A stretch of DNA of 64,000 nucleotides from contig CP126123.1 of the NCBI GenBank assembly GCA_030123605.1, positions 2,646,001-2,710,000 of the forward strand, read 5' to 3'. Within the stretch, counting starts at the first letter, position 1, and each line of letters starts with the position of its first letter. The stretch comes from Nitrospira sp. (GTDB lineage: Bacteria; Nitrospirota; Nitrospiria; Nitrospirales; Nitrospiraceae). The notes under the pieces were generated by a model. That model ran no database searches and had not been told where the DNA came from. It was given only the letters and a program-made list of their open reading frames with translations. Both the position numbers and the translations under genes were made by a program. Below, piece by piece: positions 1-64,000 of the stretch.

Positions 1-1554
1 ACCATAACGGCGCACCCGCTCCGCCCCAAAGGACGGATCGGCGGCGGAGAGGTCGGCATCCAACCCCTGCAACAGGTTCTCTCCTTCCAACAGATACGCA
101 TGCTTGCTATCGGCGACGAGCAAGGCCTCCACACGGCGCGCGAGAAACGTCTTCCCTGTCTGAGCCGAACCGGTGAACAGGACGATGGCGGCCCGATGCC
201 CATATTGCGCAGCCCGGTCCTCCGCCCGCACGTCTCCCGTGAGCCAAGCATATTCCCGCTGCCGAGCCTCCTCACGCAATTCTTCCTGCTCATCATGCAC
301 CAATTCGGTAATGATACCGCCCCCGGTAATGTCGTATTCATCGACGAGGACGAACCGCCCCGTCGATTCGAAAGACGACGACAGGTCGAATGCCAAGGGC
401 GTCTTGACCCGCAACGTCAATTCGGCCACTTGGTTTTTCGCTACCGACTGACTTTCCTGCAGCTGGGCGAGGTCCGCCGTATCGATGATGCGATGAATGG
501 CCGCCACTTCGCAGGCCACTTCCCGCGTGGCGAGCCGCAAAAAGTATTTCCGGCCCTTCTCGAGCGGCCGCTTTCCCAACCAAAACAGGTTGACCCGCAC
601 CGCCGTCGAGACGAGCGGTATCGAATCACGGTGCGATGCAATTTCCCCACGTTCCACGAAGATCTGTTCGTCGAGTGTGATCCCGACCGATTGCCCGGCC
701 TGCGCCTCGCTCGACGGCGGATCGACATTGAACCCTTCGATCGATTGCACCACCCCTGTTTTGTTCGAGGGCGAAAACACCAATTGATCGCCGACTTTCA
801 GGCGACCGGCCGTGATGCGACCGGCTAGAATCCGTCGTGCGTCGAACTTATAAACGTCCTGCAATGGAAACCGCAGAGGCTGCTCTGCCCTAGCCTGCTC
901 TTTCCTGAACAGAGACAACGTCTCCAGCACGGTGGGGCCTCGATACCAGCCCATGCGGTCACTGCGCATCGCAATATTGTCGCCCAATTTGGCACTGACC
1001 GGAATCATTTGTTGCGGAACCGCTCTGAATTGGCCGAGAAACTCCCGGTACTCCTTTTCGATCCCCTCGAACACGTCCTGGCGATAGCCGACCAGGTCCA
1101 TCTTGTTCACGACGACGGCAAACTGCGTCACGCCCAGCAGCGACAGCAAATACCCATGCTTCTTCGATTGTTCGCGCACGCCCTCCAGCGCATCGATCAA
1201 CAACAGCGCGGCCTCCGCCCGAGCGGCGCCGGAGATCATGTTCTTCAAAAACTCCTTGTGGCCCGGCGCATCGATGATGATGTATTGCCGCCCATTCCAG
1301 ATGAAAAACGTGCGCGCCGTGTCGATCGTGATGCCCTGCTCCTGCTCCTCCAAAAACGCATCGAACAGGAAGGCGTACTCGAACTCCTTGCCCTGCTGGC
1401 GGCAAATGGCCTGCACCTTCTCCAGCTTGCCCTCGGGCAGAGACCCGGTATCGGCGTAGAGCCTCCCGACCAGCGTGGACTTTCCGTGGTCCACATGCCC
1501 TACGATGACGATGTTGAGACTCTCCTGCGGCTTGACCTGTTCATGCTGTGTCAT
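1..1554 (-). CDS. cysN: Sulfate adenylyltransferase subunit 1 with C-terminal APS-kinase-like domain (CysNC), 3' end cut by window
   Basis: This is the GTPase subunit of ATP sulfurylase, which with CysD activates sulfate to adenylyl sulfate (APS) in the cytoplasm. The frame is open from the ATG at 1554 to the window edge (518 codons, no stop). The G-protein motifs are visible: GHVDHGKST near residue 18, DAPGH and NKMD, followed by EF-Tu-like beta-barrel domains. From about residue 450 an APS-kinase-like P-loop domain begins (GSAQTGKT, a valid Walker A), but the usual DGDN stretch reads EGEN and the Arg after it is missing, so kinase activity is uncertain. It is the last visible gene of the operon, 61 bp after cysD. 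The upstream-neighbouring CysH looks like an APS reductase, so a PAPS-forming kinase may not be needed here. Confidence 0.93.
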
Positions 1555-1615
1555 GTCTTCGTCACTCGCTTCTTAACGCCCTGTTCCGCCTTCGTCGCCG
1601 ATTGCGCCGCGTACC

Positions 1616-2416
1616 TCACATGTAACCCTTCTTGCGCAACATCTCCATGCCTCGCCCCGCGTCCTGCGCCCGGCCGGCCCGTTCCGCAATATTGGTTCCG
1701 CGGAGCTCCTCGATGATCTCATCGACCGTCTTCGCCGTAGACTTGATGGGCATGGTGCAGGGGGCGCAACCCAGGCTGCGGTAACGCGTCCCGTCGCCCC
1801 TGTCGAGATACAGGTCCATGAAGGGAATGTTCTCGTGCTTGATGTACTCCCAAATGTTGATCTCGGTCCAATCCAGGAGCGGATGGATCCGGATATGTGT
1901 GCCGGGCGGAAAGGTCGTCTTGAACTGGTCCCACAACTCGGGCGGCTGATCGCGAAAATCCCAATCACCGTGTTTATCGCGAGGCGAAAAGTACCGCTCC
2001 TTCGCCCTGGTGCTGTCTTCGTCCGCACGCACCCCGAGGATGATGCCGGTATAGCCCTTTTCCTCGACCAGATTCTTCATGGCTGTCGTCTTCAAGGCCG
2101 TGCAACAGACATCCCGCCCGAGCGTGTGGTTCATGCCGGCAGCCAAGGCTTCCTTGTTTTGCCCCACCACCAGATTCAAGCGCCACTCCCTGGCAATTCG
2201 ATCTCGGTATTCGATCATCGCCGGAATCTTGTAGCTCGTATCCACATGCAACAAGGGAAAAGGCACATGGCCGAAGAAGGCCTTGCGGGCCAGCCAGAGC
2301 AGCACCGTCGAATCTTTCCCCATCGACCAGAGCATGGCGAGGTGATTGAAATGTTTGTAGGCTTCGCGAAGGATATAGACGCTTTGGTCTTCGAGCTGAC
2401 GCAAATGTTTCATCAT
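1616..2416 (-). CDS. cysD: Sulfate adenylyltransferase subunit 2
   Basis: CysD is the catalytic PP-loop ATPase subunit of ATP sulfurylase and forms APS from ATP and sulfate together with CysN. The 266-residue protein has the PP-loop SMGKDST at residues 31-37 and the conserved HVDT stretch that follows in this family; its length is a little short of the usual ~300. Translation starts at the first of two adjacent ATG codons (2416), with AAGAG just upstream. It lies 12 bp after the trpD-like gene and 61 bp before cysN, all on the minus strand, so it is co-transcribed. The C-terminal tail ends with the family's [11 protein letters not shown]-like sequence, so it is complete. Confidence 0.95.
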
Positions 2417-2428
2417 TCACTCTTCTGG

Positions 2429-3496
2429 TTACGCGGGAATGCCGACCCTCTGCGCGGCCCCGGCATCCGCCCCTGCAACTGCCGTCAGCTCGGCGAGTTT
2501 GGCATGGGCCTGGCCGGACTCGAGCGTACGTCTCGCGGTTGCGAGACTCCCGGTGATTGAAGGCCCCTTCCCTGCCGCATAGAGCAACATGGCGGTATTG
2601 AGCAGCACCCAATCCCGTTGCCCTCCCTGAACCTCGTTTGCCAACAACCGCTTGATCAAGTCGGCCTCCCGTTCCCGCTGTTCGGCGGGAAACCCGGCCA
2701 TCTCACGGAAGGTCGCCATCGTCAGGCCCGCGTCTTTCGGCTGGAACGTGAAGGGGATGATTCGTTCGTCCTTGAGTTCCAGCAGCCGCGTCACATTGCC
2801 GATCGACAGTTCGGGGTCGCCTTCGACACCGCGGATCACAAGAGCCCGCGGACAACTCAACATGCGTAAGGCCTCGATCGTCTTTTCGAAGTACGGCGGA
2901 TGCGACAGACCGATCACCTGCGAGGCGGCGCGTGCTGGGTTCAACAGCCTCGCCACCGGGTGAAAGAAATTTCGCACGCCCAATTCCTGTCGCATTTCGA
3001 GAAACCGATTGACCGGCGGGTGATAGAGCGCCAGGTCCAGATAGGCGAATCCCTTCTTTTCCAATTCGGCCCCGACCGACTTGGCGGTCTGATCGACGGG
3101 AATGCCCAACTGCTTGAGGACCGACGAGACCCCGCGTCGATCCCGCGGGCCGTCTACTCCATGCAACAACACAACCGCTCCGGCGGCCGCCGCAACAATC
3201 GCTGCGGGAAGGATGGCGTGAAAGGTTTCCCGTTTACCCGCATAGACGGGCACATCGACCACCCCCAATCCGGTACGGACCGGAATCGGTGCGACGTATT
3301 GCCGCGCGGCCGCAGTAAAGGCGGCCAATTCCGTGACCGATTCCGACTTGAATCGCATGGCAATGAGGAATGCGCCGATTTGAGCCTGCGTGGCAGTCCC
3401 TTCGATCATCAGGCGCATCGCCTGCTTGGCTTCTTCCCAGGTGAGGTCCTTGGACGTTTTTTGCCCCTTGGCGACTTTCGCGAGCAGGTGTTGCAT
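2429..3496 (-). CDS. Anthranilate phosphoribosyltransferase-like protein (TrpD2/YbiB-type)
   Basis: This 355-residue protein has the overall glycosyltransferase family 3 architecture of TrpD: an all-helical N-terminal domain (first ~70 residues, with the AQIGAFLIAMR stretch) and an alpha/beta domain. The PRPP-binding GTGGD loop of true TrpD is not there; at the matching place the sequence reads PVYAGKRETFH, and the KHGNRSVSS loop reads LHGVDGPRDRRGVSS. I therefore do not call it tryptophan biosynthesis; it resembles the TrpD2 paralogues, some of which bind nucleic acid. It sits inside the sulfate-assimilation operon (47 bp after cysH, 12 bp before cysD), so a role linked to sulfur or nucleotide metabolism is an inference only. 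Confidence 0.85.
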   Translation of the reverse strand: MQHLLAKVAKGQKTSKDLTWEEAKQAMRLMIEGTATQAQIGAFLIAMRFKSESVTELAAFTAAARQYVAPIPVRTGLGVVDVPVYAGKRETFHAILPAAIVAAAAGAVVLLHGVDGPRDRRGVSSVLKQLGIPVDQTAKSVGAELEKKGFAYLDLALYHPPVNRFLEMRQELGVRNFFHPVARLLNPARAASQVIGLSHPPYFEKTIEALRMLSCPRALVIRGVEGDPELSIGNVTRLLELKDERIIPFTFQPKDAGLTMATFREMAGFPAEQREREADLIKRLLANEVQGGQRDWVLLNTAMLLYAAGKGPSITGSLATARRTLESGQAHAKLAELTAVAGADAGAAQRVGIPA

Positions 3497-3543
3497 GGAT
3501 CGTGATGACCTTGTCTGATTTCAGGGTGTCGAAATGTTAAATG

Positions 3544-4278
3544 TTATTTGTGCAGGCCGCACTCGGTCTTGCCGAAATTCTTCCACCGACCGGAACGCGG
3601 ATCATCTCCCGGAAGGACAGGCGCCGTGCAGTGCGTACAGCCGATGCTGGGATAGTTGCGGTCGTGCAAGGCGTTATAGGGCACCCCGTGGAGTTGGAGG
3701 TACATCCAGACCTGCTCATGGCTCCAGCGGGCCAACGGATTCACCTTGACCAGGTTGAATTTATTGTCCCACTCGATCAGGCCGGCGTTGGCCCTAGTCG
3801 GAGCTTGGTCTCTCCTGATGCCGGTAATCCAGGCCGAGTAGTTCGCCAGGACGCGGGTCAGAGGTTCGATTTTCCTCAGTTCACAACACTGATCGGGCTT
3901 GCTCGCCCAAAGTGCCGCTCCGTATTGGGTGGCCTGTTGATCAGGCGTCAACAGTGATTTCATCTGAATCACTTGCGCCGGCTTCAAACCATACTGCGCA
4001 ATAATGCGATCACGCACGTCGATCGTTTCGGAAAACAAAAAGTCTGTATCCAAATAAAAAAGGGGAGCCTCTGGATCGATGCGGTGCATCATGTCCACCA
4101 ACGCCACATCTTCCGCCCCGAAACTGCAGGCGAGCACAATCCGTCCCTTGTAGGTCTTGAGTGCATGCTCCAGCACATCCCACGGCTGTTTGGACTCGAA
4201 CGAATCGCTCAGCGCCTTCAATTCTTCATCCCTCGGACGCGCAGCGGGCGTGATGCTATTGCTCAGCTTACCGTTCAC
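3544..4278 (-). CDS. cysH: Assimilatory adenylyl-sulfate (APS) reductase, [4Fe-4S] type
   Basis: CysH reduces activated sulfate to sulfite. The 244-residue protein carries the CC...CxxC ligands of a [4Fe-4S] cluster (Cys131-Cys132 and Cys214-Cys217), which is the signature of enzymes that use APS rather than PAPS, and the C-terminal catalytic motif ECGLH with Cys240. The start is a GTG at 4278, with an AGGGAGA stretch directly upstream; it follows the sulfite reductase by only 5 bp, which suggests translational coupling. Substrate preference is inferred from the cluster ligands, not shown. It passes sulfite to the gene just upstream in the operon. Confidence 0.95.
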   Translation of the reverse strand: MNGKLSNSITPAARPRDEELKALSDSFESKQPWDVLEHALKTYKGRIVLACSFGAEDVALVDMMHRIDPEAPLFYLDTDFLFSETIDVRDRIIAQYGLKPAQVIQMKSLLTPDQQATQYGAALWASKPDQCCELRKIEPLTRVLANYSAWITGIRRDQAPTRANAGLIEWDNKFNLVKVNPLARWSHEQVWMYLQLHGVPYNALHDRNYPSIGCTHCTAPVLPGDDPRSGRWKNFGKTECGLHK

Positions 4279-4283
4279 TCTCC

Positions 4284-6767
4284 CTACCCCTCGACCTTCT
4301 CAACCAGAATTTTGAAATGTTTCGCTTCCGGCTCCAGCGGCCCCTCATCAAGGATCTTGTGGCCGTCGTTGCGCAGGCTCATCGGCACATTCCGAATGGG
4401 TTCTCCGGCATCGAGCCAGACTTCCAGTCGCTCACCGTTGTCCATCATCTCCAGCTTCAATTTAGTCTTCACGTAATTCATCGGACAGGCCACACCTCGC
4501 AAGTCATAGACAGGAGCTTTGGCTGCCGCGATGGGAACCGGAGACGCAACCTTGGGAGCCGCGGCCGGTACGGCCTCTTCCTTCACCTGCGCCAGTTTCA
4601 GATCCTTGCCCATTTGCTCAGTGGCCGCGCGGCAGGCATCGAGAAACCGTTTGGCAAAGGCCATCTTCTCCGTCGCCGCATCGGCCGTCGCGTCCTTGGA
4701 ACCGAGATCGCCAACTTGCATACCGAGTTTTTTATACGTGGCCGGCACGATGCCTTTGCTCGCCAGACGCAGATCGAACTCTTGGAACGTTTCGGCATCG
4801 GTCGCCGGATCGAGTCCTTCCGTCACCAGCAAGGCCTTGGCAGCCGCCAGCACTGCGCGATAGGATTTATTGACCGACAGGGCAAACTGATGCTTCTCGA
4901 CGAGAAGCTTGGCTTGATACAGCTCCTGATCGGCTTCCAACATGCGGTCGTCGATCATCTCCAACGCACCGCCTGCGCATTCACCGGGGCCCAAATCTTC
5001 CAGCACGAATTCCGCCTCGCCTTCCCAGTCATAGTAATAGGTCGGGTCCTGATCATAGGGCGGTACGATCGTGTAGGGAATGAGTGCGTCCTTGAGGGCA
5101 GCCTTGCCGACCCGCGTGATGAACGCCAGGAGCGTTTCACCTTCCCGTCGATCGCGGCGATAGACATCCACCAGGTGACGAATCGCCGCCGGGACGTTCT
5201 TGGCAGGCAGTTTGACCGTCATCTGACCGATCTTCGGCTGCCCGTCCACATGTCCACCGAGATGCAATTCGTAATGCGGCGCCGTATGGTCGCCGAGTCG
5301 CTTGCCGACCCCGTGCAATCCGATTGTAGCGATATGGTGTTGCGCACAGGAGTTATGGCAGCCGCTGATCTTGACACTTACATCCCGGAGATCCTCCGGG
5401 ACCCGGCCGGCGGGGAACACCTCGGCCAAAGCCCTGGCCATCCCCTTGGATGAGGTGATTCCCAAGCCGCAGGTATCGGTGCCGGGGCAGGCAATGATGT
5501 CTTCCACGAGTTCCGCACCGGGATCACCCAAGCTATGCGACACGAGTTCGCCATAGAAGTCTTCCAGACGTCCTTCGGGAATCCAGCGGATCACCACGTT
5601 CTGATTGATCGTCGTGCGGATGTTGCCGTTGGAATATCGTTCGGCAAGATCGGCCACCGTCCACATTTGGTCACCGGTCAGATCGCCCATCGGCAATTTG
5701 ATCGCCGCCGTGACGAAGCCTGCCTGCCGCTGCGGAACCACGTTGGTCCGCTTCCATGCCTGGAACGCCGAGACCTGGCCGTTGAGGGACACAGCGCCGG
5801 TCCCATTCCCGTTGCCATTGGAGAGAGTCGGCGCTTTCGTCGGCATGATCAACGGCGGCTCGTCAGCATACTCCAATAGTTTGATCGGCTCATGGGTCGG
5901 TACCGCGTATCCCATGGCCGCATAGGCCGCTTCCCAGCGCCGCTTGAACTCCTCGAACCCGAGCTTCTCGATGACGAACTTCATGCGGGCCTTGTTGCGA
6001 TTCTTGCGGTTCCCCAATGTGTCGAACACCTTGATCACGGCTTCGATGGTGGGAAGCAGTTCGTCCATCGGCGTGAATTCTCTCAGCACCTGTGCGATGC
6101 GGGGAGTCGATCCCAACCCGCCGCCCACGACCATGCGGAAGCCGATGGTGCCGTCCGCACGTTTCGCGGCGAGCAGTCCGATGTCGTGGATGGGTGTAAG
6201 GGCGCAATCCTGCCGACACCCCGAGAGGGCGATCTTAAACTTCCTGGGGAGACTCTGGTTGAGCGGGTTACGCAAGAGGTGATAGGCCACTGTCTTCGCG
6301 TAGGGCGTGACATCGAAGACTTCCCCTTGGCAGACGCCTGCCAAGTGACAAGCCGTCACGTTTCGCACGGTATTGGCACAGGCCTCGCGCGTGGTCAGTC
6401 CCACGGAGGCCAGCAGGCGCATCATCTCCGGAACATGTTTGAGTTCGACAAAATGCAATTGAATGTCCTGGCGCGTCGTGACATGACCCACTCCGGTAGC
6501 ATACTGGTCGGCCAGTTCGGCCACTTGACGCAACTGGTTCGCCGTCAGCCCTCCGAACGGGACCTTGATCCGCACCATCTGAACCCCAGCTTGCCGCTGG
6601 CCGTAAATGCCGTATTGCAGGCGGAAGGGCTTGAAGATGTCGGTCGAGAGATCGCCCGCCACGACCCGTTGGGCTTCCGTTTCGAATGTCTCGATTTCTT
6701 CGACTATATGGGTTGGGATGGGCTCTGTCCGGATTGCCGGGCGGAGATCAACAGTGTGAGGACTCAT
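4284..6767 (-). CDS. Siroheme nitrite/sulfite reductase with duplicated [4Fe-4S] motifs and C-terminal TusA-like domain
   Basis: This 827-residue protein is predicted to reduce sulfite to sulfide with siroheme and [4Fe-4S]. It contains two ferredoxin-like/reductase repeats, roughly residues 40-290 and 340-560. Both repeats have the full ligand set C-x5-C and C-x3-C: Cys140/146/184/188 and Cys427/433/470/474. Residues ~565-725 form a helical segment of unknown function. Residues ~752-827 are a TusA-like domain with GVACP (Cys761), a sulfur-carrier fold. Start ATG 6767 has GAGGT seven bases upstream. The operon (next to APS reductase and ATP sulfurylase) argues for sulfite as substrate rather than nitrite. 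It is much longer than the usual ~550-600 residues because of the C-terminal additions. Confidence 0.92.
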   Translation of the reverse strand: MSPHTVDLRPAIRTEPIPTHIVEEIETFETEAQRVVAGDLSTDIFKPFRLQYGIYGQRQAGVQMVRIKVPFGGLTANQLRQVAELADQYATGVGHVTTRQDIQLHFVELKHVPEMMRLLASVGLTTREACANTVRNVTACHLAGVCQGEVFDVTPYAKTVAYHLLRNPLNQSLPRKFKIALSGCRQDCALTPIHDIGLLAAKRADGTIGFRMVVGGGLGSTPRIAQVLREFTPMDELLPTIEAVIKVFDTLGNRKNRNKARMKFVIEKLGFEEFKRRWEAAYAAMGYAVPTHEPIKLLEYADEPPLIMPTKAPTLSNGNGNGTGAVSLNGQVSAFQAWKRTNVVPQRQAGFVTAAIKLPMGDLTGDQMWTVADLAERYSNGNIRTTINQNVVIRWIPEGRLEDFYGELVSHSLGDPGAELVEDIIACPGTDTCGLGITSSKGMARALAEVFPAGRVPEDLRDVSVKISGCHNSCAQHHIATIGLHGVGKRLGDHTAPHYELHLGGHVDGQPKIGQMTVKLPAKNVPAAIRHLVDVYRRDRREGETLLAFITRVGKAALKDALIPYTIVPPYDQDPTYYYDWEGEAEFVLEDLGPGECAGGALEMIDDRMLEADQELYQAKLLVEKHQFALSVNKSYRAVLAAAKALLVTEGLDPATDAETFQEFDLRLASKGIVPATYKKLGMQVGDLGSKDATADAATEKMAFAKRFLDACRAATEQMGKDLKLAQVKEEAVPAAAPKVASPVPIAAAKAPVYDLRGVACPMNYVKTKLKLEMMDNGERLEVWLDAGEPIRNVPMSLRNDGHKILDEGPLEPEAKHFKILVEKVEG

Positions 6768-6812
6768 GGTCGGGACCTCGTCGGTTGAAGGTAATTCGTC
6801 ATTCGGGTAGCG

Positions 6813-7265
6813 TCAAATGTGATACATCAAGCTGTGTTGTGCTTCGAGCGCTCGTTGGCGCTTAGCCAACTCTTCGACCGTCACTTCCGACAGGACGTTC
6901 AATTCGGCCTGCTTCACGCGATCCCAAATGTGCGCCAGCAACACGTCTCGCTTCGCACCGCGAGTGGCGACGTTTCTTGAACCGGCCGCACCGTTGGTTT
7001 CCATGAGAGGCCCCTCCAGCGCATGAAGAATGTCGGCAACGGAAACCTCCGAGGGCTTCCGACTCAGCACATAGCCGCCCTGAGCTCCCCGCTGGCTGGT
7101 TACCACACCGGCCTTTTTCATGGCGTGGAGAACCTGTTCGAGAAACCTGGCCGGAATCGCCTGGCGTTTGGCAATCGCCTTGGCACAGACCGGCTGTTCG
7201 ACGTCATGCAACGCAAGGTCGACGGCAGCGATAATTCCATAGGTGGCCCTGAGGCTAACCTTCAT
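6813..7265 (-). CDS. Rrf2-family transcriptional regulator, first gene of the sulfate operon
   Basis: This 150-residue protein has the Rrf2 winged helix-turn-helix at the N terminus (begins MKVSLRATYG, with a recognition segment around GAQGGYVLSRKP near residues 60-72). The three cysteines that hold the Fe-S cluster in IscR/NsrR are absent; the corresponding loop (about residues 92-108) has no Cys at all. That makes it more like CymR-type members, which sense sulfur status through partner proteins. It is the promoter-proximal gene of the sulfate operon, 45 bp before the sulfite reductase, so it probably controls its own operon. The exact ligand is unknown. Confidence 0.9.
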   Translation of the reverse strand: MKVSLRATYGIIAAVDLALHDVEQPVCAKAIAKRQAIPARFLEQVLHAMKKAGVVTSQRGAQGGYVLSRKPSEVSVADILHALEGPLMETNGAAGSRNVATRGAKRDVLLAHIWDRVKQAELNVLSEVTVEELAKRQRALEAQHSLMYHI

Positions 7266-7269
7266 TTAT

Positions 7270-7298
7270 GAGTATTCCGATGGGGATTTAGAGAACTC
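7270..7298. promoter_or_regulatory. Possible Rrf2 operator (imperfect dyad)
   Basis: An imperfect palindrome, GAGT..TC..A on one side and T..GA..ACTC on the other, runs from the -10 element into the predicted start region of the rrf2 promoter. Its position is right for autorepression. The match between arms is only partial, so this is a weak call. Confidence 0.3.
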
Positions 7299-7326
7299 TA
7301 TACAGCGTGCGCCACTTTCCTGTCAA
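7297..7326 (-). promoter_or_regulatory. Sigma-70-type promoter of the rrf2-sulfate operon
   Basis: On the minus strand TTGACA (7326-7321) is followed after 18 bp by TATAGA (7302-7297). The predicted transcription start is near 7290, about 25 bases before the rrf2 ATG. No other good promoter was noticed between the genes of the operon. Confidence 0.7.
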
Positions 7327-7527
7327 GAAGCCCATCATCCCCTCCAACACTTCTCATGGGTGGATCTCATACATTTCTCTGTTCCTCCTACACCCATTCC
7401 GTCCCTCGTGCATCGATCATCGACGGGTCATTCCACTGCACGGATCATATCGTGATTGCGTAGTGACCCCGGTCTGTCTGGCAAAAATTTCACGTTCTTC
7501 GTACGACTCTTCGCTACACTTTCTTGA

Positions 7528-7556
7528 TTGACATCATGTAGGGGGTGAGCAATAAT
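7528..7556 (+). promoter_or_regulatory. Sigma-70-type promoter of the Fis-type regulator gene
   Basis: TTGACA (7528-7533), 17 bp spacer, AATAAT (7551-7556). The predicted start of transcription is about 7563. This lies downstream of a possible GTG start at 7545 and upstream of the ATG at 7581, so it helps decide the start codon of the next gene. Confidence 0.6.
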
Positions 7557-7580
7557 CCCGCCTTCTTCTTCGGTACCTTC

Positions 7581-8165
7581 ATGTCACTTCGTCCATCAAC
7601 TTTCAGTATCCTATTGCTCAGCGCAGACAACGAGATCCAGGCCCACTATAAGGACCTCTTCGGCGAGCAGGCGATCACGATCTGTCGAGAACGCTTGACG
7701 TTGTCGAAAGATATCGCCAAACGAAGCTACGATGCCGTTATCGTGGAATCGAAGGGCTATTCAGCGGTGGAACTCGGCAAATTGTTCGCGGGTATCGACC
7801 TCGCGCGCACCCTTGTCCTGACAGGTTCTCGTACCGTCTTGAAACGGATGGCCGCATTACTGCATGGCCCCAAATCACCCAAGGCGGTCCCACCCCTCCC
7901 CAATGGGACAGGACAATCGGTCTGTTTGGAATCCTATCTGGAACATAAGGTCGGCGATTTCGTCAAAGGCATGCGGAACGGTGCAGGGAGAAATCTCCAT
8001 CCGATGCTGATTGCAGCCGTGGAGCGCCCCTTGATCTTGCTGACCCTACGGGAAACCAAAGGCAACCAGATCCAAGCGGCGGAACTGCTGGGGTTGAATC
8101 GCAATACGCTGAGGAAAAAAATTCTCGATCTCCATATTCCGGTCAAACGTGCCAGGGCGAACTAA
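7581..8165 (+). CDS. Fis-type helix-turn-helix response-regulator-like protein
   Basis: The C-terminal ~45 residues form a Fis/NtrC-type HTH (segment GNQIQAAELLGLNRNTLRKK). The N-terminal ~110 residues look like a degenerate receiver: a hydrophobic beta-strand (FSILLLSADNE) and DAVIVESKGY where a phospho-acceptor Asp is expected, so phosphorylation is doubtful. I chose ATG 7581 (194 residues) over an in-frame GTG at 7545 because a TTGACA-17-AATAAT promoter overlaps that GTG and places the transcript start near 7563; neither start has a clear Shine-Dalgarno sequence at a normal distance. The target genes are unknown. It precedes the HU gene on the same strand. Confidence 0.82.
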   Translation: MSLRPSTFSILLLSADNEIQAHYKDLFGEQAITICRERLTLSKDIAKRSYDAVIVESKGYSAVELGKLFAGIDLARTLVLTGSRTVLKRMAALLHGPKSPKAVPPLPNGTGQSVCLESYLEHKVGDFVKGMRNGAGRNLHPMLIAAVERPLILLTLRETKGNQIQAAELLGLNRNTLRKKILDLHIPVKRARAN

Positions 8166-8269
8166 GGCCTGCACTTCGTAGCCGGGCAGCGCTTCATTGG
8201 GATCACAGAGCCAGGACACCCACTCATCAAAGTGGGAGAACGGTCACTATCCACCGACGGAGGGAACCG

Positions 8270-8542
8270 ATGACCAAGGAAGAATTGATCGCGAAGATGG
8301 CGAGCAGCGCCGGAATCACCAAGGTCGCCGCCACGACGGCACTGGAAGCCTTCACCGGAGCGGTCACCACCTCGCTCAAGAAGGGACATCGCGTCACGCT
8401 GGTGAATTTCGGCACGTTTACGATTTCGAAGCGGAAGGCCAGGATGGGACGTAACCCTCGGACCGGTGAAGCCTTGAAGATTCCTGCCGCGCGCATTCCC
8501 AAGTTCTCGGCTGGCAAAGAACTGAAGGCAGCGGTCAAGTAA
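8270..8542 (+). CDS. HU-family DNA-binding protein
   Basis: This 90-residue protein is a standard-length HU/IHF-type nucleoid protein: N-terminal helices (MTKEELIAKMA...) and the beta-arm region with GRNPRTGE around residues 61-68, followed by IPAARIPKFSAGKELK. It would act as a dimer that bends DNA. ATG 8270 is preceded by GGAGGGAACCG, a strong ribosome-binding site. A short hairpin (8219-8236, CCCACT/AGTGGG) lies in the leader. Whether it is a homodimeric HU or an IHF-like subunit cannot be decided from one gene. Confidence 0.95.
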   Translation: MTKEELIAKMASSAGITKVAATTALEAFTGAVTTSLKKGHRVTLVNFGTFTISKRKARMGRNPRTGEALKIPAARIPKFSAGKELKAAVK

Positions 8543-8602
8543 CCTTGCTTCCAGGGTCGATGACGCAGGATGTACAGGCGCCTTCTTCGGCGAGATCACC
8601 AG

Positions 8603-8620
8603 GGAGGCCGTGTTGCCTCC
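8603..8620 (+). terminator. Possible terminator after the HU gene
   Basis: Stem GGAGGC (8603-8608) and GCCTCC (8615-8620) with loop CGTGTT, followed by a moderately T-rich stretch. It separates the HU gene from the tRNA-Val promoter. Confidence 0.4.
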
Positions 8621-8628
8621 TCGTTTCC

Positions 8629-8658
8629 TTGACACCCTCAGTGAGGCTGTATTAGCAT
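8629..8658 (+). promoter_or_regulatory. Promoter of tRNA-Val
   Basis: TTGACA (8629-8634), 18 bp spacer, TAGCAT (8653-8658). Predicted transcription start is about 8665, leaving a leader of roughly five bases before the mature tRNA 5' end at 8670. Confidence 0.6.
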
Positions 8659-8669
8659 CGCCGGGCGTT

Positions 8670-8744
8670 AGGCGCGTAGCTCAGGGGGAGAGCGCTACCT
8701 TGACACGGTAGAGGTCGACGGTTCAAGACCGTCCGCGCCTACCA
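8670..8744 (+). tRNA. tRNA-Val (anticodon GAC)
   Basis: A complete cloverleaf: acceptor AGGCGCG (8670-8676) pairs with CGCGCCT (8734-8740), D-arm GCTC/GAGC, anticodon stem CTACC/GGTAG with loop TTGACAC (GAC anticodon), T-arm GACGG/CCGTC with TTCAAGA loop, discriminator A and an encoded CCA (8742-8744). Confidence 0.96.
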
Positions 8745-8836
8745 TATATTCGTTCGTCGCATGGAAGAGCTCGTGATCCGACTGCCGGCAGCATAGCGGT
8801 CGGCAGGGTGGTGTATTTTTTGTAGGATAGACCGGA

Positions 8837-10771
8837 GTGGCCTCACAGTTCATCCACATTACCCTTCCTGACGGAACTCGAAAACAAGTACCAGCAGGAT
8901 GTACCGTCCGCGACGTCCTTACTCAGGTGGGGGAACGTCTTAATGCCACGGTACTGGCTGCCAAGGTCAACGGCGAGCCGGCGGATCTGTCGCGCCGACT
9001 CGATCGTGACGCGACGGTGGAACCTCTCACGTTCGCATCTCCGGAAGGACGGGAAGTCTATCGGCATAGCAGCACCCACATCATGGCGCAGGCTGTCAAA
9101 GAGGTCTTTCCCACGGCGCAACTCACCATCGGTCCGGCGCTGGAAGAGGGATTTTATTACGACTTCGCCTTCGACCGTCCGTTCACACCTGACGACCTGG
9201 ACAAGATCGAAGTCAAGGCCAAAGACATTATGAAACGAGGCCTGGCCGTCACGCGAACCGAGCTGTCCAAACAGGACGCCATCAAATTTTTCCAGGACCG
9301 CGGAGAGGCGTACAAGGTCGAATTGATCCAAGGGTTCGACGACCAATCCCCTATCTCACTGTACAGCCAAGGCGACTTTGTCGATCTCTGCCGCGGTCCG
9401 CACCTTCCCACGACCGGCTACGTGGGAGCCTTCAAGTTACTTTCGACCGGCGGCGCTTACTGGCGCGGCGACGAACGCAACCCGATGTTGCAACGGATCT
9501 ACGGCACTTCGTTCCCGACGCAACAGGAACTGGACGCACACCTTGCGAAATTGGAGGAGATCAAGCGTCGCGACCACCGAAAACTCGGTAAGGAACTCGA
9601 CTTGATCACCATCCAAGATGAGATCGGCCCCGGCTTGGTCCTGTGGCACCCCAAGGGATCGTTGATCCGGCTGCTGATCGAAAATTTCTGGCGCGAACAA
9701 CATCTCAAGGACGGCTACGAGCTGGTGTATTCGCCGCATGTCGCCCGGCTGGACCTCTGGAAAACCAGCGGGCACGTCGACTACTACCGCGAGAACATGT
9801 TCGCCGCGATGAAGTTGGAAGGCAGCGAATACCAGCTCAAGCCCATGAACTGCCCCTTCCATATCATGATCTACAAATCCCACCTGCGTAGTTATCGGGA
9901 TCTGCCGATCCGATATGGTGAACTGGGCACCGTGTATCGCTATGAACGGACCGGCGTGCTGCACGGCCTGTTGCGCGTCCGCGGCTTCACCCAAGACGAT
10001 GCCCATCTCTTTTGCCGCCCCGATCAGATAGAGGCCGAAGTAGGTCGAGTGTTGGACTTTACGTTTTTCATCCTCGGCACCTTCGGCTTTACGGAATTCG
10101 AGATCTACCTCTCGACTCGCCCGGAAAAATCCGTCGGCTCCGATGAGAATTGGGCTCTTGCCACCAGTGCCTTGGAGGCGGCGCTCAAGGGACGGGGAGT
10201 GGCCTATCAGGTGGACCCGGGCGAAGGGGTGTTCTACGGCCCGAAGATCGACATCAAGATCAAAGACGTCCTCGGCCGCTCCTGGCAATGTTCTACGGTC
10301 CAGGTGGACTTCAACAATCCCGAACGATTCAAGCTGGCCTACACAGGAGAGGACGGCAAGTACCACCAGCCGATCATGATCCACCGTGCGCTCATGGGTT
10401 CGATCGAACGGTTTTTCGGTATTCTCATCGAACATTATGCCGGCGCCTTTCCGACCTGGCTGGCTCCCGTGCAAGCCGTGGTCCTCACGATCACCGACAA
10501 GCAGCAGGAGTTCGCAGCGAAGATCGTGTCGGAACTCAGAAGCCTTGGCTTCAGGGTCGAGGCGGACATCCGGAATGAGAAAATCGGATTCAAGATCCGC
10601 GAAGCGGAGAAGAACAAGATTCCCTATATGCTCGTGGTCGGAGACAAGGAAGTGCAGAGCGGGACGGTCTCCGTCCGCGGCAGAAGCGGGGCGAATCACG
10701 GCAGTATGCCGATCGAAAGCCTCCTGACGCTCCTCCGCACCGATACGAATCACGCGTTACATGAACGGTAA
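8837..10771 (+). CDS. thrS: Threonine--tRNA ligase
   Basis: ThrS charges tRNA-Thr and edits Ser-tRNA-Thr. The 644-residue protein has the full bacterial layout: N-terminal TGS domain (~1-62), editing domain with HSSTH and CRGPH zinc/active-site motifs, class II catalytic core with MNCPFH, the RVRGFTQDDAH motif 2 region and the HRALMGSIERF motif 3 region, and a C-terminal anticodon-binding domain. The start is the GTG at 8837 (MASQFIH...), with TAGGAT a few bases upstream. It begins the thrS-infC-rpmI-rplT operon, with 23 bp to infC. Confidence 0.97.
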   Translation: MASQFIHITLPDGTRKQVPAGCTVRDVLTQVGERLNATVLAAKVNGEPADLSRRLDRDATVEPLTFASPEGREVYRHSSTHIMAQAVKEVFPTAQLTIGPALEEGFYYDFAFDRPFTPDDLDKIEVKAKDIMKRGLAVTRTELSKQDAIKFFQDRGEAYKVELIQGFDDQSPISLYSQGDFVDLCRGPHLPTTGYVGAFKLLSTGGAYWRGDERNPMLQRIYGTSFPTQQELDAHLAKLEEIKRRDHRKLGKELDLITIQDEIGPGLVLWHPKGSLIRLLIENFWREQHLKDGYELVYSPHVARLDLWKTSGHVDYYRENMFAAMKLEGSEYQLKPMNCPFHIMIYKSHLRSYRDLPIRYGELGTVYRYERTGVLHGLLRVRGFTQDDAHLFCRPDQIEAEVGRVLDFTFFILGTFGFTEFEIYLSTRPEKSVGSDENWALATSALEAALKGRGVAYQVDPGEGVFYGPKIDIKIKDVLGRSWQCSTVQVDFNNPERFKLAYTGEDGKYHQPIMIHRALMGSIERFFGILIEHYAGAFPTWLAPVQAVVLTITDKQQEFAAKIVSELRSLGFRVEADIRNEKIGFKIREAEKNKIPYMLVVGDKEVQSGTVSVRGRSGANHGSMPIESLLTLLRTDTNHALHER

Positions 10772-10794
10772 CCCACTTACAAACGAGGTGCCCT

Positions 10795-11301
10795 ATCGTC
10801 CCTAAATTACGTGTGAACCGGGAAATCAGGATTCGGGAAGTGCGAGTCATCGGTCCGGAAGGCGAGCAACTCGGAATACTGCCGACTGTCGAGGCCTTCA
10901 ATAAGGCACAGGAACAGGGCTACGACCTCGTTGAAGTCGCCCCAACTTCCCAGCCGCCGGTTTGCCGCATCATGGACTATGGGAAATATAAGTACGAACT
11001 CAGTAAAAAAGACCATCAGAGTCGGCGACACCAGAAATCGACTCAGGTCAAAGAGATCAAGCTTCGGCCCCGGACGGACAAACACGATCTGGAGATCAAA
11101 ATCAGGCAGATCAAGGAGTTCCTGGCCGATGGCAACAAGACCAAGGTAACGCTGACCTATCGAGGCCGTGAAATGGCCAACCAGGAAATGGGCCGGACCA
11201 TCATGGCCAGCGTGATTCAACAATGTACGGAAGCGGGAACCGTGGAGTTCGCGCCGAGGATGGAAGGACGGAGCCTGATCATGATCTTGGCTCCCAAATA
11301 G
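10795..11301 (+). CDS. infC: Translation initiation factor IF-3, inferred ATC start
   Basis: IF-3 binds the 30S subunit and proofreads start-codon and initiator-tRNA selection. The frame matches IF-3 throughout (N-terminal domain with [11 protein letters not shown], linker rich in Lys, C-terminal domain with GREM and FAPRMEGRS). An in-frame GTG at 10813 would give a protein starting NREIRIRE; the family normally has a few more residues, and six codons upstream an ATC at 10795 yields [11 protein letters not shown] with GAGGTG four bases before it. Rare ATT/ATA/ATC starts are known for infC, where IF-3 represses its own mRNA by rejecting non-canonical starts. With this start the protein has 168 residues. 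Confidence 0.93.
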
Positions 11302-11329
11302 TGCGCAGCGCGCACGCATGAAAGGATCG

Positions 11330-11527
11330 ATGACGATGAAGATGAAAACCCACAGCGGCGCGAAAAAACGGTTTCGACGGACGGGAACCGGCAAGCTGGT
11401 CAGGCAGAAGGCCGGACGGCGGCATTTGTTGACCGGCAAGGCGCGGGATCGCAAGCGACGCCTGAAGGGGCTGGCCGACGTGTCCTCCACGTCCACCCTG
11501 GCGTTGAACCGTTTGCTTCCCCAATGA
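11330..11527 (+). CDS. rpmI: 50S ribosomal protein L35
   Basis: L35 is a small component of the large subunit. The recognisable core is [20 protein letters not shown]. Three in-frame ATG codons are possible (11318, 11330, 11336). GAAAGGA lies just before 11330 and nine bases before 11336, so 11330 or 11336 is more likely than 11318; the family usually starts MPKMKTHS, which fits 11330. It is rich in Lys/Arg as expected, and sits between infC and rplT. Confidence 0.93.
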
Positions 11528-11558
11528 TGGAATGACGACCTGAAAGGAGTAGTGACCC

Positions 11559-11927
11559 ATGCCTCGTACAAAAGGTGGTGCAAAAACTCGGCAACGGCGA
11601 AAGAAGCGCCTGAAACTGGCGAAGGGCCAGTATGGGGCGAAGAGCCGGTTGTTTCGGACGGCGACCGAATCCGTCGATAAGGGCCAGGCCTATGCCTATG
11701 CCGGACGAAAGAATCGGAAACGCGATTTCCGTCGACTCTGGATCGCGCGTATCAGCGCTGCAGTCCGTACTCATGGCCTGGCGTACGGTCGCTTCATGAA
11801 TGCGCTGAAGAAAGCCCATATTCTCCTGGACCGCAAGGTTCTGTCGGATATGGCGATTCGGGATGTGGCAGGATTTGAGAAACTGGTCGGACTGGCCAAG
11901 CAACAACTAGCGACTGCGGCGAGCTGA
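11559..11927 (+). CDS. rplT: 50S ribosomal protein L20
   Basis: L20 is an early 23S rRNA-binding assembly protein. The 122-residue sequence begins MPRTKGG, contains the basic N-terminal arm and the globular domain ending in FEKLVGLAKQQL, and is of normal length. The ATG at 11559 follows GAAAGGAG with good spacing. It is the last gene of the thrS-infC-rpmI-rplT operon; in many bacteria pheST would follow on the same strand, but here the PheRS genes come next on the opposite strand and converge on rplT. Confidence 0.96.
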   Translation: MPRTKGGAKTRQRRKKRLKLAKGQYGAKSRLFRTATESVDKGQAYAYAGRKNRKRDFRRLWIARISAAVRTHGLAYGRFMNALKKAHILLDRKVLSDMAIRDVAGFEKLVGLAKQQLATAAS

Positions 11928-11950
11928 CCGGCAAACTGCCAAGACCCTAC

Positions 11951-11989
11951 CGTGGCGGGGCAAGGTTCGATGAGGATCTCCCCGTCACG
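11951..11989. terminator. Hairpin between convergent rplT and pheT
   Basis: Arms CGTGGCGGGG (11951-11960) and CCCCGTCACG (11980-11989) pair over 10 bp with one G-U and a 19-base loop. The right arm covers the pheT stop codon. No T-run follows on either strand, so intrinsic termination is uncertain. Confidence 0.35.
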
Positions 11990-13703
11990 CCTCATCCAAC
12001 AACCGATCGATCTCCAACTCCAACGCCACGACCGGCACCCCGATCTGCCACTGCCCCAGCACTTCGGGATGCACCTCACCCAGTAGTCCGATCACTCGAC
12101 CACCGGAAACGATCTGTCCGGCTCGACCATCGAGAAACGACGGATGGGCCACCGGCTCGAGTGTGAACGGGCGATCCAGGTAATACAACAACAGATCCAG
12201 ACAGGAATGGATTTCCGAAAAATGAGCCTCCGCATGGGCCACAATCGCCCCCAGCACCGTCACCGTCCGAGCCCCGACATCGACCGCCCTGTCTGGGACG
12301 GCGACCTCACCGACCTCGAACATACGGTGCGGATAGAACGCCCGGCTTGAATTCGCTTCTACCTGGAGCAACGACGGCGTGACCCACTGGCGGAGACAGG
12401 AGTAGCTGAGGGACATCACATTGTCCACTTCCACGACCTTTGCCCATTCGGTGCCGTCCAGGCGCATCCTCGTACAAAAGTCCTGATGAGAGCCCATGAT
12501 GTTGGAAATGACCTCTTGGAATTCCATGCCCACCATGAGATGACGAATCCGGTCGGCCATCTGCTCCAATCGAGACAGCCCACCGACCGTAAACTGAGAA
12601 GGCATCACCGGAGCAAAGCGCGCATAGCCCTGGCTGATCGCCACATCCTCCACCACATCGACCGTGTGCAACAGATCGTTCCGATAGGGAGGCAACTGCA
12701 CCGCCACCCTCTGCCCGACCGATTTGACCTCATAGCCGTAAGACATGAGCGCCGTGGTCACTTCTTTGCCGCCCAAGGCCTCTCCCAATGCCGACTCGAT
12801 GGCATCAAGGGGAATCGTCCTAGGCTTCCCAAAATCGACCGGCGTGTTCCAGCGACGTCCTAAGGCGGTTTTTACCGGCGACTGAATTTCCACCGGCGTG
12901 ATCATGGCCCCACGGTCGGCGAGATTGGCGGCAAAAATATTCAACGTCAGTGCGACCATCGAGAGATCGGTTCCCGTCACTTCGACAAATAGCTCATGGT
13001 CCCCGACCTGCACTTCTCCGATTTCCCGGCTGTTGATGATCGGAGGAAACGACAACACCTGACCCCGAGCGTCCCGCAGCACGGGGAGTCGGTCATGGCC
13101 TCCGACGATGCCGCCGTACTCGACGCCTTTGGGATGGACCATGAGAATCTCCCGCAAGGTCATCACTGTCTCCATACCCAGCGGGGTGAACCGCACGTCA
13201 TCCGGCTTCACCAGATCGTACGTAACGGGAAACACGATGGGCGACAAGCGATACAATCCGATGGACACGGACCGCCGCTTGCGTCCGAAAATATCCGCGA
13301 GCTTTTCCTGTGTCTGGATGAGCTGCGTCAGGCCTGTTGCCGTCACGCGATACCCCACCGCCGTACAGGCCGCCACATAGGGACGAATCCTGTCCAACCC
13401 CGGTGCGATAACAAGCTTCCCCGCTACGTGCTTCTGTTTCTTGAAAAAGGGATAGGAAACTGCTGCCCCTTGCTGCTTGATCCTGATCTGTCGCGCGATC
13501 CCCTCGCAGCACCAGAGATCCGGACGGTTGCTGTCCTGCAACTCGATACGCAACTCGCCCGTTTCTGGATTGTGTCCCTTCAGTTCTCCCTTTACCAGCA
13601 TTAACCACTGTTCAAGCTGATCGAGTGGGATTCGAACCGGCTTCCCATCAAGCCCCGCGATCAACGCTTCGAGGTCGTCTCGCTGTAGCGAAATAGTGGG
13701 CAT
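11985..13703 (-). CDS. pheT: Phenylalanine--tRNA ligase beta subunit, archaeal/eukaryotic type
   Basis: This is the large subunit of PheRS. At 572 residues it is much shorter than the ~790-residue bacterial form and lacks the N-terminal tRNA-binding EMAP-like domain and the C-terminal ferredoxin-like anticodon domain. It starts MPTISLQRDDLEALI and has B3/B4-like sequences (e.g. GIVGGHDRLPVL, SREIGEV), the B5 region and a C-terminal catalytic-like module (FQEVISNIM...PHRMFEVGEV). These are the features of archaeal and eukaryotic beta subunits. It lies 12 bp after pheS and converges with rplT. Confidence 0.93.
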   Translation of the reverse strand: MPTISLQRDDLEALIAGLDGKPVRIPLDQLEQWLMLVKGELKGHNPETGELRIELQDSNRPDLWCCEGIARQIRIKQQGAAVSYPFFKKQKHVAGKLVIAPGLDRIRPYVAACTAVGYRVTATGLTQLIQTQEKLADIFGRKRRSVSIGLYRLSPIVFPVTYDLVKPDDVRFTPLGMETVMTLREILMVHPKGVEYGGIVGGHDRLPVLRDARGQVLSFPPIINSREIGEVQVGDHELFVEVTGTDLSMVALTLNIFAANLADRGAMITPVEIQSPVKTALGRRWNTPVDFGKPRTIPLDAIESALGEALGGKEVTTALMSYGYEVKSVGQRVAVQLPPYRNDLLHTVDVVEDVAISQGYARFAPVMPSQFTVGGLSRLEQMADRIRHLMVGMEFQEVISNIMGSHQDFCTRMRLDGTEWAKVVEVDNVMSLSYSCLRQWVTPSLLQVEANSSRAFYPHRMFEVGEVAVPDRAVDVGARTVTVLGAIVAHAEAHFSEIHSCLDLLLYYLDRPFTLEPVAHPSFLDGRAGQIVSGGRVIGLLGEVHPEVLGQWQIGVPVVALELEIDRLLDEA

Positions 13704-13715
13704 CCTATACTCGTC

Positions 13716-15260
13716 CTAAAAACTGCCGCGCATGGTGCGGATGAAATCCAGATCTGCCGAGAACAAATCGCGGATGTCGTGAATACCCAGGGCCACCATC
13801 GCCATGCGATCGAGCCCCAACCCCCAGGCAATGACCGGCACCGAGACTCCGAGCGGGATCGTCACTTCCGGCCGAAACAACCCTGCGCCGCCCAGCTCCA
13901 TCCACCCCAGCTTGGGATGGCGGACGTGCATTTCGACCGAGGGCTCGGTGAAGGGGAAATAGGCGGGGAGAAATTTGACCTCCTTGGCCTGCGCCACTTC
14001 GCGAGCAAACAGGTTCAGCAATCCGAGCAGGGTCCTGAAATTGATGTCCTCTCCCAGCACGATCCCTTCCACCTGAAAAAAGTCGGTGGCATGGGTGGCG
14101 TCCACCTGGTCGTAACGGAAACAGCGGGCGATCGAAAAGTACTTTCCCGGCACTGCAGCGCCGCCGGCCAACGTTCGCGCCGACACTGCCGTCCCTTGAC
14201 TACGCAGGACCAACCGTTTCGCCCGCTCCCCATCGAAGGTATAACCCCACCCGGTCGATCCGGCGCCCGTGCCCTTCTCGTGCACCTGCGCCACCTGCGT
14301 CAAATAGGGCTCGGCGATGGTGCGAGCATGCGTCGGCTCCTTCACGAAGTACACGTCGTGAATGTCGCGGGCCGGATGAAACTGCGGCATGAACAGTGCG
14401 TCCATGTTCCAGAACTCGGTCTCGACGAGCGTGCCACGCATCTCCTGAAACCCCATGCTGACCAGCTTGAACTTTACCAGGTCGAGGAACTCTCGATAGG
14501 GATGCCGTTTCCCGGCCGCGATCCTCGGCGCCCGCAGACTGATCGTATATTTTCGGAACCGCTTGGTCCGCCAGGCGCCTTCCTTCAGCAATTCCGGTGT
14601 CAACTGCGAGACTTCCTCCGTCACGCCGTCGTGAGCCAATTGCTGCGTCACCTCCCGTCCGGCGGAGGTCAGCAAAAACGATCTGGTCACCCGTTCATCG
14701 ACCCGGAACGGTTCTCGCGCATTACCGCGCTTCACCGCATGTTGCTGGAGCACCACCTGAAGAGGCTCCGGGAATGTCTTCAGGTCCCGCTGCCCGCTCC
14801 GTAATTCCTGCAGCAGGGCACGCAGAGATTCGGCCGTGGGACTGTTGCGGCCGGTGCTTTCAATACAACCGCCCTGGACGATGAGGATCGCGCCTTCTTT
14901 CTTGAGGGTTCCGACCGCCTTGCTCACATCCGACGGCTCGAGCTCTTCCTGCGTCTGGATATCCTGAACGGTGAGCCGTTTCCCGGTCTGGCTTGCTTCT
15001 TTGGCTGTCGACAACACGCGCTCGATCGGGGAATACTTCTCAACGTACACTTCGCCGACCGGAGTCAGCGAGGCGATATGCGCGACCGTTTCGGCATGGA
15101 CGCCGATCAAGGACTTGGCCAACAGCCATTCAACCGCCATACTGAGCTGTGACGGTTCCAGCCCGGTCGATTCGGCAAGATGATCCAGCGTGGCAGACGA
15201 GTCGGGCCGTCGCGCCAACGCGAGCAGGACTTTGTTTTCGAGGGGGTGCAGGTTATCCAT
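13716..15260 (-). CDS. pheS: Phenylalanine--tRNA ligase alpha subunit, archaeal/eukaryotic type
   Basis: The catalytic subunit of PheRS. It is about 514 residues, where the bacterial form has ~340, because of an N-terminal region of ~220 residues with winged-helix character (e.g. ESTGLEPSQLSMAVEWLLAK) as in archaeal and eukaryotic alpha subunits. Class II motifs are present: motif 2 around FSIARCFRYDQVDATH and motif 3 AWGLGLDRMAM near the C terminus. ATG 15260 is preferred to an in-frame TTG two codons upstream. The gene follows rpe by 27 bp in a fmt-rsmB-rpe-pheS-pheT run. Confidence 0.93.
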   Translation of the reverse strand: MDNLHPLENKVLLALARRPDSSATLDHLAESTGLEPSQLSMAVEWLLAKSLIGVHAETVAHIASLTPVGEVYVEKYSPIERVLSTAKEASQTGKRLTVQDIQTQEELEPSDVSKAVGTLKKEGAILIVQGGCIESTGRNSPTAESLRALLQELRSGQRDLKTFPEPLQVVLQQHAVKRGNAREPFRVDERVTRSFLLTSAGREVTQQLAHDGVTEEVSQLTPELLKEGAWRTKRFRKYTISLRAPRIAAGKRHPYREFLDLVKFKLVSMGFQEMRGTLVETEFWNMDALFMPQFHPARDIHDVYFVKEPTHARTIAEPYLTQVAQVHEKGTGAGSTGWGYTFDGERAKRLVLRSQGTAVSARTLAGGAAVPGKYFSIARCFRYDQVDATHATDFFQVEGIVLGEDINFRTLLGLLNLFAREVAQAKEVKFLPAYFPFTEPSVEMHVRHPKLGWMELGGAGLFRPEVTIPLGVSVPVIAWGLGLDRMAMVALGIHDIRDLFSADLDFIRTMRGSF

Positions 15261-15287
15261 GAACAAAGGTGTGGTTCGGCGCCTCTT

Positions 15288-15995
15288 CTATCGCTGAGCG
15301 GCTGCGATCCTGGCGGTGCGAGCTGCAGGCTGGCGCCCGGCCCTCAATGCCGCAATGGCTGCGGCATAGTCATGGCTGGAAAACACGGCCGAGCCGGCCA
15401 CGAGGACTTCCGCGCCGGCCTCAAGAATGGCCTCCGCATTGTCGGGTTTGACGCCCCCATCCACCTCCAAAAGAGCACGGCTGTTCGTACGGTCGATCAT
15501 GGCGCGCACTTCGGCGATCTTCTGCAGCGACGACGGAATGAATTGCTGGCCGCCGAATCCGGGGCTCACGGACATGATGAGAATGAGATCGGCGTCGCGG
15601 ACGATTTCCGACAGCATGACGACCGGTGTCGCAGGATTCAGCGTTACCCCCGCCTTCACGCCCCGCTCCTGAATCGACTGCACCGTCCGGTGCAAGTGCG
15701 GGCAGGCCTCCACATGCACCGTCAGATGGTCCGCTCCCGCCTCGGCAAACTCCGCGATGAACGCATCCGGATTGGTCATCATGAGGTGGACATCAAGCGG
15801 CAAGGTAGTGACCTTTCGCAAGGCTTCGACGATCGGCGGACCGATGGTCAAATTCGGCACGAAGTGCCCGTCCATCACATCGATGTGCAGCCAATCGGCA
15901 CCCCCTTGCTCCGCCCGCGCCACTTCTTCCGCCAAACGGGCAAAGTCCGCCGATAAAATGGACGGCGCAATCCGAACGGTCCTACCGGCCATCAT
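15288..15995 (-). CDS. rpe: Ribulose-phosphate 3-epimerase
   Basis: Rpe interconverts ribulose 5-phosphate and xylulose 5-phosphate in the pentose phosphate and Calvin pathways. The TIM-barrel landmarks are present: SILSADF at the start, the metal-binding HIDVMDGHFVPN, DVHLM, SVSPGFGGQ and the second active-site Asp in EVDGGV. At 235 residues it has a slightly long Ala/Arg-rich tail. The start overlaps the rsmB stop by four bases, with GGAGGAG upstream, so the two are translationally coupled. Confidence 0.96.
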   Translation of the reverse strand: MMAGRTVRIAPSILSADFARLAEEVARAEQGGADWLHIDVMDGHFVPNLTIGPPIVEALRKVTTLPLDVHLMMTNPDAFIAEFAEAGADHLTVHVEACPHLHRTVQSIQERGVKAGVTLNPATPVVMLSEIVRDADLILIMSVSPGFGGQQFIPSSLQKIAEVRAMIDRTNSRALLEVDGGVKPDNAEAILEAGAEVLVAGSAVFSSHDYAAAIAALRAGRQPAARTARIAAAQR

Positions 15996-17434
15996 TCGCT
16001 CCTCCGCACACGGGCAGCGAAGAACGTATCCATCCTGTTCTTATTGGCCATCGTAGACAAGTCCCCTTGTGGGGTCACGAACGGCAGACCGGCTGGGGGC
16101 AACCAGGGTGCGATCGATTCACGCTGAAATTCGCGATGTGACTGACAAAACTCGTCGATGATCGATGCGGTTTCTTCCGGTTCGATCGAGCAGGTACTAT
16201 AGAGCAACAGCCCACCGGGCCGCAAGAGACGGCTCGTCGCCTCCAGCAATTCCAGCTGCACAGCGTGATGCTGCATGATCGACTCCGGCGTCTTGTACCA
16301 CTTCCCTTCCGGATGGCGCCGCAGCACGCCGAGCCCGCTGCAGGGGGCATCGAGGAGGATACGATCGAACGGTTGAAGCAGAGTCGCCTGTCCCGCAGGA
16401 CGGTGCGCCTGCGGTTTGCTCGACGGCGTCTCTTGACCGATCAGGACACGCACATCGCCGACCACCGGCGTGACTGACGTGACTCCGAGACGGCGGCAAT
16501 TCTCCATCACCAGGTCCAGGCGCCCGGCAGCCCGATCCACGGCGATGAGATCCCCTCGGTTCTCCATGAGCACCGCCAGATGCGTCGCCTTCCCGCCCGG
16601 CGCAGCACAGGCATCCAACACCCGTTGCCCCGGCCGCACATCCAACAACGGAGGAATAAGTTGCGCCGCCTCGTCTTCCACATAAAATCGCCCGTCGCCA
16701 TAGCCGGGCAGGTCTGCGACCGATCCGCTGCGAGCGAGTTGAACGCCCACCGGACTGACCGTCGTCGGAACCGCGTCCACCTGTGCCGCCTCAAACTCTG
16801 CCAGCAGCTCCCGGCGCGACGTGCGAAGCGTATTGACGCGGAGCGTCAACGGCGGCGGCTCCAGCGAAGCACGACACAGGGCCTCGGCTCGCTCCACACC
16901 CCAAAGGCGGTACCAGCGTTCGACGAGCCAGGTCGGACAGGAATACCGCACGACACAGGTCTCGACCAGGTCTTTCTCGGGATCAGGCCAATCCGGTTCC
17001 GGGGATCGCAACAGAGACCTGAGCACCGCATTGACGAATCCGCTCCAATCCCGTCCCAGTTTCTTGCTGTGCCGTTTCATCATCCGCACGGACTCATTGA
17101 CCGCCGCCGATTCCGGTACCCGATCCAAATGGAGCAGTTGATAGGCCCCGAGCCTCAGGATGGTCTGGACCAACGTCGGCAATCGCGCGATCGGCCGATC
17201 CGAAACCGCCCTCAATCGCCAGTCGATGGTCCCACGATAACGCAAGACCCCGCGCACGAGTTCCACCATGAAAGCTCGCTCACGGAGGTCCAACGAGTCA
17301 CGTGCCGCAACCTGGTCGAAGAGATCATCCGCCAACAGGCCAGCCTTGTCGATCGCGAGCAGAGCCTTTACGGCGGCGTGCCTCCCTGATGGTGCGGCCA
17401 CCATGGATTGTTGTGTCGGCCGGTCAGATGCCAT
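15992..17434 (-). CDS. rsmB: 16S rRNA (cytosine(967)-C(5))-methyltransferase
   Basis: RsmB methylates C967 of 16S rRNA using SAM. The N-terminal ~140 residues form the NusB-like RNA-binding domain (ERAFMVELVRGVLRYRG), followed by the Rossmann-like methyltransferase: SAM motif VLDACAAPGGKATH, the DAPCSGLGVLRRHPE motif with one conserved Cys and YSTCS with the catalytic Cys. At 480 residues it is somewhat longer than E. coli RsmB, with an insert near QETPSSKPQAHRPAG. It sits 58 bp after fmt, a common pairing. Confidence 0.95.
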   Translation of the reverse strand: MASDRPTQQSMVAAPSGRHAAVKALLAIDKAGLLADDLFDQVAARDSLDLRERAFMVELVRGVLRYRGTIDWRLRAVSDRPIARLPTLVQTILRLGAYQLLHLDRVPESAAVNESVRMMKRHSKKLGRDWSGFVNAVLRSLLRSPEPDWPDPEKDLVETCVVRYSCPTWLVERWYRLWGVERAEALCRASLEPPPLTLRVNTLRTSRRELLAEFEAAQVDAVPTTVSPVGVQLARSGSVADLPGYGDGRFYVEDEAAQLIPPLLDVRPGQRVLDACAAPGGKATHLAVLMENRGDLIAVDRAAGRLDLVMENCRRLGVTSVTPVVGDVRVLIGQETPSSKPQAHRPAGQATLLQPFDRILLDAPCSGLGVLRRHPEGKWYKTPESIMQHHAVQLELLEATSRLLRPGGLLLYSTCSIEPEETASIIDEFCQSHREFQRESIAPWLPPAGLPFVTPQGDLSTMANKNRMDTFFAARVRRSE

Positions 17435-17492
17435 AGGAGGGAATCGCGGTCCTGGCGAAGAGGTTGTGATGGAAGCGTCCGATCGGTTGTCG

Positions 17493-18440
17493 TCAGCCTA
17501 GGGGCGGGGCGGTTTGCAAGCCGATCCCTTCGGCCAGACGATGGCCGGCCAGATATTGCGCCACCGTCATGCGCCGACTGTTAGACGGCTGGATTTCACG
17601 CATATGGATCGTCCCGCCGCCTGTCGCCACGTCAATCCTGTCCTTTGTAACCTTGGTTACCATCCCGGGAGCCGCTGCCTGGGATTCCTCGCCGACTGAC
17701 ACCAGGCAGAGGGTCCACCGTTCCCCATTCACGTAGGTATAGGCTCCCGGCCAGGGCGACAGACCGCGCACACGATCCGCGATTTCCCGGGCCGTCAATG
17801 CCCAATCGATCAGACCATCTTCCTTCTTGAGCAACGGTGCCATGGTCGCCAACGTGTGGTCCTGCGGCTGAGGTATCAGCGTCTCCGCCTTGAGGCGACA
17901 CAGCGTCTCGACCAACACCCGTCCCCCCACTTCGGCCAATCGAAGTGCCAGGGTGCCTGCGGTGTCCTCCGGAAGGATCGCCACCTTCTCCTGCAACAAC
18001 ATATCGCCGGTGTCCATTCCTTCATCCATCACCATGGTGGTGATGCCGGTTTCCTGTTCGCCTCGAATGACGGCCCATTGAATCGGTCCCGCTCCGCGAT
18101 ACTTCGGCAAGAGTGACCCATGAACGTTGATGCAGCCGAGCGGGGGCAACGTCAGAACCGCCGACGGCAGGATCCGGCCGAATGCGGTCACCGTAATGAT
18201 ATCCGGCTTCCACTGTCGCAAGACCTCCAGAAACGCGGGGTCCTTCATCTTCAGGGGTTGGAGCAGAGGGATCCCTTCGCGGAGACAGACCACCTTGACC
18301 GGAGATGGAATGACGTCCTGCCCGCGGCCTTTCGGCCGGTCTGGCTGGGTGACCACACCGACCACTTGATCGTCCGACTTGAGCAACGCCTCCAACGACG
18401 GCACCGCGAAGTCCGGCGTCCCCATAAATACGATGCGCAT
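17493..18440 (-). CDS. fmt: Methionyl-tRNA formyltransferase
   Basis: Fmt formylates the methionine on initiator tRNA using 10-formyl-THF. The N-terminal formyltransferase domain has MGTPDFAVPSL, the catalytic-site NVHGSLLPKYRGAGPIQ (Asn and His) and DTGDMLLQ (Asp), followed by the OB-fold C-terminal domain with LSPWPGAYTY. Start ATG 18440 gives the family-typical MRIVFMGTPDF; a GTG two codons upstream is possible. No def gene is adjacent. Its substrate tRNA-fMet is encoded divergently about 90 bp away. Confidence 0.96.
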   Translation of the reverse strand: MRIVFMGTPDFAVPSLEALLKSDDQVVGVVTQPDRPKGRGQDVIPSPVKVVCLREGIPLLQPLKMKDPAFLEVLRQWKPDIITVTAFGRILPSAVLTLPPLGCINVHGSLLPKYRGAGPIQWAVIRGEQETGITTMVMDEGMDTGDMLLQEKVAILPEDTAGTLALRLAEVGGRVLVETLCRLKAETLIPQPQDHTLATMAPLLKKEDGLIDWALTAREIADRVRGLSPWPGAYTYVNGERWTLCLVSVGEESQAAAPGMVTKVTKDRIDVATGGGTIHMREIQPSNSRRMTVAQYLAGHRLAEGIGLQTAPPLG

Positions 18441-18492
18441 GTCCACGCTTTAACATTCTCCCTTCACGAATGCAATTGCCGCCCGACCTTCC

Positions 18493-18522
18493 TTGACTCT
18501 CGTTTCACACGCCTGTTACTAT
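18493..18522 (+). promoter_or_regulatory. Promoter of tRNA-fMet
   Basis: TTGACT (18493-18498), 18 bp spacer, TACTAT (18517-18522) with an extended -10 TG at 18514-18515. The predicted start of transcription is 18529, within a base or two of the mature tRNA 5' end (18528). Confidence 0.6.
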
Positions 18523-18527
18523 CCGGC

Positions 18528-18604
<77 letters not shown>

Positions 18605-18832
18605 ACCCTTCTCGCTCAACCATCTGCAACGGTTTCATTCCGACGGTTGCCATTCGTGAATGGGTCGCAGGGTTGCTTCTTCTTCGGTAGATTCATGAGC
18701 TTTCGACCCCTCAGATCCTGATGCAGAGGCATCGGGACCGGAGCCATAGCCGAATGCCCCTTCGAGCCGTGCACACTCGTCCGACTTTTCCTGGAGAACC
18801 AAGTACAAAGTTCGTTCGCCAAAAAGAGGCCT

Positions 18833-19012
18833 ATGGAACAGCTCGCGATCTTGATCATGGCCGGAGGGGTCATGGAGTTTTTCGCCATGACACAGCAACA
18901 CTATCATGCACTCATCCAGGCCGGCGAAACCTCTTCGGTTGCGGTCGTCAAGGCCCTTCAGGATACGATGGCCGAACATCCGGTCTTCGCGCGGGTATCG
19001 GGAACGCGATGA
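18833..19012 (+). CDS. Small hypothetical protein (59 residues)
   Basis: A 59-codon frame begins at ATG 18833, with AAGAGG five bases upstream, and ends in TGA at 19010-19012. The protein starts MEQLAILIMAGGVMEFFAM, a hydrophobic N-terminal helix that could be a membrane or membrane-surface segment, followed by a polar stretch QQHYHALIQAGE and a short helical tail. I do not recognise the family. It lies alone between tRNA-fMet and the diguanylate cyclase gene. The good ribosome-binding site is the main support. Confidence 0.5.
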   Translation: MEQLAILIMAGGVMEFFAMTQQHYHALIQAGETSSVAVVKALQDTMAEHPVFARVSGTR

Positions 19013-19225
19013 CAGATTAACCCTCTCAACACTGCACATCCCCGATATTCGACTTGATAGACCCGCTGCAAGGCGGCCATACGAACCCTGTTGATTGCGC
19101 CCACCGTAACCGACGTGGTTCCCATCCGCATGACGACCTGCCGAAGGCCGACCGGCGGGCCGGCCTTTAGAATGGCGCTATTACTTGAAGCCTCGAAACG
19201 ACATGTTAGAATCGGGGCACCGGCC

Positions 19226-20155
19226 ATGATCAACGTACTCCTGGTGGAAGACAACCCCGTCGATGCTCAGCTCACACAGGACCTTCTGGCCGAATGGTCC
19301 CTCGATCGATTCCACATCACCCATGCACCGATCCTGGCAGAGGGCCTGACCAGACTGAGTCGCGGCCGTTTCGATGTCGTGCTCCTCGACCTGTCGCTCC
19401 CCGACACACACGGCTTGAGCACGGTCACCCAGGTACTGGCGACCAGCCCCGGCGTGCCGGTCGTGGTGTTGAGCGGGCATGACGACCATCCGCTCGCCTT
19501 GCAGGCGCTTCAGCATGGAGCCCAGGATTACCTGGTGAAGGGGGAAGGCGGGGCGGACTTCCTTGCGCGGTCGATCCTCTATGCCATCGAACGCAAGCGG
19601 GCGCAGGAACGTCTGACCTACCTGGCCCAGTACGATCAATTGACCGGCATGATCAATCGCACCCTGTTTCGCGACCGGCTGGTCCATGCCATGGCGCGCA
19701 GCAAACGAAAGGACCAACCCCTGGCGATCATGCTCCTCGATCTCGATCGCTTCAAGGCCGTCAACGACGGGCTGGGGCACGATGTCGGGGATCAGCTGCT
19801 GAAAGTCGTTGCCGCGCGGCTCACGGATTGCGTCCGCGAAGTGGACACCATCGCCCGCATGGGGGGTGATGAATTCACCGCCATCCTCGAAGGGATTTCC
19901 GGTGAAGCGGACGTGGCGGTCGTCGCGAACCGGATCGTGGAGTCGATCAGCGCGCCCTTTAACCTCGGGCCCCACCACATTTCGATCGGCGTGAGCATCG
20001 GGATCACGCTGTACCCATTGGACGACCAGGACATCGATGAACTCTTACGCCATGCCGATAAGGCCATGTACGCCGCTAAACATCAGGGGGGGAGCGGCTT
20101 TCAGTTTCATTCCCCGACCGGTAACCGTCGATCCGACACCGCTCCTCTCGGTTGA
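19226..20155 (+). CDS. Response regulator with GGDEF diguanylate cyclase domain
   Basis: A receiver domain (residues 1-125, VLLVEDNPVDA, phospho-acceptor in DVVLLDLSLPD, conserved Lys in YLVKGEGG) is joined to a diguanylate cyclase (from ~residue 150). The active site is an intact RMGGDEF and an RxxD inhibitory site (REVD) lies five residues before it, so the enzyme should make c-di-GMP with product inhibition. I chose ATG 19226 because the receiver begins there; a longer reading from 19091 adds 45 residues with no domain. GGGGC lies about nine bases upstream. No histidine kinase is adjacent. Two PilZ proteins in the window could be c-di-GMP effectors. Confidence 0.92.
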   Translation: MINVLLVEDNPVDAQLTQDLLAEWSLDRFHITHAPILAEGLTRLSRGRFDVVLLDLSLPDTHGLSTVTQVLATSPGVPVVVLSGHDDHPLALQALQHGAQDYLVKGEGGADFLARSILYAIERKRAQERLTYLAQYDQLTGMINRTLFRDRLVHAMARSKRKDQPLAIMLLDLDRFKAVNDGLGHDVGDQLLKVVAARLTDCVREVDTIARMGGDEFTAILEGISGEADVAVVANRIVESISAPFNLGPHHISIGVSIGITLYPLDDQDIDELLRHADKAMYAAKHQGGSGFQFHSPTGNRRSDTAPLG

Positions 20156-20204
20156 TCCCCTCTCCCCTACCGTGCTTCGCCCCACGGCCGTCTCGACTAG
20201 GCAC

Positions 20205-21038
20205 TCAACGTCCTATGTCTGCGAGCGGCTGTTCCGTCACAACCAATGATCCCCGTGGATTAGGCAGCAGGACATTCGCTGTCACCAAGTCCTCCCGAGC
20301 CGGGACCGGATGGGTATCGGGAGTCATCACGAGCCCCCAGTGCTGATTGTCCCGGCAGGTATTGTCGAGCAGCAAGGCTTCCGCATGGTGAAATAACAAA
20401 ATTCCGCTCAGCATGTTGTTGTGACAAACGTTGCGGACGAATTCGGGATGACTCCCGGGATCCCGCACGGCCAGCCCAAAGTGATGGTTTCCATAACTGA
20501 CGTTTTGCGCCACGCGCGGTTGTGCGCCGGCAAAGACAAAAATGCCCGACTCGCGGTTGTAACAGACTTCATTGTCGACGAACGTCACCCGGGACTCCGG
20601 CCCATAGATCACCACGCCTGAGAGCAACCCCTCCGTCGCTCGACATTGCGTGACCGTGCAGACCGAGTCCAGCAGATTCATCGCCGAATGTTGGTCGCTT
20701 CCCACGTAGCGAAAGGTCATTCCGCTGATCATGCCTGACGGCACCCGCTGCAGATACAGCGGCCCGCCACGACGGCTGTAGATTTGAACCTGATCGCGCC
20801 CTGCGCCGATGAGGAGAATCGGGCGATCGGCGACAAACACCTTGTCTTCATACACACCGGGACGAACGAACACCTGATCGGTTTCACCCGCCTCTTTGAG
20901 CGCCGCACTGGGTCTGATGTAAGCATGGGGGTCTCGAGCATCGACGATCAACGTCCTGCCCCCCTTAGGATTGGGCGGCGGTTCGAGAAGCGGCTCCTTC
21001 CGTTTCCCGACAGACTCCGCCTCATGCGGTCTTTCCAT
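20205..21038 (-). CDS. Right-handed parallel beta-helix repeat protein
   Basis: This 277-residue protein has an N-terminal Pro-rich stretch and then repeats of the pectate-lyase/CASH type (segments such as NEVCYNRESGIFVFAGA, NVSYGNHHFGLAVRD, NVCHNNMLSGILLFHHA), about 22-24 residues each, forming a beta helix. No signal peptide or catalytic lyase residues were recognised, so it may be a cytoplasmic scaffold-type protein. ATG 21038 has AAGGGCG upstream. It is convergent with the diguanylate cyclase gene; no functional partner is apparent. Confidence 0.85.
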   Translation of the reverse strand: MERPHEAESVGKRKEPLLEPPPNPKGGRTLIVDARDPHAYIRPSAALKEAGETDQVFVRPGVYEDKVFVADRPILLIGAGRDQVQIYSRRGGPLYLQRVPSGMISGMTFRYVGSDQHSAMNLLDSVCTVTQCRATEGLLSGVVIYGPESRVTFVDNEVCYNRESGIFVFAGAQPRVAQNVSYGNHHFGLAVRDPGSHPEFVRNVCHNNMLSGILLFHHAEALLLDNTCRDNQHWGLVMTPDTHPVPAREDLVTANVLLPNPRGSLVVTEQPLADIGR

Positions 21039-21361
21039 ATCGCCCTTCTCGATCTCCCACAGATCCGGCCCGGTTTGCTCAGGAATAAGTCAGACGTCAA
21101 CCGGCAATGCACAACAAGAGCATATCCGTCAACCTGTACGTCGCTCTCCTTCGCCATCGGCGATTTCCGTACACTGCTGTCTGCATTCGGCCATGATTTT
21201 CCGATCGACCCTCGTCGGCCCCTTCATAACGATCTTGCGAACCATCCAATTTCATGATGGTTTCACCCCACCGGGCCGGTTGGTGCGGTTCTTCCATACC
21301 GCTGTGGGCACAATGATTGCCTGATGACAGGCTTGTGATGACGCAAGAAAGAGGTGATCAG
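21039..21361. other. Intergenic region, no gene recognised
   Basis: About 320 bp between divergently transcribed genes. It must hold promoters for both but I see no clear -35/-10 pair. A 66-codon minus-strand frame (21097-21297) has no family and no convincing start. Confidence 0.4.
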
Positions 21362-21883
21362 ATGACAGTCTCTCCTCTCAAACATGATTCGTTACGAACT
21401 GTCCTCTCCACATTGGTGTTCCTCGGTAGCCTCGCCGGTGCGCCAGATCTCTTCGCAGTCCAAGCCCAGCCGCCTGACGCCTCCCACCGTTTGTACGATC
21501 GCGTGATGGAGGAATTCCGACACAAGGACTATGAGGCAGCCCTCGCGGGATTTCGGTTTTTTCTCGCGATTCACGCCCAGTCGTCACTGTCGGCCAACGC
21601 CCAGTATTGGATGGGCGAATGCCAGTATCGCACGGGACGTTACAAGGACGCTCTGGAAGCGTTCTACAATGTCATCTCCTACTACCCGTTGAGCCAAAAG
21701 CTCGCCGCCTCGACGCTCAAGATCGGTCAGATCTATACGAAACAAGGCGACCGGGAAAAAGCCCTGATGATGTACGAACGGGTGGCGGACCAGTACCCTG
21801 ACAGCGCGGAAGCAGAGGTGGCACGCAAGGCCCTGGAGGCGGCCGCCGCGAAGAGTGAGTCTGTCGTCGTCGAACAACACTGA
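21362..21883 (+). CDS. Secreted tetratricopeptide-repeat protein (CpoB/YbgF-like)
   Basis: The 173-residue protein starts with a probable signal peptide (about 30 residues, LSTLVFLGSLAGAPDLFAVQA), then TPR motifs of the YbgF type: YDRVMEEFRHKDYEAALAGFRFFL, ANAQYWMGECQYRTGRYKDAL and a third repeat with DREKALMMYERVADQYPDS. Such proteins work in the periplasm with the Tol-Pal system or as lipoprotein-assembly scaffolds. ATG 21362 is preferred over upstream in-frame codons because AGAGGTGA lies at the right distance. No tol genes are adjacent, so the Tol-Pal link is only by similarity. Confidence 0.85.
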   Translation: MTVSPLKHDSLRTVLSTLVFLGSLAGAPDLFAVQAQPPDASHRLYDRVMEEFRHKDYEAALAGFRFFLAIHAQSSLSANAQYWMGECQYRTGRYKDALEAFYNVISYYPLSQKLAASTLKIGQIYTKQGDREKALMMYERVADQYPDSAEAEVARKALEAAAAKSESVVVEQH

Positions 21884-21945
21884 CCCGGCTTCTCCGCCGC
21901 CGCCACCCCACCGACAGCAATCATTTGCGCGGCCGAATGCCGCTG

Positions 21946-22464
21946 CTATTCCGGCTCGGCAAGGTCCAACAACATAACGAGACCGGGAACCGTATAGGCA
22001 TGTCGGGTGCTCAGTTTGACGAGTTGGACCCCGGCGGCGCGGAGAGCCGATTCAAACATCGAGTCGCGCGGACCGTCCGGCGCAGCGTCCGACACCGGCG
22101 GCTCAACTTGCACCACCTTCTCGACCAATCGGCTCCCCGGATGTACCAGCACAAAGCTGGCCCGTTTCAGCGCGAGTTCCCGCAAGGTCTCCGCAGGCGG
22201 CACGCCGGACGGAAGCCGCAAATCCAACAGGCACCAGAGGGGAATCTGCGTGAAGAGCAGATACCGATCTTCCACGGCCAACCGCAGCAGGTTGTAGAGC
22301 TGCACTTCATGGTCTGTGAGCACCGGTTTGGCGACGAAGGTCATGCCGGCGGGAGGACCGGCCGTGGAGGAACCAGGTGAGCGCTTCTTCACCAAACTTT
22401 CCCAGGCCAGGCTTCCCAGAAAGACCAGCGCTCCGATGCCGAGGATGAGATAGAGCAGATCCAT
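21946..22464 (-). CDS. DUF2726 domain-containing membrane-anchored protein
   Basis: A single N-terminal transmembrane helix (MDLLYLILGIGALVFLGSL) is followed by a ~110-residue soluble domain resembling DUF2726 (starts near KPVLTDHEVQLYNLLRLA, ends with a buried strand VPGLVMLLDLAEPE). The function of this domain is not established; the fold is compared with restriction-endonuclease-like proteins, but no catalytic Asp/Glu/Lys set is evident here. It is 15 bp downstream of anmK and probably co-transcribed. Confidence 0.75.
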   Translation of the reverse strand: MDLLYLILGIGALVFLGSLAWESLVKKRSPGSSTAGPPAGMTFVAKPVLTDHEVQLYNLLRLAVEDRYLLFTQIPLWCLLDLRLPSGVPPAETLRELALKRASFVLVHPGSRLVEKVVQVEPPVSDAAPDGPRDSMFESALRAAGVQLVKLSTRHAYTVPGLVMLLDLAEPE

Positions 22465-22479
22465 ACGAATCCAATCAGA

Positions 22480-23664
22480 TCATCGAACCGTGCGCGGCCC
22501 TTTCATCAGCGAACCAGGTCGGCCCGGCACCACCGAGCCCAGCAGCACGGGATGGCGCGCTCCCGTCACCTGCGGCACATTCGTACATTGTCCATGGTAC
22601 GTATCGTGGGCCAACAACGCGAACGCCGTGGCTTCAAAAGCCTTGCTGTCCCATCCGCAATCGTCGAACGTCGACACCCGCGTCGGCGCAAAGACCTGTC
22701 GGATCGATCCCATGACGGCGCTGTTGTACACGCCGCCTCCGCCGACGATCACATCATCGATGGTGCCGGTCACCCACCGTCGTGAGGAAGCGATCGCTCC
22801 AGCCGTCCAGGCCGCGCAGGTCGCCAAGAGATCTTCCACGGAGAGGCAGGCCTTGCGTTGCTTGGCCAGCAAATCGTCGACAAACGACGAGCCGAACTCT
22901 TCGCGACCGGTGGACTTCGGCGGACGTCGCGTCAGGAACGGATGGTCCATGAGATCGGTGAGCAGCAGCCGGTTCACGGTCCCCCTTCTCGCCCACCGGC
23001 CGCCGACATCGTAGGATCGCTTCCCTTTGGTCGCTTCCCGCACGATGGCGTCCGACACCATGTTGCCTGGCCCCGTATCGAACGCCTGCAGGTCTGAGAT
23101 TCCGCCCCCGGGCGGCAGGTAGGTGACGTTGCTGATCCCGCCGATATTCACGATCAGGCGCCCCCGCGTGGCATGGCCGAAGGCCGCAGCATGGGCATAG
23201 GGAACCAACGGCGCCCCTTCGCCGCCCGCCGCCAGGTCACGCGCCCTGAAATTAGCCACCGTGGTGATACCGGTCCGCTCCGCAATGACGGCCGACTCAC
23301 CGATCTGAAGGGTGGACCGCACCAGGCCGACACCAGGCTCGCGGATCCCCCGCGGCAAATGGTGAATCGTCTGGCCGTGCGACCCGATCAAGGCAATGTC
23401 GGTCGGGCGACGGCCCGCCTTTCGAAGAACCAACAGAGCCGCCTTCGCGAACAGTTCCCCCAGATACATATTCATATGGCAGATGTCGCCGACATGGCCG
23501 TTGAGCGAAAGGTCCAGAATACGTTGCTGGAGGGACCGCGGGTACGGAAGCGATGCAAAGGCCAGGGTGGTGATTCGTGATCTCTTGCCGCGCCGGACAA
23601 TATCGACGAGTGCCGCGTCCACCGCGTCCGCCGATGTCCCGGACATCAGTCCGATGACTTTCAT
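22480..23664 (-). CDS. anmK: Anhydro-N-acetylmuramic acid kinase
   Basis: AnmK phosphorylates and hydrolyses 1,6-anhydro-MurNAc during cell-wall recycling, giving MurNAc-6-phosphate. The 394-residue protein has the family's IGLMSGTSADAVDAAL start, the GSHGQTIHH and NIGGISNVTYLP motifs and the FDTGPGNMVSDA segment. A ~30-residue insert around TVNRLLLTDLMDH is typical of the family. It leads a two-gene unit with the DUF2726 gene and is divergent to the metal transporter operon. Confidence 0.95.
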   Translation of the reverse strand: MKVIGLMSGTSADAVDAALVDIVRRGKRSRITTLAFASLPYPRSLQQRILDLSLNGHVGDICHMNMYLGELFAKAALLVLRKAGRRPTDIALIGSHGQTIHHLPRGIREPGVGLVRSTLQIGESAVIAERTGITTVANFRARDLAAGGEGAPLVPYAHAAAFGHATRGRLIVNIGGISNVTYLPPGGGISDLQAFDTGPGNMVSDAIVREATKGKRSYDVGGRWARRGTVNRLLLTDLMDHPFLTRRPPKSTGREEFGSSFVDDLLAKQRKACLSVEDLLATCAAWTAGAIASSRRWVTGTIDDVIVGGGGVYNSAVMGSIRQVFAPTRVSTFDDCGWDSKAFEATAFALLAHDTYHGQCTNVPQVTGARHPVLLGSVVPGRPGSLMKGPRTVR

Positions 23665-23828
23665 CCCTGTTCTCCCGATCGTCGATGCACGACCGATCCT
23701 GTCGAATTCGGTGCGCTACGCTAATCGAAACCTCGACAAGGGGTCAAGCACTCTCTGTCGTTCCGCAAGTCCGAACCGGGCGAGTCCTCGCGTTGACTTT
23801 GCCGACATCGGGTGTTACCGTCCGCCGG

Positions 23829-24752
23829 ATGTTGCGCCTGCTCCTGCTCGTCGTCATGATCCTATCCACTGACCCGTTTCACGGTTGCCTCTCAGTCGCA
23901 GCCTCCGTGGTCCTTGCCGCTGAACCGCTCAACGTGGTCGTCACGCTCCCCGTCCTGAAGGACTGGGTGCAACAGGTCGGCGGATCACATGTGCGTGTCA
24001 CATCGCTCATGACCGGGTATGAGAGCGAGCATACCTATTCACCCAAACCGAGCGACCTGGTGGCGGTGCGGAAGGCCACCCTGCTGTTCGAAGTCGGAGC
24101 CGGACTTGAAGTGTGGGTGTCCTCGCTGGTCAAGAACGCCGGAAACGGCCGGTTACAAGTCGTGACGACCTCCAAGGGAATCGAACTGATCGAGGACCAC
24201 GCAGATCCGGCCGGTTCCGCCCATGCTCACCACGGCACAGGCAATCCTCATATGTGGCTGGACCCGGAAGCCGCCGCGACGATGGTACGGCACATCTCGG
24301 ACGCCATGGTGTCCGCAGACCCGGCCCATGCGCCGGACTACCGGGCCAATACGACGGTGTACCTCCAGGCGCTCACCGACGTTCAACAGGAAACGCTGGA
24401 GCGGCTCAAAAAGACTCCTGACAGGGTCGTGATCGTCCACCATCCGGCATGGCCCTATTTCGCCCGTCGTTACGACCTGCGTATTGCGGGAACGATCCTC
24501 ACGCAACCGGGTGGAGAACCGTCCGCGCGACATCTGCATAGGTTGATCGCGAAAATGAAGCAGGACCACATCCGCGTCATCATCTCCGAGGTGCAGCTGA
24601 ATCAGAAAGTCCCGCAACTGCTCGCCAAGGAAACCGGGGCGCGGATCGCCGTCCTGACGACCTTGCCAGGAGGCTTGCCGGGAACCGCAACCTACCTCGA
24701 CATGCTCCGTTATAATGTGCTCCAATTGGTCCAGGCGCTCGAGCAGACATAA
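23829..24752 (+). CDS. Metal ABC transporter substrate-binding protein (ZnuA-like)
   Basis: A cluster A-I metal-binding protein of the ZnuA/TroA family. Metal ligands are visible: His in SEHTYSPKPSDL, His in NPHMWLDPE and His in VHHPAWPYFA; a short His-rich loop (SAHAHH) just before the second ligand resembles ZnuA. The start at ATG 23829 gives a Leu-rich signal peptide (MLRLLLLVVMILS); no good Shine-Dalgarno is seen and a longer frame upstream lacks a signal peptide. It opens a three-gene unit with an ATPase and a permease. Zinc versus manganese cannot be settled; no Zur-type box was found. Confidence 0.9.
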   Translation: MLRLLLLVVMILSTDPFHGCLSVAASVVLAAEPLNVVVTLPVLKDWVQQVGGSHVRVTSLMTGYESEHTYSPKPSDLVAVRKATLLFEVGAGLEVWVSSLVKNAGNGRLQVVTTSKGIELIEDHADPAGSAHAHHGTGNPHMWLDPEAAATMVRHISDAMVSADPAHAPDYRANTTVYLQALTDVQQETLERLKKTPDRVVIVHHPAWPYFARRYDLRIAGTILTQPGGEPSARHLHRLIAKMKQDHIRVIISEVQLNQKVPQLLAKETGARIAVLTTLPGGLPGTATYLDMLRYNVLQLVQALEQT

Positions 24753-24812
24753 CCACCAGCCCCGACCGGACAGCGACCAAAGAACGAGCATCTTCAACGA
24801 ACGCCGCCGCGC

Positions 24813-25592
24813 ATGACCCATCCCATCATTCGCTTCGACCACGCCACCTTCGGTTTTCCGGGCGTCATCGCCCTGGAAGACATTTCCTTGACCATTCCCG
24901 AATCGGAATTCGTCGGGGTGATCGGCCCCAACGGCTCCGGTAAAACCACCCTCTGTCGTGCCGTCCTCGGCCTCATGGCGCCGTTGCGCGGCACACTCCG
25001 CGTCCTCGACTGTGCCTGCGAAGAACTCCGCTGCCACCATCGGGCCCTCATCGGTTACCTCCCCCAAAAGGGCATGCTCGATCGCAACTTTCCCGTCACC
25101 GTGCTGGAAGCGGTCATGATGGGCCGGTACGGCGCGCTGGGTCTGTTTCGCCGACCTGCCCGGCAGGATCAGGAGATCGCCCGCGAAGCCCTCGTACATG
25201 TCGGCATGGATCACCACCGAGACTCCGCGCTGGGCGCCCTCTCCGGCGGACAGCAGCAACGGGTGTTCATCGCAAGGGCCCTGGCCCAGCAACCCAGGAT
25301 TCTTCTCCTGGACGAGCCGACGACCGGGCTGGACATCACGGCTCAACATAGCGTCGTGGAACTGATTCAACAGCTCCACCGCCACCTGAAACTCACGATC
25401 CTCATGATCACGCACGACATCAACATGATTCGCTCGCGGGTGGATCGGCTGGTCCTGCTCAAAACGAAACTCTTCGCCGCCGGGCCCCCGCAGGAAGTTC
25501 TGAAACCGGAGATTCTGAGCCAAGTCTATGGAAAAGATCTCGTCATTACCGACAAGGATTTCGTCATCGTCGAGGATTACCACCACCATTGA
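24813..25592 (+). CDS. Metal ABC transporter ATP-binding protein (ZnuC-like)
   Basis: The ATPase of the metal importer. Walker A GPNGSGKTT, signature LSGGQQQRVFIARAL, Walker B ILLLDEPTTGLD and the H-loop THDINM are all intact. At 259 residues it matches ZnuC/TroB. It lies 60 bp after the binding-protein gene and 42 bp before the permease. A very long antisense open frame covers this region but has no recognisable product. Confidence 0.95.
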   Translation: MTHPIIRFDHATFGFPGVIALEDISLTIPESEFVGVIGPNGSGKTTLCRAVLGLMAPLRGTLRVLDCACEELRCHHRALIGYLPQKGMLDRNFPVTVLEAVMMGRYGALGLFRRPARQDQEIAREALVHVGMDHHRDSALGALSGGQQQRVFIARALAQQPRILLLDEPTTGLDITAQHSVVELIQQLHRHLKLTILMITHDINMIRSRVDRLVLLKTKLFAAGPPQEVLKPEILSQVYGKDLVITDKDFVIVEDYHHH

Positions 25593-25634
25593 TGGTGAGG
25601 GGTGACGCGCAAGAAGTGAGGCGATCCAACGAAT

Positions 25635-26456
25635 ATGCTTGAGCTGCTCTCCTACGATTTCATGCAGCGTTCGCTCCTGGCCGCAGCCCTGGTGGGCTCG
25701 GTCTGTTCCGTCATCGGCGTGTTCGTCGTCCTGCGGGGCCTGGCCTTCGCGGGGGCCGGCACGTCCCATGCCGCCTTTGCCGGCGTCACCCTAGCCTATC
25801 TGCTGGGCCTCCCACCCCTCGGCCTAGCGATCCTGTTCGGCTTGGCGACAGTCTGGATCACCGGCTGGGTCGAAGAAAAGGGCCGCATGAAACTGGATGT
25901 GTCCATCGGTATCCTCTACACCGCCACGATGGCGCTGGCCATCCTCTTTCTGGGGCTCATGGGGACCTACAATCCGGAAGTGTACGGTTACCTGTTCGGC
26001 AGCGTGCTCTCCGTCACGACGGAGGAACTCATGACTATTGGTTGGTTGAGCGTCGTGGTCCTGGGAACCATCCTCTTGCTCTCGAAGGAACTCTACTTCA
26101 TTGCCTTCGATCAGGAAATGGCGACGGCCTCCGGTGTGCCGGCACGACAGATTTTTTACCTTCTCCTGTCGCTCGTGGCTCTCACCGTGGTGATTTCACT
26201 GAAAACCGTCGGGGCCATCCTTGTGTTCGCGATGATTCTGATCCCGGCGTCTACCGCCTACCAGCTCACACACAGCTTGGCGCAAATGACCCTCTACTCG
26301 ATGCTCATCGGCATAATCTGCGCCGTGAGCGGCGTGCTGCTCTCCTATGCCTTCGACCTTCCCTCAGGTCCGATCATCGTCCTGCTCGCCACCGGCTGCT
26401 TCTTTCTGGCCGTCTGCTGTTCCCCCAAACGTTTGCATCGCATGCAGACGCAGTAG
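25635..26456 (+). CDS. Metal ABC transporter permease (ZnuB-like)
   Basis: An integral membrane protein with about eight hydrophobic segments and the family's FQRSLLAAAL-type opening (MQRSLLAAALVGSVCSVIG), GTSHAAFAGV loop and KTVGAILVFAMILIPA segment, as expected for the ABC-3 permease family. It completes the binding protein/ATPase/permease set. ATG 25635 is in a good position 42 bp after the ATPase stop. It converges on the acetyltransferase gene. Confidence 0.95.
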   Translation: MLELLSYDFMQRSLLAAALVGSVCSVIGVFVVLRGLAFAGAGTSHAAFAGVTLAYLLGLPPLGLAILFGLATVWITGWVEEKGRMKLDVSIGILYTATMALAILFLGLMGTYNPEVYGYLFGSVLSVTTEELMTIGWLSVVVLGTILLLSKELYFIAFDQEMATASGVPARQIFYLLLSLVALTVVISLKTVGAILVFAMILIPASTAYQLTHSLAQMTLYSMLIGIICAVSGVLLSYAFDLPSGPIIVLLATGCFFLAVCCSPKRLHRMQTQ

Positions 26457-26537
26457 TGCCTGGACCAAACAGGTATCTCCTGGCTCGTTGAGTGGAGAAA
26501 AAAGGAGTGTGAGAAACGAGGGATCTGCCGCTGCCTT

Positions 26538-26978
26538 TTACCTGTGCGGCGCCGGCTTCTGTCGTGACCAGACCATACCGGTCTGTTCCTTCGCACTGAA
26601 CCCGAGCCGTTCATAGAACCCGGGCATGCGAGTGCACAACCAGAACAACTCGACCTGCCGGAGGGTGGGATGGTCCAAAATCCGCCGGACAATCTCGGTG
26701 CCGATTTTTCGGCCTTGATAGTCACGATCGACGATCACATCCCAAATCGAGGCTCGAAACACAAAATCCGTCAGGACGCGGCCGAATCCGACCAAGCGGG
26801 GGCCATCCCAGGCCGAAATGACGACGTCCGTCTGGGTAAGCATGGCCTTGGTCAGTTCCAATGCGCGATGTTTGGCCCAGGGAGCCTGGCGGTATAAATG
26901 AAGGAGTTGTGCAGCGTCGAAATCGTTGCGGTCGGAGTAGGTGATCGTTCGCTTGTCGGTCTTGAGAGCGGGAGGCAT
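26538..26978 (-). CDS. GNAT-family N-acetyltransferase
   Basis: A 146-residue single-domain acetyltransferase. The acetyl-CoA binding motif A is seen as DYQGRKIGTEIVRRIL, preceded by the IWDVIVD strand and followed by the FYERLGFSA motif B region. The substrate cannot be predicted. It is convergent with the metal permease and divergent from a small zinc-ribbon gene. Confidence 0.9.
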   Translation of the reverse strand: MPPALKTDKRTITYSDRNDFDAAQLLHLYRQAPWAKHRALELTKAMLTQTDVVISAWDGPRLVGFGRVLTDFVFRASIWDVIVDRDYQGRKIGTEIVRRILDHPTLRQVELFWLCTRMPGFYERLGFSAKEQTGMVWSRQKPAPHR

Positions 26979-27041
26979 CTTATACTAAATTAATCCCTCC
27001 GATCCGAGATACGCAGCCAACCGTAGTGTAAGGGGAAGACC

Positions 27042-27221
27042 ATGGGAACGCAAGTGCGAAGCTGTCCGAAATGCTTTCAACTGATGTGGCTCAAGCAAGA
27101 TCACTATGACGTCATCGACGAAGAGACGATCCGCGCAAAATGTCCACATTGTGGATCGACAGTCCGTTTCAAACTGGTCACCGAGGGTGCCAACGCCGCA
27201 GGGCCCAAAATGGGACACTGA
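27042..27221 (+). CDS. Small zinc-ribbon protein (59 residues)
   Basis: ATG 27042 with AAGGGG eight bases upstream opens a 59-codon frame ending in TGA at 27219-27221. It has two CxxC knuckles, CPKC (residues 8-11) and CPHC (34-37), spaced like a zinc ribbon, with aromatic and hydrophobic residues between them. No longer family was recognised; such proteins often bind nucleic acid or act as small adaptors. It is divergent to the acetyltransferase gene. Confidence 0.65.
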   Translation: MGTQVRSCPKCFQLMWLKQDHYDVIDEETIRAKCPHCGSTVRFKLVTEGANAAGPKMGH

Positions 27222-27308
27222 CGCGAAACAAGTGTTGAGTTAGACGTTCTAAGTTATGCGTTGCCAAACCAATTCATAACTCCACACTCAGAACTCAAAA
27301 CTGTGGTA

Positions 27309-27731
27309 TCACATCCCACGTCCCGCCCCTTCCAACTCCGGTTGACTGCCTGGCAGGATCTTGATCAGCACCGCACGATAGTCTCCCATCCGTTTCTCTT
27401 CGGCGGGACTCACCTTGATTTCCTTGTCTCGCTGCATGCGGTCCACCTGATCAAGGACGGCCATGAGCGGCTGGACCGCACCGAGCACATTGCCGACTTC
27501 GAAGGCCTCCAGCGATTCGATCAGGTACCTCTGCAGGCTCTTGAACTGAGATCGGCCGCTTTGTTCGCGAAACCGTGACAGGGCCTGTTCATACGCCTCA
27601 ATGGCTTCCGGTTTTGGTTTGATTCCGGTGGGCACCACGGCGAGATGCACGACCGGCGGCAGGTTGGCGGCATACCCCTTGAGCTGTGCGATCACCTCGC
27701 CCAACAGGTCCAGGACTGTAGCGGTTTCCAT
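27309..27731 (-). CDS. Hypothetical helical protein
   Basis: A 140-residue protein starting METATVLDLLGEVIAQ at ATG 27731, preceded by GGAGAG. A longer reading from 27779 adds 16 residues and no better ribosome-binding site. The sequence is almost all helical, with a middle segment AYEQALSRFREQSGR and a charged C-terminal half; no motif or signal peptide is seen. It follows the RluD-type gene by 63 bp on the same strand. The function is unknown. Confidence 0.65.
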   Translation of the reverse strand: METATVLDLLGEVIAQLKGYAANLPPVVHLAVVPTGIKPKPEAIEAYEQALSRFREQSGRSQFKSLQRYLIESLEAFEVGNVLGAVQPLMAVLDQVDRMQRDKEIKVSPAEEKRMGDYRAVLIKILPGSQPELEGAGRGM

Positions 27732-27794
27732 CGTTCTTCTCTCCTCACTCTCGCCGACCACGACGTTCGGCAGCTTCATCGATCAGGTTCTTGT

Positions 27795-28778
27795 TCAGGT
27801 CCCGACGACTTCCCGACGGGCCGCGGCGGCACGGAGCACCTCCTGCATCTGCTCCATGTCGGGAGGACAGGGGACGTCGAATTGTCGGCGCTCCCTGTTG
27901 GTGGGATGCGTGAATCCAAGCGTACGCGCATGCAGCATGACCCTGGGAACGGGCAGACCTTCGACGGTCATCACCTTGGCTCCGCCGTATGTTTTATCTC
28001 CCAAGATCGGATGCTCGATCGAGGTCAGGTGGACACGCAACTGGTGAGTTCGCCCTGTCCTAGGCAAGAGCACCACATGAGCAGCGACCTTTCCATACCG
28101 CCGATCGACCTGATATTCGGTGGCCGAGGGCTTCGGCTTGGTCGTCCTCGGTGAAAACTTCTTCCGCTCTTTCGTATCCCGCCCGATGGCGAGGTCGATG
28201 AGGCCGTGCCCTTTCTTCGGCACTCCCCAGATCAAGGCTTCATACACACGGGTAATCGTATGCTGCTTGAACTGAGCCGCCAGCATGCGATGCGCCTGAT
28301 CCGTCTTGGCGATCACCATCACGCCGGAGGTTTCCTTGTCCAACCGATGGACGAGGCCGGGGCGCTCCTTCCCCCCGATGTGCGACGGCATGACGCCCGA
28401 CCGCGAAAAGTGATGCAGCAACGCATTCACCAAGGTGCCGGACCAGTTGCCCGGCGCCGGATGAACGACGAGGCCAGCCGGTTTATTGAGCACCAACACC
28501 TCGGCATCTTCATGGAGGATCTCAACCGGAATGGCTTCGGGCTGGAGGTCGAGGGGCTCGGGCCTTGGCACCTCCAACCTGATGCAATCCCCTGGTTTGA
28601 TTTTCTGGCTTGACCGGACCGTTCGACCGTTGATCTGAATCCGCCCCTCTTCGATCAATCGCTGCAGAGCCGACCGCGAAAAGGTCGGGTCCCGATTGGC
28701 GAGAAAAAGATCGATCCGTTTGGGCGACTCCCCTGCGGTGACAATGAACTCGACCGGCGTCGTCGTCAATCCGTTCAC
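27795..28778 (-). CDS. RluD-type pseudouridine synthase
   Basis: RluD-like enzymes convert uridines in 23S rRNA to pseudouridine. An N-terminal S4 RNA-binding domain (ITAGES...RIQINGRTVRSSQKIKPGD) precedes the catalytic domain with HRLDKETSGVMV, whose Asp is the nucleophile, and the C-terminal RTGRTHQLRVH. I start at GTG 28778, because the paralogue at 29678 begins at the same point of the alignment; the frame is open to an ATG at 28874, which would add 32 residues unlike the family. Which uridines it targets is not clear because a second member is close by. Confidence 0.88.
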   Translation of the reverse strand: MNGLTTTPVEFIVTAGESPKRIDLFLANRDPTFSRSALQRLIEEGRIQINGRTVRSSQKIKPGDCIRLEVPRPEPLDLQPEAIPVEILHEDAEVLVLNKPAGLVVHPAPGNWSGTLVNALLHHFSRSGVMPSHIGGKERPGLVHRLDKETSGVMVIAKTDQAHRMLAAQFKQHTITRVYEALIWGVPKKGHGLIDLAIGRDTKERKKFSPRTTKPKPSATEYQVDRRYGKVAAHVVLLPRTGRTHQLRVHLTSIEHPILGDKTYGGAKVMTVEGLPVPRVMLHARTLGFTHPTNRERRQFDVPCPPDMEQMQEVLRAAAARREVVGT

Positions 28779-29157
28779 GTTGGCACTGCCTGGATAATGT
28801 CCATGGAGCCTTGTAAGCTGCCACAGGGTACGGCCAAAAACAAGGCGTGCGGTACACACCGGACTGTTCTGCACATCTCACACACACGTCGTCCACAAGC
28901 CATCCACATCTGCATGAGCATACGGATCCAATTCACCGCCGAACCGGTTACCGCCGACTCTGTTCATTTCCGTCAACCGTGCTGTCAAATTCACACGACG
29001 ATTCTGCGCAGCCCGTTGACGGAAGCCTCCGACCATTCGACTCGCCGAAAAAAAATCAGCCCCTTACGTAGACGATGTTTCCTCTCACGACGGGCATCTG
29101 ACTTGCTTCCTTATAAGGTCAGTACGCCCCGAACAATTCTGAAATTGCGACGAACGT
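28779..29157. other. Intergenic region between divergent genes, with DnaA-box-like words nearby
   Basis: About 380 bp without a gene, AT-richer than its surroundings. TTGTGGAC- and TCCACA-type words occur at ~28889-28915, and a perfect TTATCCACA lies just inside the PilZ gene at 29171-29179. No hairpin or promoter stands out. Confidence 0.35.
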
Positions 29158-29643
29158 ATGGCCGCAAATTTTATCCACAGAATTCTCAGGTCGCTGAAGG
29201 GAACACCTTCACCGCCGATCACAGATCCTCGCCCCGCTGTGGACAACCCACTCGACCAACCGTTGTTACGACCACAGAGTGACCGTCGACTCGACGTGCG
29301 ATTTGCTGTCAGAAGCCCTTGCAACTATGAACTCCTCGAAGGGCGGGGCCAAGACCCAACCACCATTGAGGGCAAGGCCTACTCCTTGAACGTCAGCGCG
29401 GAAGGCATACTGTTACTGCTCGATCGGAAACCGGAAGACAGACAGCTTGTGGCCATTCACAATCCGGCGCTGCAACGGCAACAGCCGGATGCCCTTTTCG
29501 AAGTGCGATGGGCCGCACAGTTTTCGGTCGGGACGACCCAGGAACGGTACCTGGTCGGTTGTCACCTGACGTTCGGACGGTTTCCCTACTTCCTCGTCCA
29601 GGGTCATCACCTCGACCGACCTATTTCAGGTCTCTCGTTGTAG
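29158..29643 (+). CDS. PilZ domain protein
   Basis: A 161-residue protein with a PilZ-type c-di-GMP binding domain in its middle: an Arg-rich RRLDVRF followed about 35 residues later by LNVSAEG, which fits the RxxxR and (D/N)xSxxG motifs. The N-terminal 40 residues are Pro-rich and unstructured in appearance. ATG 29158 has no clear ribosome-binding site. It lies between two RluD-type genes that are on the other strand. A diguanylate cyclase is about 9 kb away. Confidence 0.75.
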   Translation: MAANFIHRILRSLKGTPSPPITDPRPAVDNPLDQPLLRPQSDRRLDVRFAVRSPCNYELLEGRGQDPTTIEGKAYSLNVSAEGILLLLDRKPEDRQLVAIHNPALQRQQPDALFEVRWAAQFSVGTTQERYLVGCHLTFGRFPYFLVQGHHLDRPISGLSL

Positions 29644-29677
29644 GGGTCTCTTTCTACGGCAGGTCCGACTCACCGGT

Positions 29678-30619
29678 TCAGCTTTCTCTAACCCTCACAT
29701 TACCGAGGCCCTGCAGCGTGACGGTAAAATCCCGCGGAGCGGCTGCCTCACACTCGCAATACGCATCGGTCGTCGGATGTGCGAACCCGAGCCGTCGCGC
29801 ATGCAGCATGGTTCGGACAATCCGTTGTCCCCCGATCACACCGACCTTTTCTCCTCCATAGATCCTGTCTCCCAGGATGGGATGGCCGATCGCCTGCAGG
29901 TGGGCCCGTATCTGGTGTGTACGTCCGGTCTGCGGATGCAGCAGGATCAGGGCGGCGACCGTACCGAACGATTCCTGGACCTGATACATCGTCACGGACA
30001 CCTTGGGGTGGCGCGTCTGCATCGAGGTCCGTTTGGGATTCTGTCGATCCGAGCCGATGGCACATTCGATCCGACCATTTCGTTGCGCCGGCACCCCCCA
30101 GACCAGGGCTTCATAGTGACGGGTAATGGTATGGCGCTCGAACTGCTGCGCGAGCCTGCGATGCGCTTCCGCTGTCTTGGCGATGACCATCACTCCTGAG
30201 GTGTCTCTGTCTAGACGATGGACAAGGCTGGGGGTGGCCGATTCCCCTGATCGAGCACAATGGTCCAAGAGCGCATTCAGCAGGGTATCGGACCAATGGC
30301 CCTGCGCAGGATGGGCCACGACCCCGGCCGGCTTATTCAAGACCAGACAGGCGCGATCTTCGAACAGGATGTCGAGCGATTGCGCCTGCCCATCGAGTCG
30401 CAACGGCACCGCAGGGGGAGTATCGAATGTAACGACATCGCCGGTTTTGATCCTCCGGCTCGGTTTGGCCGCTCGATGGTTGATCCGGACCCGGCCGGCC
30501 GTAATCAACCGTTGCAACGCCGCACGCGAGAGCTTGGGTTCACGGTGAACCAAAAACACATCCAACCGTTTCGGCTGCTCACCGGCTGTAATGACAAATT
30601 CGGTTTGCACAATCCGCAC
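29678..30619 (-). CDS. RluD-type pseudouridine synthase (second copy)
   Basis: A 313-residue paralogue of the gene at 27795. The S4 domain (ITAGEQPKRLDVFL) and catalytic HRLDRDTSGVMV are intact, as is QTGRTHQIRAHL. The start is GTG 30619, with no strong Shine-Dalgarno. The two copies are separated by a PilZ gene on the opposite strand, so they are not a simple tandem duplication. They may modify different rRNA sites (RluC- and RluD-like roles), which cannot be told from sequence alone. Confidence 0.9.
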   Translation of the reverse strand: MRIVQTEFVITAGEQPKRLDVFLVHREPKLSRAALQRLITAGRVRINHRAAKPSRRIKTGDVVTFDTPPAVPLRLDGQAQSLDILFEDRACLVLNKPAGVVAHPAQGHWSDTLLNALLDHCARSGESATPSLVHRLDRDTSGVMVIAKTAEAHRRLAQQFERHTITRHYEALVWGVPAQRNGRIECAIGSDRQNPKRTSMQTRHPKVSVTMYQVQESFGTVAALILLHPQTGRTHQIRAHLQAIGHPILGDRIYGGEKVGVIGGQRIVRTMLHARRLGFAHPTTDAYCECEAAAPRDFTVTLQGLGNVRVRES

Positions 30620-30737
30620 ACGCTACTGCAGCGCCGCTGCCGAATGCAATCGGAGAGAGCGGGCTGATTGCCTCCCTATGAAAATCGGCCTATGCTGAGA
30701 GGGAGAGGTCGATTTGCCTTGAGACAGGAGGTGTCGC

Positions 30738-31319
30738 ATGATGTGGAGGTTGGCGTTCGTTGTTGCCACGGGCCTGGCACTGGCCGTCGGACCCGCAAGG
30801 TCGGGACATGCGACGGAGTTGCCGGGAATTTCGCCCCAGACGGTTGCGGATTATCTGCACGCGGTGATCGAGTCCGACCGTATTTTTTACACCCTCCACA
30901 TCGTCGAGCGGATGCAGAAGCACGGGAACGTCAGCGCGTCGGAAACCTGGCGCAGGGACAAGACCACCTTGCCGCTGCCGGCCCAGTTTCTGCGCGAAGC
31001 GAACGACTTGGCGACCATCACCGGAACCAAGGTGCGGTATCGTCTGATCAGCCTGTGGCCGATCAACCCGCAAAACGCACCGGCGAGCGACTCGGAACGA
31101 CACCACTTGGAAGCGGTGCGGCAGCATCCCGAGCAGTCTTCTGCCGACACCGTCACCATCGGCAACCAGTCCTACTTCCAAGCCGTCTATGCCGATCGTG
31201 CCGTAACGCAAGCTTGCATCGGCTGTCATAACGCACACCCACAGAGTCCCAAACACGATTTTGCGATCAACGAAGTCATGGGCGGCCTGGTGATAGAGAT
31301 TCCGCTCAAGCAAGAGTAG
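30738..31319 (+). CDS. DUF3365 (Tll0287-like) haem-binding protein
   Basis: A 193-residue exported protein: signal peptide of about 25 residues (MMWRLAFVVATGLALAVGPARSGHA), then the DUF3365 domain and a single c-type haem motif CIGCH near residue 160 (ACIGCHNAHPQSPK). Such domains occur in sensory and electron-transfer proteins; the exact role is not known. GGAGGTGTCGC is directly upstream of ATG 30738. It is the first gene before the ATP-grasp/alpha-E/Anbu cluster, and a frameshifted paralogue lies just after that cluster. Confidence 0.88.
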   Translation: MMWRLAFVVATGLALAVGPARSGHATELPGISPQTVADYLHAVIESDRIFYTLHIVERMQKHGNVSASETWRRDKTTLPLPAQFLREANDLATITGTKVRYRLISLWPINPQNAPASDSERHHLEAVRQHPEQSSADTVTIGNQSYFQAVYADRAVTQACIGCHNAHPQSPKHDFAINEVMGGLVIEIPLKQE

Positions 31320-31401
31320 ACTGGGCACGAGTGTTGGAACGTTCGAGGGCGGTACGCTGGGCGAACCCCCTGAATGGTCCTGTACATGGCGGGAACCCGA
31401 G

Positions 31402-32826
31402 ATGAAATTCTCAACCTACGACCCGGGAGAGTTCTACGACGAGTTGTTCGAGGGCATCGGGCGGCCACGCCGCGGCAGCGCACTCTTGCTGCGAAAGTTC
31501 GCCTCACTGGCCGACGGCGAACTCAGAAAACGCCAACAGGCGGCGGAACGTGTCATCCTCAATATGGGAATGACTTTCGGCGTCTACGGTAGCGACGGGG
31601 GGCAGGAACATATCTTTCCGTTCGACATCGTTCCTCGGATCGTCACCGCATCGGATTGGAGCCACATCGAGTCCGGCCTTCAGCAGCGCATCCGCGCACT
31701 GAATTGTTTTCTCGACGACATTTACCATGATCAAAAGATTCTCAAGGACGGCGTCATCCCCGGAGAGTTGATCTATTCCGGGAAAGGGTTCCAACCGGTC
31801 TGCATGGGATTGAATCCGCCCCGGGGCGTCTGGTGCCACATCGCAGGGATCGATCTCGTCCGCATCGGCGACGGACGGTTCTACGTGCTCGAGGACAACA
31901 ACCGTTGTCCCTCCGGCGTCGCCTACGTGTTGGAAGCTCGGCAGGTCATGAAACGGACCTTTCCGGAATTGTTCGAAGCCTACCGCGTGAGGCCGGTCGA
32001 CGAATACCCGAGCCGACTGCTCAGCACGCTCCAGTCCCTGTCGGATCTCCCCGATCCGACGATCGTGATCCTCACTCCCGGCAGCTACAACTCCGCCTAC
32101 TACGAACATTCGTTGCTCGCCCAGAAGATGGGCGTCGAATTGGTCGAGGCCGGCGATCTGGCGGTGGTCGATGGATCGGTTCATATGCGGACGACGAAGG
32201 GCTCCCAACGAGTGGATGTGATTTACCGCCGCATCAATGACGACTTCTTGGACCCCCTGGTCTTCCGTCCCGATTCCCTGCTCGGCATTCCCGGCATCAT
32301 GGCGGCGTATAAGAACGGCCGTGTGGCGATCGTGAATGCCCCCGGCACCGGAGTCTCCGACGATAAGGCCGTCTACGCCTATGTCCCCAAGATCATCAAC
32401 TACTACCTGGCGGAGGAGCCGCTGCTCCCGAACGTCCCCACCTATGTCTGCTGGGAAAACCGGGATCGTGCCTATGTGTTGGAACACTTGGGTGAACTGG
32501 TGGTCAAGGCGACCAACGAGGCCGGCGGATACGGCATGATGATCGGTCCGCAGGCTTCCAAGCAGGAGCGTGACGATTGTGCCCGCCGCATCCAGGCCGA
32601 CCCTCGCAACTACATCGCTCAGCCCACCCTGGCGTTGTCCCGAGTCCCCACCCTGGTGGAGGATGACATCGAAGGACGCCATGTCGACCTGCGTCCGTAC
32701 GTGTTGTTCGGACGAGATGCCTATGTGCTGCCGGGAGGCATGACCCGCGTCGCCTTGCGGAAAGGATCGTTGGTGGTGAACTCGTCCCAAGGCGGGGGCA
32801 ACAAGGATACCTGGGTGTTGTCATGA
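31402..32826 (+). CDS. Circularly permuted type 2 ATP-grasp protein
   Basis: A 474-residue protein of the COG2308 type, an ATP-grasp enzyme with a permuted domain order that should form an amide or thioester bond. Recognisable segments are EDNNRCPSGVAYVLEAR, NAPGTGVSDDKAVYAYVP and the nucleotide-binding VKATNEAGGYGM and SQGGGNKDTWVLS end. Members of this family recur next to an alpha-E protein and the Anbu peptidase. It begins the three-gene cluster here. The natural substrate is not established for any member. Confidence 0.92.
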   Translation: MKFSTYDPGEFYDELFEGIGRPRRGSALLLRKFASLADGELRKRQQAAERVILNMGMTFGVYGSDGGQEHIFPFDIVPRIVTASDWSHIESGLQQRIRALNCFLDDIYHDQKILKDGVIPGELIYSGKGFQPVCMGLNPPRGVWCHIAGIDLVRIGDGRFYVLEDNNRCPSGVAYVLEARQVMKRTFPELFEAYRVRPVDEYPSRLLSTLQSLSDLPDPTIVILTPGSYNSAYYEHSLLAQKMGVELVEAGDLAVVDGSVHMRTTKGSQRVDVIYRRINDDFLDPLVFRPDSLLGIPGIMAAYKNGRVAIVNAPGTGVSDDKAVYAYVPKIINYYLAEEPLLPNVPTYVCWENRDRAYVLEHLGELVVKATNEAGGYGMMIGPQASKQERDDCARRIQADPRNYIAQPTLALSRVPTLVEDDIEGRHVDLRPYVLFGRDAYVLPGGMTRVALRKGSLVVNSSQGGGNKDTWVLS

Positions 32827-32899
32827 CGGTTCCGGCCCCGCACTCACTCGACCCGTCGTGCTCCCGAAGCGCGTCCGAGCCGTCGCATGGAGATCGACC

Positions 32900-33877
32900 A
32901 TGTTGAGCCGCGTCGCCAGTTCCATCTACTGGTTGAACCGTTATGTCGAGCGGGCGGAAAATTACGCGCGCTTCATTGAGGTCAATTTAAACTTGTCGCT
33001 CGACCTTCCTCGCGGCACCGCCGAACAATGGGAACCGCTGGTGGCGACCACGGGCGATCACGAAATGTTTTTGGAACGATATGGGAAGACAACGAAAGAG
33101 ACGGTCATCCAATTCCTCGTGGCCGACCCCGCCAATCCCAGCTCGATTCTTTCCTGCCTGCTGGCCGCGCGTGAAAATGCGCGATCGGTTCGCGAAATCA
33201 TTTCCACGGAAATGTGGGAACAAGTGAACCGTTTTTACTTGATGGTCACGGACGCCGTCACCCACGGCATGTCGAGCCATAACCTCCACACCTTTCTATC
33301 CGAGGTAAAGGCCGCGAGCCATTTGCTCCTGGGCATCACGGACGCCACCATGTCCCATGGAGAAGGATGGCATTTTGCGCGGCTCGGCCGTCTGCTCGAA
33401 CGGGCCGACAAGACCTCCCGCATTCTCGACGTGAAATATTTCATTCTCTTGCCGACCGCCACGGAAGTCGGCACCCCGTTCGACATCATTCAGTGGTCGG
33501 ACCTGTTGAAATCGGCGAGCGCGCTTGAGATGTACTACAAACGATACGGTCGCATCTCGCCAAACGATGTCGCGGCATTCCTGATCCTTGATCCGACATT
33601 TCCCCGGGCGATCCGCTATTGCCTGATCAAAGGAGAGGATTCGCTGCACGCCATTTCCGGTTCAGACCGCGGTTCCCATCAGAATCCGGCCGAGAAACGG
33701 CTGGGGCGGCTCCGCGCGGAACTGGATTTCGCCGACATCGAAGACTGCATCGACGTGGGGCTTCACGAATTCGTGGACCATTTTCAAGCGCAGCTCAACC
33801 AAGTCGGGGCGGCCATTTCCGACACGTTCTTTGCCCCACATCCCATTCACCATGCAGCGACGTCGGAGGGACAATGA
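32900..33877 (+). CDS. Alpha-E domain-containing protein
   Basis: A 325-residue all-helical protein of the COG2307 alpha-E family, beginning MLSRVASSIYWLNRYVERAENYARF at ATG 32900, which has GGAG eight bases upstream (a longer reading from 32858 adds 14 unlikely residues). The characteristic WHFARLGRLLERADKTSRILDVKYF segment is in the middle. The family is always seen beside the type 2 ATP-grasp protein; the function is unknown. Its stop overlaps the next start by four bases (ATGA). Confidence 0.93.
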   Translation: MLSRVASSIYWLNRYVERAENYARFIEVNLNLSLDLPRGTAEQWEPLVATTGDHEMFLERYGKTTKETVIQFLVADPANPSSILSCLLAARENARSVREIISTEMWEQVNRFYLMVTDAVTHGMSSHNLHTFLSEVKAASHLLLGITDATMSHGEGWHFARLGRLLERADKTSRILDVKYFILLPTATEVGTPFDIIQWSDLLKSASALEMYYKRYGRISPNDVAAFLILDPTFPRAIRYCLIKGEDSLHAISGSDRGSHQNPAEKRLGRLRAELDFADIEDCIDVGLHEFVDHFQAQLNQVGAAISDTFFAPHPIHHAATSEGQ

Positions 33878-34644
33878 CCTTTTGCTTGGGCATGAAAGTC
33901 GAGGACGGCCTCGTCGGCATTGCGGATACCCGCGTAACCACCGGCGCGGAATGCATCACCGCGGGCAAGGTATCGATTCATCAACATGGTCGCCACTCGA
34001 TGTTCCTCATGACGTCGGGGTTACGCTCCGTGCGCGACAAGGCCGTCACCTATTTCGATGAAGCCATCGGGGAAAGCGATCAAACCTTCGATAAATTGTT
34101 CAAGGCGGTCAACGTCTTCGCCACGCAGATCCGCCGCGTGGCCGAGGAGGACAAGAATGCGCTGTACAACGCCGGGTTGATTTTCAATCTCCACGCCCTG
34201 GTCGGCGGTCAATTGGAAAACGATCAGGACCACAAACTTTTCCTCATCTACCCGCAGGGGAACTGGGTGGAAGTCAGTGAAGGGACCCCCTACTGCATCA
34301 TCGGTGAATCAGGCTACGGCAAACCGCTCCTGGATCGAGTGCTTCGATACCGCAGCAACTTGGACCTCGCCCTCAAGGTCGGGTTCCTCGCCTTCGACGC
34401 CACCCGCACCAGTTCGACCAGCGTGGAATATCCGCTGGATGTCGTGCTGTACCGGCACGACACGTTCGACATCCTCCAACACCGCTTTCAGAAGGAGGAT
34501 CTGGCCGAGATCTCCTCCTGGTGGCAATCCCGCATTTACGAGTCGGTCGAAAAACTTCCGTCGAAATGGGTCGACCACCTGCTGGAATCGCTTCCTCACA
34601 CCACAAGGTCCCCCTTGAATCATTCCGGCGCCCCTTCCTCGTAA
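33874..34644 (+). CDS. Anbu-type proteasome-related peptidase
   Basis: Anbu is an Ntn-hydrolase related to HslV and the proteasome beta subunit. The 256-residue protein starts MTFCLGMKVEDGLVGIADTR, so after Met removal Thr2 is the expected nucleophile, with the following Lys in the TAGKVSIHQ region as usual for the fold. ATG 33874 overlaps the alpha-E stop by four bases and has GGAGGG upstream. The surrounding ATP-grasp and alpha-E genes are the known partners; the transglutaminase-like gene that often completes the set is not in this window. Confidence 0.93.
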   Translation: MTFCLGMKVEDGLVGIADTRVTTGAECITAGKVSIHQHGRHSMFLMTSGLRSVRDKAVTYFDEAIGESDQTFDKLFKAVNVFATQIRRVAEEDKNALYNAGLIFNLHALVGGQLENDQDHKLFLIYPQGNWVEVSEGTPYCIIGESGYGKPLLDRVLRYRSNLDLALKVGFLAFDATRTSSTSVEYPLDVVLYRHDTFDILQHRFQKEDLAEISSWWQSRIYESVEKLPSKWVDHLLESLPHTTRSPLNHSGAPSS

Positions 34645-35106
34645 AAGTTCCGCCACATTCCCGCCGACGCGCGCCATGCCACCGGATGACATGCATGTTG
34701 ATCGAGCTTCAAGATCAACCGCGACTGGCTACCCTTCATTGATTGTCCGGCTGATTCTCAGCGGGTACATTGGACAGCTTGAGGATCCAAGAGTATGATG
34801 ACCCATCGTATGATCTTGCGGGCACGCTGGTTCGTACGGGCAAGGGGACTGGGGCATGTCTTCGGTACCTTCCCGGCCGGTTCTTCCTCCAGGAGTCCGA
34901 TAGCAAGACCTGCCTCCTGAACGGGCTACCCACCGCCAACAGGTCCTTCCGATCCTCTCAGGACATTACTCGGACTGATCCGGCGATCGGCCTGCTCCGT
35001 CGGCCGACCTCGGCGATTGCCATCGTTCGAATCGCAGCGCCTTTCATCTGCTCGCGAGATGCGACCCGGGAGAGGGTCCCTCCACGCGCACAGCAAGGAG
35101 GTTCCA
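34645..35106. other. Intergenic region, no gene recognised
   Basis: 460 bp between the Anbu gene and the frameshifted DUF3365 gene. A 35-codon frame (34690-34797) and longer plus-strand frames have no ribosome-binding site or homologous look, so I see no gene. AAGGAGG near 35095 belongs to the next gene. Confidence 0.4.
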
Positions 35107-35683
35107 ATGATGTCCTCCAACAGAGTGCTATTGAGATCCATTGTGGTGGGGCTTGTAGCGGGTGGTGCGACCGTGCTGTGGTCGGTTCGCGTCATGCCGG
35201 AGACTGCCCCGATCAGCCTGCCGGTAGAGACGGTGGCCGAATACCTCCACGCCGTCATCGAGGCGGACCGAGACATCTACACCAGACAAGTCGTGGAACG
35301 GATGCAGGCGAAAGGTGTGGTCCTCGCCTCAGAAAACTGGGAACAGAGACATACCTTGCCCTTACCGGCCCAGTTCCTCATGGAGTCCGGCCGGTACATC
35401 GCCAAAAAGGGTTTGGGCATTCAGTATCGCCTGATCAGTTTATGGCCGATCAACAAACGGAATGCGGCTGCGACGGAATTCGAGAAGACGGCACTGGGAG
35501 CGATCCTGACGCATCCCGCCAAGCCACATACGGGATTCGTCAAGGACGGCGGTGTACGCGGACCTTGCAGTCACCCAGGCCTGTATCGGCTGCCACAACG
35601 CCCATCAGGACAGTCCCAAACGGGATTTCAAGCTCAATGATGTCATGGGAGCGATCGTGATCACGATTCCCGTGGGGCAATAA
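35107..35683 (+). pseudogene. DUF3365 haem protein disrupted by a frameshift
   Basis: The gene starts at ATG 35107 behind a strong AAGGAGG. The first ~148 codons encode a signal peptide and the DUF3365 body, similar to the protein at 30738 (e.g. VAEYLHAVIEADRDIY, LPLPAQFL, YRLISLWPINKRNAA). Near 35552 the match continues in the +1 frame with the haem motif CIGCH, followed by SPKRDF and a normal end at TAA 35681-35683. The join also lacks about six residues found in the paralogue. A small deletion or a sequencing error explains it; without the shift the haem site would be lost. Confidence 0.8.
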
Positions 35684-35868
35684 TTGACCGACCGCATCGA
35701 GGCGCAATGGGCATTCAATCGGGGCGTGCAGGGATTCGTGAGCGCGTGAGTGACAACGGCTTGACCACATGTCCGACCGGCAGAGCGGCCTCGGTTCTGC
35801 CGGTCGAGCGGCCCCCCTACAGCGGTCCGCGACAGGCTGTTGTTGTGGAAGAGATGATCGGCAACCCA

Positions 35869-36642
35869 TCAGCCAATTTTCGCCGGCACATCAGGCTTGA
35901 GCGCCCGACAACGCAGGCGGACGTAATCGACCATCCAACTGCCATCGGCAACTGTAAGGGTCGGTCTGAGCGATTCCCGAACCTCTGCCAGCACGGTGCT
36001 CCTGCGATGGTCCGGCACCATGGCGAGGAAGGGTTGCGCAAACATCTCCAACCAGTCGGTTATATCACCGGGCAACGGAGTCGGGCGGGGAAAGAGCTCC
36101 AACGAGAGGACCTGGAATCCTTGTGTCATCAATCTGTCCCGGTATTCCTCCCCCGATGGGAAGTACCAGGGCCGAATGGATTCGGGATCATATCCCTGGT
36201 CCTTCAACACTCCATGAAGCCCGATCAGAACTTGAGTCACGTTCCCCTGTCCGCCGAACTCCGCCACAAACCGCCCTCCCGCCCGCAAGGAGTTCCAAAT
36301 GTTGTGTAGGACCTTGTCCGGTTGCAACATCCAGTGCAATGCTGCATTGCTGAACACCGCATCAAACTCTTCGTGAAACGGAAGGTCCTGTCCATCCATC
36401 ACCTGCGCCTGTACCCCGCGAGCCTGTGTCGCCGCCACCATGGCCGGACTCGCATCCACCCCCAACACCTCGCAACCGAAGTCCAGGAGCTGCTTGGTCA
36501 GCACTCCGTCCCCACAGCCAAGATCCAGGATCCGCTCCCCTGCCTTCGGTGCCAGTGACTCCATCAAGGGAGCACCGAGGTCCGCCACAAACCGCGCATG
36601 GGTTGCGTACTGTTTTGGATTCCAGACTTGTTCCATCGACAA
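35869..36642 (-). CDS. Class I SAM-dependent methyltransferase
   Basis: A 257-residue Rossmann-fold methyltransferase. Motif I is ILDLGCGDGVLT, with the acidic residue after the second strand in VLGVDASPAMV and the motif II region FDAVFSNAALHWM. It resembles trans-aconitate/ubiquinone-type methyltransferases, but the substrate is not recognisable. The start ATG at 36642 is followed by MEQVWNPKQYATHARFV. It stands alone on this strand. Confidence 0.88.
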   Translation of the reverse strand: MSMEQVWNPKQYATHARFVADLGAPLMESLAPKAGERILDLGCGDGVLTKQLLDFGCEVLGVDASPAMVAATQARGVQAQVMDGQDLPFHEEFDAVFSNAALHWMLQPDKVLHNIWNSLRAGGRFVAEFGGQGNVTQVLIGLHGVLKDQGYDPESIRPWYFPSGEEYRDRLMTQGFQVLSLELFPRPTPLPGDITDWLEMFAQPFLAMVPDHRRSTVLAEVRESLRPTLTVADGSWMVDYVRLRCRALKPDVPAKIG

Positions 36643-36748
36643 CCCCTCAGACCAAAGACCGGTACATGATCAAGGCATCCTGGCAGGAGCCGTCGTTGTT
36701 GTTGACCGCATCAGGAATCACATCGAGCAGCCGGAATTCGATTGTGCT

Positions 36749-36979
36749 TCACAGATGTCGTGGAACCTGGTTTTTAGAAAACACCCAATAGAAGGTCACG
36801 CCGCGACAGCCAGGAGCCTTCACATAGTCGAGCATCGTCGTATCGAGGAAGAGGTCGAGCCCGCGGTTTTCCGTTTCGGTGTCACGATAAAGCCTGCATT
36901 GGCCACATGGCCCGCACGACAGGGAATAATACGATACAGACGCACTAAAACCGGTTTTTGGCAGCTCTCTCTTGAGGAG
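36749..36979 (-). pseudogene. Possible 5'-truncated gene remnant
   Basis: A ~75-codon minus-strand frame ending in TGA (36751-36749) looks coding: it has a cysteine cluster CGPCGQC and a well-formed tail LDLFLDTTMLDYVKAPG...FYWVF. No ATG, GTG or TTG start precedes it and an in-frame stop lies just upstream near 36980. I do not recognise the family. The rest of the 480 bp between the methyltransferase and atpC (36643-37122) holds nothing else I can support. Confidence 0.3.
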
Positions 36980-37122
36980 TGGCCTGGTTGATCCTCAACC
37001 TCGCTCGTCCACGGAGGACCGCCCGCCTTGATGACAATTCGATCCGCATTGCGCGAGCAGAGAGGATCGACCGAACCAACCTCGGCGGGGGTCGATTCGG
37101 AAATTATTGCGAGAATGTGCTG

Positions 37123-37545
37123 TTAGGCGTGACCGGCCTTGCGAGCGCGGTCAGCGATCTTCTTGCGAAGGCGGGCTTTTTCGAGACTGATCTGAGCTTC
37201 TTTGACTTCCGACGGAAGTCCGCCGGCCTGCAGGCGTTGCTCGGCCTTGTCGACCGCCTGCTGAGCGCGACCGACATCGATGTCTTCAGCCTTTTCGGCG
37301 ATCTCGGCCATCACGGTCACTTTGGCGGGAGTGACTTCCGCAAAACCCCAGAGGACCGACATATAGTGCCAGACATCTCCCGTCTGGTACCGAAGTTCAC
37401 CGATCCGGAGAGTCGAGAGGAAATGACAGTGTCCCGGCAACACTCCGAATTCTCCCTCGATACCTGGCGCTATGACCATATCGACATCCTGGCTCAAGAG
37501 CAGCTTCTCCGGCGTGACCACCTCTAATAGAATCTTTCCCGCCAT
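37123..37545 (-). CDS. atpC: F-type ATP synthase subunit epsilon
   Basis: The 140-residue epsilon subunit of F1, with the N-terminal beta-sandwich (KILLEVVTPEKLLLSQDVDMVIAPG) and the C-terminal helical hairpin (AQQAVDKAEQRLQ). It regulates and couples rotation to catalysis. It closes the five-gene atpHAGDC run, 117 bp after atpD. The atpB, atpE and atpF genes of the membrane sector are not in the run. Confidence 0.96.
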   Translation of the reverse strand: MAGKILLEVVTPEKLLLSQDVDMVIAPGIEGEFGVLPGHCHFLSTLRIGELRYQTGDVWHYMSVLWGFAEVTPAKVTVMAEIAEKAEDIDVGRAQQAVDKAEQRLQAGGLPSEVKEAQISLEKARLRKKIADRARKAGHA

Positions 37546-37662
37546 GTTCTTTCTACTCCCTGTTACACAAGGGGAAAAGTAGGCGGGCTGCTCTGACCTG
37601 CGCGCATCGAACGAGCACCTTCTGAGCGTGCGCGTTCTGCGAGCAGAAGAGCACCCGCCTGC

Positions 37663-39126
<1,464 letters not shown>

Positions 39127-39145
39127 TTAAGAATGCTGAATGTTG

Positions 39146-39193
39146 AATTATGAATTCTGGCACAGGCCAATTCATCATTCCTCATTCATAATT
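39146..39193. repeat. AT-rich inverted repeat in the atpG-atpD spacer
   Basis: AATTATGAAT (39146-39155) and ATTCATAATT (39184-39193) are perfect inverse complements, 10 bp each, with a 28-base spacer. The surrounding bases (TGAAT and TTCAT words) are low-complexity, unlike the flanking coding sequence. It is inside the operon, so it may affect mRNA stability or stoichiometry. Confidence 0.55.
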
Positions 39194-39196
39194 GTT

Positions 39197-40081
39197 CTAT
39201 TTGAGCGCTTCCGCTCCGCCGACGATATCCATGAGTTCTTTCGTGATGGCGGCTTGCCGGGTCTTATTGTAATACAGGGTCACTTTTTTGATGAGCTGCC
39301 CCGCATTGCGGGTCGCACCGTCCATCGCCGCCATACGCGCGCCATGTTCCGCCGCTGCGGACTCCAGCAAGATCCGAAAGGCTTGCACTTGAAAATGTTT
39401 CGGAACCAACACGTTCAGCAATTCGGCTTCGTCCGGCTCATAGAGATAACTTCCGCCGGTGGTCTCTTCCGCAGCGGTCGGAACCGTTCCGAATTCGGTA
39501 GCGGCGTCTACCGGGAACAGTTTTTCCACGATCACCCGTTGTTGAATCGCGGATTTGAATTCATTGTAGACCACGTACAATTCGTCGAACGTGCCCCTGA
39601 CGAAATGGTCGGTCAAATCGCCGCCGATGTCGATGGCGTGCTCAAAGCTCAACTTGTCGAACACCCCGGTCCATTCTTGTCGGATCGGCCAAGTACGGCG
39701 GCGGAAATAATCGCGTCCCTTGCGGCCGACGATGCTCAGCGCGACCTGTAACCCTTGTGATTCGCATTGCCGCACGAATTCGGCGCTCTTCCGGACGATA
39801 TTGCCGTTGAACCCGCCGCAGAGGCCGCGGTCGCTGGTCACGACCAGGACTTCCACTTTCCTCCCCTCGCGCTTCTGCAGGAGGGGATGGGCGGAACGGT
39901 TGACCCGTCGGCTGAGATTGCCCAGCACCCCGCGCATCTTGTGAGCGTAGGGCCTTGCTGAGAGAATCCGGTCTTGCGACCGTTTCAACTTCGCCGCCGC
40001 GACCATCTTCATGGCCTTGGTGATCTTCTGGGTGTTCTTGAATGCCGCGATCTTGCGGCGCAGGCTTTGTAAACTCGGCAT
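39197..40081 (-). CDS. atpG: F-type ATP synthase subunit gamma
   Basis: The rotating central stalk subunit, 294 residues. It begins MPSLQSLRRKIAAFKNTQKITKAMKMVAAAKL (start ATG 40081; a frame from 40105 would add eight residues) and ends with helix ARMAAMDGATRNAGQLIKKVTLYYNKTRQAAITKELMDI, the family's conserved C-terminal helix. The centre has VVTSDRGLCGGFN. It follows atpA by 66 bp, a spacer containing several TCAGC-type short repeats. Confidence 0.97.
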   Translation of the reverse strand: MPSLQSLRRKIAAFKNTQKITKAMKMVAAAKLKRSQDRILSARPYAHKMRGVLGNLSRRVNRSAHPLLQKREGRKVEVLVVTSDRGLCGGFNGNIVRKSAEFVRQCESQGLQVALSIVGRKGRDYFRRRTWPIRQEWTGVFDKLSFEHAIDIGGDLTDHFVRGTFDELYVVYNEFKSAIQQRVIVEKLFPVDAATEFGTVPTAAEETTGGSYLYEPDEAELLNVLVPKHFQVQAFRILLESAAAEHGARMAAMDGATRNAGQLIKKVTLYYNKTRQAAITKELMDIVGGAEALK

Positions 40082-40147
40082 GGACTTTATGCTTTCAGCG
40101 GTCAACCATTGGCCATCAGCTCAAAGCTGAGGGCTGAATACTGATGG

Positions 40148-41665
40148 TTATTTTGCGCCATACCCCATTTTCTGTTTGAAGGCAATGATGATGTCTTTTA
40201 ACCGGCCGCCGACTTTGTCGTCGATCTTGCCGATGCTGGTCACTTCCTTCTTGAGTTCCGGATGGTGCTGCTGAACATAATGGAGCAAGTCCGCTTCGAA
40301 CTGCTGCACTTTTTCGACCGGCACGTCGTCCAGGAAGCCGTTGACACCGGCATAAATCGACAGCACCTGATCCGCAACCGGCATCGGCTTGTATTGCCCC
40401 TGTTTCAGCAACTCCACCATGCGCACGCCGCGGGCGAGCTGCATTTGCGTGGCCTTGTCGAGTTCGCTGCCGAACTGTGAGAACGCCGCCATTTCTCGGT
40501 ATTGGGCGAGGTCCAACCGCAATGTTCCCGCCACCTGTCTCATTGTCTTGATCTGTGCCGAACCGCCGACGCGGGACACCGACAGACCGACGTTGATCGC
40601 AGGACGAATGCCCGAATAGAACAGGTCGCTACCCAAATAAATCTGACCATCGGTGATCGAAATGACGTTGGTCGGGATATAGGCCGACACGTCGCCCGCT
40701 TGGGTCTCGATGATCGGAAGGGCCGTCAAACTGCCGCCGCCGAGCTTATCACTCAACTTCGCAGCACGCTCCAACAGGCGCGAGTGCAGATAGAACACGT
40801 CGCCGGGGTAGGCCTCACGGCCAGGGGGACGGCGAAGCAACAACGACAACTGACGATAGGCGACTGCATGCTTGGATAAGTCGTCGTAGACGATCAAGGC
40901 GTGTTTCCCGTTGTCGCGGAAGTATTCGCCGATGGCCGCTCCGGCGAAAGGCGCCAGGAATTGCATCGGCGCAGCGTCGCTGGCCGTGGCCGACACCACC
41001 ATGCTGTACTCCATCGCATGGTTCTCTTCGAGGGTCTTCACCACACGGGCAACCGTCGAACGCTTTTGGCCGACGGCTACGTAGATACAGAAGACACCGA
41101 GGCCCTTCTGATTGATGATCGTATCGACGGCGATCGCGGTCTTGCCGGTCTGCCGGTCGCCGATGATCAACTCGCGCTGACCGCGGCCGATGGGGATCAT
41201 GGCATCGATGGCCTTGATGCCGGTTTGCAACGGCTCGCGGACCGATTGGCGGGTGTTCACCCCGGGCGCTACGACTTCGATCCGAGAGGAATGCGGTGAG
41301 TTGATCGGCCCCTTGCCGTCGATCGGCTGTCCGATGGCGTTGACCACCCGTCCGATCAATGCTTCACCGACCGGGATTTCCGCAATGCGGCCGGTCCGCT
41401 TGACGGGATCGCCCTCCTTGACTCCGACGTCGTCTCCCATCAAAACCGCGCCGACATTGTCCTCTTCCAGGTTCAACGCGATCCCGTACAGGCCGCCCGG
41501 GAATTCAAGCATCTCACCGGCCATGGCTCCGTCTAATCCGTAGACCTTGGCAATGCCGTCTCCGACCTGGATGACCGAGCCGGTCTGGCTGACATCCACC
41601 TGTTGGTCGAAGCCCTTGATCTTCTCTTTAATGATGGAGCTGATCTCTTCTGCCTTGATCTGCAT
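40148..41665 (-). CDS. atpA: F-type ATP synthase subunit alpha
   Basis: The non-catalytic nucleotide-binding F1 subunit. ATG 41665 gives a 505-residue protein starting [16 protein letters not shown]; the frame is open further upstream but the atpH stop is at 41668 and the family begins here. P-loop GDRQTGKT is present, as is the arginine-finger-containing motif [15 protein letters not shown]. It follows atpH by two bases, so the two genes are coupled. Confidence 0.97.
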
Positions 41666-41667
41666 GG

Positions 41668-42207
41668 CTACTCCTTGGTCAACAATCGCTGCATGGCGCT
41701 CAGTCGGCCCCGGACCGTGCTGTCTACGACGGTACTGCCCAGACGGATATGGAGGCCGGCGACATGTTCCGGTACGGTATGGAACGTGACATCGACATCG
41801 CGTTTCAAGAGTTCGCGCAACCGGCCGGTGATCCGATCTTGCTCGACTATCGGCAAGGTCCTCGCGGATGCGACAGACACCTGTTGAGTACCTTTGGATG
41901 CGTCCACCAGCTTGGCGAACGCCTCGGCGATGTCCGGCAGAAAACCGACACGATTTTTTTTCACCAATTGGTCCAGAAAATTCTTGCCGATCGGCGGACA
42001 TCCAAGTCGTGTGGCCAGCTCGATCAGGACACTCAACTTGCTTTCTTCCGGGAAGGCAGGAGATGCCACCGCATGGCGCAAGGCCGCTGATTGTGCAAAG
42101 GCCTCTCCCATCCCCTGCAACGCCACGCGGGCTGGTTCGACACTGGCTGTATCAAGAAGTTCGAACAGAGCTTTTGCGTATCGACGTGCGACGGCTGTCT
42201 TCATCAC
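41668..42207 (-). CDS. atpH: F-type ATP synthase subunit delta
   Basis: The 179-residue delta (OSCP-type) subunit sits on top of F1 and connects it to the peripheral stalk. It begins [19 protein letters not shown], the family's conserved start, and ends with the [20 protein letters not shown] segment. It is the first gene of the atpHAGDC run; the Fo genes that normally come before it are missing here, and mnmA lies 300 bp upstream. Confidence 0.96.
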
Positions 42208-42285
42208 AGTGGCTATCCGCTACGGTGAACCGTGTTTTGATCAAACGGGAAGCTTGCGTGCGGTGGGCACGACAAAAAGCGCGCC

Positions 42286-42315
42286 AAGTTAGCATTCAGA
42301 CGCGGTTACTGTCAA
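42286..42315 (-). promoter_or_regulatory. Possible promoter of atpHAGDC
   Basis: On the minus strand TTGACA (42315-42310), 18 bp spacer, TAACTT (42291-42286) with an extended -10 TGC. It would give a start near 42279, about 70 bases before the atpH ATG. Confidence 0.45.
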
Positions 42316-42365
42316 GAAGGAGAGGGCGGGTCGAGGTGGAGGAGGGCTCCTTTCTCTTGCAACAC

Positions 42366-42414
42366 CCGTCTCAGAGGGCCTTCGCTCGAGACGGAGGTGC
42401 GTCTCGGCGCACCT
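42366..42414. repeat. Two adjacent hairpins in the mnmA-atpH spacer
   Basis: Stem 1: CCGTCTC (42366-42372) with GAGACGG (42388-42394), 15-base loop. Stem 2: AGGTGCG (42395-42401) with CGCACCT (42408-42414), 6-base loop. No T-run follows. They could end mnmA transcription or structure the spacer. The rest of the 298-bp spacer shows only the promoter above. Confidence 0.45.
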
Positions 42415-42505
42415 TAGGTGAGCGGGTGAGGATAATAGCCGTAGCGGAAGCCTCCCTTACGTTCGGTTCACATGAGAAAGGTGACAGGAGTATGGCCGTC
42501 GATAG

Positions 42506-43588
42506 TCAGGTGCGCTGGATGATGCCGCCGCCGAGCACACGGTCGCCGTCATAAAACACGGCCGACTGACCGGGGCTCAGTGCACGCTGAGGCTGGTGAA
42601 ATAGAACCTGGATTGTTCCGATTTCCGAAGGTACCACGGTCGCTGCTGCAGGAGGAGTCGCGTATCGAATCTTTACCTCCGCCTCGATCGGTTGCCGACC
42701 GACCACCCTGTCAAAGAGACTGAGATCTGCGACGTAACAGTCGGATTGCACGAGGTGGTCTTCCGTGCACAACACGACCTCCCCCGATTCAGGCACGACC
42801 TTCTTGACATAGAGCCTCTGCCCCGTTGCAATGCCCAACCCACGACGTTGGCCCGGGGTATAAAACGCAATCCCTTCGTGTCGTCCCAGGACCGCCCCAT
42901 CAACCCCCACGAAAGGTCCTGGCTTTTTCGCTTCCGGCATTTCCTGCTCGATGAAGGTCCGATAGTCCCCGTGGCTCACGAAACAGATTTCCTGGCTTTC
43001 CTTGAGTTCCTCCACCGGCAGGCCGAGGGCTTCCGCCTCCTGCCACACCTCGCCCTTTTGCATGTGCCCGACGGGAAACAAGAGTTGCGGCAACCAGGCA
43101 GGATTGATTCGATAGAGAAAATAGCTCTGGTCCTTGCGCTGGTCGAGCGCCCGGTGCAGAGCCCACCGCCCGCCCGCCTGCTGCACGCGGGCATAGTGCC
43201 CTGTGGCCACATAGTCTAGGCCCCGCTCCTGCGCCAAGGCGTAGAGGGAGCGCAATTTCACCCGCTCATTACAACGCACGCAGGGATTGGGAGTGGTGCC
43301 GGACGCATACCCCGCCACGAAATCGTCGATCACGCCCTGTTGGAAGACTTCGCGCCGATCGACGACTTCATAGGGGATATTCAAGCGCTGCGCAACGAAC
43401 TTGGCGATGCCGATCTTGCAACAACCCCGCTCCTCCCAGCGCTTGGAGGTTGCGACCTGTTCATCTTCATGCTCCCACACCTGGAGCGTGACACCATGGA
43501 CATCGTATCCTTGGCGTACGAGAAGAGCGGCGGCGACGGAGCTATCCACTCCGCCGCTCATGCCGAGCAGCACGGTCTGACCTGTCAT
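42506..43588 (-). CDS. mnmA: tRNA-specific 2-thiouridylase
   Basis: MnmA puts sulfur on U34 of tRNAs for Lys, Glu and Gln. The PP-loop SGGVDSSVAA is at the N terminus, the first catalytic Cys is in NPCVRC and the second in ESQEICFV; the C-terminal barrel is complete. The length (360) is normal. The same window encodes MnmE and MnmG, which modify the carbon 5 side of the same uridine. It is downstream of the bactofilin genes. Confidence 0.97.
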   Translation of the reverse strand: MTGQTVLLGMSGGVDSSVAAALLVRQGYDVHGVTLQVWEHEDEQVATSKRWEERGCCKIGIAKFVAQRLNIPYEVVDRREVFQQGVIDDFVAGYASGTTPNPCVRCNERVKLRSLYALAQERGLDYVATGHYARVQQAGGRWALHRALDQRKDQSYFLYRINPAWLPQLLFPVGHMQKGEVWQEAEALGLPVEELKESQEICFVSHGDYRTFIEQEMPEAKKPGPFVGVDGAVLGRHEGIAFYTPGQRRGLGIATGQRLYVKKVVPESGEVVLCTEDHLVQSDCYVADLSLFDRVVGRQPIEAEVKIRYATPPAAATVVPSEIGTIQVLFHQPQRALSPGQSAVFYDGDRVLGGGIIQRT

Positions 43589-43626
43589 AGATAATACCGC
43601 TGGAATGAACGGGACCGACTGATTGA

Positions 43627-44082
43627 TTAGGGTTCTTGGGTCTTGACCTTGCCACGGTGGGCCACGAGATCATGCACCCCGGGATCCTGGGGCGATGCGA
43701 GGTCCGCCCCCTCATCTTCCACCCACTTTTCAGCTCCCATGTTACTCATGCCGTGAAAATGAGCCCCTTCCTCAACGGCAATCATCGGACTTTGAATGTC
43801 GCCGATGAGGATGCCGGGCTTTTGAAGCTCCACCTTTTGACTCGCCGTGACCGTGCCCTTCACCCGCCCGCTGATGGAGACGGAGCCGGCGGCGATCACG
43901 CCCTTGATGATAGCACTCTCGCCGACAATGACCGCCCCGCCTGTGTGCACTTCGCCCTCGACACGCCCATCGATTCGCACGGTCCCATCAAACGTGACGA
44001 TTCCCTTAAAATTGGTGCCTTTCCCGAGAAAGGTAAACTTGTCATCTTCCGCGACGGCCTGCTTTTTTGTCTCACCCCACAT
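43627..44082 (-). CDS. Bactofilin family protein (copy 1)
   Basis: Bactofilins form membrane-linked filaments without nucleotides. The 151-residue protein (start ATG 44082, GGAGGA seven bases upstream) has a short N-terminal tail, the bactofilin beta-helix repeats (KGIVTFDGTVRIDGRVEGEVHTGG, GESAIIKGVIAAGSVSISGRVKG) and a polar C-terminal tail of ~40 residues. It lies downstream of a second, similar gene and upstream of mnmA. Confidence 0.93.
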   Translation of the reverse strand: MWGETKKQAVAEDDKFTFLGKGTNFKGIVTFDGTVRIDGRVEGEVHTGGAVIVGESAIIKGVIAAGSVSISGRVKGTVTASQKVELQKPGILIGDIQSPMIAVEEGAHFHGMSNMGAEKWVEDEGADLASPQDPGVHDLVAHRGKVKTQEP

Positions 44083-44151
44083 CGGCGTCCTCCTTCGCAC
44101 ACCCAACGATTGTGACCGGCCGGGGCGCGGGCTGAATGGAACGGTCGCTCG

Positions 44152-44183
44152 GGCTGTCGCTGATACAAGTATCAGCGACAGCC
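44152..44183. repeat. Perfect 15-bp inverted repeat between the two bactofilin genes
   Basis: GGCTGTCGCTGATAC (44152-44166) and GTATCAGCGACAGCC (44169-44183) are perfect inverse complements separated by AA. It lies in the 136-bp spacer. It would fold into a very stable hairpin on either strand, but no T-run follows on the transcribed strand. Confidence 0.7.
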
Positions 44184-44218
44184 ACTACTCCCAGTAACGA
44201 TTTCCTCAACGAGCCTGA

Positions 44219-44695
44219 CTATCCGCTCACCAACTTGACACCCTGTCCACGCGTGGAGCCCTGCGGTTCGCGGGTTGCCGACTGACTCATTTCCAACGTT
44301 CCGTTGAAGACGACCCCTTCTTCCATGGAAAGCAACGGCGCCTTCACTCCAGCATTCACCACGGCGGGCGATCGCAATTTCACCTTCTCTCGGGCGCTGA
44401 TATCGCCGGTGATCTTCCCCTTGCACACGACGGTGCCGGCCGTGATCTTGGCGGTCAACACCGCATCCTCGCCGACCAACAACACGCCTTCCGTATGAAT
44501 TTCTCCGTCCAAATTGCCGTCGATGCGCACGGTCCCGTTGTAGGAAATGACGCCCTTGAAACTGACGCCCTTCCCGACAAAGGCATTGATCTCCTCGCTC
44601 CCTTCACGCGGTGCTGCGGCTTCCAAGTTTTCCATGTCGGTCCCCTCGCTTTGTCCTGCCTGGCGCTTCCCTTCCTGCTTGTCCTTAATCCACAT
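44219..44695 (-). CDS. Bactofilin family protein (copy 2)
   Basis: A 158-residue bactofilin (start ATG 44695, MWIKDKQEGKRQ, with GGAGGG upstream; the frame is open to a GTG at 44752). The beta-helix core is VGKGVSFKGVISYNGTVRIDGNLDGEIHTEG and GEDAVLTAKITAG. The N-terminal 45 residues are polar and differ from copy 1, as is usual for paralogues with different partners. It lies 154 bp after parB. Pairing of bactofilins with ParAB is known in Myxococcus. Confidence 0.93.
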   Translation of the reverse strand: MWIKDKQEGKRQAGQSEGTDMENLEAAAPREGSEEINAFVGKGVSFKGVISYNGTVRIDGNLDGEIHTEGVLLVGEDAVLTAKITAGTVVCKGKITGDISAREKVKLRSPAVVNAGVKAPLLSMEEGVVFNGTLEMSQSATREPQGSTRGQGVKLVSG

Positions 44696-44849
44696 CCCTC
44701 GTCCCTCCCACGAATGACAACTTCTCTCACGTTCCGACCGGAAAGCCGTCACCGATCCACAGGACGGTCGTCGATCCCGGCCTCTCCAAAAACGCCGGTA
44801 TTCTACTCCGGGCGGGAGCAGAAAATCTTCCCTGAAAACACCGCGTCGG

Positions 44850-45698
44850 TCAGTTAAGTATTTTCTCTAGCACACCGTCCAATTCTTCCGGCGAAAAGTA
44901 GTGGATGATGATCTTCCCCCCGCGCCGTCCCTTCTGCACGTCCACCCTGGTGCCCAGACGCTTCTGGAGACGCTCCTCCAGGTCCGACCGTAACGGCACT
45001 CGAACCGGGCGCTTCCCCGGCTTTCGCGCTTCAGCATGCTCCTGCACCAACCGTTCAGTCTCACGAACGGAGAGCTGGTCGTTGACGATTTGGTTGGCCA
45101 GATTCAATTGAGCCGCAGGAGTCATGAGCCCAAGGATGACCTTGGCATGCCCCGCCGAAAGGCGGTCCGACTCGATCAATTGCTGCACTTCAGGAGGAAG
45201 CGTCGTCAGACGCAACATATTCGCCACGGACGAACGGTCGCAGGCTACCTTCTGCGCGATCGCCTCCTGAGTGAGATCGAATTCGTTCAACATACGCTGA
45301 TAGGCCCTGGCCGTCTCCATGGGATTGAGATCGTCCCGTTGCAAATTCTCAACGAGCGCCAACACCATCGACTCTTGATCGGACACATTCCGAATCAATG
45401 CAGGAATCTTCTGCATTCCTGCTAACTTAGCCGCTCTCAAACGTCGTTCACCGGCAATCAGCTCGAAGATGCCATCGCCTTTTCGGCGCACCAAGATCGG
45501 TTGCAGCAGGCCGTTCTGTTTCAGCGAGGCGGTCAGTTCCGCCAATTCGACCTCAGAAAATTGCTGCCGTGGTTGGAACCGGTTCGGCACAATCGCGTCA
45601 AGCCGCAACTCCTGCACGTCACCTCGATCCGGTTCCATTGTTGTCTTGCCGGTCGGCAACAGAGCATCCAGGCCTCTACCGAGGGCTTTTTTCTCCAT
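44850..45698 (-). CDS. parB: Chromosome-partitioning protein ParB
   Basis: ParB binds parS, spreads as a CTP-dependent clamp and drives segregation with ParA. The 282-residue protein starts MEKKALGRGLDALLP at ATG 45698, with AGGAG ten bases upstream. The C-motif is IAGERRLRAAK, the HTH follows at TQEAIAQKVACDRSSVANMLRL, and a C-terminal dimer domain is present. It overlaps the parA end by 23 bases. Two parS sites lie just upstream around rsmG. Confidence 0.96.
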   Translation of the reverse strand: MEKKALGRGLDALLPTGKTTMEPDRGDVQELRLDAIVPNRFQPRQQFSEVELAELTASLKQNGLLQPILVRRKGDGIFELIAGERRLRAAKLAGMQKIPALIRNVSDQESMVLALVENLQRDDLNPMETARAYQRMLNEFDLTQEAIAQKVACDRSSVANMLRLTTLPPEVQQLIESDRLSAGHAKVILGLMTPAAQLNLANQIVNDQLSVRETERLVQEHAEARKPGKRPVRVPLRSDLEERLQKRLGTRVDVQKGRRGGKIIIHYFSPEELDGVLEKILN

Positions 45699-46452
45699 GG
45701 ACCACAAACTCCTTGGCTAGTGAAAGATAGGCTTGGGCGCCGGCCGACGCCATGTTGTACAACAAGACGGGACGCCCATAACTCGGCGCTTCGGCCAGGG
45801 TCACATTACGCGGGATCATCGTGTGGTAGACCGTCTCGCCGAAATGCCCACGAATCTGCTCGACGACTTGGCGAGCCAGCGAGTTGCGCGCGTCGTACAT
45901 CGTGAGCACAATTCCTTCTATTTCAAGGTCAGGATTGAGGGATTGTTGCAGGCGTTGAATGCTCTCCATTAGGCGCCCAAGGCCCTCCATCGCGTAATAC
46001 TCGCACTGGACCGGGATCAAGACTGAATGGGCTGCGACCATCGCATTGATCGTCAGCAGTCCGAGGGCGGGGGGACAGTCCAGCAAAATAATGTCGTATC
46101 GGTCGATGACATCGGCCAAGGCCTCCTTGAGGCACTGCTCTCTGCCTTCCATATTGACGAGCTCGACCTCCGCCCCGGCCAGGTGTGAGTTAGCCGGCAC
46201 CAACGAAAGACCGTTGATCCCGGTCTGCATCGCGATAGACTCGACACTTTCCTTGCTTATCAGGGCATTGTAGATGGTCCTTCCAAGCGACATAGGATCG
46301 ACACCTAGGCCGCTCGTCGCATTCCCCTGCGGGTCTATATCGACCAGGAGAACCGATCCACCTTCTATCGCCAAAGCTGCGGCCAAATTCACGGAGGTGG
46401 TGGTTTTCCCCACTCCACCCTTTTGATTAGCGACAGCAATGATTCGCGCCAT
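45676..46452 (-). CDS. parA: Chromosome-partitioning ATPase ParA
   Basis: A 258-residue Walker-type ATPase (Soj/ParA). The deviant Walker A NQKGGVGKTTTSVNLAAALA is at the N terminus; DIDPQGNATSGLG and LLDCPPALG are the following motifs. It dimerises on ATP, binds DNA non-specifically and carries ParB-parS complexes. Start ATG 46452; it is followed immediately by parB, with overlapping reading frames. rsmG lies 73 bases upstream on the same strand. Confidence 0.97.
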   Translation of the reverse strand: MARIIAVANQKGGVGKTTTSVNLAAALAIEGGSVLLVDIDPQGNATSGLGVDPMSLGRTIYNALISKESVESIAMQTGINGLSLVPANSHLAGAEVELVNMEGREQCLKEALADVIDRYDIILLDCPPALGLLTINAMVAAHSVLIPVQCEYYAMEGLGRLMESIQRLQQSLNPDLEIEGIVLTMYDARNSLARQVVEQIRGHFGETVYHTMIPRNVTLAEAPSYGRPVLLYNMASAGAQAYLSLAKEFVVHGEKSPR

Positions 46453-46497
46453 TCAGCTCACCAATCCCATCCCATGCGAGGAAGAAACCTCGCTCCA

Positions 46498-46513
46498 TGT
46501 TCCACGTGGAACA
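46498..46513. promoter_or_regulatory. parS site 1
   Basis: TGTTCCACGTGGAACA is a perfect 16-bp palindrome matching the parS consensus family (TGTTNCACGTGNAACA). It lies between parA and the rsmG stop. Confidence 0.9.
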
Positions 46514-46524
46514 ACGGCTCACAT

Positions 46525-47184
46525 TTATTGCTTGGAAAATACGGAAAGCACTCGATGACCATAACCAGATGGAAGCTCATACTCGACTTCCCTCACCAAT
46601 GCAAGGCCATCGAGCCGAAAATCACTCCCGACCGTTGCCGACCTGTACAACACAACCTTTCCCGTATCCTTGAGCAGACTCCCCAATGCGAAGCCGAAGC
46701 GTTCCACCCTGAAAGCCCTCACCACGATATAATCGTAACGCCTTTGAGAACCTCTCCCCTTGACATAGTCCTCCAGCTTACTTGTCACCACCGTTGCTTG
46801 CTGAAGGTCGAGCGCTTCGACCACATACCGCAAAAAGGCTCCCTTCTTCTCGCTTGGGTCCAGCATTTCAACGAGCAGGTCCGATCTCACAATCTTGAGC
46901 GGGAGGGCAGGAAATCCGGCACCGGCCCCAACGTCCAACAATGTCGTTCCAGCTGTTACTTCAATCACTTTCAACCCAGCCAACGAATCGACAAAATGCT
47001 TCACCACAACCTCGCGATCATCGTCGATCGCCGTGAGGTTAATGGCTTGATTCCACTGCTTCAGCTCGTCCAGGTAACGAAAGAACAGAGGGATCGCAGA
47101 GCCAGGAATGGAGATCGAAAGCTCTGAGACGGATTTCTTGAGGAATTTTTCTAAGTCAACTGGCCAGCGTTCCACGTGGAACAA
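46525..47184 (-). CDS. rsmG: 16S rRNA (guanine(527)-N(7))-methyltransferase
   Basis: RsmG methylates G527 of 16S rRNA. The 219-residue protein has the methyltransferase motif LLDVGAGAGFPALPLKI and EMLDPSEKKGAFL. It appears to begin MFHVERWP at a TTG (47184); the codons of this stretch are those of parS site 2, a known arrangement. No better start is nearby and no clear Shine-Dalgarno precedes it. It lies between mnmG and parA as in many bacteria. Confidence 0.95.
   Translation of the reverse strand: MFHVERWPVDLEKFLKKSVSELSISIPGSAIPLFFRYLDELKQWNQAINLTAIDDDREVVVKHFVDSLAGLKVIEVTAGTTLLDVGAGAGFPALPLKIVRSDLLVEMLDPSEKKGAFLRYVVEALDLQQATVVTSKLEDYVKGRGSQRRYDYIVVRAFRVERFGFALGSLLKDTGKVVLYRSATVGSDFRLDGLALVREVEYELPSGYGHRVLSVFSKQ
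47168..47183. promoter_or_regulatory. parS site 2, inside the first codons of rsmG
   Basis: CGTTCCACGTGGAACA matches the palindrome of parS site 1 in 15 of 16 bases. It covers codons 1-6 of rsmG, where the protein reads MFHVER. Confidence 0.88.
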
Positions 47185-47240
47185 TTACGCGAAACAGATT
47201 GAATGGTCAAGGCGGGCCTCGTCATAACCCTTACAAGGGC

Positions 47241-49121
47241 TTACTCGCTTGCAGATGGCTGGCGACGATACTTCTCGATCGCCACAAGCAATAATGAAAT
47301 AGCCGCGGGCGTCACGCCGGAAATACGCGATGCCTGCCCCACTGACGCGGGCTTCACTCGCTTGAGCTTCTCCCTGACTTCTCGCGAGAAGCCGGGAATG
47401 CCATCGTAGTCGAAGCTACCGGGAATGACCCTATGTTCCAATTTCTGTGACCGCTGAATCTGCTGGAGCTGCCGCTTGATATAGCCCTCGTACTTCACCT
47501 CTAATTGAATAGCTTCCGCGATGTCAGGGTCATCGATGTCGGACCCTCCGAATACCGAGACAATTTTTTCATAGGTCAGGTCTTGGCGCCGGAGGATTTC
47601 AGCGAGGGATTGCGTCGGAGCCACGACCCCAATCTCGGTCTCATCAAGGAGTCGCTTTACATCAGGGGTGAGTTTCGGTCTGGTGTCCTTGAGTCGTTGC
47701 ACCTCGCGATCAATCGCAAGCCGCTTCGCCGCGACCCTATCGTGCATCTCCTCGGAAACCAGGCCGATTCGATGTCCGATTTCCATCAAGCGAAGGTCGG
47801 CGTTGTCGTGGCGGAGCAACAACCGATACTCCGCCCGCGAGGTAAACATTCGGTAGGGCTCCCTGGCATCTTTCGTGATCAAATCATCAATAAGCACACC
47901 GACATAGGCTTGTGATCGGTCAAGCACGAGGGGGGCATCGCCACGCAGCTTCAACACTGCATTCACACCGGCCATAATTCCCTGGGCGCCGGCTTCTTCA
48001 TAGCCTGATGTCCCATTGATCTGGCCTGCATGGTAGAGCCCTTCGACCAATTTTGTTTCCAAGGTGTTATGCAGCTGTCTGGGAGGGAAAAAATCATATT
48101 CCACTGCATAACCTGGCTTCAAAATTCTGGCTTGTTCAAGCCCCGGTATCGTTCTTAGAATGGCCGCCTGCACATCGACCGGCAAGCTGGTTGAAATTCC
48201 ATTCGGATAAAATTCGTTCGTCTCTAGTCCTTCAGGCTCGACAAAAACCTGGTGACGATCCTTGTCGGCAAACCTGACGACCTTGTCTTCAATCGACGGA
48301 CAATACCGCGGACCAACTGAGTCGATGACGCCACTAAATAACGGCGATCTATCGATATTTTCAGCAATTATTTCATGTGTTTGCGAATTCGTATAGGTCA
48401 AATGGCAGAGCATCTGCGGCAAGAGAATATGTCGGGCTCTATAGGAAAATGACGGTGGTGGGTCATCACCTGGCTGCGGAATCATCACAGAAAAATCGAT
48501 CGAATCCCGATCGAGCCTTGGTGGAGTCCCGGTCTTGAGCCGCCCGACTTCAAAACCAAAATCCCGCATGCAATCAGACAGCTGTTCCGCAGAAGCTTCT
48601 CCAGCGCGCCCCGCCGGAAAATGGTTGAGCCCGATATGGATCAACCCCTTCAGAAATGTTCCTGAGGTCAGCACAACGGCCTTGGCCTGAATGTGCCGAC
48701 CAGTGTCTGTCACGACGCCGGTCACGGCGCCTGCATGGGTCAGAATACGGTCAACCGTGCCACATCTGATTTCAAGCGCCTGCTGCGCTCGAAGCGTCCT
48801 CTGCATGACTTCGCGATAGACCTTCTTGTCGCATTGCGCGCGCAAGGCGCGCACCGCCGGCCCCTTGCTGGTATTGATCATGCGGAACTGAATGCCGGCC
48901 TGGTCCGTATTCCTCCCCATTTCACCGCCCAGGGCATCAATCTCCTTCACCAGATGCCCCTTCGCGATGCCGCCGATAGCGGGATTGCAGGACATCTGGG
49001 CTATGCGGTCAGGATCCATAGTGAGCAGGAACGTGCGGGCTCCCATGCGGGCCGCCGCCAGAGCCGCTTCACAGCCCGCATGCCCTCCACCGACGACGAT
49101 GACATCACACTGTTCACTCAC
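47241..49121 (-). CDS. mnmG: tRNA uridine-5-carboxymethylaminomethyl modification enzyme MnmG
   Basis: The FAD-binding partner of MnmE in cmnm5U34 synthesis. ATG-equivalent start is GTG 49121, giving [27 protein letters not shown], with AAAGGA nine bases upstream; the frame is open to 49181 but the mnmE stop is at 49135. The 626-residue protein has the [13 protein letters not shown] motif, the [14 protein letters not shown] loop and the C-terminal [14 protein letters not shown] segment. It is 13 bp after mnmE. Confidence 0.97.
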
Positions 49122-49134
49122 CGCAAGAATCCTT

Positions 49135-50565
49135 TCATTTTCCAACACAAAATTCAGCGAAGATCCGTTCCAGGATCTCATCGGTCGTGATCACGCCGGT
49201 AATTTCTCCCAATGCATCAGCGGCAATGCGTAGATCCATCGCGACCAATTCTCCCGCACGCCCAGCCTGGACCGACTGTGCGGCCTGCTCGACACCCTGC
49301 AAGGCCTGCTCAAGTGCCTCGACGTGGCGGAGATTGGTCACCAAAACACTCTCCCGGGATTCCAACCTGCTCGGTGTTAGGTGATTCCTGATCGCATCCC
49401 GTAAGAGATCCAGCCCGACCTGCAGCTTCGCTGAAATATCGATCAGGCCTGCGTTGACCGGAGAAGCGGCCGTGATCTCTTCTTTCGTTATGCGTCGGGG
49501 GAGGTCACATTTGTTGATGACCAGCAGCGCCCTTGCTGATTCAGGACGAGCCAACAGGACACGATCGTCCTGCGACAACGGTTGGGAGCCGTCCAAGAGA
49601 ATCAGTGCCAGGTCCGCCTCTTCCCACGCAAGCCGGCTTCGCCGAATCCCCTCTGCTTCCACCGGATCTTCGGTCAGGCGCATGCCGGCCGTATCGAATA
49701 GGCGCACAGGAATGCCTTCGATACTGACGACTTCTTCCAGAATATCGCGAGTCGTGCCTGGTATCGGCGTCACGATGGCGCGGTCGCTTCGCAGCAAGGC
49801 GTTCATCAGGCTGGACTTGCCGACATTCGGACGTCCAAGAATCGCCACTGCGGCCCCTTCCCTCCAAATGCGGCCTTCCTGACCGGACCGCACCAATCGC
49901 CCCAGCCTGGCCGCGGTCTCATTGAGCAACCGCATCAGTTCATCCTGTCGCACGAAGGCAATGTCTTCCTCCGCAAAATCGAGCGCCGCCTCGATGTGCG
50001 CCAAGGCGACGACCAAAGCCGAGCGGGTCGTTTCTATCTCCTGCGACAATTCTCCCCGTCTCTGCGCCTGAGCAAGCGTCAAGCTGTGCGCAGTTTTTGC
50101 CCGAATGGTGTCCAGAACTGCCTCTGCTTGCACAAGATCCAAGCGGCCGTTGAGAAAAGCTCGTTTCGTGAATTCGCCCGGCTGAGACAACCTGGCTCCC
50201 GAGGATATCAATGCTCGACACAGTTGTTCGAGAACCACCGGCCCGCCGTGACACTGCACCTCAACCACATCTTCCCCTGTATAGGAATGAGGTTTCCGCA
50301 TCACGACCACGAGGGCCTCATCGATGGGAGAGCATATGACTGCCTCTTCTCTCGGACCAGTCTTCCGAGCTCCTCGCTGCGAACCGACATCAGCCAGGGC
50401 CATTCTGTGGGAATGCATATTTTGAAGAGAGCCGCCGGAACGGAGACGTACGATGCAGGAGGCGATATCAACGGCATGGGGGCCACTGATGCGGAGCACT
50501 CCAATCCCCCCTTCACCGGGAGGAGTGGCAATGGCACAGATCGTATCGTCCAGCGCGCCATGCAT
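49135..50565 (-). CDS. mnmE: tRNA modification GTPase MnmE
   Basis: MnmE acts with MnmG to modify U34. N-terminal domain with the formyl-THF-binding region, G domain with [21 protein letters not shown] and NKCDLP motifs, and the helical domain ending in the C-terminal CxGK (FAEFCVGK). At 476 residues it is slightly longer than usual, with an N-terminal insert near [19 protein letters not shown]. It follows yidC by 21 bp, as in many rpmH-rnpA-yidC-mnmE runs. Confidence 0.97.
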
Positions 50566-50586
50566 GACGCACCCTATGAGTTGGGA

Positions 50587-52335
50587 TTACTCGGTCTGAC
50601 CGCTACGTCGTTTGCCGTTCGCCTTCTGCTCTTTCGATTCGTCGTCTGCCTCACCACCACCCTCAACCGCGGGGGCATGCCACTTTTTTGCAAACAGACG
50701 ATCGGTCACGACCTGCTGGGTGATCGTGAGCACATTGTTGGTCAGCCAGTAGAGCACCAACCCGGCGGGAAAGTTCACGAACAGGAACGTCATGAACACC
50801 GGCAAAAACAACATGATCTTCGCCTGCGTCGGGTCCATGGTCGTCGGGGTAATTTTCTGCTGGATGACCATCGTCGCGCCCATGATGATCGGCAACACAT
50901 AATAGGGATCCTGCACGGAGAGGTCCTTGATCCAGAGCATGAACGGCGCCTGCCTGAGATCGATCGTCATGTACAGGATATTGAACAGAGCCACAAAAAC
51001 CGGCATCTGCAACACCATCGGCAGACAGCCGCCGACCGGATTCACCTTATGGTCCTTGTAGAGCTTGATCAGTTCCTTGTTTAGACGCTCGCGATCGTCC
51101 TTGAATTTATTTTGTACCGCCAGGACTTTGGGCTGAATGACCTGCATCTGCTTCATGGACTTGTAGCTCTTGTACTGGAGCGGAACGAACATCATCTTGA
51201 TCGCCAGGGTCAAGAGAATGATCGTCATCCCATAGTTGTGCGTAAACTCATACAAGAAGCGCAGGACATAGAAGATGGGCTTTGCGACCGCCTTCACCAG
51301 CCCCCAGCTCCCGAACACAAACCAGCCGAAGTCGATGGTATCTTCCAAGCCGACATTCAATGTTTTGAGCGTGTCGTACTCCTTCGGTCCGGCATAGAGT
51401 TGCATCGCCAAGGCCGCCCCGTTCGCAGGCGGAACGAACCGGACCCCAGCCGACACCAACTTATCCCCCTCTTTCTTCGCCAAGGCGGCGGAGGCCTTCT
51501 TCGGCATCAGGACACTCAAAAAATACTTATCCTGAATGGCCGACCACTTCACGTCGCCCTTGCGCTCCGCCTCGCCTTCCGGGGTTTCCTTCAACACCTT
51601 GTCATCGACGAGCGACGCAGACCCCATGAGCCCGATGAACCCTTCCCCCCATTCCACGATGCCGAAATTGGTGCCGAGGGTGACATCGACCGGAGCGGTC
51701 AGCCCTTGAGTGCGAACGGCAATATCCACCACATAGCTCTCAAAATGGAACGTGAACTCCTTTTCGACGTCAAGATTCCTTTGCGCATCGTGGTACCGGA
51801 AGGTGACATGCCCGACCGGATGGGCGCTGTCGAGGCGTGGCACATCCTGAGTGACATGGTAGAGAGCATTTCCAAGATCGTTGGTGACTGCCTGATCGTT
51901 GGTGACCAGGCTCAAGGGGCCTTTGAATCGCCCGCCGCTGTAGACCAGCTGCACCGGCTGCTTGCCGTTTTCAACGGACACGGTGTATCGCTTCAGCTCC
52001 CAGGATTTGAGTACCGCCCCGCGATTACTGAACTTTGCGCGAAACAGGTCCGTATCCACCTCAACCGTTTGTTCTTCGCTGGGCGTCGTCATCCCGCTCT
52101 GAACGGATGCGGCAGGAACAGAGGATTCAACCGCGGAGGTACCGGAAGGAGTTGCAGACTTCGCAGGCACTCCCGCTGGTGCAGGAGCTTTCTCGATGGT
52201 GACGGAACGGTCTGCGGTGGCGGTCTCCTGCGTCGGCTCCGGAGGGGGTACCAAGCCCATTTCCTTGAGCAGAAAATCGTAGCCGATGATAACGGCCAGC
52301 GAGACGATGAGGAAGACGATGACGCGTTTTTCCAT
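50587..52335 (-). CDS. yidC: Membrane protein insertase YidC
   Basis: YidC inserts and folds inner-membrane proteins. ATG 52335 gives 582 residues: one N-terminal membrane helix (RVIVFLIVSLAVIIGYDFLL), a large periplasmic domain (Pro/Ala-rich linker first, then the beta-sandwich), and the conserved C-terminal membrane region (YGMTIILLTLAIKMMFVPLQYKSYKSMKQM, QKITPTTMDPTQAKIM). A long Gram-negative-type periplasmic domain is present. It lies downstream of yidD and upstream of mnmE. Confidence 0.97.
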   Translation of the reverse strand: MEKRVIVFLIVSLAVIIGYDFLLKEMGLVPPPEPTQETATADRSVTIEKAPAPAGVPAKSATPSGTSAVESSVPAASVQSGMTTPSEEQTVEVDTDLFRAKFSNRGAVLKSWELKRYTVSVENGKQPVQLVYSGGRFKGPLSLVTNDQAVTNDLGNALYHVTQDVPRLDSAHPVGHVTFRYHDAQRNLDVEKEFTFHFESYVVDIAVRTQGLTAPVDVTLGTNFGIVEWGEGFIGLMGSASLVDDKVLKETPEGEAERKGDVKWSAIQDKYFLSVLMPKKASAALAKKEGDKLVSAGVRFVPPANGAALAMQLYAGPKEYDTLKTLNVGLEDTIDFGWFVFGSWGLVKAVAKPIFYVLRFLYEFTHNYGMTIILLTLAIKMMFVPLQYKSYKSMKQMQVIQPKVLAVQNKFKDDRERLNKELIKLYKDHKVNPVGGCLPMVLQMPVFVALFNILYMTIDLRQAPFMLWIKDLSVQDPYYVLPIIMGATMVIQQKITPTTMDPTQAKIMLFLPVFMTFLFVNFPAGLVLYWLTNNVLTITQQVVTDRLFAKKWHAPAVEGGGEADDESKEQKANGKRRSGQTE

Positions 52336-52378
52336 GAAGATTACATGCCGGAAAGATGCCGGAACATTGCCTAGACCG

Positions 52379-52588
52379 TTATCGTACCGGATCAATCCCG
52401 CCGGGATGGAAGGGATGGCATTTCAACAGGCGGCGCCCCGCCATCATCAGCCCCCTGAATACACCATACTGCTCAATGGCATCCTGCGCATACACGGAGC
52501 ATGTGGGATGAAACCGGCAAGCCGGCCCGAGCAACGGTGACAGGCAAACACGATAGGCCATCAACAGGACGATACACAGCCGTCTCAC
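52379..52588 (-). CDS. yidD: Membrane protein insertion efficiency factor YidD
   Basis: A small amphipathic helper of YidC. The 69-residue protein has the family motif PACRFHPTCSVYAQDAI and CHPFHPGG. The start is GTG 52588, overlapping the rnpA stop by four bases; a frame upstream to 52642 would lie inside rnpA. It is between rnpA and yidC, the usual position. Confidence 0.93.
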   Translation of the reverse strand: MRRLCIVLLMAYRVCLSPLLGPACRFHPTCSVYAQDAIEQYGVFRGLMMAGRRLLKCHPFHPGGIDPVR

Positions 52589-52953
52589 AGCGAGGCCCCG
52601 CCCAAACGGGCCAGCCGCTGCTTTTGTAAGATGCCACGCCATTGGCTCTGCAACTCCGTAAAGGGCAGCGCCAGACAGTCCCGTTTCGGAAACACCAGAA
52701 ACATGTTCCCTGGGACCAATGCCGTCCGAACCGAACGCCCCAATTCACGAAACAGGCGCTTGGCGCGATTCCGGCGAACCGCCGTGCCGAAACGCCGCCC
52801 GATCACGATCCCGAACATCGCTTCCCCGGACATACCAGGGCAAATTTGGAGATTGAACAACCCTGTTGACACACGCCGACCATTCTTCTTGATGTGTTGA
52901 ATATCTCGGCTACGTTTCAAAAAGAACGGCGTTCGTTTCTGCTCAGCCCCCAT
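52585..52953 (-). CDS. rnpA: Ribonuclease P protein component
   Basis: RnpA is the protein subunit of RNase P. The 122-residue basic protein has the RNR motif region RFGTAVRRNRAKRLFRELGR, RNA-binding, and is of usual length. Start ATG 52953 (MGAEQKRTPFFLKRSRDIQHIKK); a TTG two codons upstream is possible. It lies 193 bp after rpmH. Confidence 0.95.
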   Translation of the reverse strand: MGAEQKRTPFFLKRSRDIQHIKKNGRRVSTGLFNLQICPGMSGEAMFGIVIGRRFGTAVRRNRAKRLFRELGRSVRTALVPGNMFLVFPKRDCLALPFTELQSQWRGILQKQRLARLGGASL

Positions 52954-53146
52954 GAACAACTCGTCTGGAACCCAATCCTGCCCTCAAGCACCATGAAACC
53001 CGGCGAGGAACCGGGGGTGACCCATGGACCTGTCGTCTCCTGTACCCTCTACAGCCAGTTCATCACGACAGTGTCCACCCGCTCCAGACCACTATACACG
53101 GCCTGGACCTGTGCTGACGTGCAGACTACCTGGCGGCTGGAAAAAA

Positions 53147-53284
53147 TTAGACGGTGAGACGAGCGCGACCCTTGGCCCTGCGACGAGCCAGAACTTTCCG
53201 ACCGTTTTTAGTGCTCATGCGCTTTCGAAATCCATGTTCCCGCTTGCGCTTGAGATTTGAGGGTTGCTTAAACGTAAACGACAT
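53147..53284 (-). CDS. rpmH: 50S ribosomal protein L34
   Basis: The 45-residue L34 protein: [18 protein letters not shown], then [22 protein letters not shown]. It is basic and very short. ATG 53284 follows AAGGAG with good spacing. It is the first gene of the rpmH-rnpA-yidD-yidC run, about 46 bases after the predicted transcription start. dnaA, which often lies on its other side, is not here. Confidence 0.96.
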
Positions 53285-53336
53285 CGCGCACTCCTTCTCG
53301 ACAGATCAAGTTCTATGCTCCAAATGGGGAGGCCGC

Positions 53337-53365
53337 ATTATAGGGGCGAGAGCGGAGAGTGTCAA
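53337..53365 (-). promoter_or_regulatory. Perfect consensus sigma-70 promoter of rpmH
   Basis: On the minus strand TTGACA (53365-53360), 17 bp spacer, TATAAT (53342-53337): both hexamers and the spacing match the consensus exactly. Predicted start near 53330. Confidence 0.85.
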
Positions 53366-53751
53366 TCAAGCAACCATCCTCTGCTCTACCCTCGAATTCC
53401 GTTGTGCAACCGTTCATACGAAGACCTCGGCGATGGAATCGATCCACTGTCGGCCGCTGTCGGAGTATCTGTCTAACTATACGTTTTTGAGGCACCCTTG
53501 CCCGATCGTGACAAACCTGCCACATGTGACACTGAACATATGTTTTGTCCTCTTACACTAAGAGATTGTTCTGGAAAGAGATTGTTGCATAAAACACCAT
53601 TCACATCCCTGGCATCTACATTGCGTTAATTCTATTCGGGTTCCTAGGCTGAGGCGCAAGACTTCGAAAGGTCGAACCTCGTTAGGAAAACCGACGGTAT
53701 AAAGACGAGAAGAACTCGCGGAAATGTTGTCTTGCAAGATAGAATGACCCG
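53366..53751. other. Intergenic region upstream of rpmH, with a direct repeat
   Basis: Nearly 390 bp between the rpmH promoter and the transpeptidase-like gene, with no gene. AAGAGATTGTT occurs twice, at 53560-53570 and 53576-53586. No TTATCCACA-type DnaA box or AT-rich unwinding element was seen, so there is no evidence of an origin here. Confidence 0.45.
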
Positions 53752-54903
53752 ATGAAGAAGCGGTTTGATCACATGTATCTCACGACATTGAAGATGGCCC
53801 TCCTCTCGATCTTTATGATGACGATGGGAGGTTGCGTGGAGACGGTCCCGGATGAGCTGGTCGAAACCATCGAAAGTCTCGATCGCGACTTGTCAAATCT
53901 GCGTGCAGCCGAGATCGTTCCTGAGGCCTACTCAAAATTTTCCCGCCAATGGATGGCATTACGAACCCGCGTCCGATCTGAGGAGAACATCGTCCGTTGG
54001 CCTTGGGAGGAAAATGACCTGGAGACCGATCTGGAAAGCCTGCAAGTCGAAGCCACACAGCTCGTCGCCGAGGTCAACCAGCGCATCCAAGCGCAACGCG
54101 CCTTGGCCGAGACGAAGCTGGCACGGGTTGAGCAACGGTTTCGCCTCCTCAATACCCGAGTGGGAGATATCGGCAGTCGCATCGTACTCGGTGAGCATCC
54201 AATCGAGACAGAACTGCTGGTGAAACAAGCCCGTCAGCTCCTCGAACAGGGGCAGTTTGAACAGGCGATCCAGACCTCGGATCGTGCAGGGAAAGCCCTC
54301 CTCGCCCAGACCGCGTTGTTGACCAATGAATTGGGTCGCTACGCCGATGATGACCTCATCGCGGCCTGGAGAGAGGCAGCCCAACGCACCATTGAATGGT
54401 CTCGCAGCCATCGGGCGCAGGCAATTGTGATCAGTAAGGCCGATCGGGTTTTGTCGCTCTACAAGAACGGTCGAAAAACTCTCACCTATCCGATTCGATT
54501 GGGTTCCAAGGGAATCCGGGCGAAACAACACTACGGAGACGGCGCAACCCCTGAAGGTGAGTATCGCATTCACCGCAAGCGCGGATCGGGGCAAACCCCT
54601 TACTTCCGTGCGCTTATTCTCGACTACCCCAATGCCGACGACCGACGACGCTTCGAAGAGGCACAGAAGGCGGGGTTGATTCCCCGAAGCCAACCTATGC
54701 CGGGACTGATCCAGATCCATGGCATCGCCCAAGGCATTACGGATCAACCGTTCGGGAGCATCCTCCTGGATAACCCGCAGATTGCCCGCTTATTCGATCA
54801 AGTGGCAGTCGGAACTCCAGTCACCATCGTCGGTGCGTTGGAATCGCACAATTCCATATCTCTGGTACTCGCTGATTTAGGTGACCAAGAAGAAGAAACC
54901 TAA
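53752..54903 (+). CDS. L,D-transpeptidase-like (YkuD) lipoprotein with Ser in place of the catalytic Cys
   Basis: A 383-residue protein with a probable lipoprotein signal (hydrophobic segment then GGC at about residue 28). Residues ~30-215 are a helical coiled-coil-like region; residues ~220-365 are a YkuD domain: IRLGSKGIRAKQHYGDGATPEGEY, then IQIHG (His323). The expected GC(I/V) near the end reads GSILLDN, i.e. Ser336 (AGC at 54757-54759) where the catalytic Cys should be. A Cys-to-Ser change would disable normal transpeptidation, so the protein may be non-catalytic or the alignment may be shifted. Confidence 0.85.
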   Translation: MKKRFDHMYLTTLKMALLSIFMMTMGGCVETVPDELVETIESLDRDLSNLRAAEIVPEAYSKFSRQWMALRTRVRSEENIVRWPWEENDLETDLESLQVEATQLVAEVNQRIQAQRALAETKLARVEQRFRLLNTRVGDIGSRIVLGEHPIETELLVKQARQLLEQGQFEQAIQTSDRAGKALLAQTALLTNELGRYADDDLIAAWREAAQRTIEWSRSHRAQAIVISKADRVLSLYKNGRKTLTYPIRLGSKGIRAKQHYGDGATPEGEYRIHRKRGSGQTPYFRALILDYPNADDRRRFEEAQKAGLIPRSQPMPGLIQIHGIAQGITDQPFGSILLDNPQIARLFDQVAVGTPVTIVGALESHNSISLVLADLGDQEEET

Positions 54904-55094
54904 GCCACCGACCATTTCCCTTCCTGCCTCCTTCGCCACGGTCCTACGACCCGACCACCGAAGCTGAATCACAGTCAGCCACCGGCATATTTTTTCATTA
55001 TCTCTTCGTTTGCCTTTTTGATTTCGCGAACCTAAGATACGAACGAGATGAGATGCATCGATTCATTCCTTCACCAAAAGGAAGAGAGCGTGCC

Positions 55095-56801
55095 ATGACG
55101 ACCCGCCTCGACGCAGCTCACATTCCGAACAGCGAGACCATCGACCGAACGTTCGACGACCTGGCAAACAGCCACACCATCGAACGTATCTGGACAAGGG
55201 ACCATACCCTCTGGAAACCGGACCCGACCGAGATCGACAACCGGTTGGGCTGGCTGACGGTCCTCGACCACATGCAGGACGGGCTGGCCGACTTACAGAC
55301 CTTTGCGCAGGCCACCCGCGAAGCTCGCACAACCGATGTCGTCCTCCTCGGTATGGGGGGAAGCAGCCTGGGACCTGAAGTCCTGCGCTGCACCTTCGGT
55401 TCGACGAAGGGCTTTCCTCGACTCTGGGTGTTGGATTCGACCGTCCCAGGATGGGTGCGCCGCGTCACGGAGACAATTCAACCGGCGCGAACGCTGTTCC
55501 TTGTCGCGAGCAAATCAGGCGGAACCATCGAAGTCATGTCGCTCTTCGCCCACTTCTGGGAACTCGTCCACCGAACCAAGGGAAATCGAGGCGGGGCCCA
55601 GTTCGTCGCCATTACCGATCCTGCGACAGGGCTGGAACAACTCGCGCGTGAGCGTGGATTCTGGCGCACCTTCACCAATCCGCCGGATATTGGCGGGCGG
55701 TATTCAGTTCTGTCCTATTTCGGCTTGGTTCCGGCCGCCTTGATGGGATCGGACGTGGGGAAACTCCTTGCGCGAGCCCACGCCATGCGTGAAGCCTGCC
55801 GCCACACAGCCCCAGTGCAGGACAATCCGGGAGCTGCGCTCGGAGGCGTGATGGGAACCATGGCCCGAGCAGGACGAGACAAGATCACTCTCATCACCTC
55901 ACCGGTCCTCAATTCATTCGGGCTTTGGGTAGAGCAACTGCTCGCCGAAAGCACCGGCAAGGAAGGAACCGGCCTCGTCCCAGTGGCAGGAGAGCCGCTC
56001 GCCGCCCCGAAGGCCTATGGAGCAGACCGAGTCTTCGTTTATCTTCGCCTGAAAGGTGATCGAAATACCTCACTGGACCGAGCCGTGGCCGCCTTGCAAC
56101 GAACCGGGCATCCGGTCCTGCGACTCGACTTGAAAGATCGTTACGATCTGGGCGGCGAGTTTTTTCGTTGGGAATTCGCTACTGCCATCGCGGGGCATAT
56201 CCTCGGCATCCATCCGTTCGATCAGCCCAACGTTCAGGAGAGCAAAGACAATACCGGTCGGGTTCTGAAAGAGGTGGAAACAACGGGAGCCTTACCGACA
56301 CTGCCTGTTTCACCCCCTAAACAGGCCCTGACCCAATTGCTTGCTCAAGCGGCGCCGAACCGATACCTGTCCATTCTGGCCTACACCACTCCTTCCCCCC
56401 AAGTGGAAGCGGCTTTGCGAGCCCTGCGAAAGGCCGTCATGCTTCGGCATCACATAGCCACGACAGCCGGATATGGCCCCCGTTACTTGCATTCCACGGG
56501 GCAATTGCACAAGGGAGGTCCGAATAGCGGCCTCTTTCTCGAATTCGTCGATACGATGAAGCCAGATATCCCGGTCCCAGGGAAATTCTATTCCTTCGGC
56601 ACGTTGGCCCAGGCACAGGCCCTCGGCGACCTCCAATCGCTGCACACACACCAACGTCCGGCCGAGCGCATCGCACTTGGACGAAACCCCGCTGACACCA
56701 TTCGAAGCCTCGTGGCCGTTCTTTCAGTGTCCGGTATCGCCCGGCGCCCGAGTCCCGCCCCGAAGAAACAGGTCGCCACGAAACGTCGCTCACGCCGTTA
56801 A
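55095..56801 (+). CDS. pgi: Glucose-6-phosphate isomerase
   Basis: Pgi interconverts glucose 6-phosphate and fructose 6-phosphate. Residues ~85-220 have GMGGSSLGPEV, LDSTVPGWV and ASKSGGTIE, the sugar-phosphate binding motifs; ESKDNTGRVL and RYLHSTGQLHKGGPN are catalytic-site regions. It belongs to the isomerase type that is fused to transaldolase in some bacteria, here as a separate 568-residue protein. ATG 55095 has AAAGGAAGAG upstream (a longer frame from 55053 lacks one). One base separates it from pgl. Confidence 0.94.
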   Translation: MTTRLDAAHIPNSETIDRTFDDLANSHTIERIWTRDHTLWKPDPTEIDNRLGWLTVLDHMQDGLADLQTFAQATREARTTDVVLLGMGGSSLGPEVLRCTFGSTKGFPRLWVLDSTVPGWVRRVTETIQPARTLFLVASKSGGTIEVMSLFAHFWELVHRTKGNRGGAQFVAITDPATGLEQLARERGFWRTFTNPPDIGGRYSVLSYFGLVPAALMGSDVGKLLARAHAMREACRHTAPVQDNPGAALGGVMGTMARAGRDKITLITSPVLNSFGLWVEQLLAESTGKEGTGLVPVAGEPLAAPKAYGADRVFVYLRLKGDRNTSLDRAVAALQRTGHPVLRLDLKDRYDLGGEFFRWEFATAIAGHILGIHPFDQPNVQESKDNTGRVLKEVETTGALPTLPVSPPKQALTQLLAQAAPNRYLSILAYTTPSPQVEAALRALRKAVMLRHHIATTAGYGPRYLHSTGQLHKGGPNSGLFLEFVDTMKPDIPVPGKFYSFGTLAQAQALGDLQSLHTHQRPAERIALGRNPADTIRSLVAVLSVSGIARRPSPAPKKQVATKRRSRR

Positions 56802-56802
56802 C

Positions 56803-57582
56803 ATGTCACGCGCTCCAGAGATCCACATCTTCGCAGATGCTCAGGAACTTGCCCGCGAGGCAGCGGACCTTTTCTTGAGGGTGGGCGACCGGGCGATTGC
56901 CGAGTGCGGGCGCTTTCTCGTAGCCCTCTCGGGAGGCTCGACTCCGAAAGCCCTCTATTCGATCCTCGCAAGTCCTGAATACGCGCCGCGGTTGGATTGG
57001 AGCAAGGTCCAATTTCTGTTCGGCGATGAACGGAACGTTCCGCCTTCACATGTGGACAGCAATTTCGCGATGGCGGACAAGGTACTGTTCGCACCGCTAC
57101 GCATCCCGGCGGCGCAGATCCATCGAATGAGGGGAGAAGGTCAGTCGGAAACCGCAGCCGCTCAGTATGAGGACAGCCTCCGCCGCCTCACCGCTGCCTC
57201 AGGACCCTGGCCGAAGTTGGACCTTGTCCTGCTCGGAATGGGCCAGGATGGCCACACTGCGTCACTCTTCCCGGGCACGCCTTCCCTGCATGAACGCACC
57301 AGGTGGGTGGTCCCCAGTCTCTCCCCGCAGGGTACCAGATCGCGTCTCACCCTTACCCTAGGTGTGATCAATCACGCGACTGTGATACTGTTCCTCGTCA
57401 CTGGTGCAAACAAGGCCACGGTTGTGCGAAGCGTGGTTGAGCCACGACCAAGCGACCAAATCACCTACCCCGCCGCGTTGGTCAGGCCGGACACCGGGCG
57501 GCTGCTGTGGTATCTGGATCAGACCGCAGCATCTGAATTGACCCTGGCTCGGCAAAAACGTGATCGCGAGGGGAATACATGA
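56803..57582 (+). CDS. pgl: 6-phosphogluconolactonase
   Basis: Pgl hydrolyses 6-phosphogluconolactone in the oxidative pentose phosphate pathway. The 259-residue protein has ALSGGSTPKALYSIL, FLFGDERNVPP and LGMGQDGHTASLFPG, all conserved. ATG 56803 follows the pgi stop by one base; the frame upstream lies inside pgi. Its stop overlaps the glk start by four bases. Confidence 0.96.
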   Translation: MSRAPEIHIFADAQELAREAADLFLRVGDRAIAECGRFLVALSGGSTPKALYSILASPEYAPRLDWSKVQFLFGDERNVPPSHVDSNFAMADKVLFAPLRIPAAQIHRMRGEGQSETAAAQYEDSLRRLTAASGPWPKLDLVLLGMGQDGHTASLFPGTPSLHERTRWVVPSLSPQGTRSRLTLTLGVINHATVILFLVTGANKATVVRSVVEPRPSDQITYPAALVRPDTGRLLWYLDQTAASELTLARQKRDREGNT

Positions 57583-58664
57583 TTCTGGCAGGCGATATCG
57601 GAGGCACGAAAACCAATCTGGCACTCTATGACTGGACGACCGAACGGGTCGAGCCGATCCGCGAGGACAGCTTCCACAGCGCAGACTACAAAACCCTCGA
57701 AGGAATCGTGGAAGAATTCCTCAGCGTTCCGCCGCCCAAACCGTCCGTCGACGGTGATCCCGCGGATGGAGCCGACGTTGAGGCCGGAGCAGAGGCCGAG
57801 AAGAAAGCAGAGCCACCATCCGAACCGCTCACATTGACGGCGGCCTGCTTCGGCGTGGCGGGACCGGTCATCGACAATCGCTGCCGCACGACCAACCTTC
57901 CCTGGGTCATCGAGGGGGCTGCCCTCGCACAACGATTCGACATCCCCCAGGTGCAGCTGCTCAACGACCTCGAAGCCACCGCCCACGGTATCCTACTCCT
58001 GCGCTCCGACGAACTGGTGGTCCTAAACGCCGGCGCTCCGCCCAAGAAGAAACAGGCTCTGGCACTGATCGCGGCGGGAACCGGCCTCGGCGAATGCATC
58101 CTCTATTGGGACGGCACCCGCTACCGTCCCATGCCGTCGGAAGGCGGCCATACCGACTTTGCCCCGAACAGCGACAGCGAGATCGAATTGCTTCGCCACC
58201 TGCGCGGCAGCTATCTCCACGTCAGTTACGAACGCATCGTCTCCGGCCCTGGGCTGCATGCCATCTACGAATACCTGCGCGACACCAAGAAAAACGAACC
58301 GACTTGGCTGGCGGAAAAGATCAAGGTAGGAAATCCGGCCGCAGAGATTGCCGAGGCTGGCCTCAAAGGACAGGCTGAGATCGCCAAACAGGCCCTGGAG
58401 TTGTTCGCCTCGATTTATGGCGCCGAAGCAGGCAATTTGGCCCTCAAGGCCCTCACGTTGGACGGTGTCTACGTAGCCGGTGGCATTGCGCCCAAACTGC
58501 TGGAAAAACTGCAGGACGGCTCCTTCATGCGCGGCTTCACCAACAAAGGTCGCTATAAACGGATGATGGGCCAGATTCCCGTGAAGGTCGTGACGAACGA
58601 CAAGACCGCCTTGCTCGGCGCCGCATCGGTCGCGGCAGAACTCACCCACGCGCTTTCATCATGA
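57579..58664 (+). CDS. glk: Glucokinase
   Basis: Glk phosphorylates glucose using ATP. The 361-residue protein has the phosphate-1 motif ILAGDIGGTKTNLALYDW, a LLNDLEATAHGI catalytic Asp segment and AAGTGLGE, the adenosine motif. Residues ~52-83 are an acidic/Ala/Pro-rich insert (PKPSVDGDPADGADVEAG...) that other glucokinases lack. It overlaps pgl and rpiA by four bases each. Confidence 0.94.
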   Translation: MILAGDIGGTKTNLALYDWTTERVEPIREDSFHSADYKTLEGIVEEFLSVPPPKPSVDGDPADGADVEAGAEAEKKAEPPSEPLTLTAACFGVAGPVIDNRCRTTNLPWVIEGAALAQRFDIPQVQLLNDLEATAHGILLLRSDELVVLNAGAPPKKKQALALIAAGTGLGECILYWDGTRYRPMPSEGGHTDFAPNSDSEIELLRHLRGSYLHVSYERIVSGPGLHAIYEYLRDTKKNEPTWLAEKIKVGNPAAEIAEAGLKGQAEIAKQALELFASIYGAEAGNLALKALTLDGVYVAGGIAPKLLEKLQDGSFMRGFTNKGRYKRMMGQIPVKVVTNDKTALLGAASVAAELTHALSS

Positions 58665-59371
58665 CAAGCTCGATACCATCCTCCGCCCTCGATACTCAGA
58701 AGCGGCAGGCCGCGCTGAAAGCGACCGACTATGTACGCGACGGCATGGTCGTGGGGCTTGGAACCGGTACCACGTCCAAACATCTGATCATCGCCCTCGG
58801 AGAACGCGTCCGCGCAGGGCTCAAAATTCAGGCCGTGCCGACGTCTCACGACACCGCCGATCTTGCACGACGTTCCGGCATCCCTCTCATCGAATCCGAC
58901 CATGCCTGGACGATCGATGTTGCCATCGACGGCGCCGATCAGGTCGATCCCAGGCTGAATCTCGTGAAGGGAGGCGGAGGCGCCTTGCTCAAGGAGAAAA
59001 TCGTCGCGGCCGCGGCAACACGATTCATCGTGATGGTGGACCACACGAAGCTCGTCCCGGCCCTGGGGGGCAGTTTTCCGCTCCCGATCGAAGTGGTTCC
59101 CTTCGGATGGGGCAGCACGGCGCTGCACATCGAACGGGTGTCGGGGGGCAGGGCGGTGCTACGTGAACGGAACGGCCAAGCCTTTCAGACCGAGGCAGGC
59201 CATGTGATTCTCGACCTGCATCTGCCGCCAATCGACGACCCCATCATCCTTGAAACGGAACTCAACCAGATTCCCGGCATCGTCGAAACCGGTCTGTTCA
59301 TCGGGCGCACCAGCATCCTGATCGTCGGCCATGTGCAGGGTGTCGATGTCACCCATGCCCCCGGTTCATGA
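58661..59371 (+). CDS. rpiA: Ribose-5-phosphate isomerase A
   Basis: RpiA interconverts ribose 5-phosphate and ribulose 5-phosphate. The 236-residue protein has VVGLGTGTTSKHLI, AIDGADQVDPRLNLVKGGGGALLKEK with the catalytic Glu/Asp, and the C-terminal IPGIVETGLFIGR motif. ATG 58661 overlaps the glk stop by four bases. It links glucose phosphorylation to pentose phosphates in this operon. Confidence 0.97.
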   Translation: MTSSIPSSALDTQKRQAALKATDYVRDGMVVGLGTGTTSKHLIIALGERVRAGLKIQAVPTSHDTADLARRSGIPLIESDHAWTIDVAIDGADQVDPRLNLVKGGGGALLKEKIVAAAATRFIVMVDHTKLVPALGGSFPLPIEVVPFGWGSTALHIERVSGGRAVLRERNGQAFQTEAGHVILDLHLPPIDDPIILETELNQIPGIVETGLFIGRTSILIVGHVQGVDVTHAPGS

Positions 59372-62145
59372 ACGACAAGCGCGCCGCCCCTTTGCTGACC
59401 CGCCGGCAAACCGCACTTCTTGCCGCGCGCTCATTCACGAAGGCAATGCTGTGGTTGAGCCTGTGGCCTGACACTGAATCGGTGTTCTTCGTACGAGCGG
59501 CGGAAGGCGCCACGAAGCGACATCACAACAAGGAACAGACGAAAAAGACCATCATGACTTCACCCACGACAGCTCACGATCCGTACCGACTCCCGCGCCA
59601 TGTCATACCCTCTCACTACGACCTGCGGATCGAGCCGGACCTCCAATCGCGTTCGTTCACAGGCCACGAGGTTGTGGCGCTCTCGGTGACCGAACCCACT
59701 GCAGATATCGTGTTGAACGCCGCCGAGTTGGAGATATCGTCCGCCCTCCTGTCCGGTGAAGGCAGTCCGCCCAGCGAAGGGACCGTGCAGATGGACGAAG
59801 ACCTTCAACGCTGCCGCATCACTTTTTCCTCGGTCATTCCGCCGGGCGAATGGAAACTCGCCTTGACGTTCCGCGGCACGTTGAACGACAAGCTGCGCGG
59901 CTTCTACCGCAGCACCTACAAAGATGCGCAGGGCATCATGCATCATCTCGCGGCGACACAATTCGAAGCCACGGACGCGCGACGGGCCTTCCCCTGCTGG
60001 GACGAGCCCCAGTTCAAAGCGATTTTCGCCGTCACCTTGGCCATCGATCCCACCCTGACGGCCATTTCGAATACCAGGATCGTGGACGATCGGCAGGAAG
60101 GAGGCAAGCGGGTCCTCCGGTTCGCGGAGTCCATGAAGATGTCCACCTATCTGGTGGCCTTCATCGTCGGCAAGCTGGAGGCCACGGCCACGATCATGGC
60201 ACAACAGACCCCGGTCCGGCTCTGGTCGGTACCAGGTAAGCAACACCTGACCCCGTTCGGACACGAGATCGCTGTCTACTCACTCAATTTCCTCGCCGAC
60301 TATTACGGAATTCCCTATCCGGGCGACAAACTGGACCTGATCGCCATTCCCGATTTCGCCTCCGGGGCGATGGAAAATCTTGGAGCCATCACCTTTCGCG
60401 AAACCGCGCTGTTGCTCGATCAACGAACCGCCACCCATGCAGAACAGGGACGGATCGCGGACGTGGTCGCCCACGAGAATGCCCACATGTGGTTCGGCGA
60501 CCTCGTGACGATGGCTTGGTGGAACGGGCTCTGGCTCAACGAAGCCTTCGCCACATTCATGGAAATGCTGGTCGTCGATGCTTGGAAACCGGAATGGGAA
60601 CGCTGGACGGCCTTCGGCGTGGCTCGCGCCGCCGCACTGTCGGTAGATGGGCTCGTCAGCACAAGGCCGATTGAATTCCCCGTGCGCGCGCCCAAAGAAG
60701 CCGAGGCGATGTTCGACGTACTGACCTACGAGAAGGGCGCGTCCGTCCTGCGCATGTTGGAGCAGCACATCGGTCCCACGGTCTTCCGAGACGGGGTCCG
60801 CCGGTACCTGACGACCCATGCCTATGGCAACGCGGAAACCACGGACCTCTGGGTCTCTCTCGGCCAAGCCGCAAAGCAGGATGTTCCGACGCTCATGAAC
60901 GAGTGGATCTTCTCTTCGGGCTATCCGTTGGTCTCCTTGCAAGTCGATTCGCTCTCCACGCTGAAGCTGACCCAGCGTCGGTTCACCTATGCGAAGGACG
61001 CCGCGACGACATCGTCCGGAGCAAGCGCCCAACAGTGGCAGGTTCCGATTCAACTGCGTATCACGACCCCCAACGGTAGCGAGACTCAACGCGTCTTGCT
61101 GAGCGATCGCGAGAGCCTTGTCTCCCTGCCTACGAACTGGACCTCGGTGTTGGCGAATGAAGGCGGGCACGGGTTCTATCGCGTTCGTTATAGCCGGGAC
61201 CTACTCGCAAAGCTGCAACAGACCGGCCTGCACCATCTGGCTCCCGTGGAACGATTCAACCTGTTGAACGACACGTGGGCCTCGACCATCGCCGGAATGG
61301 TATCGCCCGCCGACTACCTGGCCTTGACCGAGCACTTCAAGGATGAAAGAGACCCTCATGTCTGGGCCGTGCTGCTGGGCTCTTGCTCCACGATCAACCA
61401 TCTGCTCTCGGAAGAGGACCGCCCGCTGCTGGCCGCCTTCGTACGCGACCGTGTTGCGCCGACCTTCCAAGACCTTGGATGGAGCCCGCATGAAGAGGAA
61501 CGCGATCTCGTGAGGGAGTTGCGCGGGGACATCATTCGCGCCCTCGGGACCTTGGGCCGTGACCAGGAAATCCAAGCCCAGGCGTCGGAAGCCTACGCCG
61601 CCTGGCATCAGCAGGCTCGACAGATCGACCCCAACATCATTCCTGCACTCATCTCGATCCTGGCCTTCACGGGTAACCAGGCTCGCTATGACGAATTCTT
61701 CGATCGTTTCCGCAAGGCGACGACTCCGCAGGAAGAACGGCGTTATCTCTTCTCACTCGCAGCGTTTCGAAAGCCTGAGTTGCTGGAACGGACCTTGACC
61801 AAAACCCTGACCGACGAGATCCGCACCCAGGATGCGCCCTTCCTCGTCAGCGCGCTGCTCCACAATGTCTATATCCGCGAGCAGGCATGGGAGTTCGTGA
61901 AAGGCAATTGGGAGCGAATGGACCGGCTGTTTCCCAAAAGCGGCCTGCGGCGCATGTGCGGCGGCATCGTCGGCCTGTCAACCCCGGAATTGGAGCAGGA
62001 CGTGCGGGCCTTCTTCGCATCTCGCAAGATCGATCTCGGCGGGAAAACCTTGGAACAATACCTGGAGCAATTGCATGTCGCCGTCCTGTTTCGCGAGCGC
62101 GACCGTGGCGCGATCCGAGATGTCCTTACCCGCGTGACCACCTGA
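59368..62145 (+). CDS. M1-family zinc metallopeptidase (aminopeptidase N-like)
   Basis: A 925-residue gluzincin. The substrate-anchoring GAMEN motif is present (SGAMENLGAI) and zinc ligands are HENAH with Glu 18 residues on (LNEAF). The ERAP-like C-terminal helical domain follows. ATG 59368 overlaps the rpiA stop by four bases, as the genes before do, but the recognisable domain starts only after an in-frame ATG at 59554 (MTSPTTAHDPYRLPRHVIPSHYDL), so the first ~62 residues may not be translated. It probably processes small peptides; it has no obvious signal peptide. Confidence 0.92.
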   Translation: MNDKRAAPLLTRRQTALLAARSFTKAMLWLSLWPDTESVFFVRAAEGATKRHHNKEQTKKTIMTSPTTAHDPYRLPRHVIPSHYDLRIEPDLQSRSFTGHEVVALSVTEPTADIVLNAAELEISSALLSGEGSPPSEGTVQMDEDLQRCRITFSSVIPPGEWKLALTFRGTLNDKLRGFYRSTYKDAQGIMHHLAATQFEATDARRAFPCWDEPQFKAIFAVTLAIDPTLTAISNTRIVDDRQEGGKRVLRFAESMKMSTYLVAFIVGKLEATATIMAQQTPVRLWSVPGKQHLTPFGHEIAVYSLNFLADYYGIPYPGDKLDLIAIPDFASGAMENLGAITFRETALLLDQRTATHAEQGRIADVVAHENAHMWFGDLVTMAWWNGLWLNEAFATFMEMLVVDAWKPEWERWTAFGVARAAALSVDGLVSTRPIEFPVRAPKEAEAMFDVLTYEKGASVLRMLEQHIGPTVFRDGVRRYLTTHAYGNAETTDLWVSLGQAAKQDVPTLMNEWIFSSGYPLVSLQVDSLSTLKLTQRRFTYAKDAATTSSGASAQQWQVPIQLRITTPNGSETQRVLLSDRESLVSLPTNWTSVLANEGGHGFYRVRYSRDLLAKLQQTGLHHLAPVERFNLLNDTWASTIAGMVSPADYLALTEHFKDERDPHVWAVLLGSCSTINHLLSEEDRPLLAAFVRDRVAPTFQDLGWSPHEEERDLVRELRGDIIRALGTLGRDQEIQAQASEAYAAWHQQARQIDPNIIPALISILAFTGNQARYDEFFDRFRKATTPQEERRYLFSLAAFRKPELLERTLTKTLTDEIRTQDAPFLVSALLHNVYIREQAWEFVKGNWERMDRLFPKSGLRRMCGGIVGLSTPELEQDVRAFFASRKIDLGGKTLEQYLEQLHVAVLFRERDRGAIRDVLTRVTT

Positions 62146-62273
62146 TACAGTGCTTGCCTTCACCACCGTTTCTCCGATTCCGACGGCCCTCCGATCGAGG
62201 GGTTGTCGCCCATGTCCGCAACCGGCTAGGGTGGGGACAGCACCCCTCCTTTCGCAACGGAGGACCAGCCATC

Positions 62274-62765
62274 ATGACCTCACAGTCCTGTCCCGGCTGC
62301 CGGACAACGAAAATTCGACCAGCTCCTCATCGGTTCCAACGAGATCGACTGCTTGCATTTTTTCGCGTCGTTCCCTTCCGTTGCCAACTTTGCGGGCTTC
62401 GTTTTCGTGCCCTCGCCTGGAACCCCATCCCTCCCACCCAGCGAAACTACGACCGGGTCCCGGTTCTGTATCCGGTCTGGTTTCACACAGCGGTTCCGGC
62501 GACGGCCGGACATGCCTCTCAAGGCATGATCGACGACCTCTCGATTCGAGGTTGTCGCATCCGGAGCAACCGACCGCTTCCCTTGGGAACTCGTCTTCAG
62601 TTGGAGTTCCTTCCCTCGAACCACACCTTTCCCATCACGATCGACGGAGCCGTCGTTCGATCCCGAAGCAAAGATAGGATCGGGCTTCGCTTCGTCGCAT
62701 TGCTTCGTGAGGAGGAGCGGCGGATCAGGCACATTGTAAATCTCAAGTTGCCGGACCGGAAGTGA
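62274..62765 (+). CDS. Zinc-ribbon and PilZ domain protein
   Basis: ATG 62274, with GGAGGA ten bases upstream, gives 163 residues (the frame is open upstream, inside the peptidase gene and beyond). Two CxxC knuckles (CPGC near residue 6 and CQLC near residue 43) suggest a zinc ribbon; then RNYDRVPV and DDLSIRGCRI fit the RxxxR and DxSxxG motifs of PilZ, so it may bind c-di-GMP. This is a second PilZ protein in the window. Confidence 0.8.
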   Translation: MTSQSCPGCRTTKIRPAPHRFQRDRLLAFFRVVPFRCQLCGLRFRALAWNPIPPTQRNYDRVPVLYPVWFHTAVPATAGHASQGMIDDLSIRGCRIRSNRPLPLGTRLQLEFLPSNHTFPITIDGAVVRSRSKDRIGLRFVALLREEERRIRHIVNLKLPDRK

Positions 62766-62770
62766 CAAGT

Positions 62771-62781
62771 CCCCCCCCCCC
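62771..62781. repeat. Run of eleven C residues
   Basis: A homopolymer of 11 C just after the zinc-ribbon/PilZ stop codon, between two genes. Such runs are prone to length variation and to sequencing error. Confidence 0.9.
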
Positions 62782-62828
62782 GCTGGCGGTCCACTCATCT
62801 CATCGCCACGGAGAGACTGCAACAAGCG

Positions 62829-64000
62829 TCATTCATGCCGGAGAATGGTCAGAGGAGGCTGACTGAGAATGTGATAGGTACTGAGAAAACCGACAAGAAG
62901 CGTCAGCAGGACGGTGCACAACAATCCTATGGCGAGCATGGACGGCTCCAACGACCAGGACAATTCCAAGACATACCGCAAAATCGCCCACGAGAAGGCG
63001 CTGGCCAAGACGACGCCGATCACCCCCGCCACACAGCCCAGCAAGGCATACTCGGCTGCAAACGACCGGGCGATCAACGCACGGGTCGCGCCCAGCGCCT
63101 TGAGAATCACCGCTTCGTACAACCGGCGGTAACGCGTCGCAGCCAGGGCGGCCGCCATGACCAGCGCCCCCGTCAACAGACAAAACAGGGCCACCGCGCG
63201 AATGGCCAGCGACAGCCGATCCAGAACCCGCGCAAAGCTACCCAACACCTCGCCGATGTTGATCGCGGTCACATTGGGAAATGCAGCCACCACGGCCGAC
63301 TGCAACGCCGTTTCATCAGAAGGAGAAACCCGGACCGTCGCCACATAGGTCATCGGCGCCCCCTCCAGAGAGCCCGGCGAAAAGATCATGTAGAAATTGG
63401 TCGAGAAGTTTCCCCACTCGACCTTCCTGATATTGCTCACCTCGGCCCGAATGATCGCTCCCTGGATATTCAAGTCGAGGGTCGCACCGATGTCGAGACC
63501 CAGATTTTTTGCGGCGTCCTCCTCGACGGATACCTGCGGCCGCGCAAACATCTGTCCCGGCTTCCACCAGGTGCCTTTGACGATCGTATTGTCCTTGGGC
63601 AACTCATCGAGAAACGTCAGGACATACTCGCGGTTCACATACCAGGATTTCCGCTTCTCCTCTTTCGTTTGATTGGGCTGATCGTCCTGCTCCGCCTCAC
63701 GCTCGGCCTTCATCGTCTGGCCGTTGATCGCATGCAGTCGGGACCGCACGAGCGGCGTCAATTGGGGAACAAGCTCGCCCGTGCGTCGATGGATCAGCGA
63801 TGCAAAGTTCTTCGCCTGATCAGGCTGAATATCGATGAAAAAGAAAGCGGGAGAATCGATCGGCCTGTTCTCTCCCACTTGACGCACCAATGCCTGCTCC
63901 AAGAGGCCGATCGCAAGAATCACCATAACCCCGACGCCGATCGACACCATCATCCCGAGTGTTTGGCCTCCTGGACGTTGGATATTGCCCAGTGCCTGAC
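62829..64000 (-). CDS. FtsX-type ABC transporter permease, 5' end outside window
   Basis: The frame continues to the window edge beyond the possible ATG at 63953: the residues before it (QALGNIQRPGGQTLG) match the usual sequence leading to the membrane helix in YbbP/COG3127-type permeases. From there come a membrane helix (VILAIGLLEQAL), a ~200-residue periplasmic domain, three C-terminal helices (LFCLLTGALVMAAALAA, SFAAEYALLGCVAGVIGVV, AIGLLCTVLLTLLVGFL) and the tail ILSQPPLTILRHE. It probably works with an ATPase (YbbA-like) outside the window; the substrate may be a lipid or lipoprotein. Confidence 0.85.
   Translation of the reverse strand, partial: QALGNIQRPGGQTLGMMVSIGVGVMVILAIGLLEQALVRQVGENRPIDSPAFFFIDIQPDQAKNFASLIHRRTGELVPQLTPLVRSRLHAINGQTMKAEREAEQDDQPNQTKEEKRKSWYVNREYVLTFLDELPKDNTIVKGTWWKPGQMFARPQVSVEEDAAKNLGLDIGATLDLNIQGAIIRAEVSNIRKVEWGNFSTNFYMIFSPGSLEGAPMTYVATVRVSPSDETALQSAVVAAFPNVTAINIGEVLGSFARVLDRLSLAIRAVALFCLLTGALVMAAALAATRYRRLYEAVILKALGATRALIARSFAAEYALLGCVAGVIGVVLASAFSWAILRYVLELSWSLEPSMLAIGLLCTVLLTLLVGFLSTYHILSQPPLTILRHE

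Follow-up and report, generated by a model that had tools for sequence, protein, structure and literature searches.

A sulfite reductase-HEPN-TusA fusion in a Nitrospira-like bacterium with two cluster motifs and an invariant tail cysteine

Judged from its sequence, P0001 is a siroheme reductase with two cluster motifs, a terminal cysteine arm, a HEPN domain and a TusA domain, and as such a variant of the NirA type. It is encoded within a window of 64,000 nucleotides (the whole stretch of DNA that was analysed; Table 1). The explanation that best accounts for the evidence together, in which we have slightly more confidence than doubt, is a NirA/SirA-type assimilatory reductase that would carry one siroheme, an extra [4Fe-4S] cluster in its N-half, and a sulfur hand-off through C597 and TusA.

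Table 1. Features of P0001 and of its operon in the window.
Feature	Position	Strand	Remarks
Sulfite reductase-HEPN-TusA fusion (P0001)	4284..6767	-	827 aa ORF
N-half of siroheme reductase core	5931..6605	-	Pfam NIR_SIR_ferr 55-121, NIR_SIR 131-279
First Cys set C140/C146/C184/C188	6204..6350	-	CX5C...CX3C, DsrA-like
C-half of core	5088..5747	-	about residues 341-560
Second (catalytic) Cys set C427/C433/C470/C474	5346..5489	-	C474 is the expected siroheme bridge
Tail motif D580...G595-E596-C597 (GxGEC)	4968..5054	-	conserved; C597 codon 4977-4979
HEPN domain	4608..4967	-	residues 601-720; without conserved RX4-6H
TusA domain	4287..4514	-	residues 752-827; Cys761 in GVACP, codon 4485-4487
Rrf2-family regulator	6813..7265	-	upstream of P0001, conserved neighbour
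CysH, (P)APS reductase	3544..4278	-	ends ...KTECGLHK
TrpD2/YbiB-like glycosyltransferase-family-3 protein	2429..3496	-	conserved in operon
CysD, sulfate adenylyltransferase subunit 2 (PAPS_reduct fold)	1616..2416	-
CysN with C-terminal APS-kinase (CysC) domain	1..1554	-	extends past window edge

Operon context and distribution

The gene order Rrf2 - SiR - cysH - trpD2-like - cysD - cysNC is kept through the Nitrospirales. Only two siroheme reductases were found in this genome, and the second of these adjoins a formate/nitrite transporter and a glutamine synthetase, and is therefore likely to be a nitrite reductase, with P0001 as the sole sulfite reductase candidate. From this conserved operon context and the setting of the paralog, P0001 is therefore the assimilatory sulfite reductase of this Nitrospira-like bacterium. 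The TrpD2/YbiB-like gene, located between cysH and cysD in the Nitrospirales, adjoins the reductase alone in two other loci (L039/L040). Elsewhere in the window (11985-15266, minus strand), PheS/PheT of archaeal/eukaryotic type (TIGR00471 pheT_arch 459 bits, a score above cut-off; PRK04172) adjoin a bacterial thrS-infC pair, an unexpected phenylalanyl-tRNA synthetase for Nitrospirota.

In the Nitrospirota sample, the P0001 family was found throughout the family and the order and in much of the class. Scanned genome contigs yielded relatives from Nitrospinota, Methylomirabilota, Zetaproteobacteria, Acidobacteria, Myxococcota and Gemmatimonadota as well as in Chloroflexi, Omnitrophota, Dadabacteria, Armatimonadetes and Bacteroidota, and a plasmid search provided Thermus and Bacteroidota sequences along with proteobacterial controls. 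Two distinct siroheme reductase genes adjoin each other in Methylomirabilota (L101 and L102). L054-L057 are NirB-like fusions of ~1070 aa, in which a pyridine-nucleotide oxidoreductase precedes a two-repeat reductase whose N-half set is shortened to three Cys.

Domain architecture

Two NIR_SIR and two NIR_SIR_ferr half domains (Pfam PF01077/PF03460) were found above cut-off in P0001, which places it in the siroheme sulfite/nitrite reductase superfamily. The AlphaFold model has a mean pLDDT of 86.8, with low confidence around residues 590-602. A helical block that the first-pass annotation had left unassigned could be assigned: residues 601-720 take a HEPN fold, with fold matches to 2hsb (Z 16.5) and 1wol (Z 14.7) and a borderline match to PF05168 (22.3 bits vs a 22-bit cut-off). 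While the fold is the same as in these two HEPN proteins, the domain of P0001 is without a conserved RX4-6H RNase motif; this pattern is present in only 15 of the 72 HEPN-bearing sequences, and a function of the domain as an RNase was rejected because the motif is not conserved.

The TusA tail, also read from the sequence in the first pass, is real, as PF01206 matches residues 754-824 above cut-off, with Cys761 in the CP motif, and residues 748-826 of the model adopt a TusA fold (Z 12.8 to 8k1r and 12.0 to 3lvj). The motif of E. coli TusA is CPxP. The fold and the CP-motif Cys are common to P0001, TusA and TsuB (YeeD), but P0001 has CPMN and is fused to a sulfite reductase. Of the 81 in-group sequences that are complete and non-redundant, 9 consist of the core alone, 27 add HEPN to it and 45 add both HEPN and TusA. 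In a sister group (L050-L053 and L069), TusA is encoded by its own gene, immediately downstream of the reductase. One relative (L037, 3553-6240, minus strand) carries two tandem C-terminal TusA domains. A literature search, the coverage of which stopped short of subscription papers, found no paper on a combination of sulfite reductase, TusA and HEPN or on a sulfite reductase-TusA domain fusion.

Conservation and loss of the first cysteine set

As had been proposed from the sequence alone, both Cys sets are complete in P0001, with Cys exactly at positions 140, 146, 184 and 188 and at 427, 433, 470 and 474. A profile-profile alignment of the N-half with the C-half (hhalign 99.75 %, E 2.4e-27) pairs C140 with C427, C146 with C433, C184 with C470 and C188 with C474, so the first set stands at true ligand positions. 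Of 93 non-redundant relatives, 64 keep the complete N-half set, far more than chance would give. In these 64 fully ligated sequences the first pair is always CX5C, and the second pair is separated by 3, 4, 2 or 5 residues in 44, 14, 4 and 2 sequences, respectively; the second pair of the C-half is CX3C in all 93. The shortened CX2C form was found in Nitrospinota and a relative (L091, L096, L097, L076), and the CX5C form in Acidobacteria (L120/L128).

Relatives from Bacteroidota, Dadabacteria and Omnitrophota have lost some or all of the N-half set, with four changes within the in-group on the tree, and several relatives without the full set otherwise look intact; the set is therefore not essential in general. 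Homologues of the same neighbourhood that lack one set were named in the first pass as evidence against its reading, and such homologues exist if neighbourhood is taken as domain order, since three Nitrospirota relatives (L034-L036) with the same order including TusA have only C140 and C184 left and have lost C146 and C188; at the sampled loci with an Rrf2-SiR-cysH neighbourhood, in contrast, all eight Cys are kept in every one. The accompanying premise, that single-chain enzymes keep the ligands in the second repeat only, holds for the solved aSiR/NirA structures (PMC10229431) but not for the nitrite-reductase (NirA) paralog (L066, 4674-6281, minus strand), which keeps three of the four N-half Cys with C-x5-C broken and represents an intermediate state. 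With only four changes each on the tree for TusA and for the N-half Cys, there are too few independent pairs for a test of their co-loss.

In the N-half of P0001, R135-(C140)-X5-(C146) and K-F-K...GC-X3-C reproduce the pattern of Nitrospirota DsrA, and retention is therefore favoured over re-invention. This favours a view of the first set as a retained, ancient-looking DsrA-like site, in which we infer the direction of change because parsimony counts leave the root unfixed. The repeated losses and the variable spacing of the second N-half pair, together with the separate TusA gene in the sister group, could also be explained if the N-half Cys were a relic or a redox or zinc site without Fe-S and TusA were co-expressed cargo (a dosage fusion) without direct sulfur transfer. 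This explanation appears unlikely, given that the 64 sequences strictly retain all four Cys as a unit, with the CX5C of the first pair fixed.

One siroheme and an additional cluster

E. coli CysI binds sulfite through R83, R153, K215 and K217, and the siroheme carboxylates through R113, T115, R117, Q121, R214 and neighbouring residues; in known enzymes, the siroheme is bridged by the last Cys of the second pair. In the N-half of P0001, R66, R135, K176 and K178, which we take to be the counterparts of the sulfite-binding (anion-site) residues of CysI, are, together with T97, R99, Q103 and R175, nearly all invariant. Across the 64 fully ligated sequences R66, R99, R135, R175, K176 and K178 are invariant, while their C-half counterparts are variable. 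The C-half carries A355, E422, D462, S464, T386, N388, V392 and R461 at the positions corresponding to these basic and siroheme-binding residues; only T386 and R384 are conserved among the C-half counterparts, and both are common as well in members without N-half Cys. Conservation of siroheme carboxylate and anion ligands in both halves, as in a DsrAB-like enzyme with two sirohemes, was thus not observed. A comparison for a C-half signature enriched in cluster-bearing members gave, as top differential columns, those of the Cys and of residues next to the catalytic cluster, e.g., H478, and no basic pocket.

The presence of sulfite-binding Arg/Lys in the N-half only, the variable spacing of the last pair and the losses in relatives therefore make a second working siroheme unlikely, and these sequence features indicate that P0001 most likely carries one siroheme and an extra [4Fe-4S] cluster without siroheme. 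The first-pass annotation had left the choice between two sirohemes and one structural cluster pair; the residue table, the spacing and the conservation favour the structural cluster and disfavour two sirohemes. Two catalytic sirohemes per chain, for which the eight ligands and nothing else speak, were rejected, as the residue table holds no conserved second set of sulfite-binding Arg/Lys: A355, N388, E422, D462 and S464 stand at the counterparts of R66, R99, R135, K176 and K178, and two catalytic sirohemes are extremely improbable.

A DsrAB-like organization in one chain, in which the N-half cluster would carry a second, non-catalytic (structural) siroheme or sirohydrochlorin, would be in line with an N-half motif that is the same as in DsrA for both Cys pairs and for R135/K176/K178, and DsrA itself keeps an inactive structural siroheme (PMC10229431). 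DsrB, however, supplies conserved basic residues, with R or K at five such positions (R at CysI R85, R113 and R117, K/R at K215 and R at K217). In the C-half of P0001 only R384 is firmly kept, a residue as common in cluster-less members, and the would-be bridging Cys varies in spacing; this organization is thus improbable as well. An N-half cluster without siroheme remains the preferred reading.

The tail cysteine C597 and a possible sulfur hand-off

G595-E596-C597 is invariant in an alignment of 50 sequences, on par with active-site residues, and GEC was found in all 140 in-group sequences that reach this position (131 by strict pattern and 9 by reading of tails and alignment; L105 is cut by its contig). 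The motif is absent from the proteobacterial, Deinococcus and Planctomyces controls and from the NirA/NirB outgroups, and the GxGEC cysteine lies outside any Pfam domain match. In all 11 HEPN-less forms, including WP_015065284 of Thermus oshimai and the L117 protein of 576 aa, the protein stops exactly at Cys+2, so that the GEC Cys is the third-last residue (as in L106, L114, L117, L120, L128, L142 and L178); because HEPN presence requires one change on the tree, these 11 ends do not represent eleven independent events. A role of C597 as an extra ligand tied to the N-half cluster was rejected, since this Cys is also invariant where all four N-half Cys are gone. The GEC tail resembles the ECGLH tail of CysH by analogy only, as no signal of homology was obtained with hhalign.

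In DsrC, the terminal Cys takes sulfur from siroheme. By analogy, C597 and a fused or adjacent TusA suggest an in-cis sulfur hand-off, recalling the role of DsrC in dissimilatory sulfite reduction (PMC10229431). Alternatively, C597 could be a structural or redox-regulatory residue (e.g., a thioredoxin- or ferredoxin-contact Cys or an active-site cap) unrelated to sulfur transfer, as members without TusA have it too and as the tail of the short, HEPN-less form is fairly ordered (pLDDT 82-88 to residue 570 and 67 at the end, i.e., fairly confident until the last six residues). Such a role deserves serious consideration, but we find it less convincing, since the invariance of C597 matches that of catalytic residues and its extreme C-terminal position recalls DsrC.

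In the mechanism that we prefer, with cofactor content, sulfur transfer and the roles of HEPN and C597 as we infer them from the gene, its domains and conserved residues, the operon and the distribution, sulfite would be held by R66, R135, K176 and K178 of the N-half over a siroheme on the C-half cluster (C427/433/470/474), and ferredoxin would supply the electrons, by analogy with NirA. The N-half Cys set would bind a second [4Fe-4S], probably without siroheme, for folding or for electron storage or relay. C597, on the tail directly after the core and followed by HEPN and TusA, would receive the sulfur as a protein-bound (per)sulfide, and C761 of TusA would deliver the sulfur product; either C597 or C761 may be the sulfur acceptor. 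The hand-off of the sulfide product to a persulfide carrier, raised in the first pass, is plausible from the sequence and gains support from the invariance of C597, the separate adjacent TusA gene in the sister group and the sulfate-assimilation operon. Release of free sulfide could still be the rule, because many members are without TusA. A more far-reaching and distinctly speculative version, which we hold to be rather unlikely, is that P0001 never frees sulfide, and that sulfur would move from siroheme to C597, as a tethered DsrC-like arm found clade-wide, and on to the fused TusA, with protein persulfide as the product of sulfate assimilation and with the two-cluster state, as would be expected for the fused ancestor, preserved.

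Evolutionary implications

According to current models, a half-size enzyme was duplicated and fused to give the single-chain sulfite reductases, which then lost the first cluster (PMC10229431). The P0001 family keeps the first cluster motif in the DsrA pattern, and states with 4, 3, 2 and 0 Cys are visible within this one family; a predicted evolutionary intermediate is therefore open to direct study. With its terminal Cys present across the clade and with the fusion to TusA, the family raises the possibility that a protein-bound persulfide is the end product of assimilatory sulfur reduction, just as in the dissimilatory pathway with DsrC. Members of the family serve sulfur assimilation in nitrite oxidizers (Nitrospira, Nitrospina) and in named bacteria that can be cultured, e.g., Thermus oshimai and Sphingobacterium.

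Comparison with known systems

P0001 scores below the curated cut-offs of four NCBIfam families, with 286/523 bits for NirA (NF007126), 136/757 for CysI (TIGR02041), 122/732 for sir (TIGR02042) and 172/235 for CobG (TIGR02435), and the relatives L117, L178, L140 and L136 are also below every equivalog cut-off of the families compared. Scores against the DsrAB models TIGR02064/02066 (42/393 and 82/342 bits) are likewise below cut-off, and P0001 differs from DsrAB in being a single ORF with CX5C in its catalytic half, where DsrB has the Dsr motif CXnCCX3C (PMC10229431). P0001 and DsrAB have in common the match of DsrA to the N-half at both Cys pairs and the concept that a Cys carrier takes over the sulfur, but P0001 is one chain without the inserted ferredoxin domain, and its C-half is without the basic residues of DsrB. 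The half-size module of Fsr (7np8, 7npa) resembles each half of P0001 (Z 22); Fsr, however, is a homodimer with an F420 module and one siroheme per chain.

The best match of the P0001 model is the ferredoxin-type NirA of M. tuberculosis (1zj8; Z 40, 477 residues aligned, 29 % identity). Y55 and C130 of P0001 align with the LYTQR and EACGD segments of this enzyme, the crosslink residues of which are presumably Tyr69/Cys161; the nitrite-reductase paralog of this genome has no Cys at the C130 position. A Cys-Tyr bond in the active site of M. tuberculosis NirA is attributed to Schnell 2005 in PMC8092218. The fold, the anion-site Arg/Lys and the Tyr and Cys at the positions of a predicted crosslink place P0001 with the NirA/SirA type. 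Both enzymes have the anion-site residues, the Tyr/Cys pair and the catalytic CX5C...CX3C in common, whereas the N-half Cys, the GEC tail, HEPN and TusA set P0001 apart from NirA.
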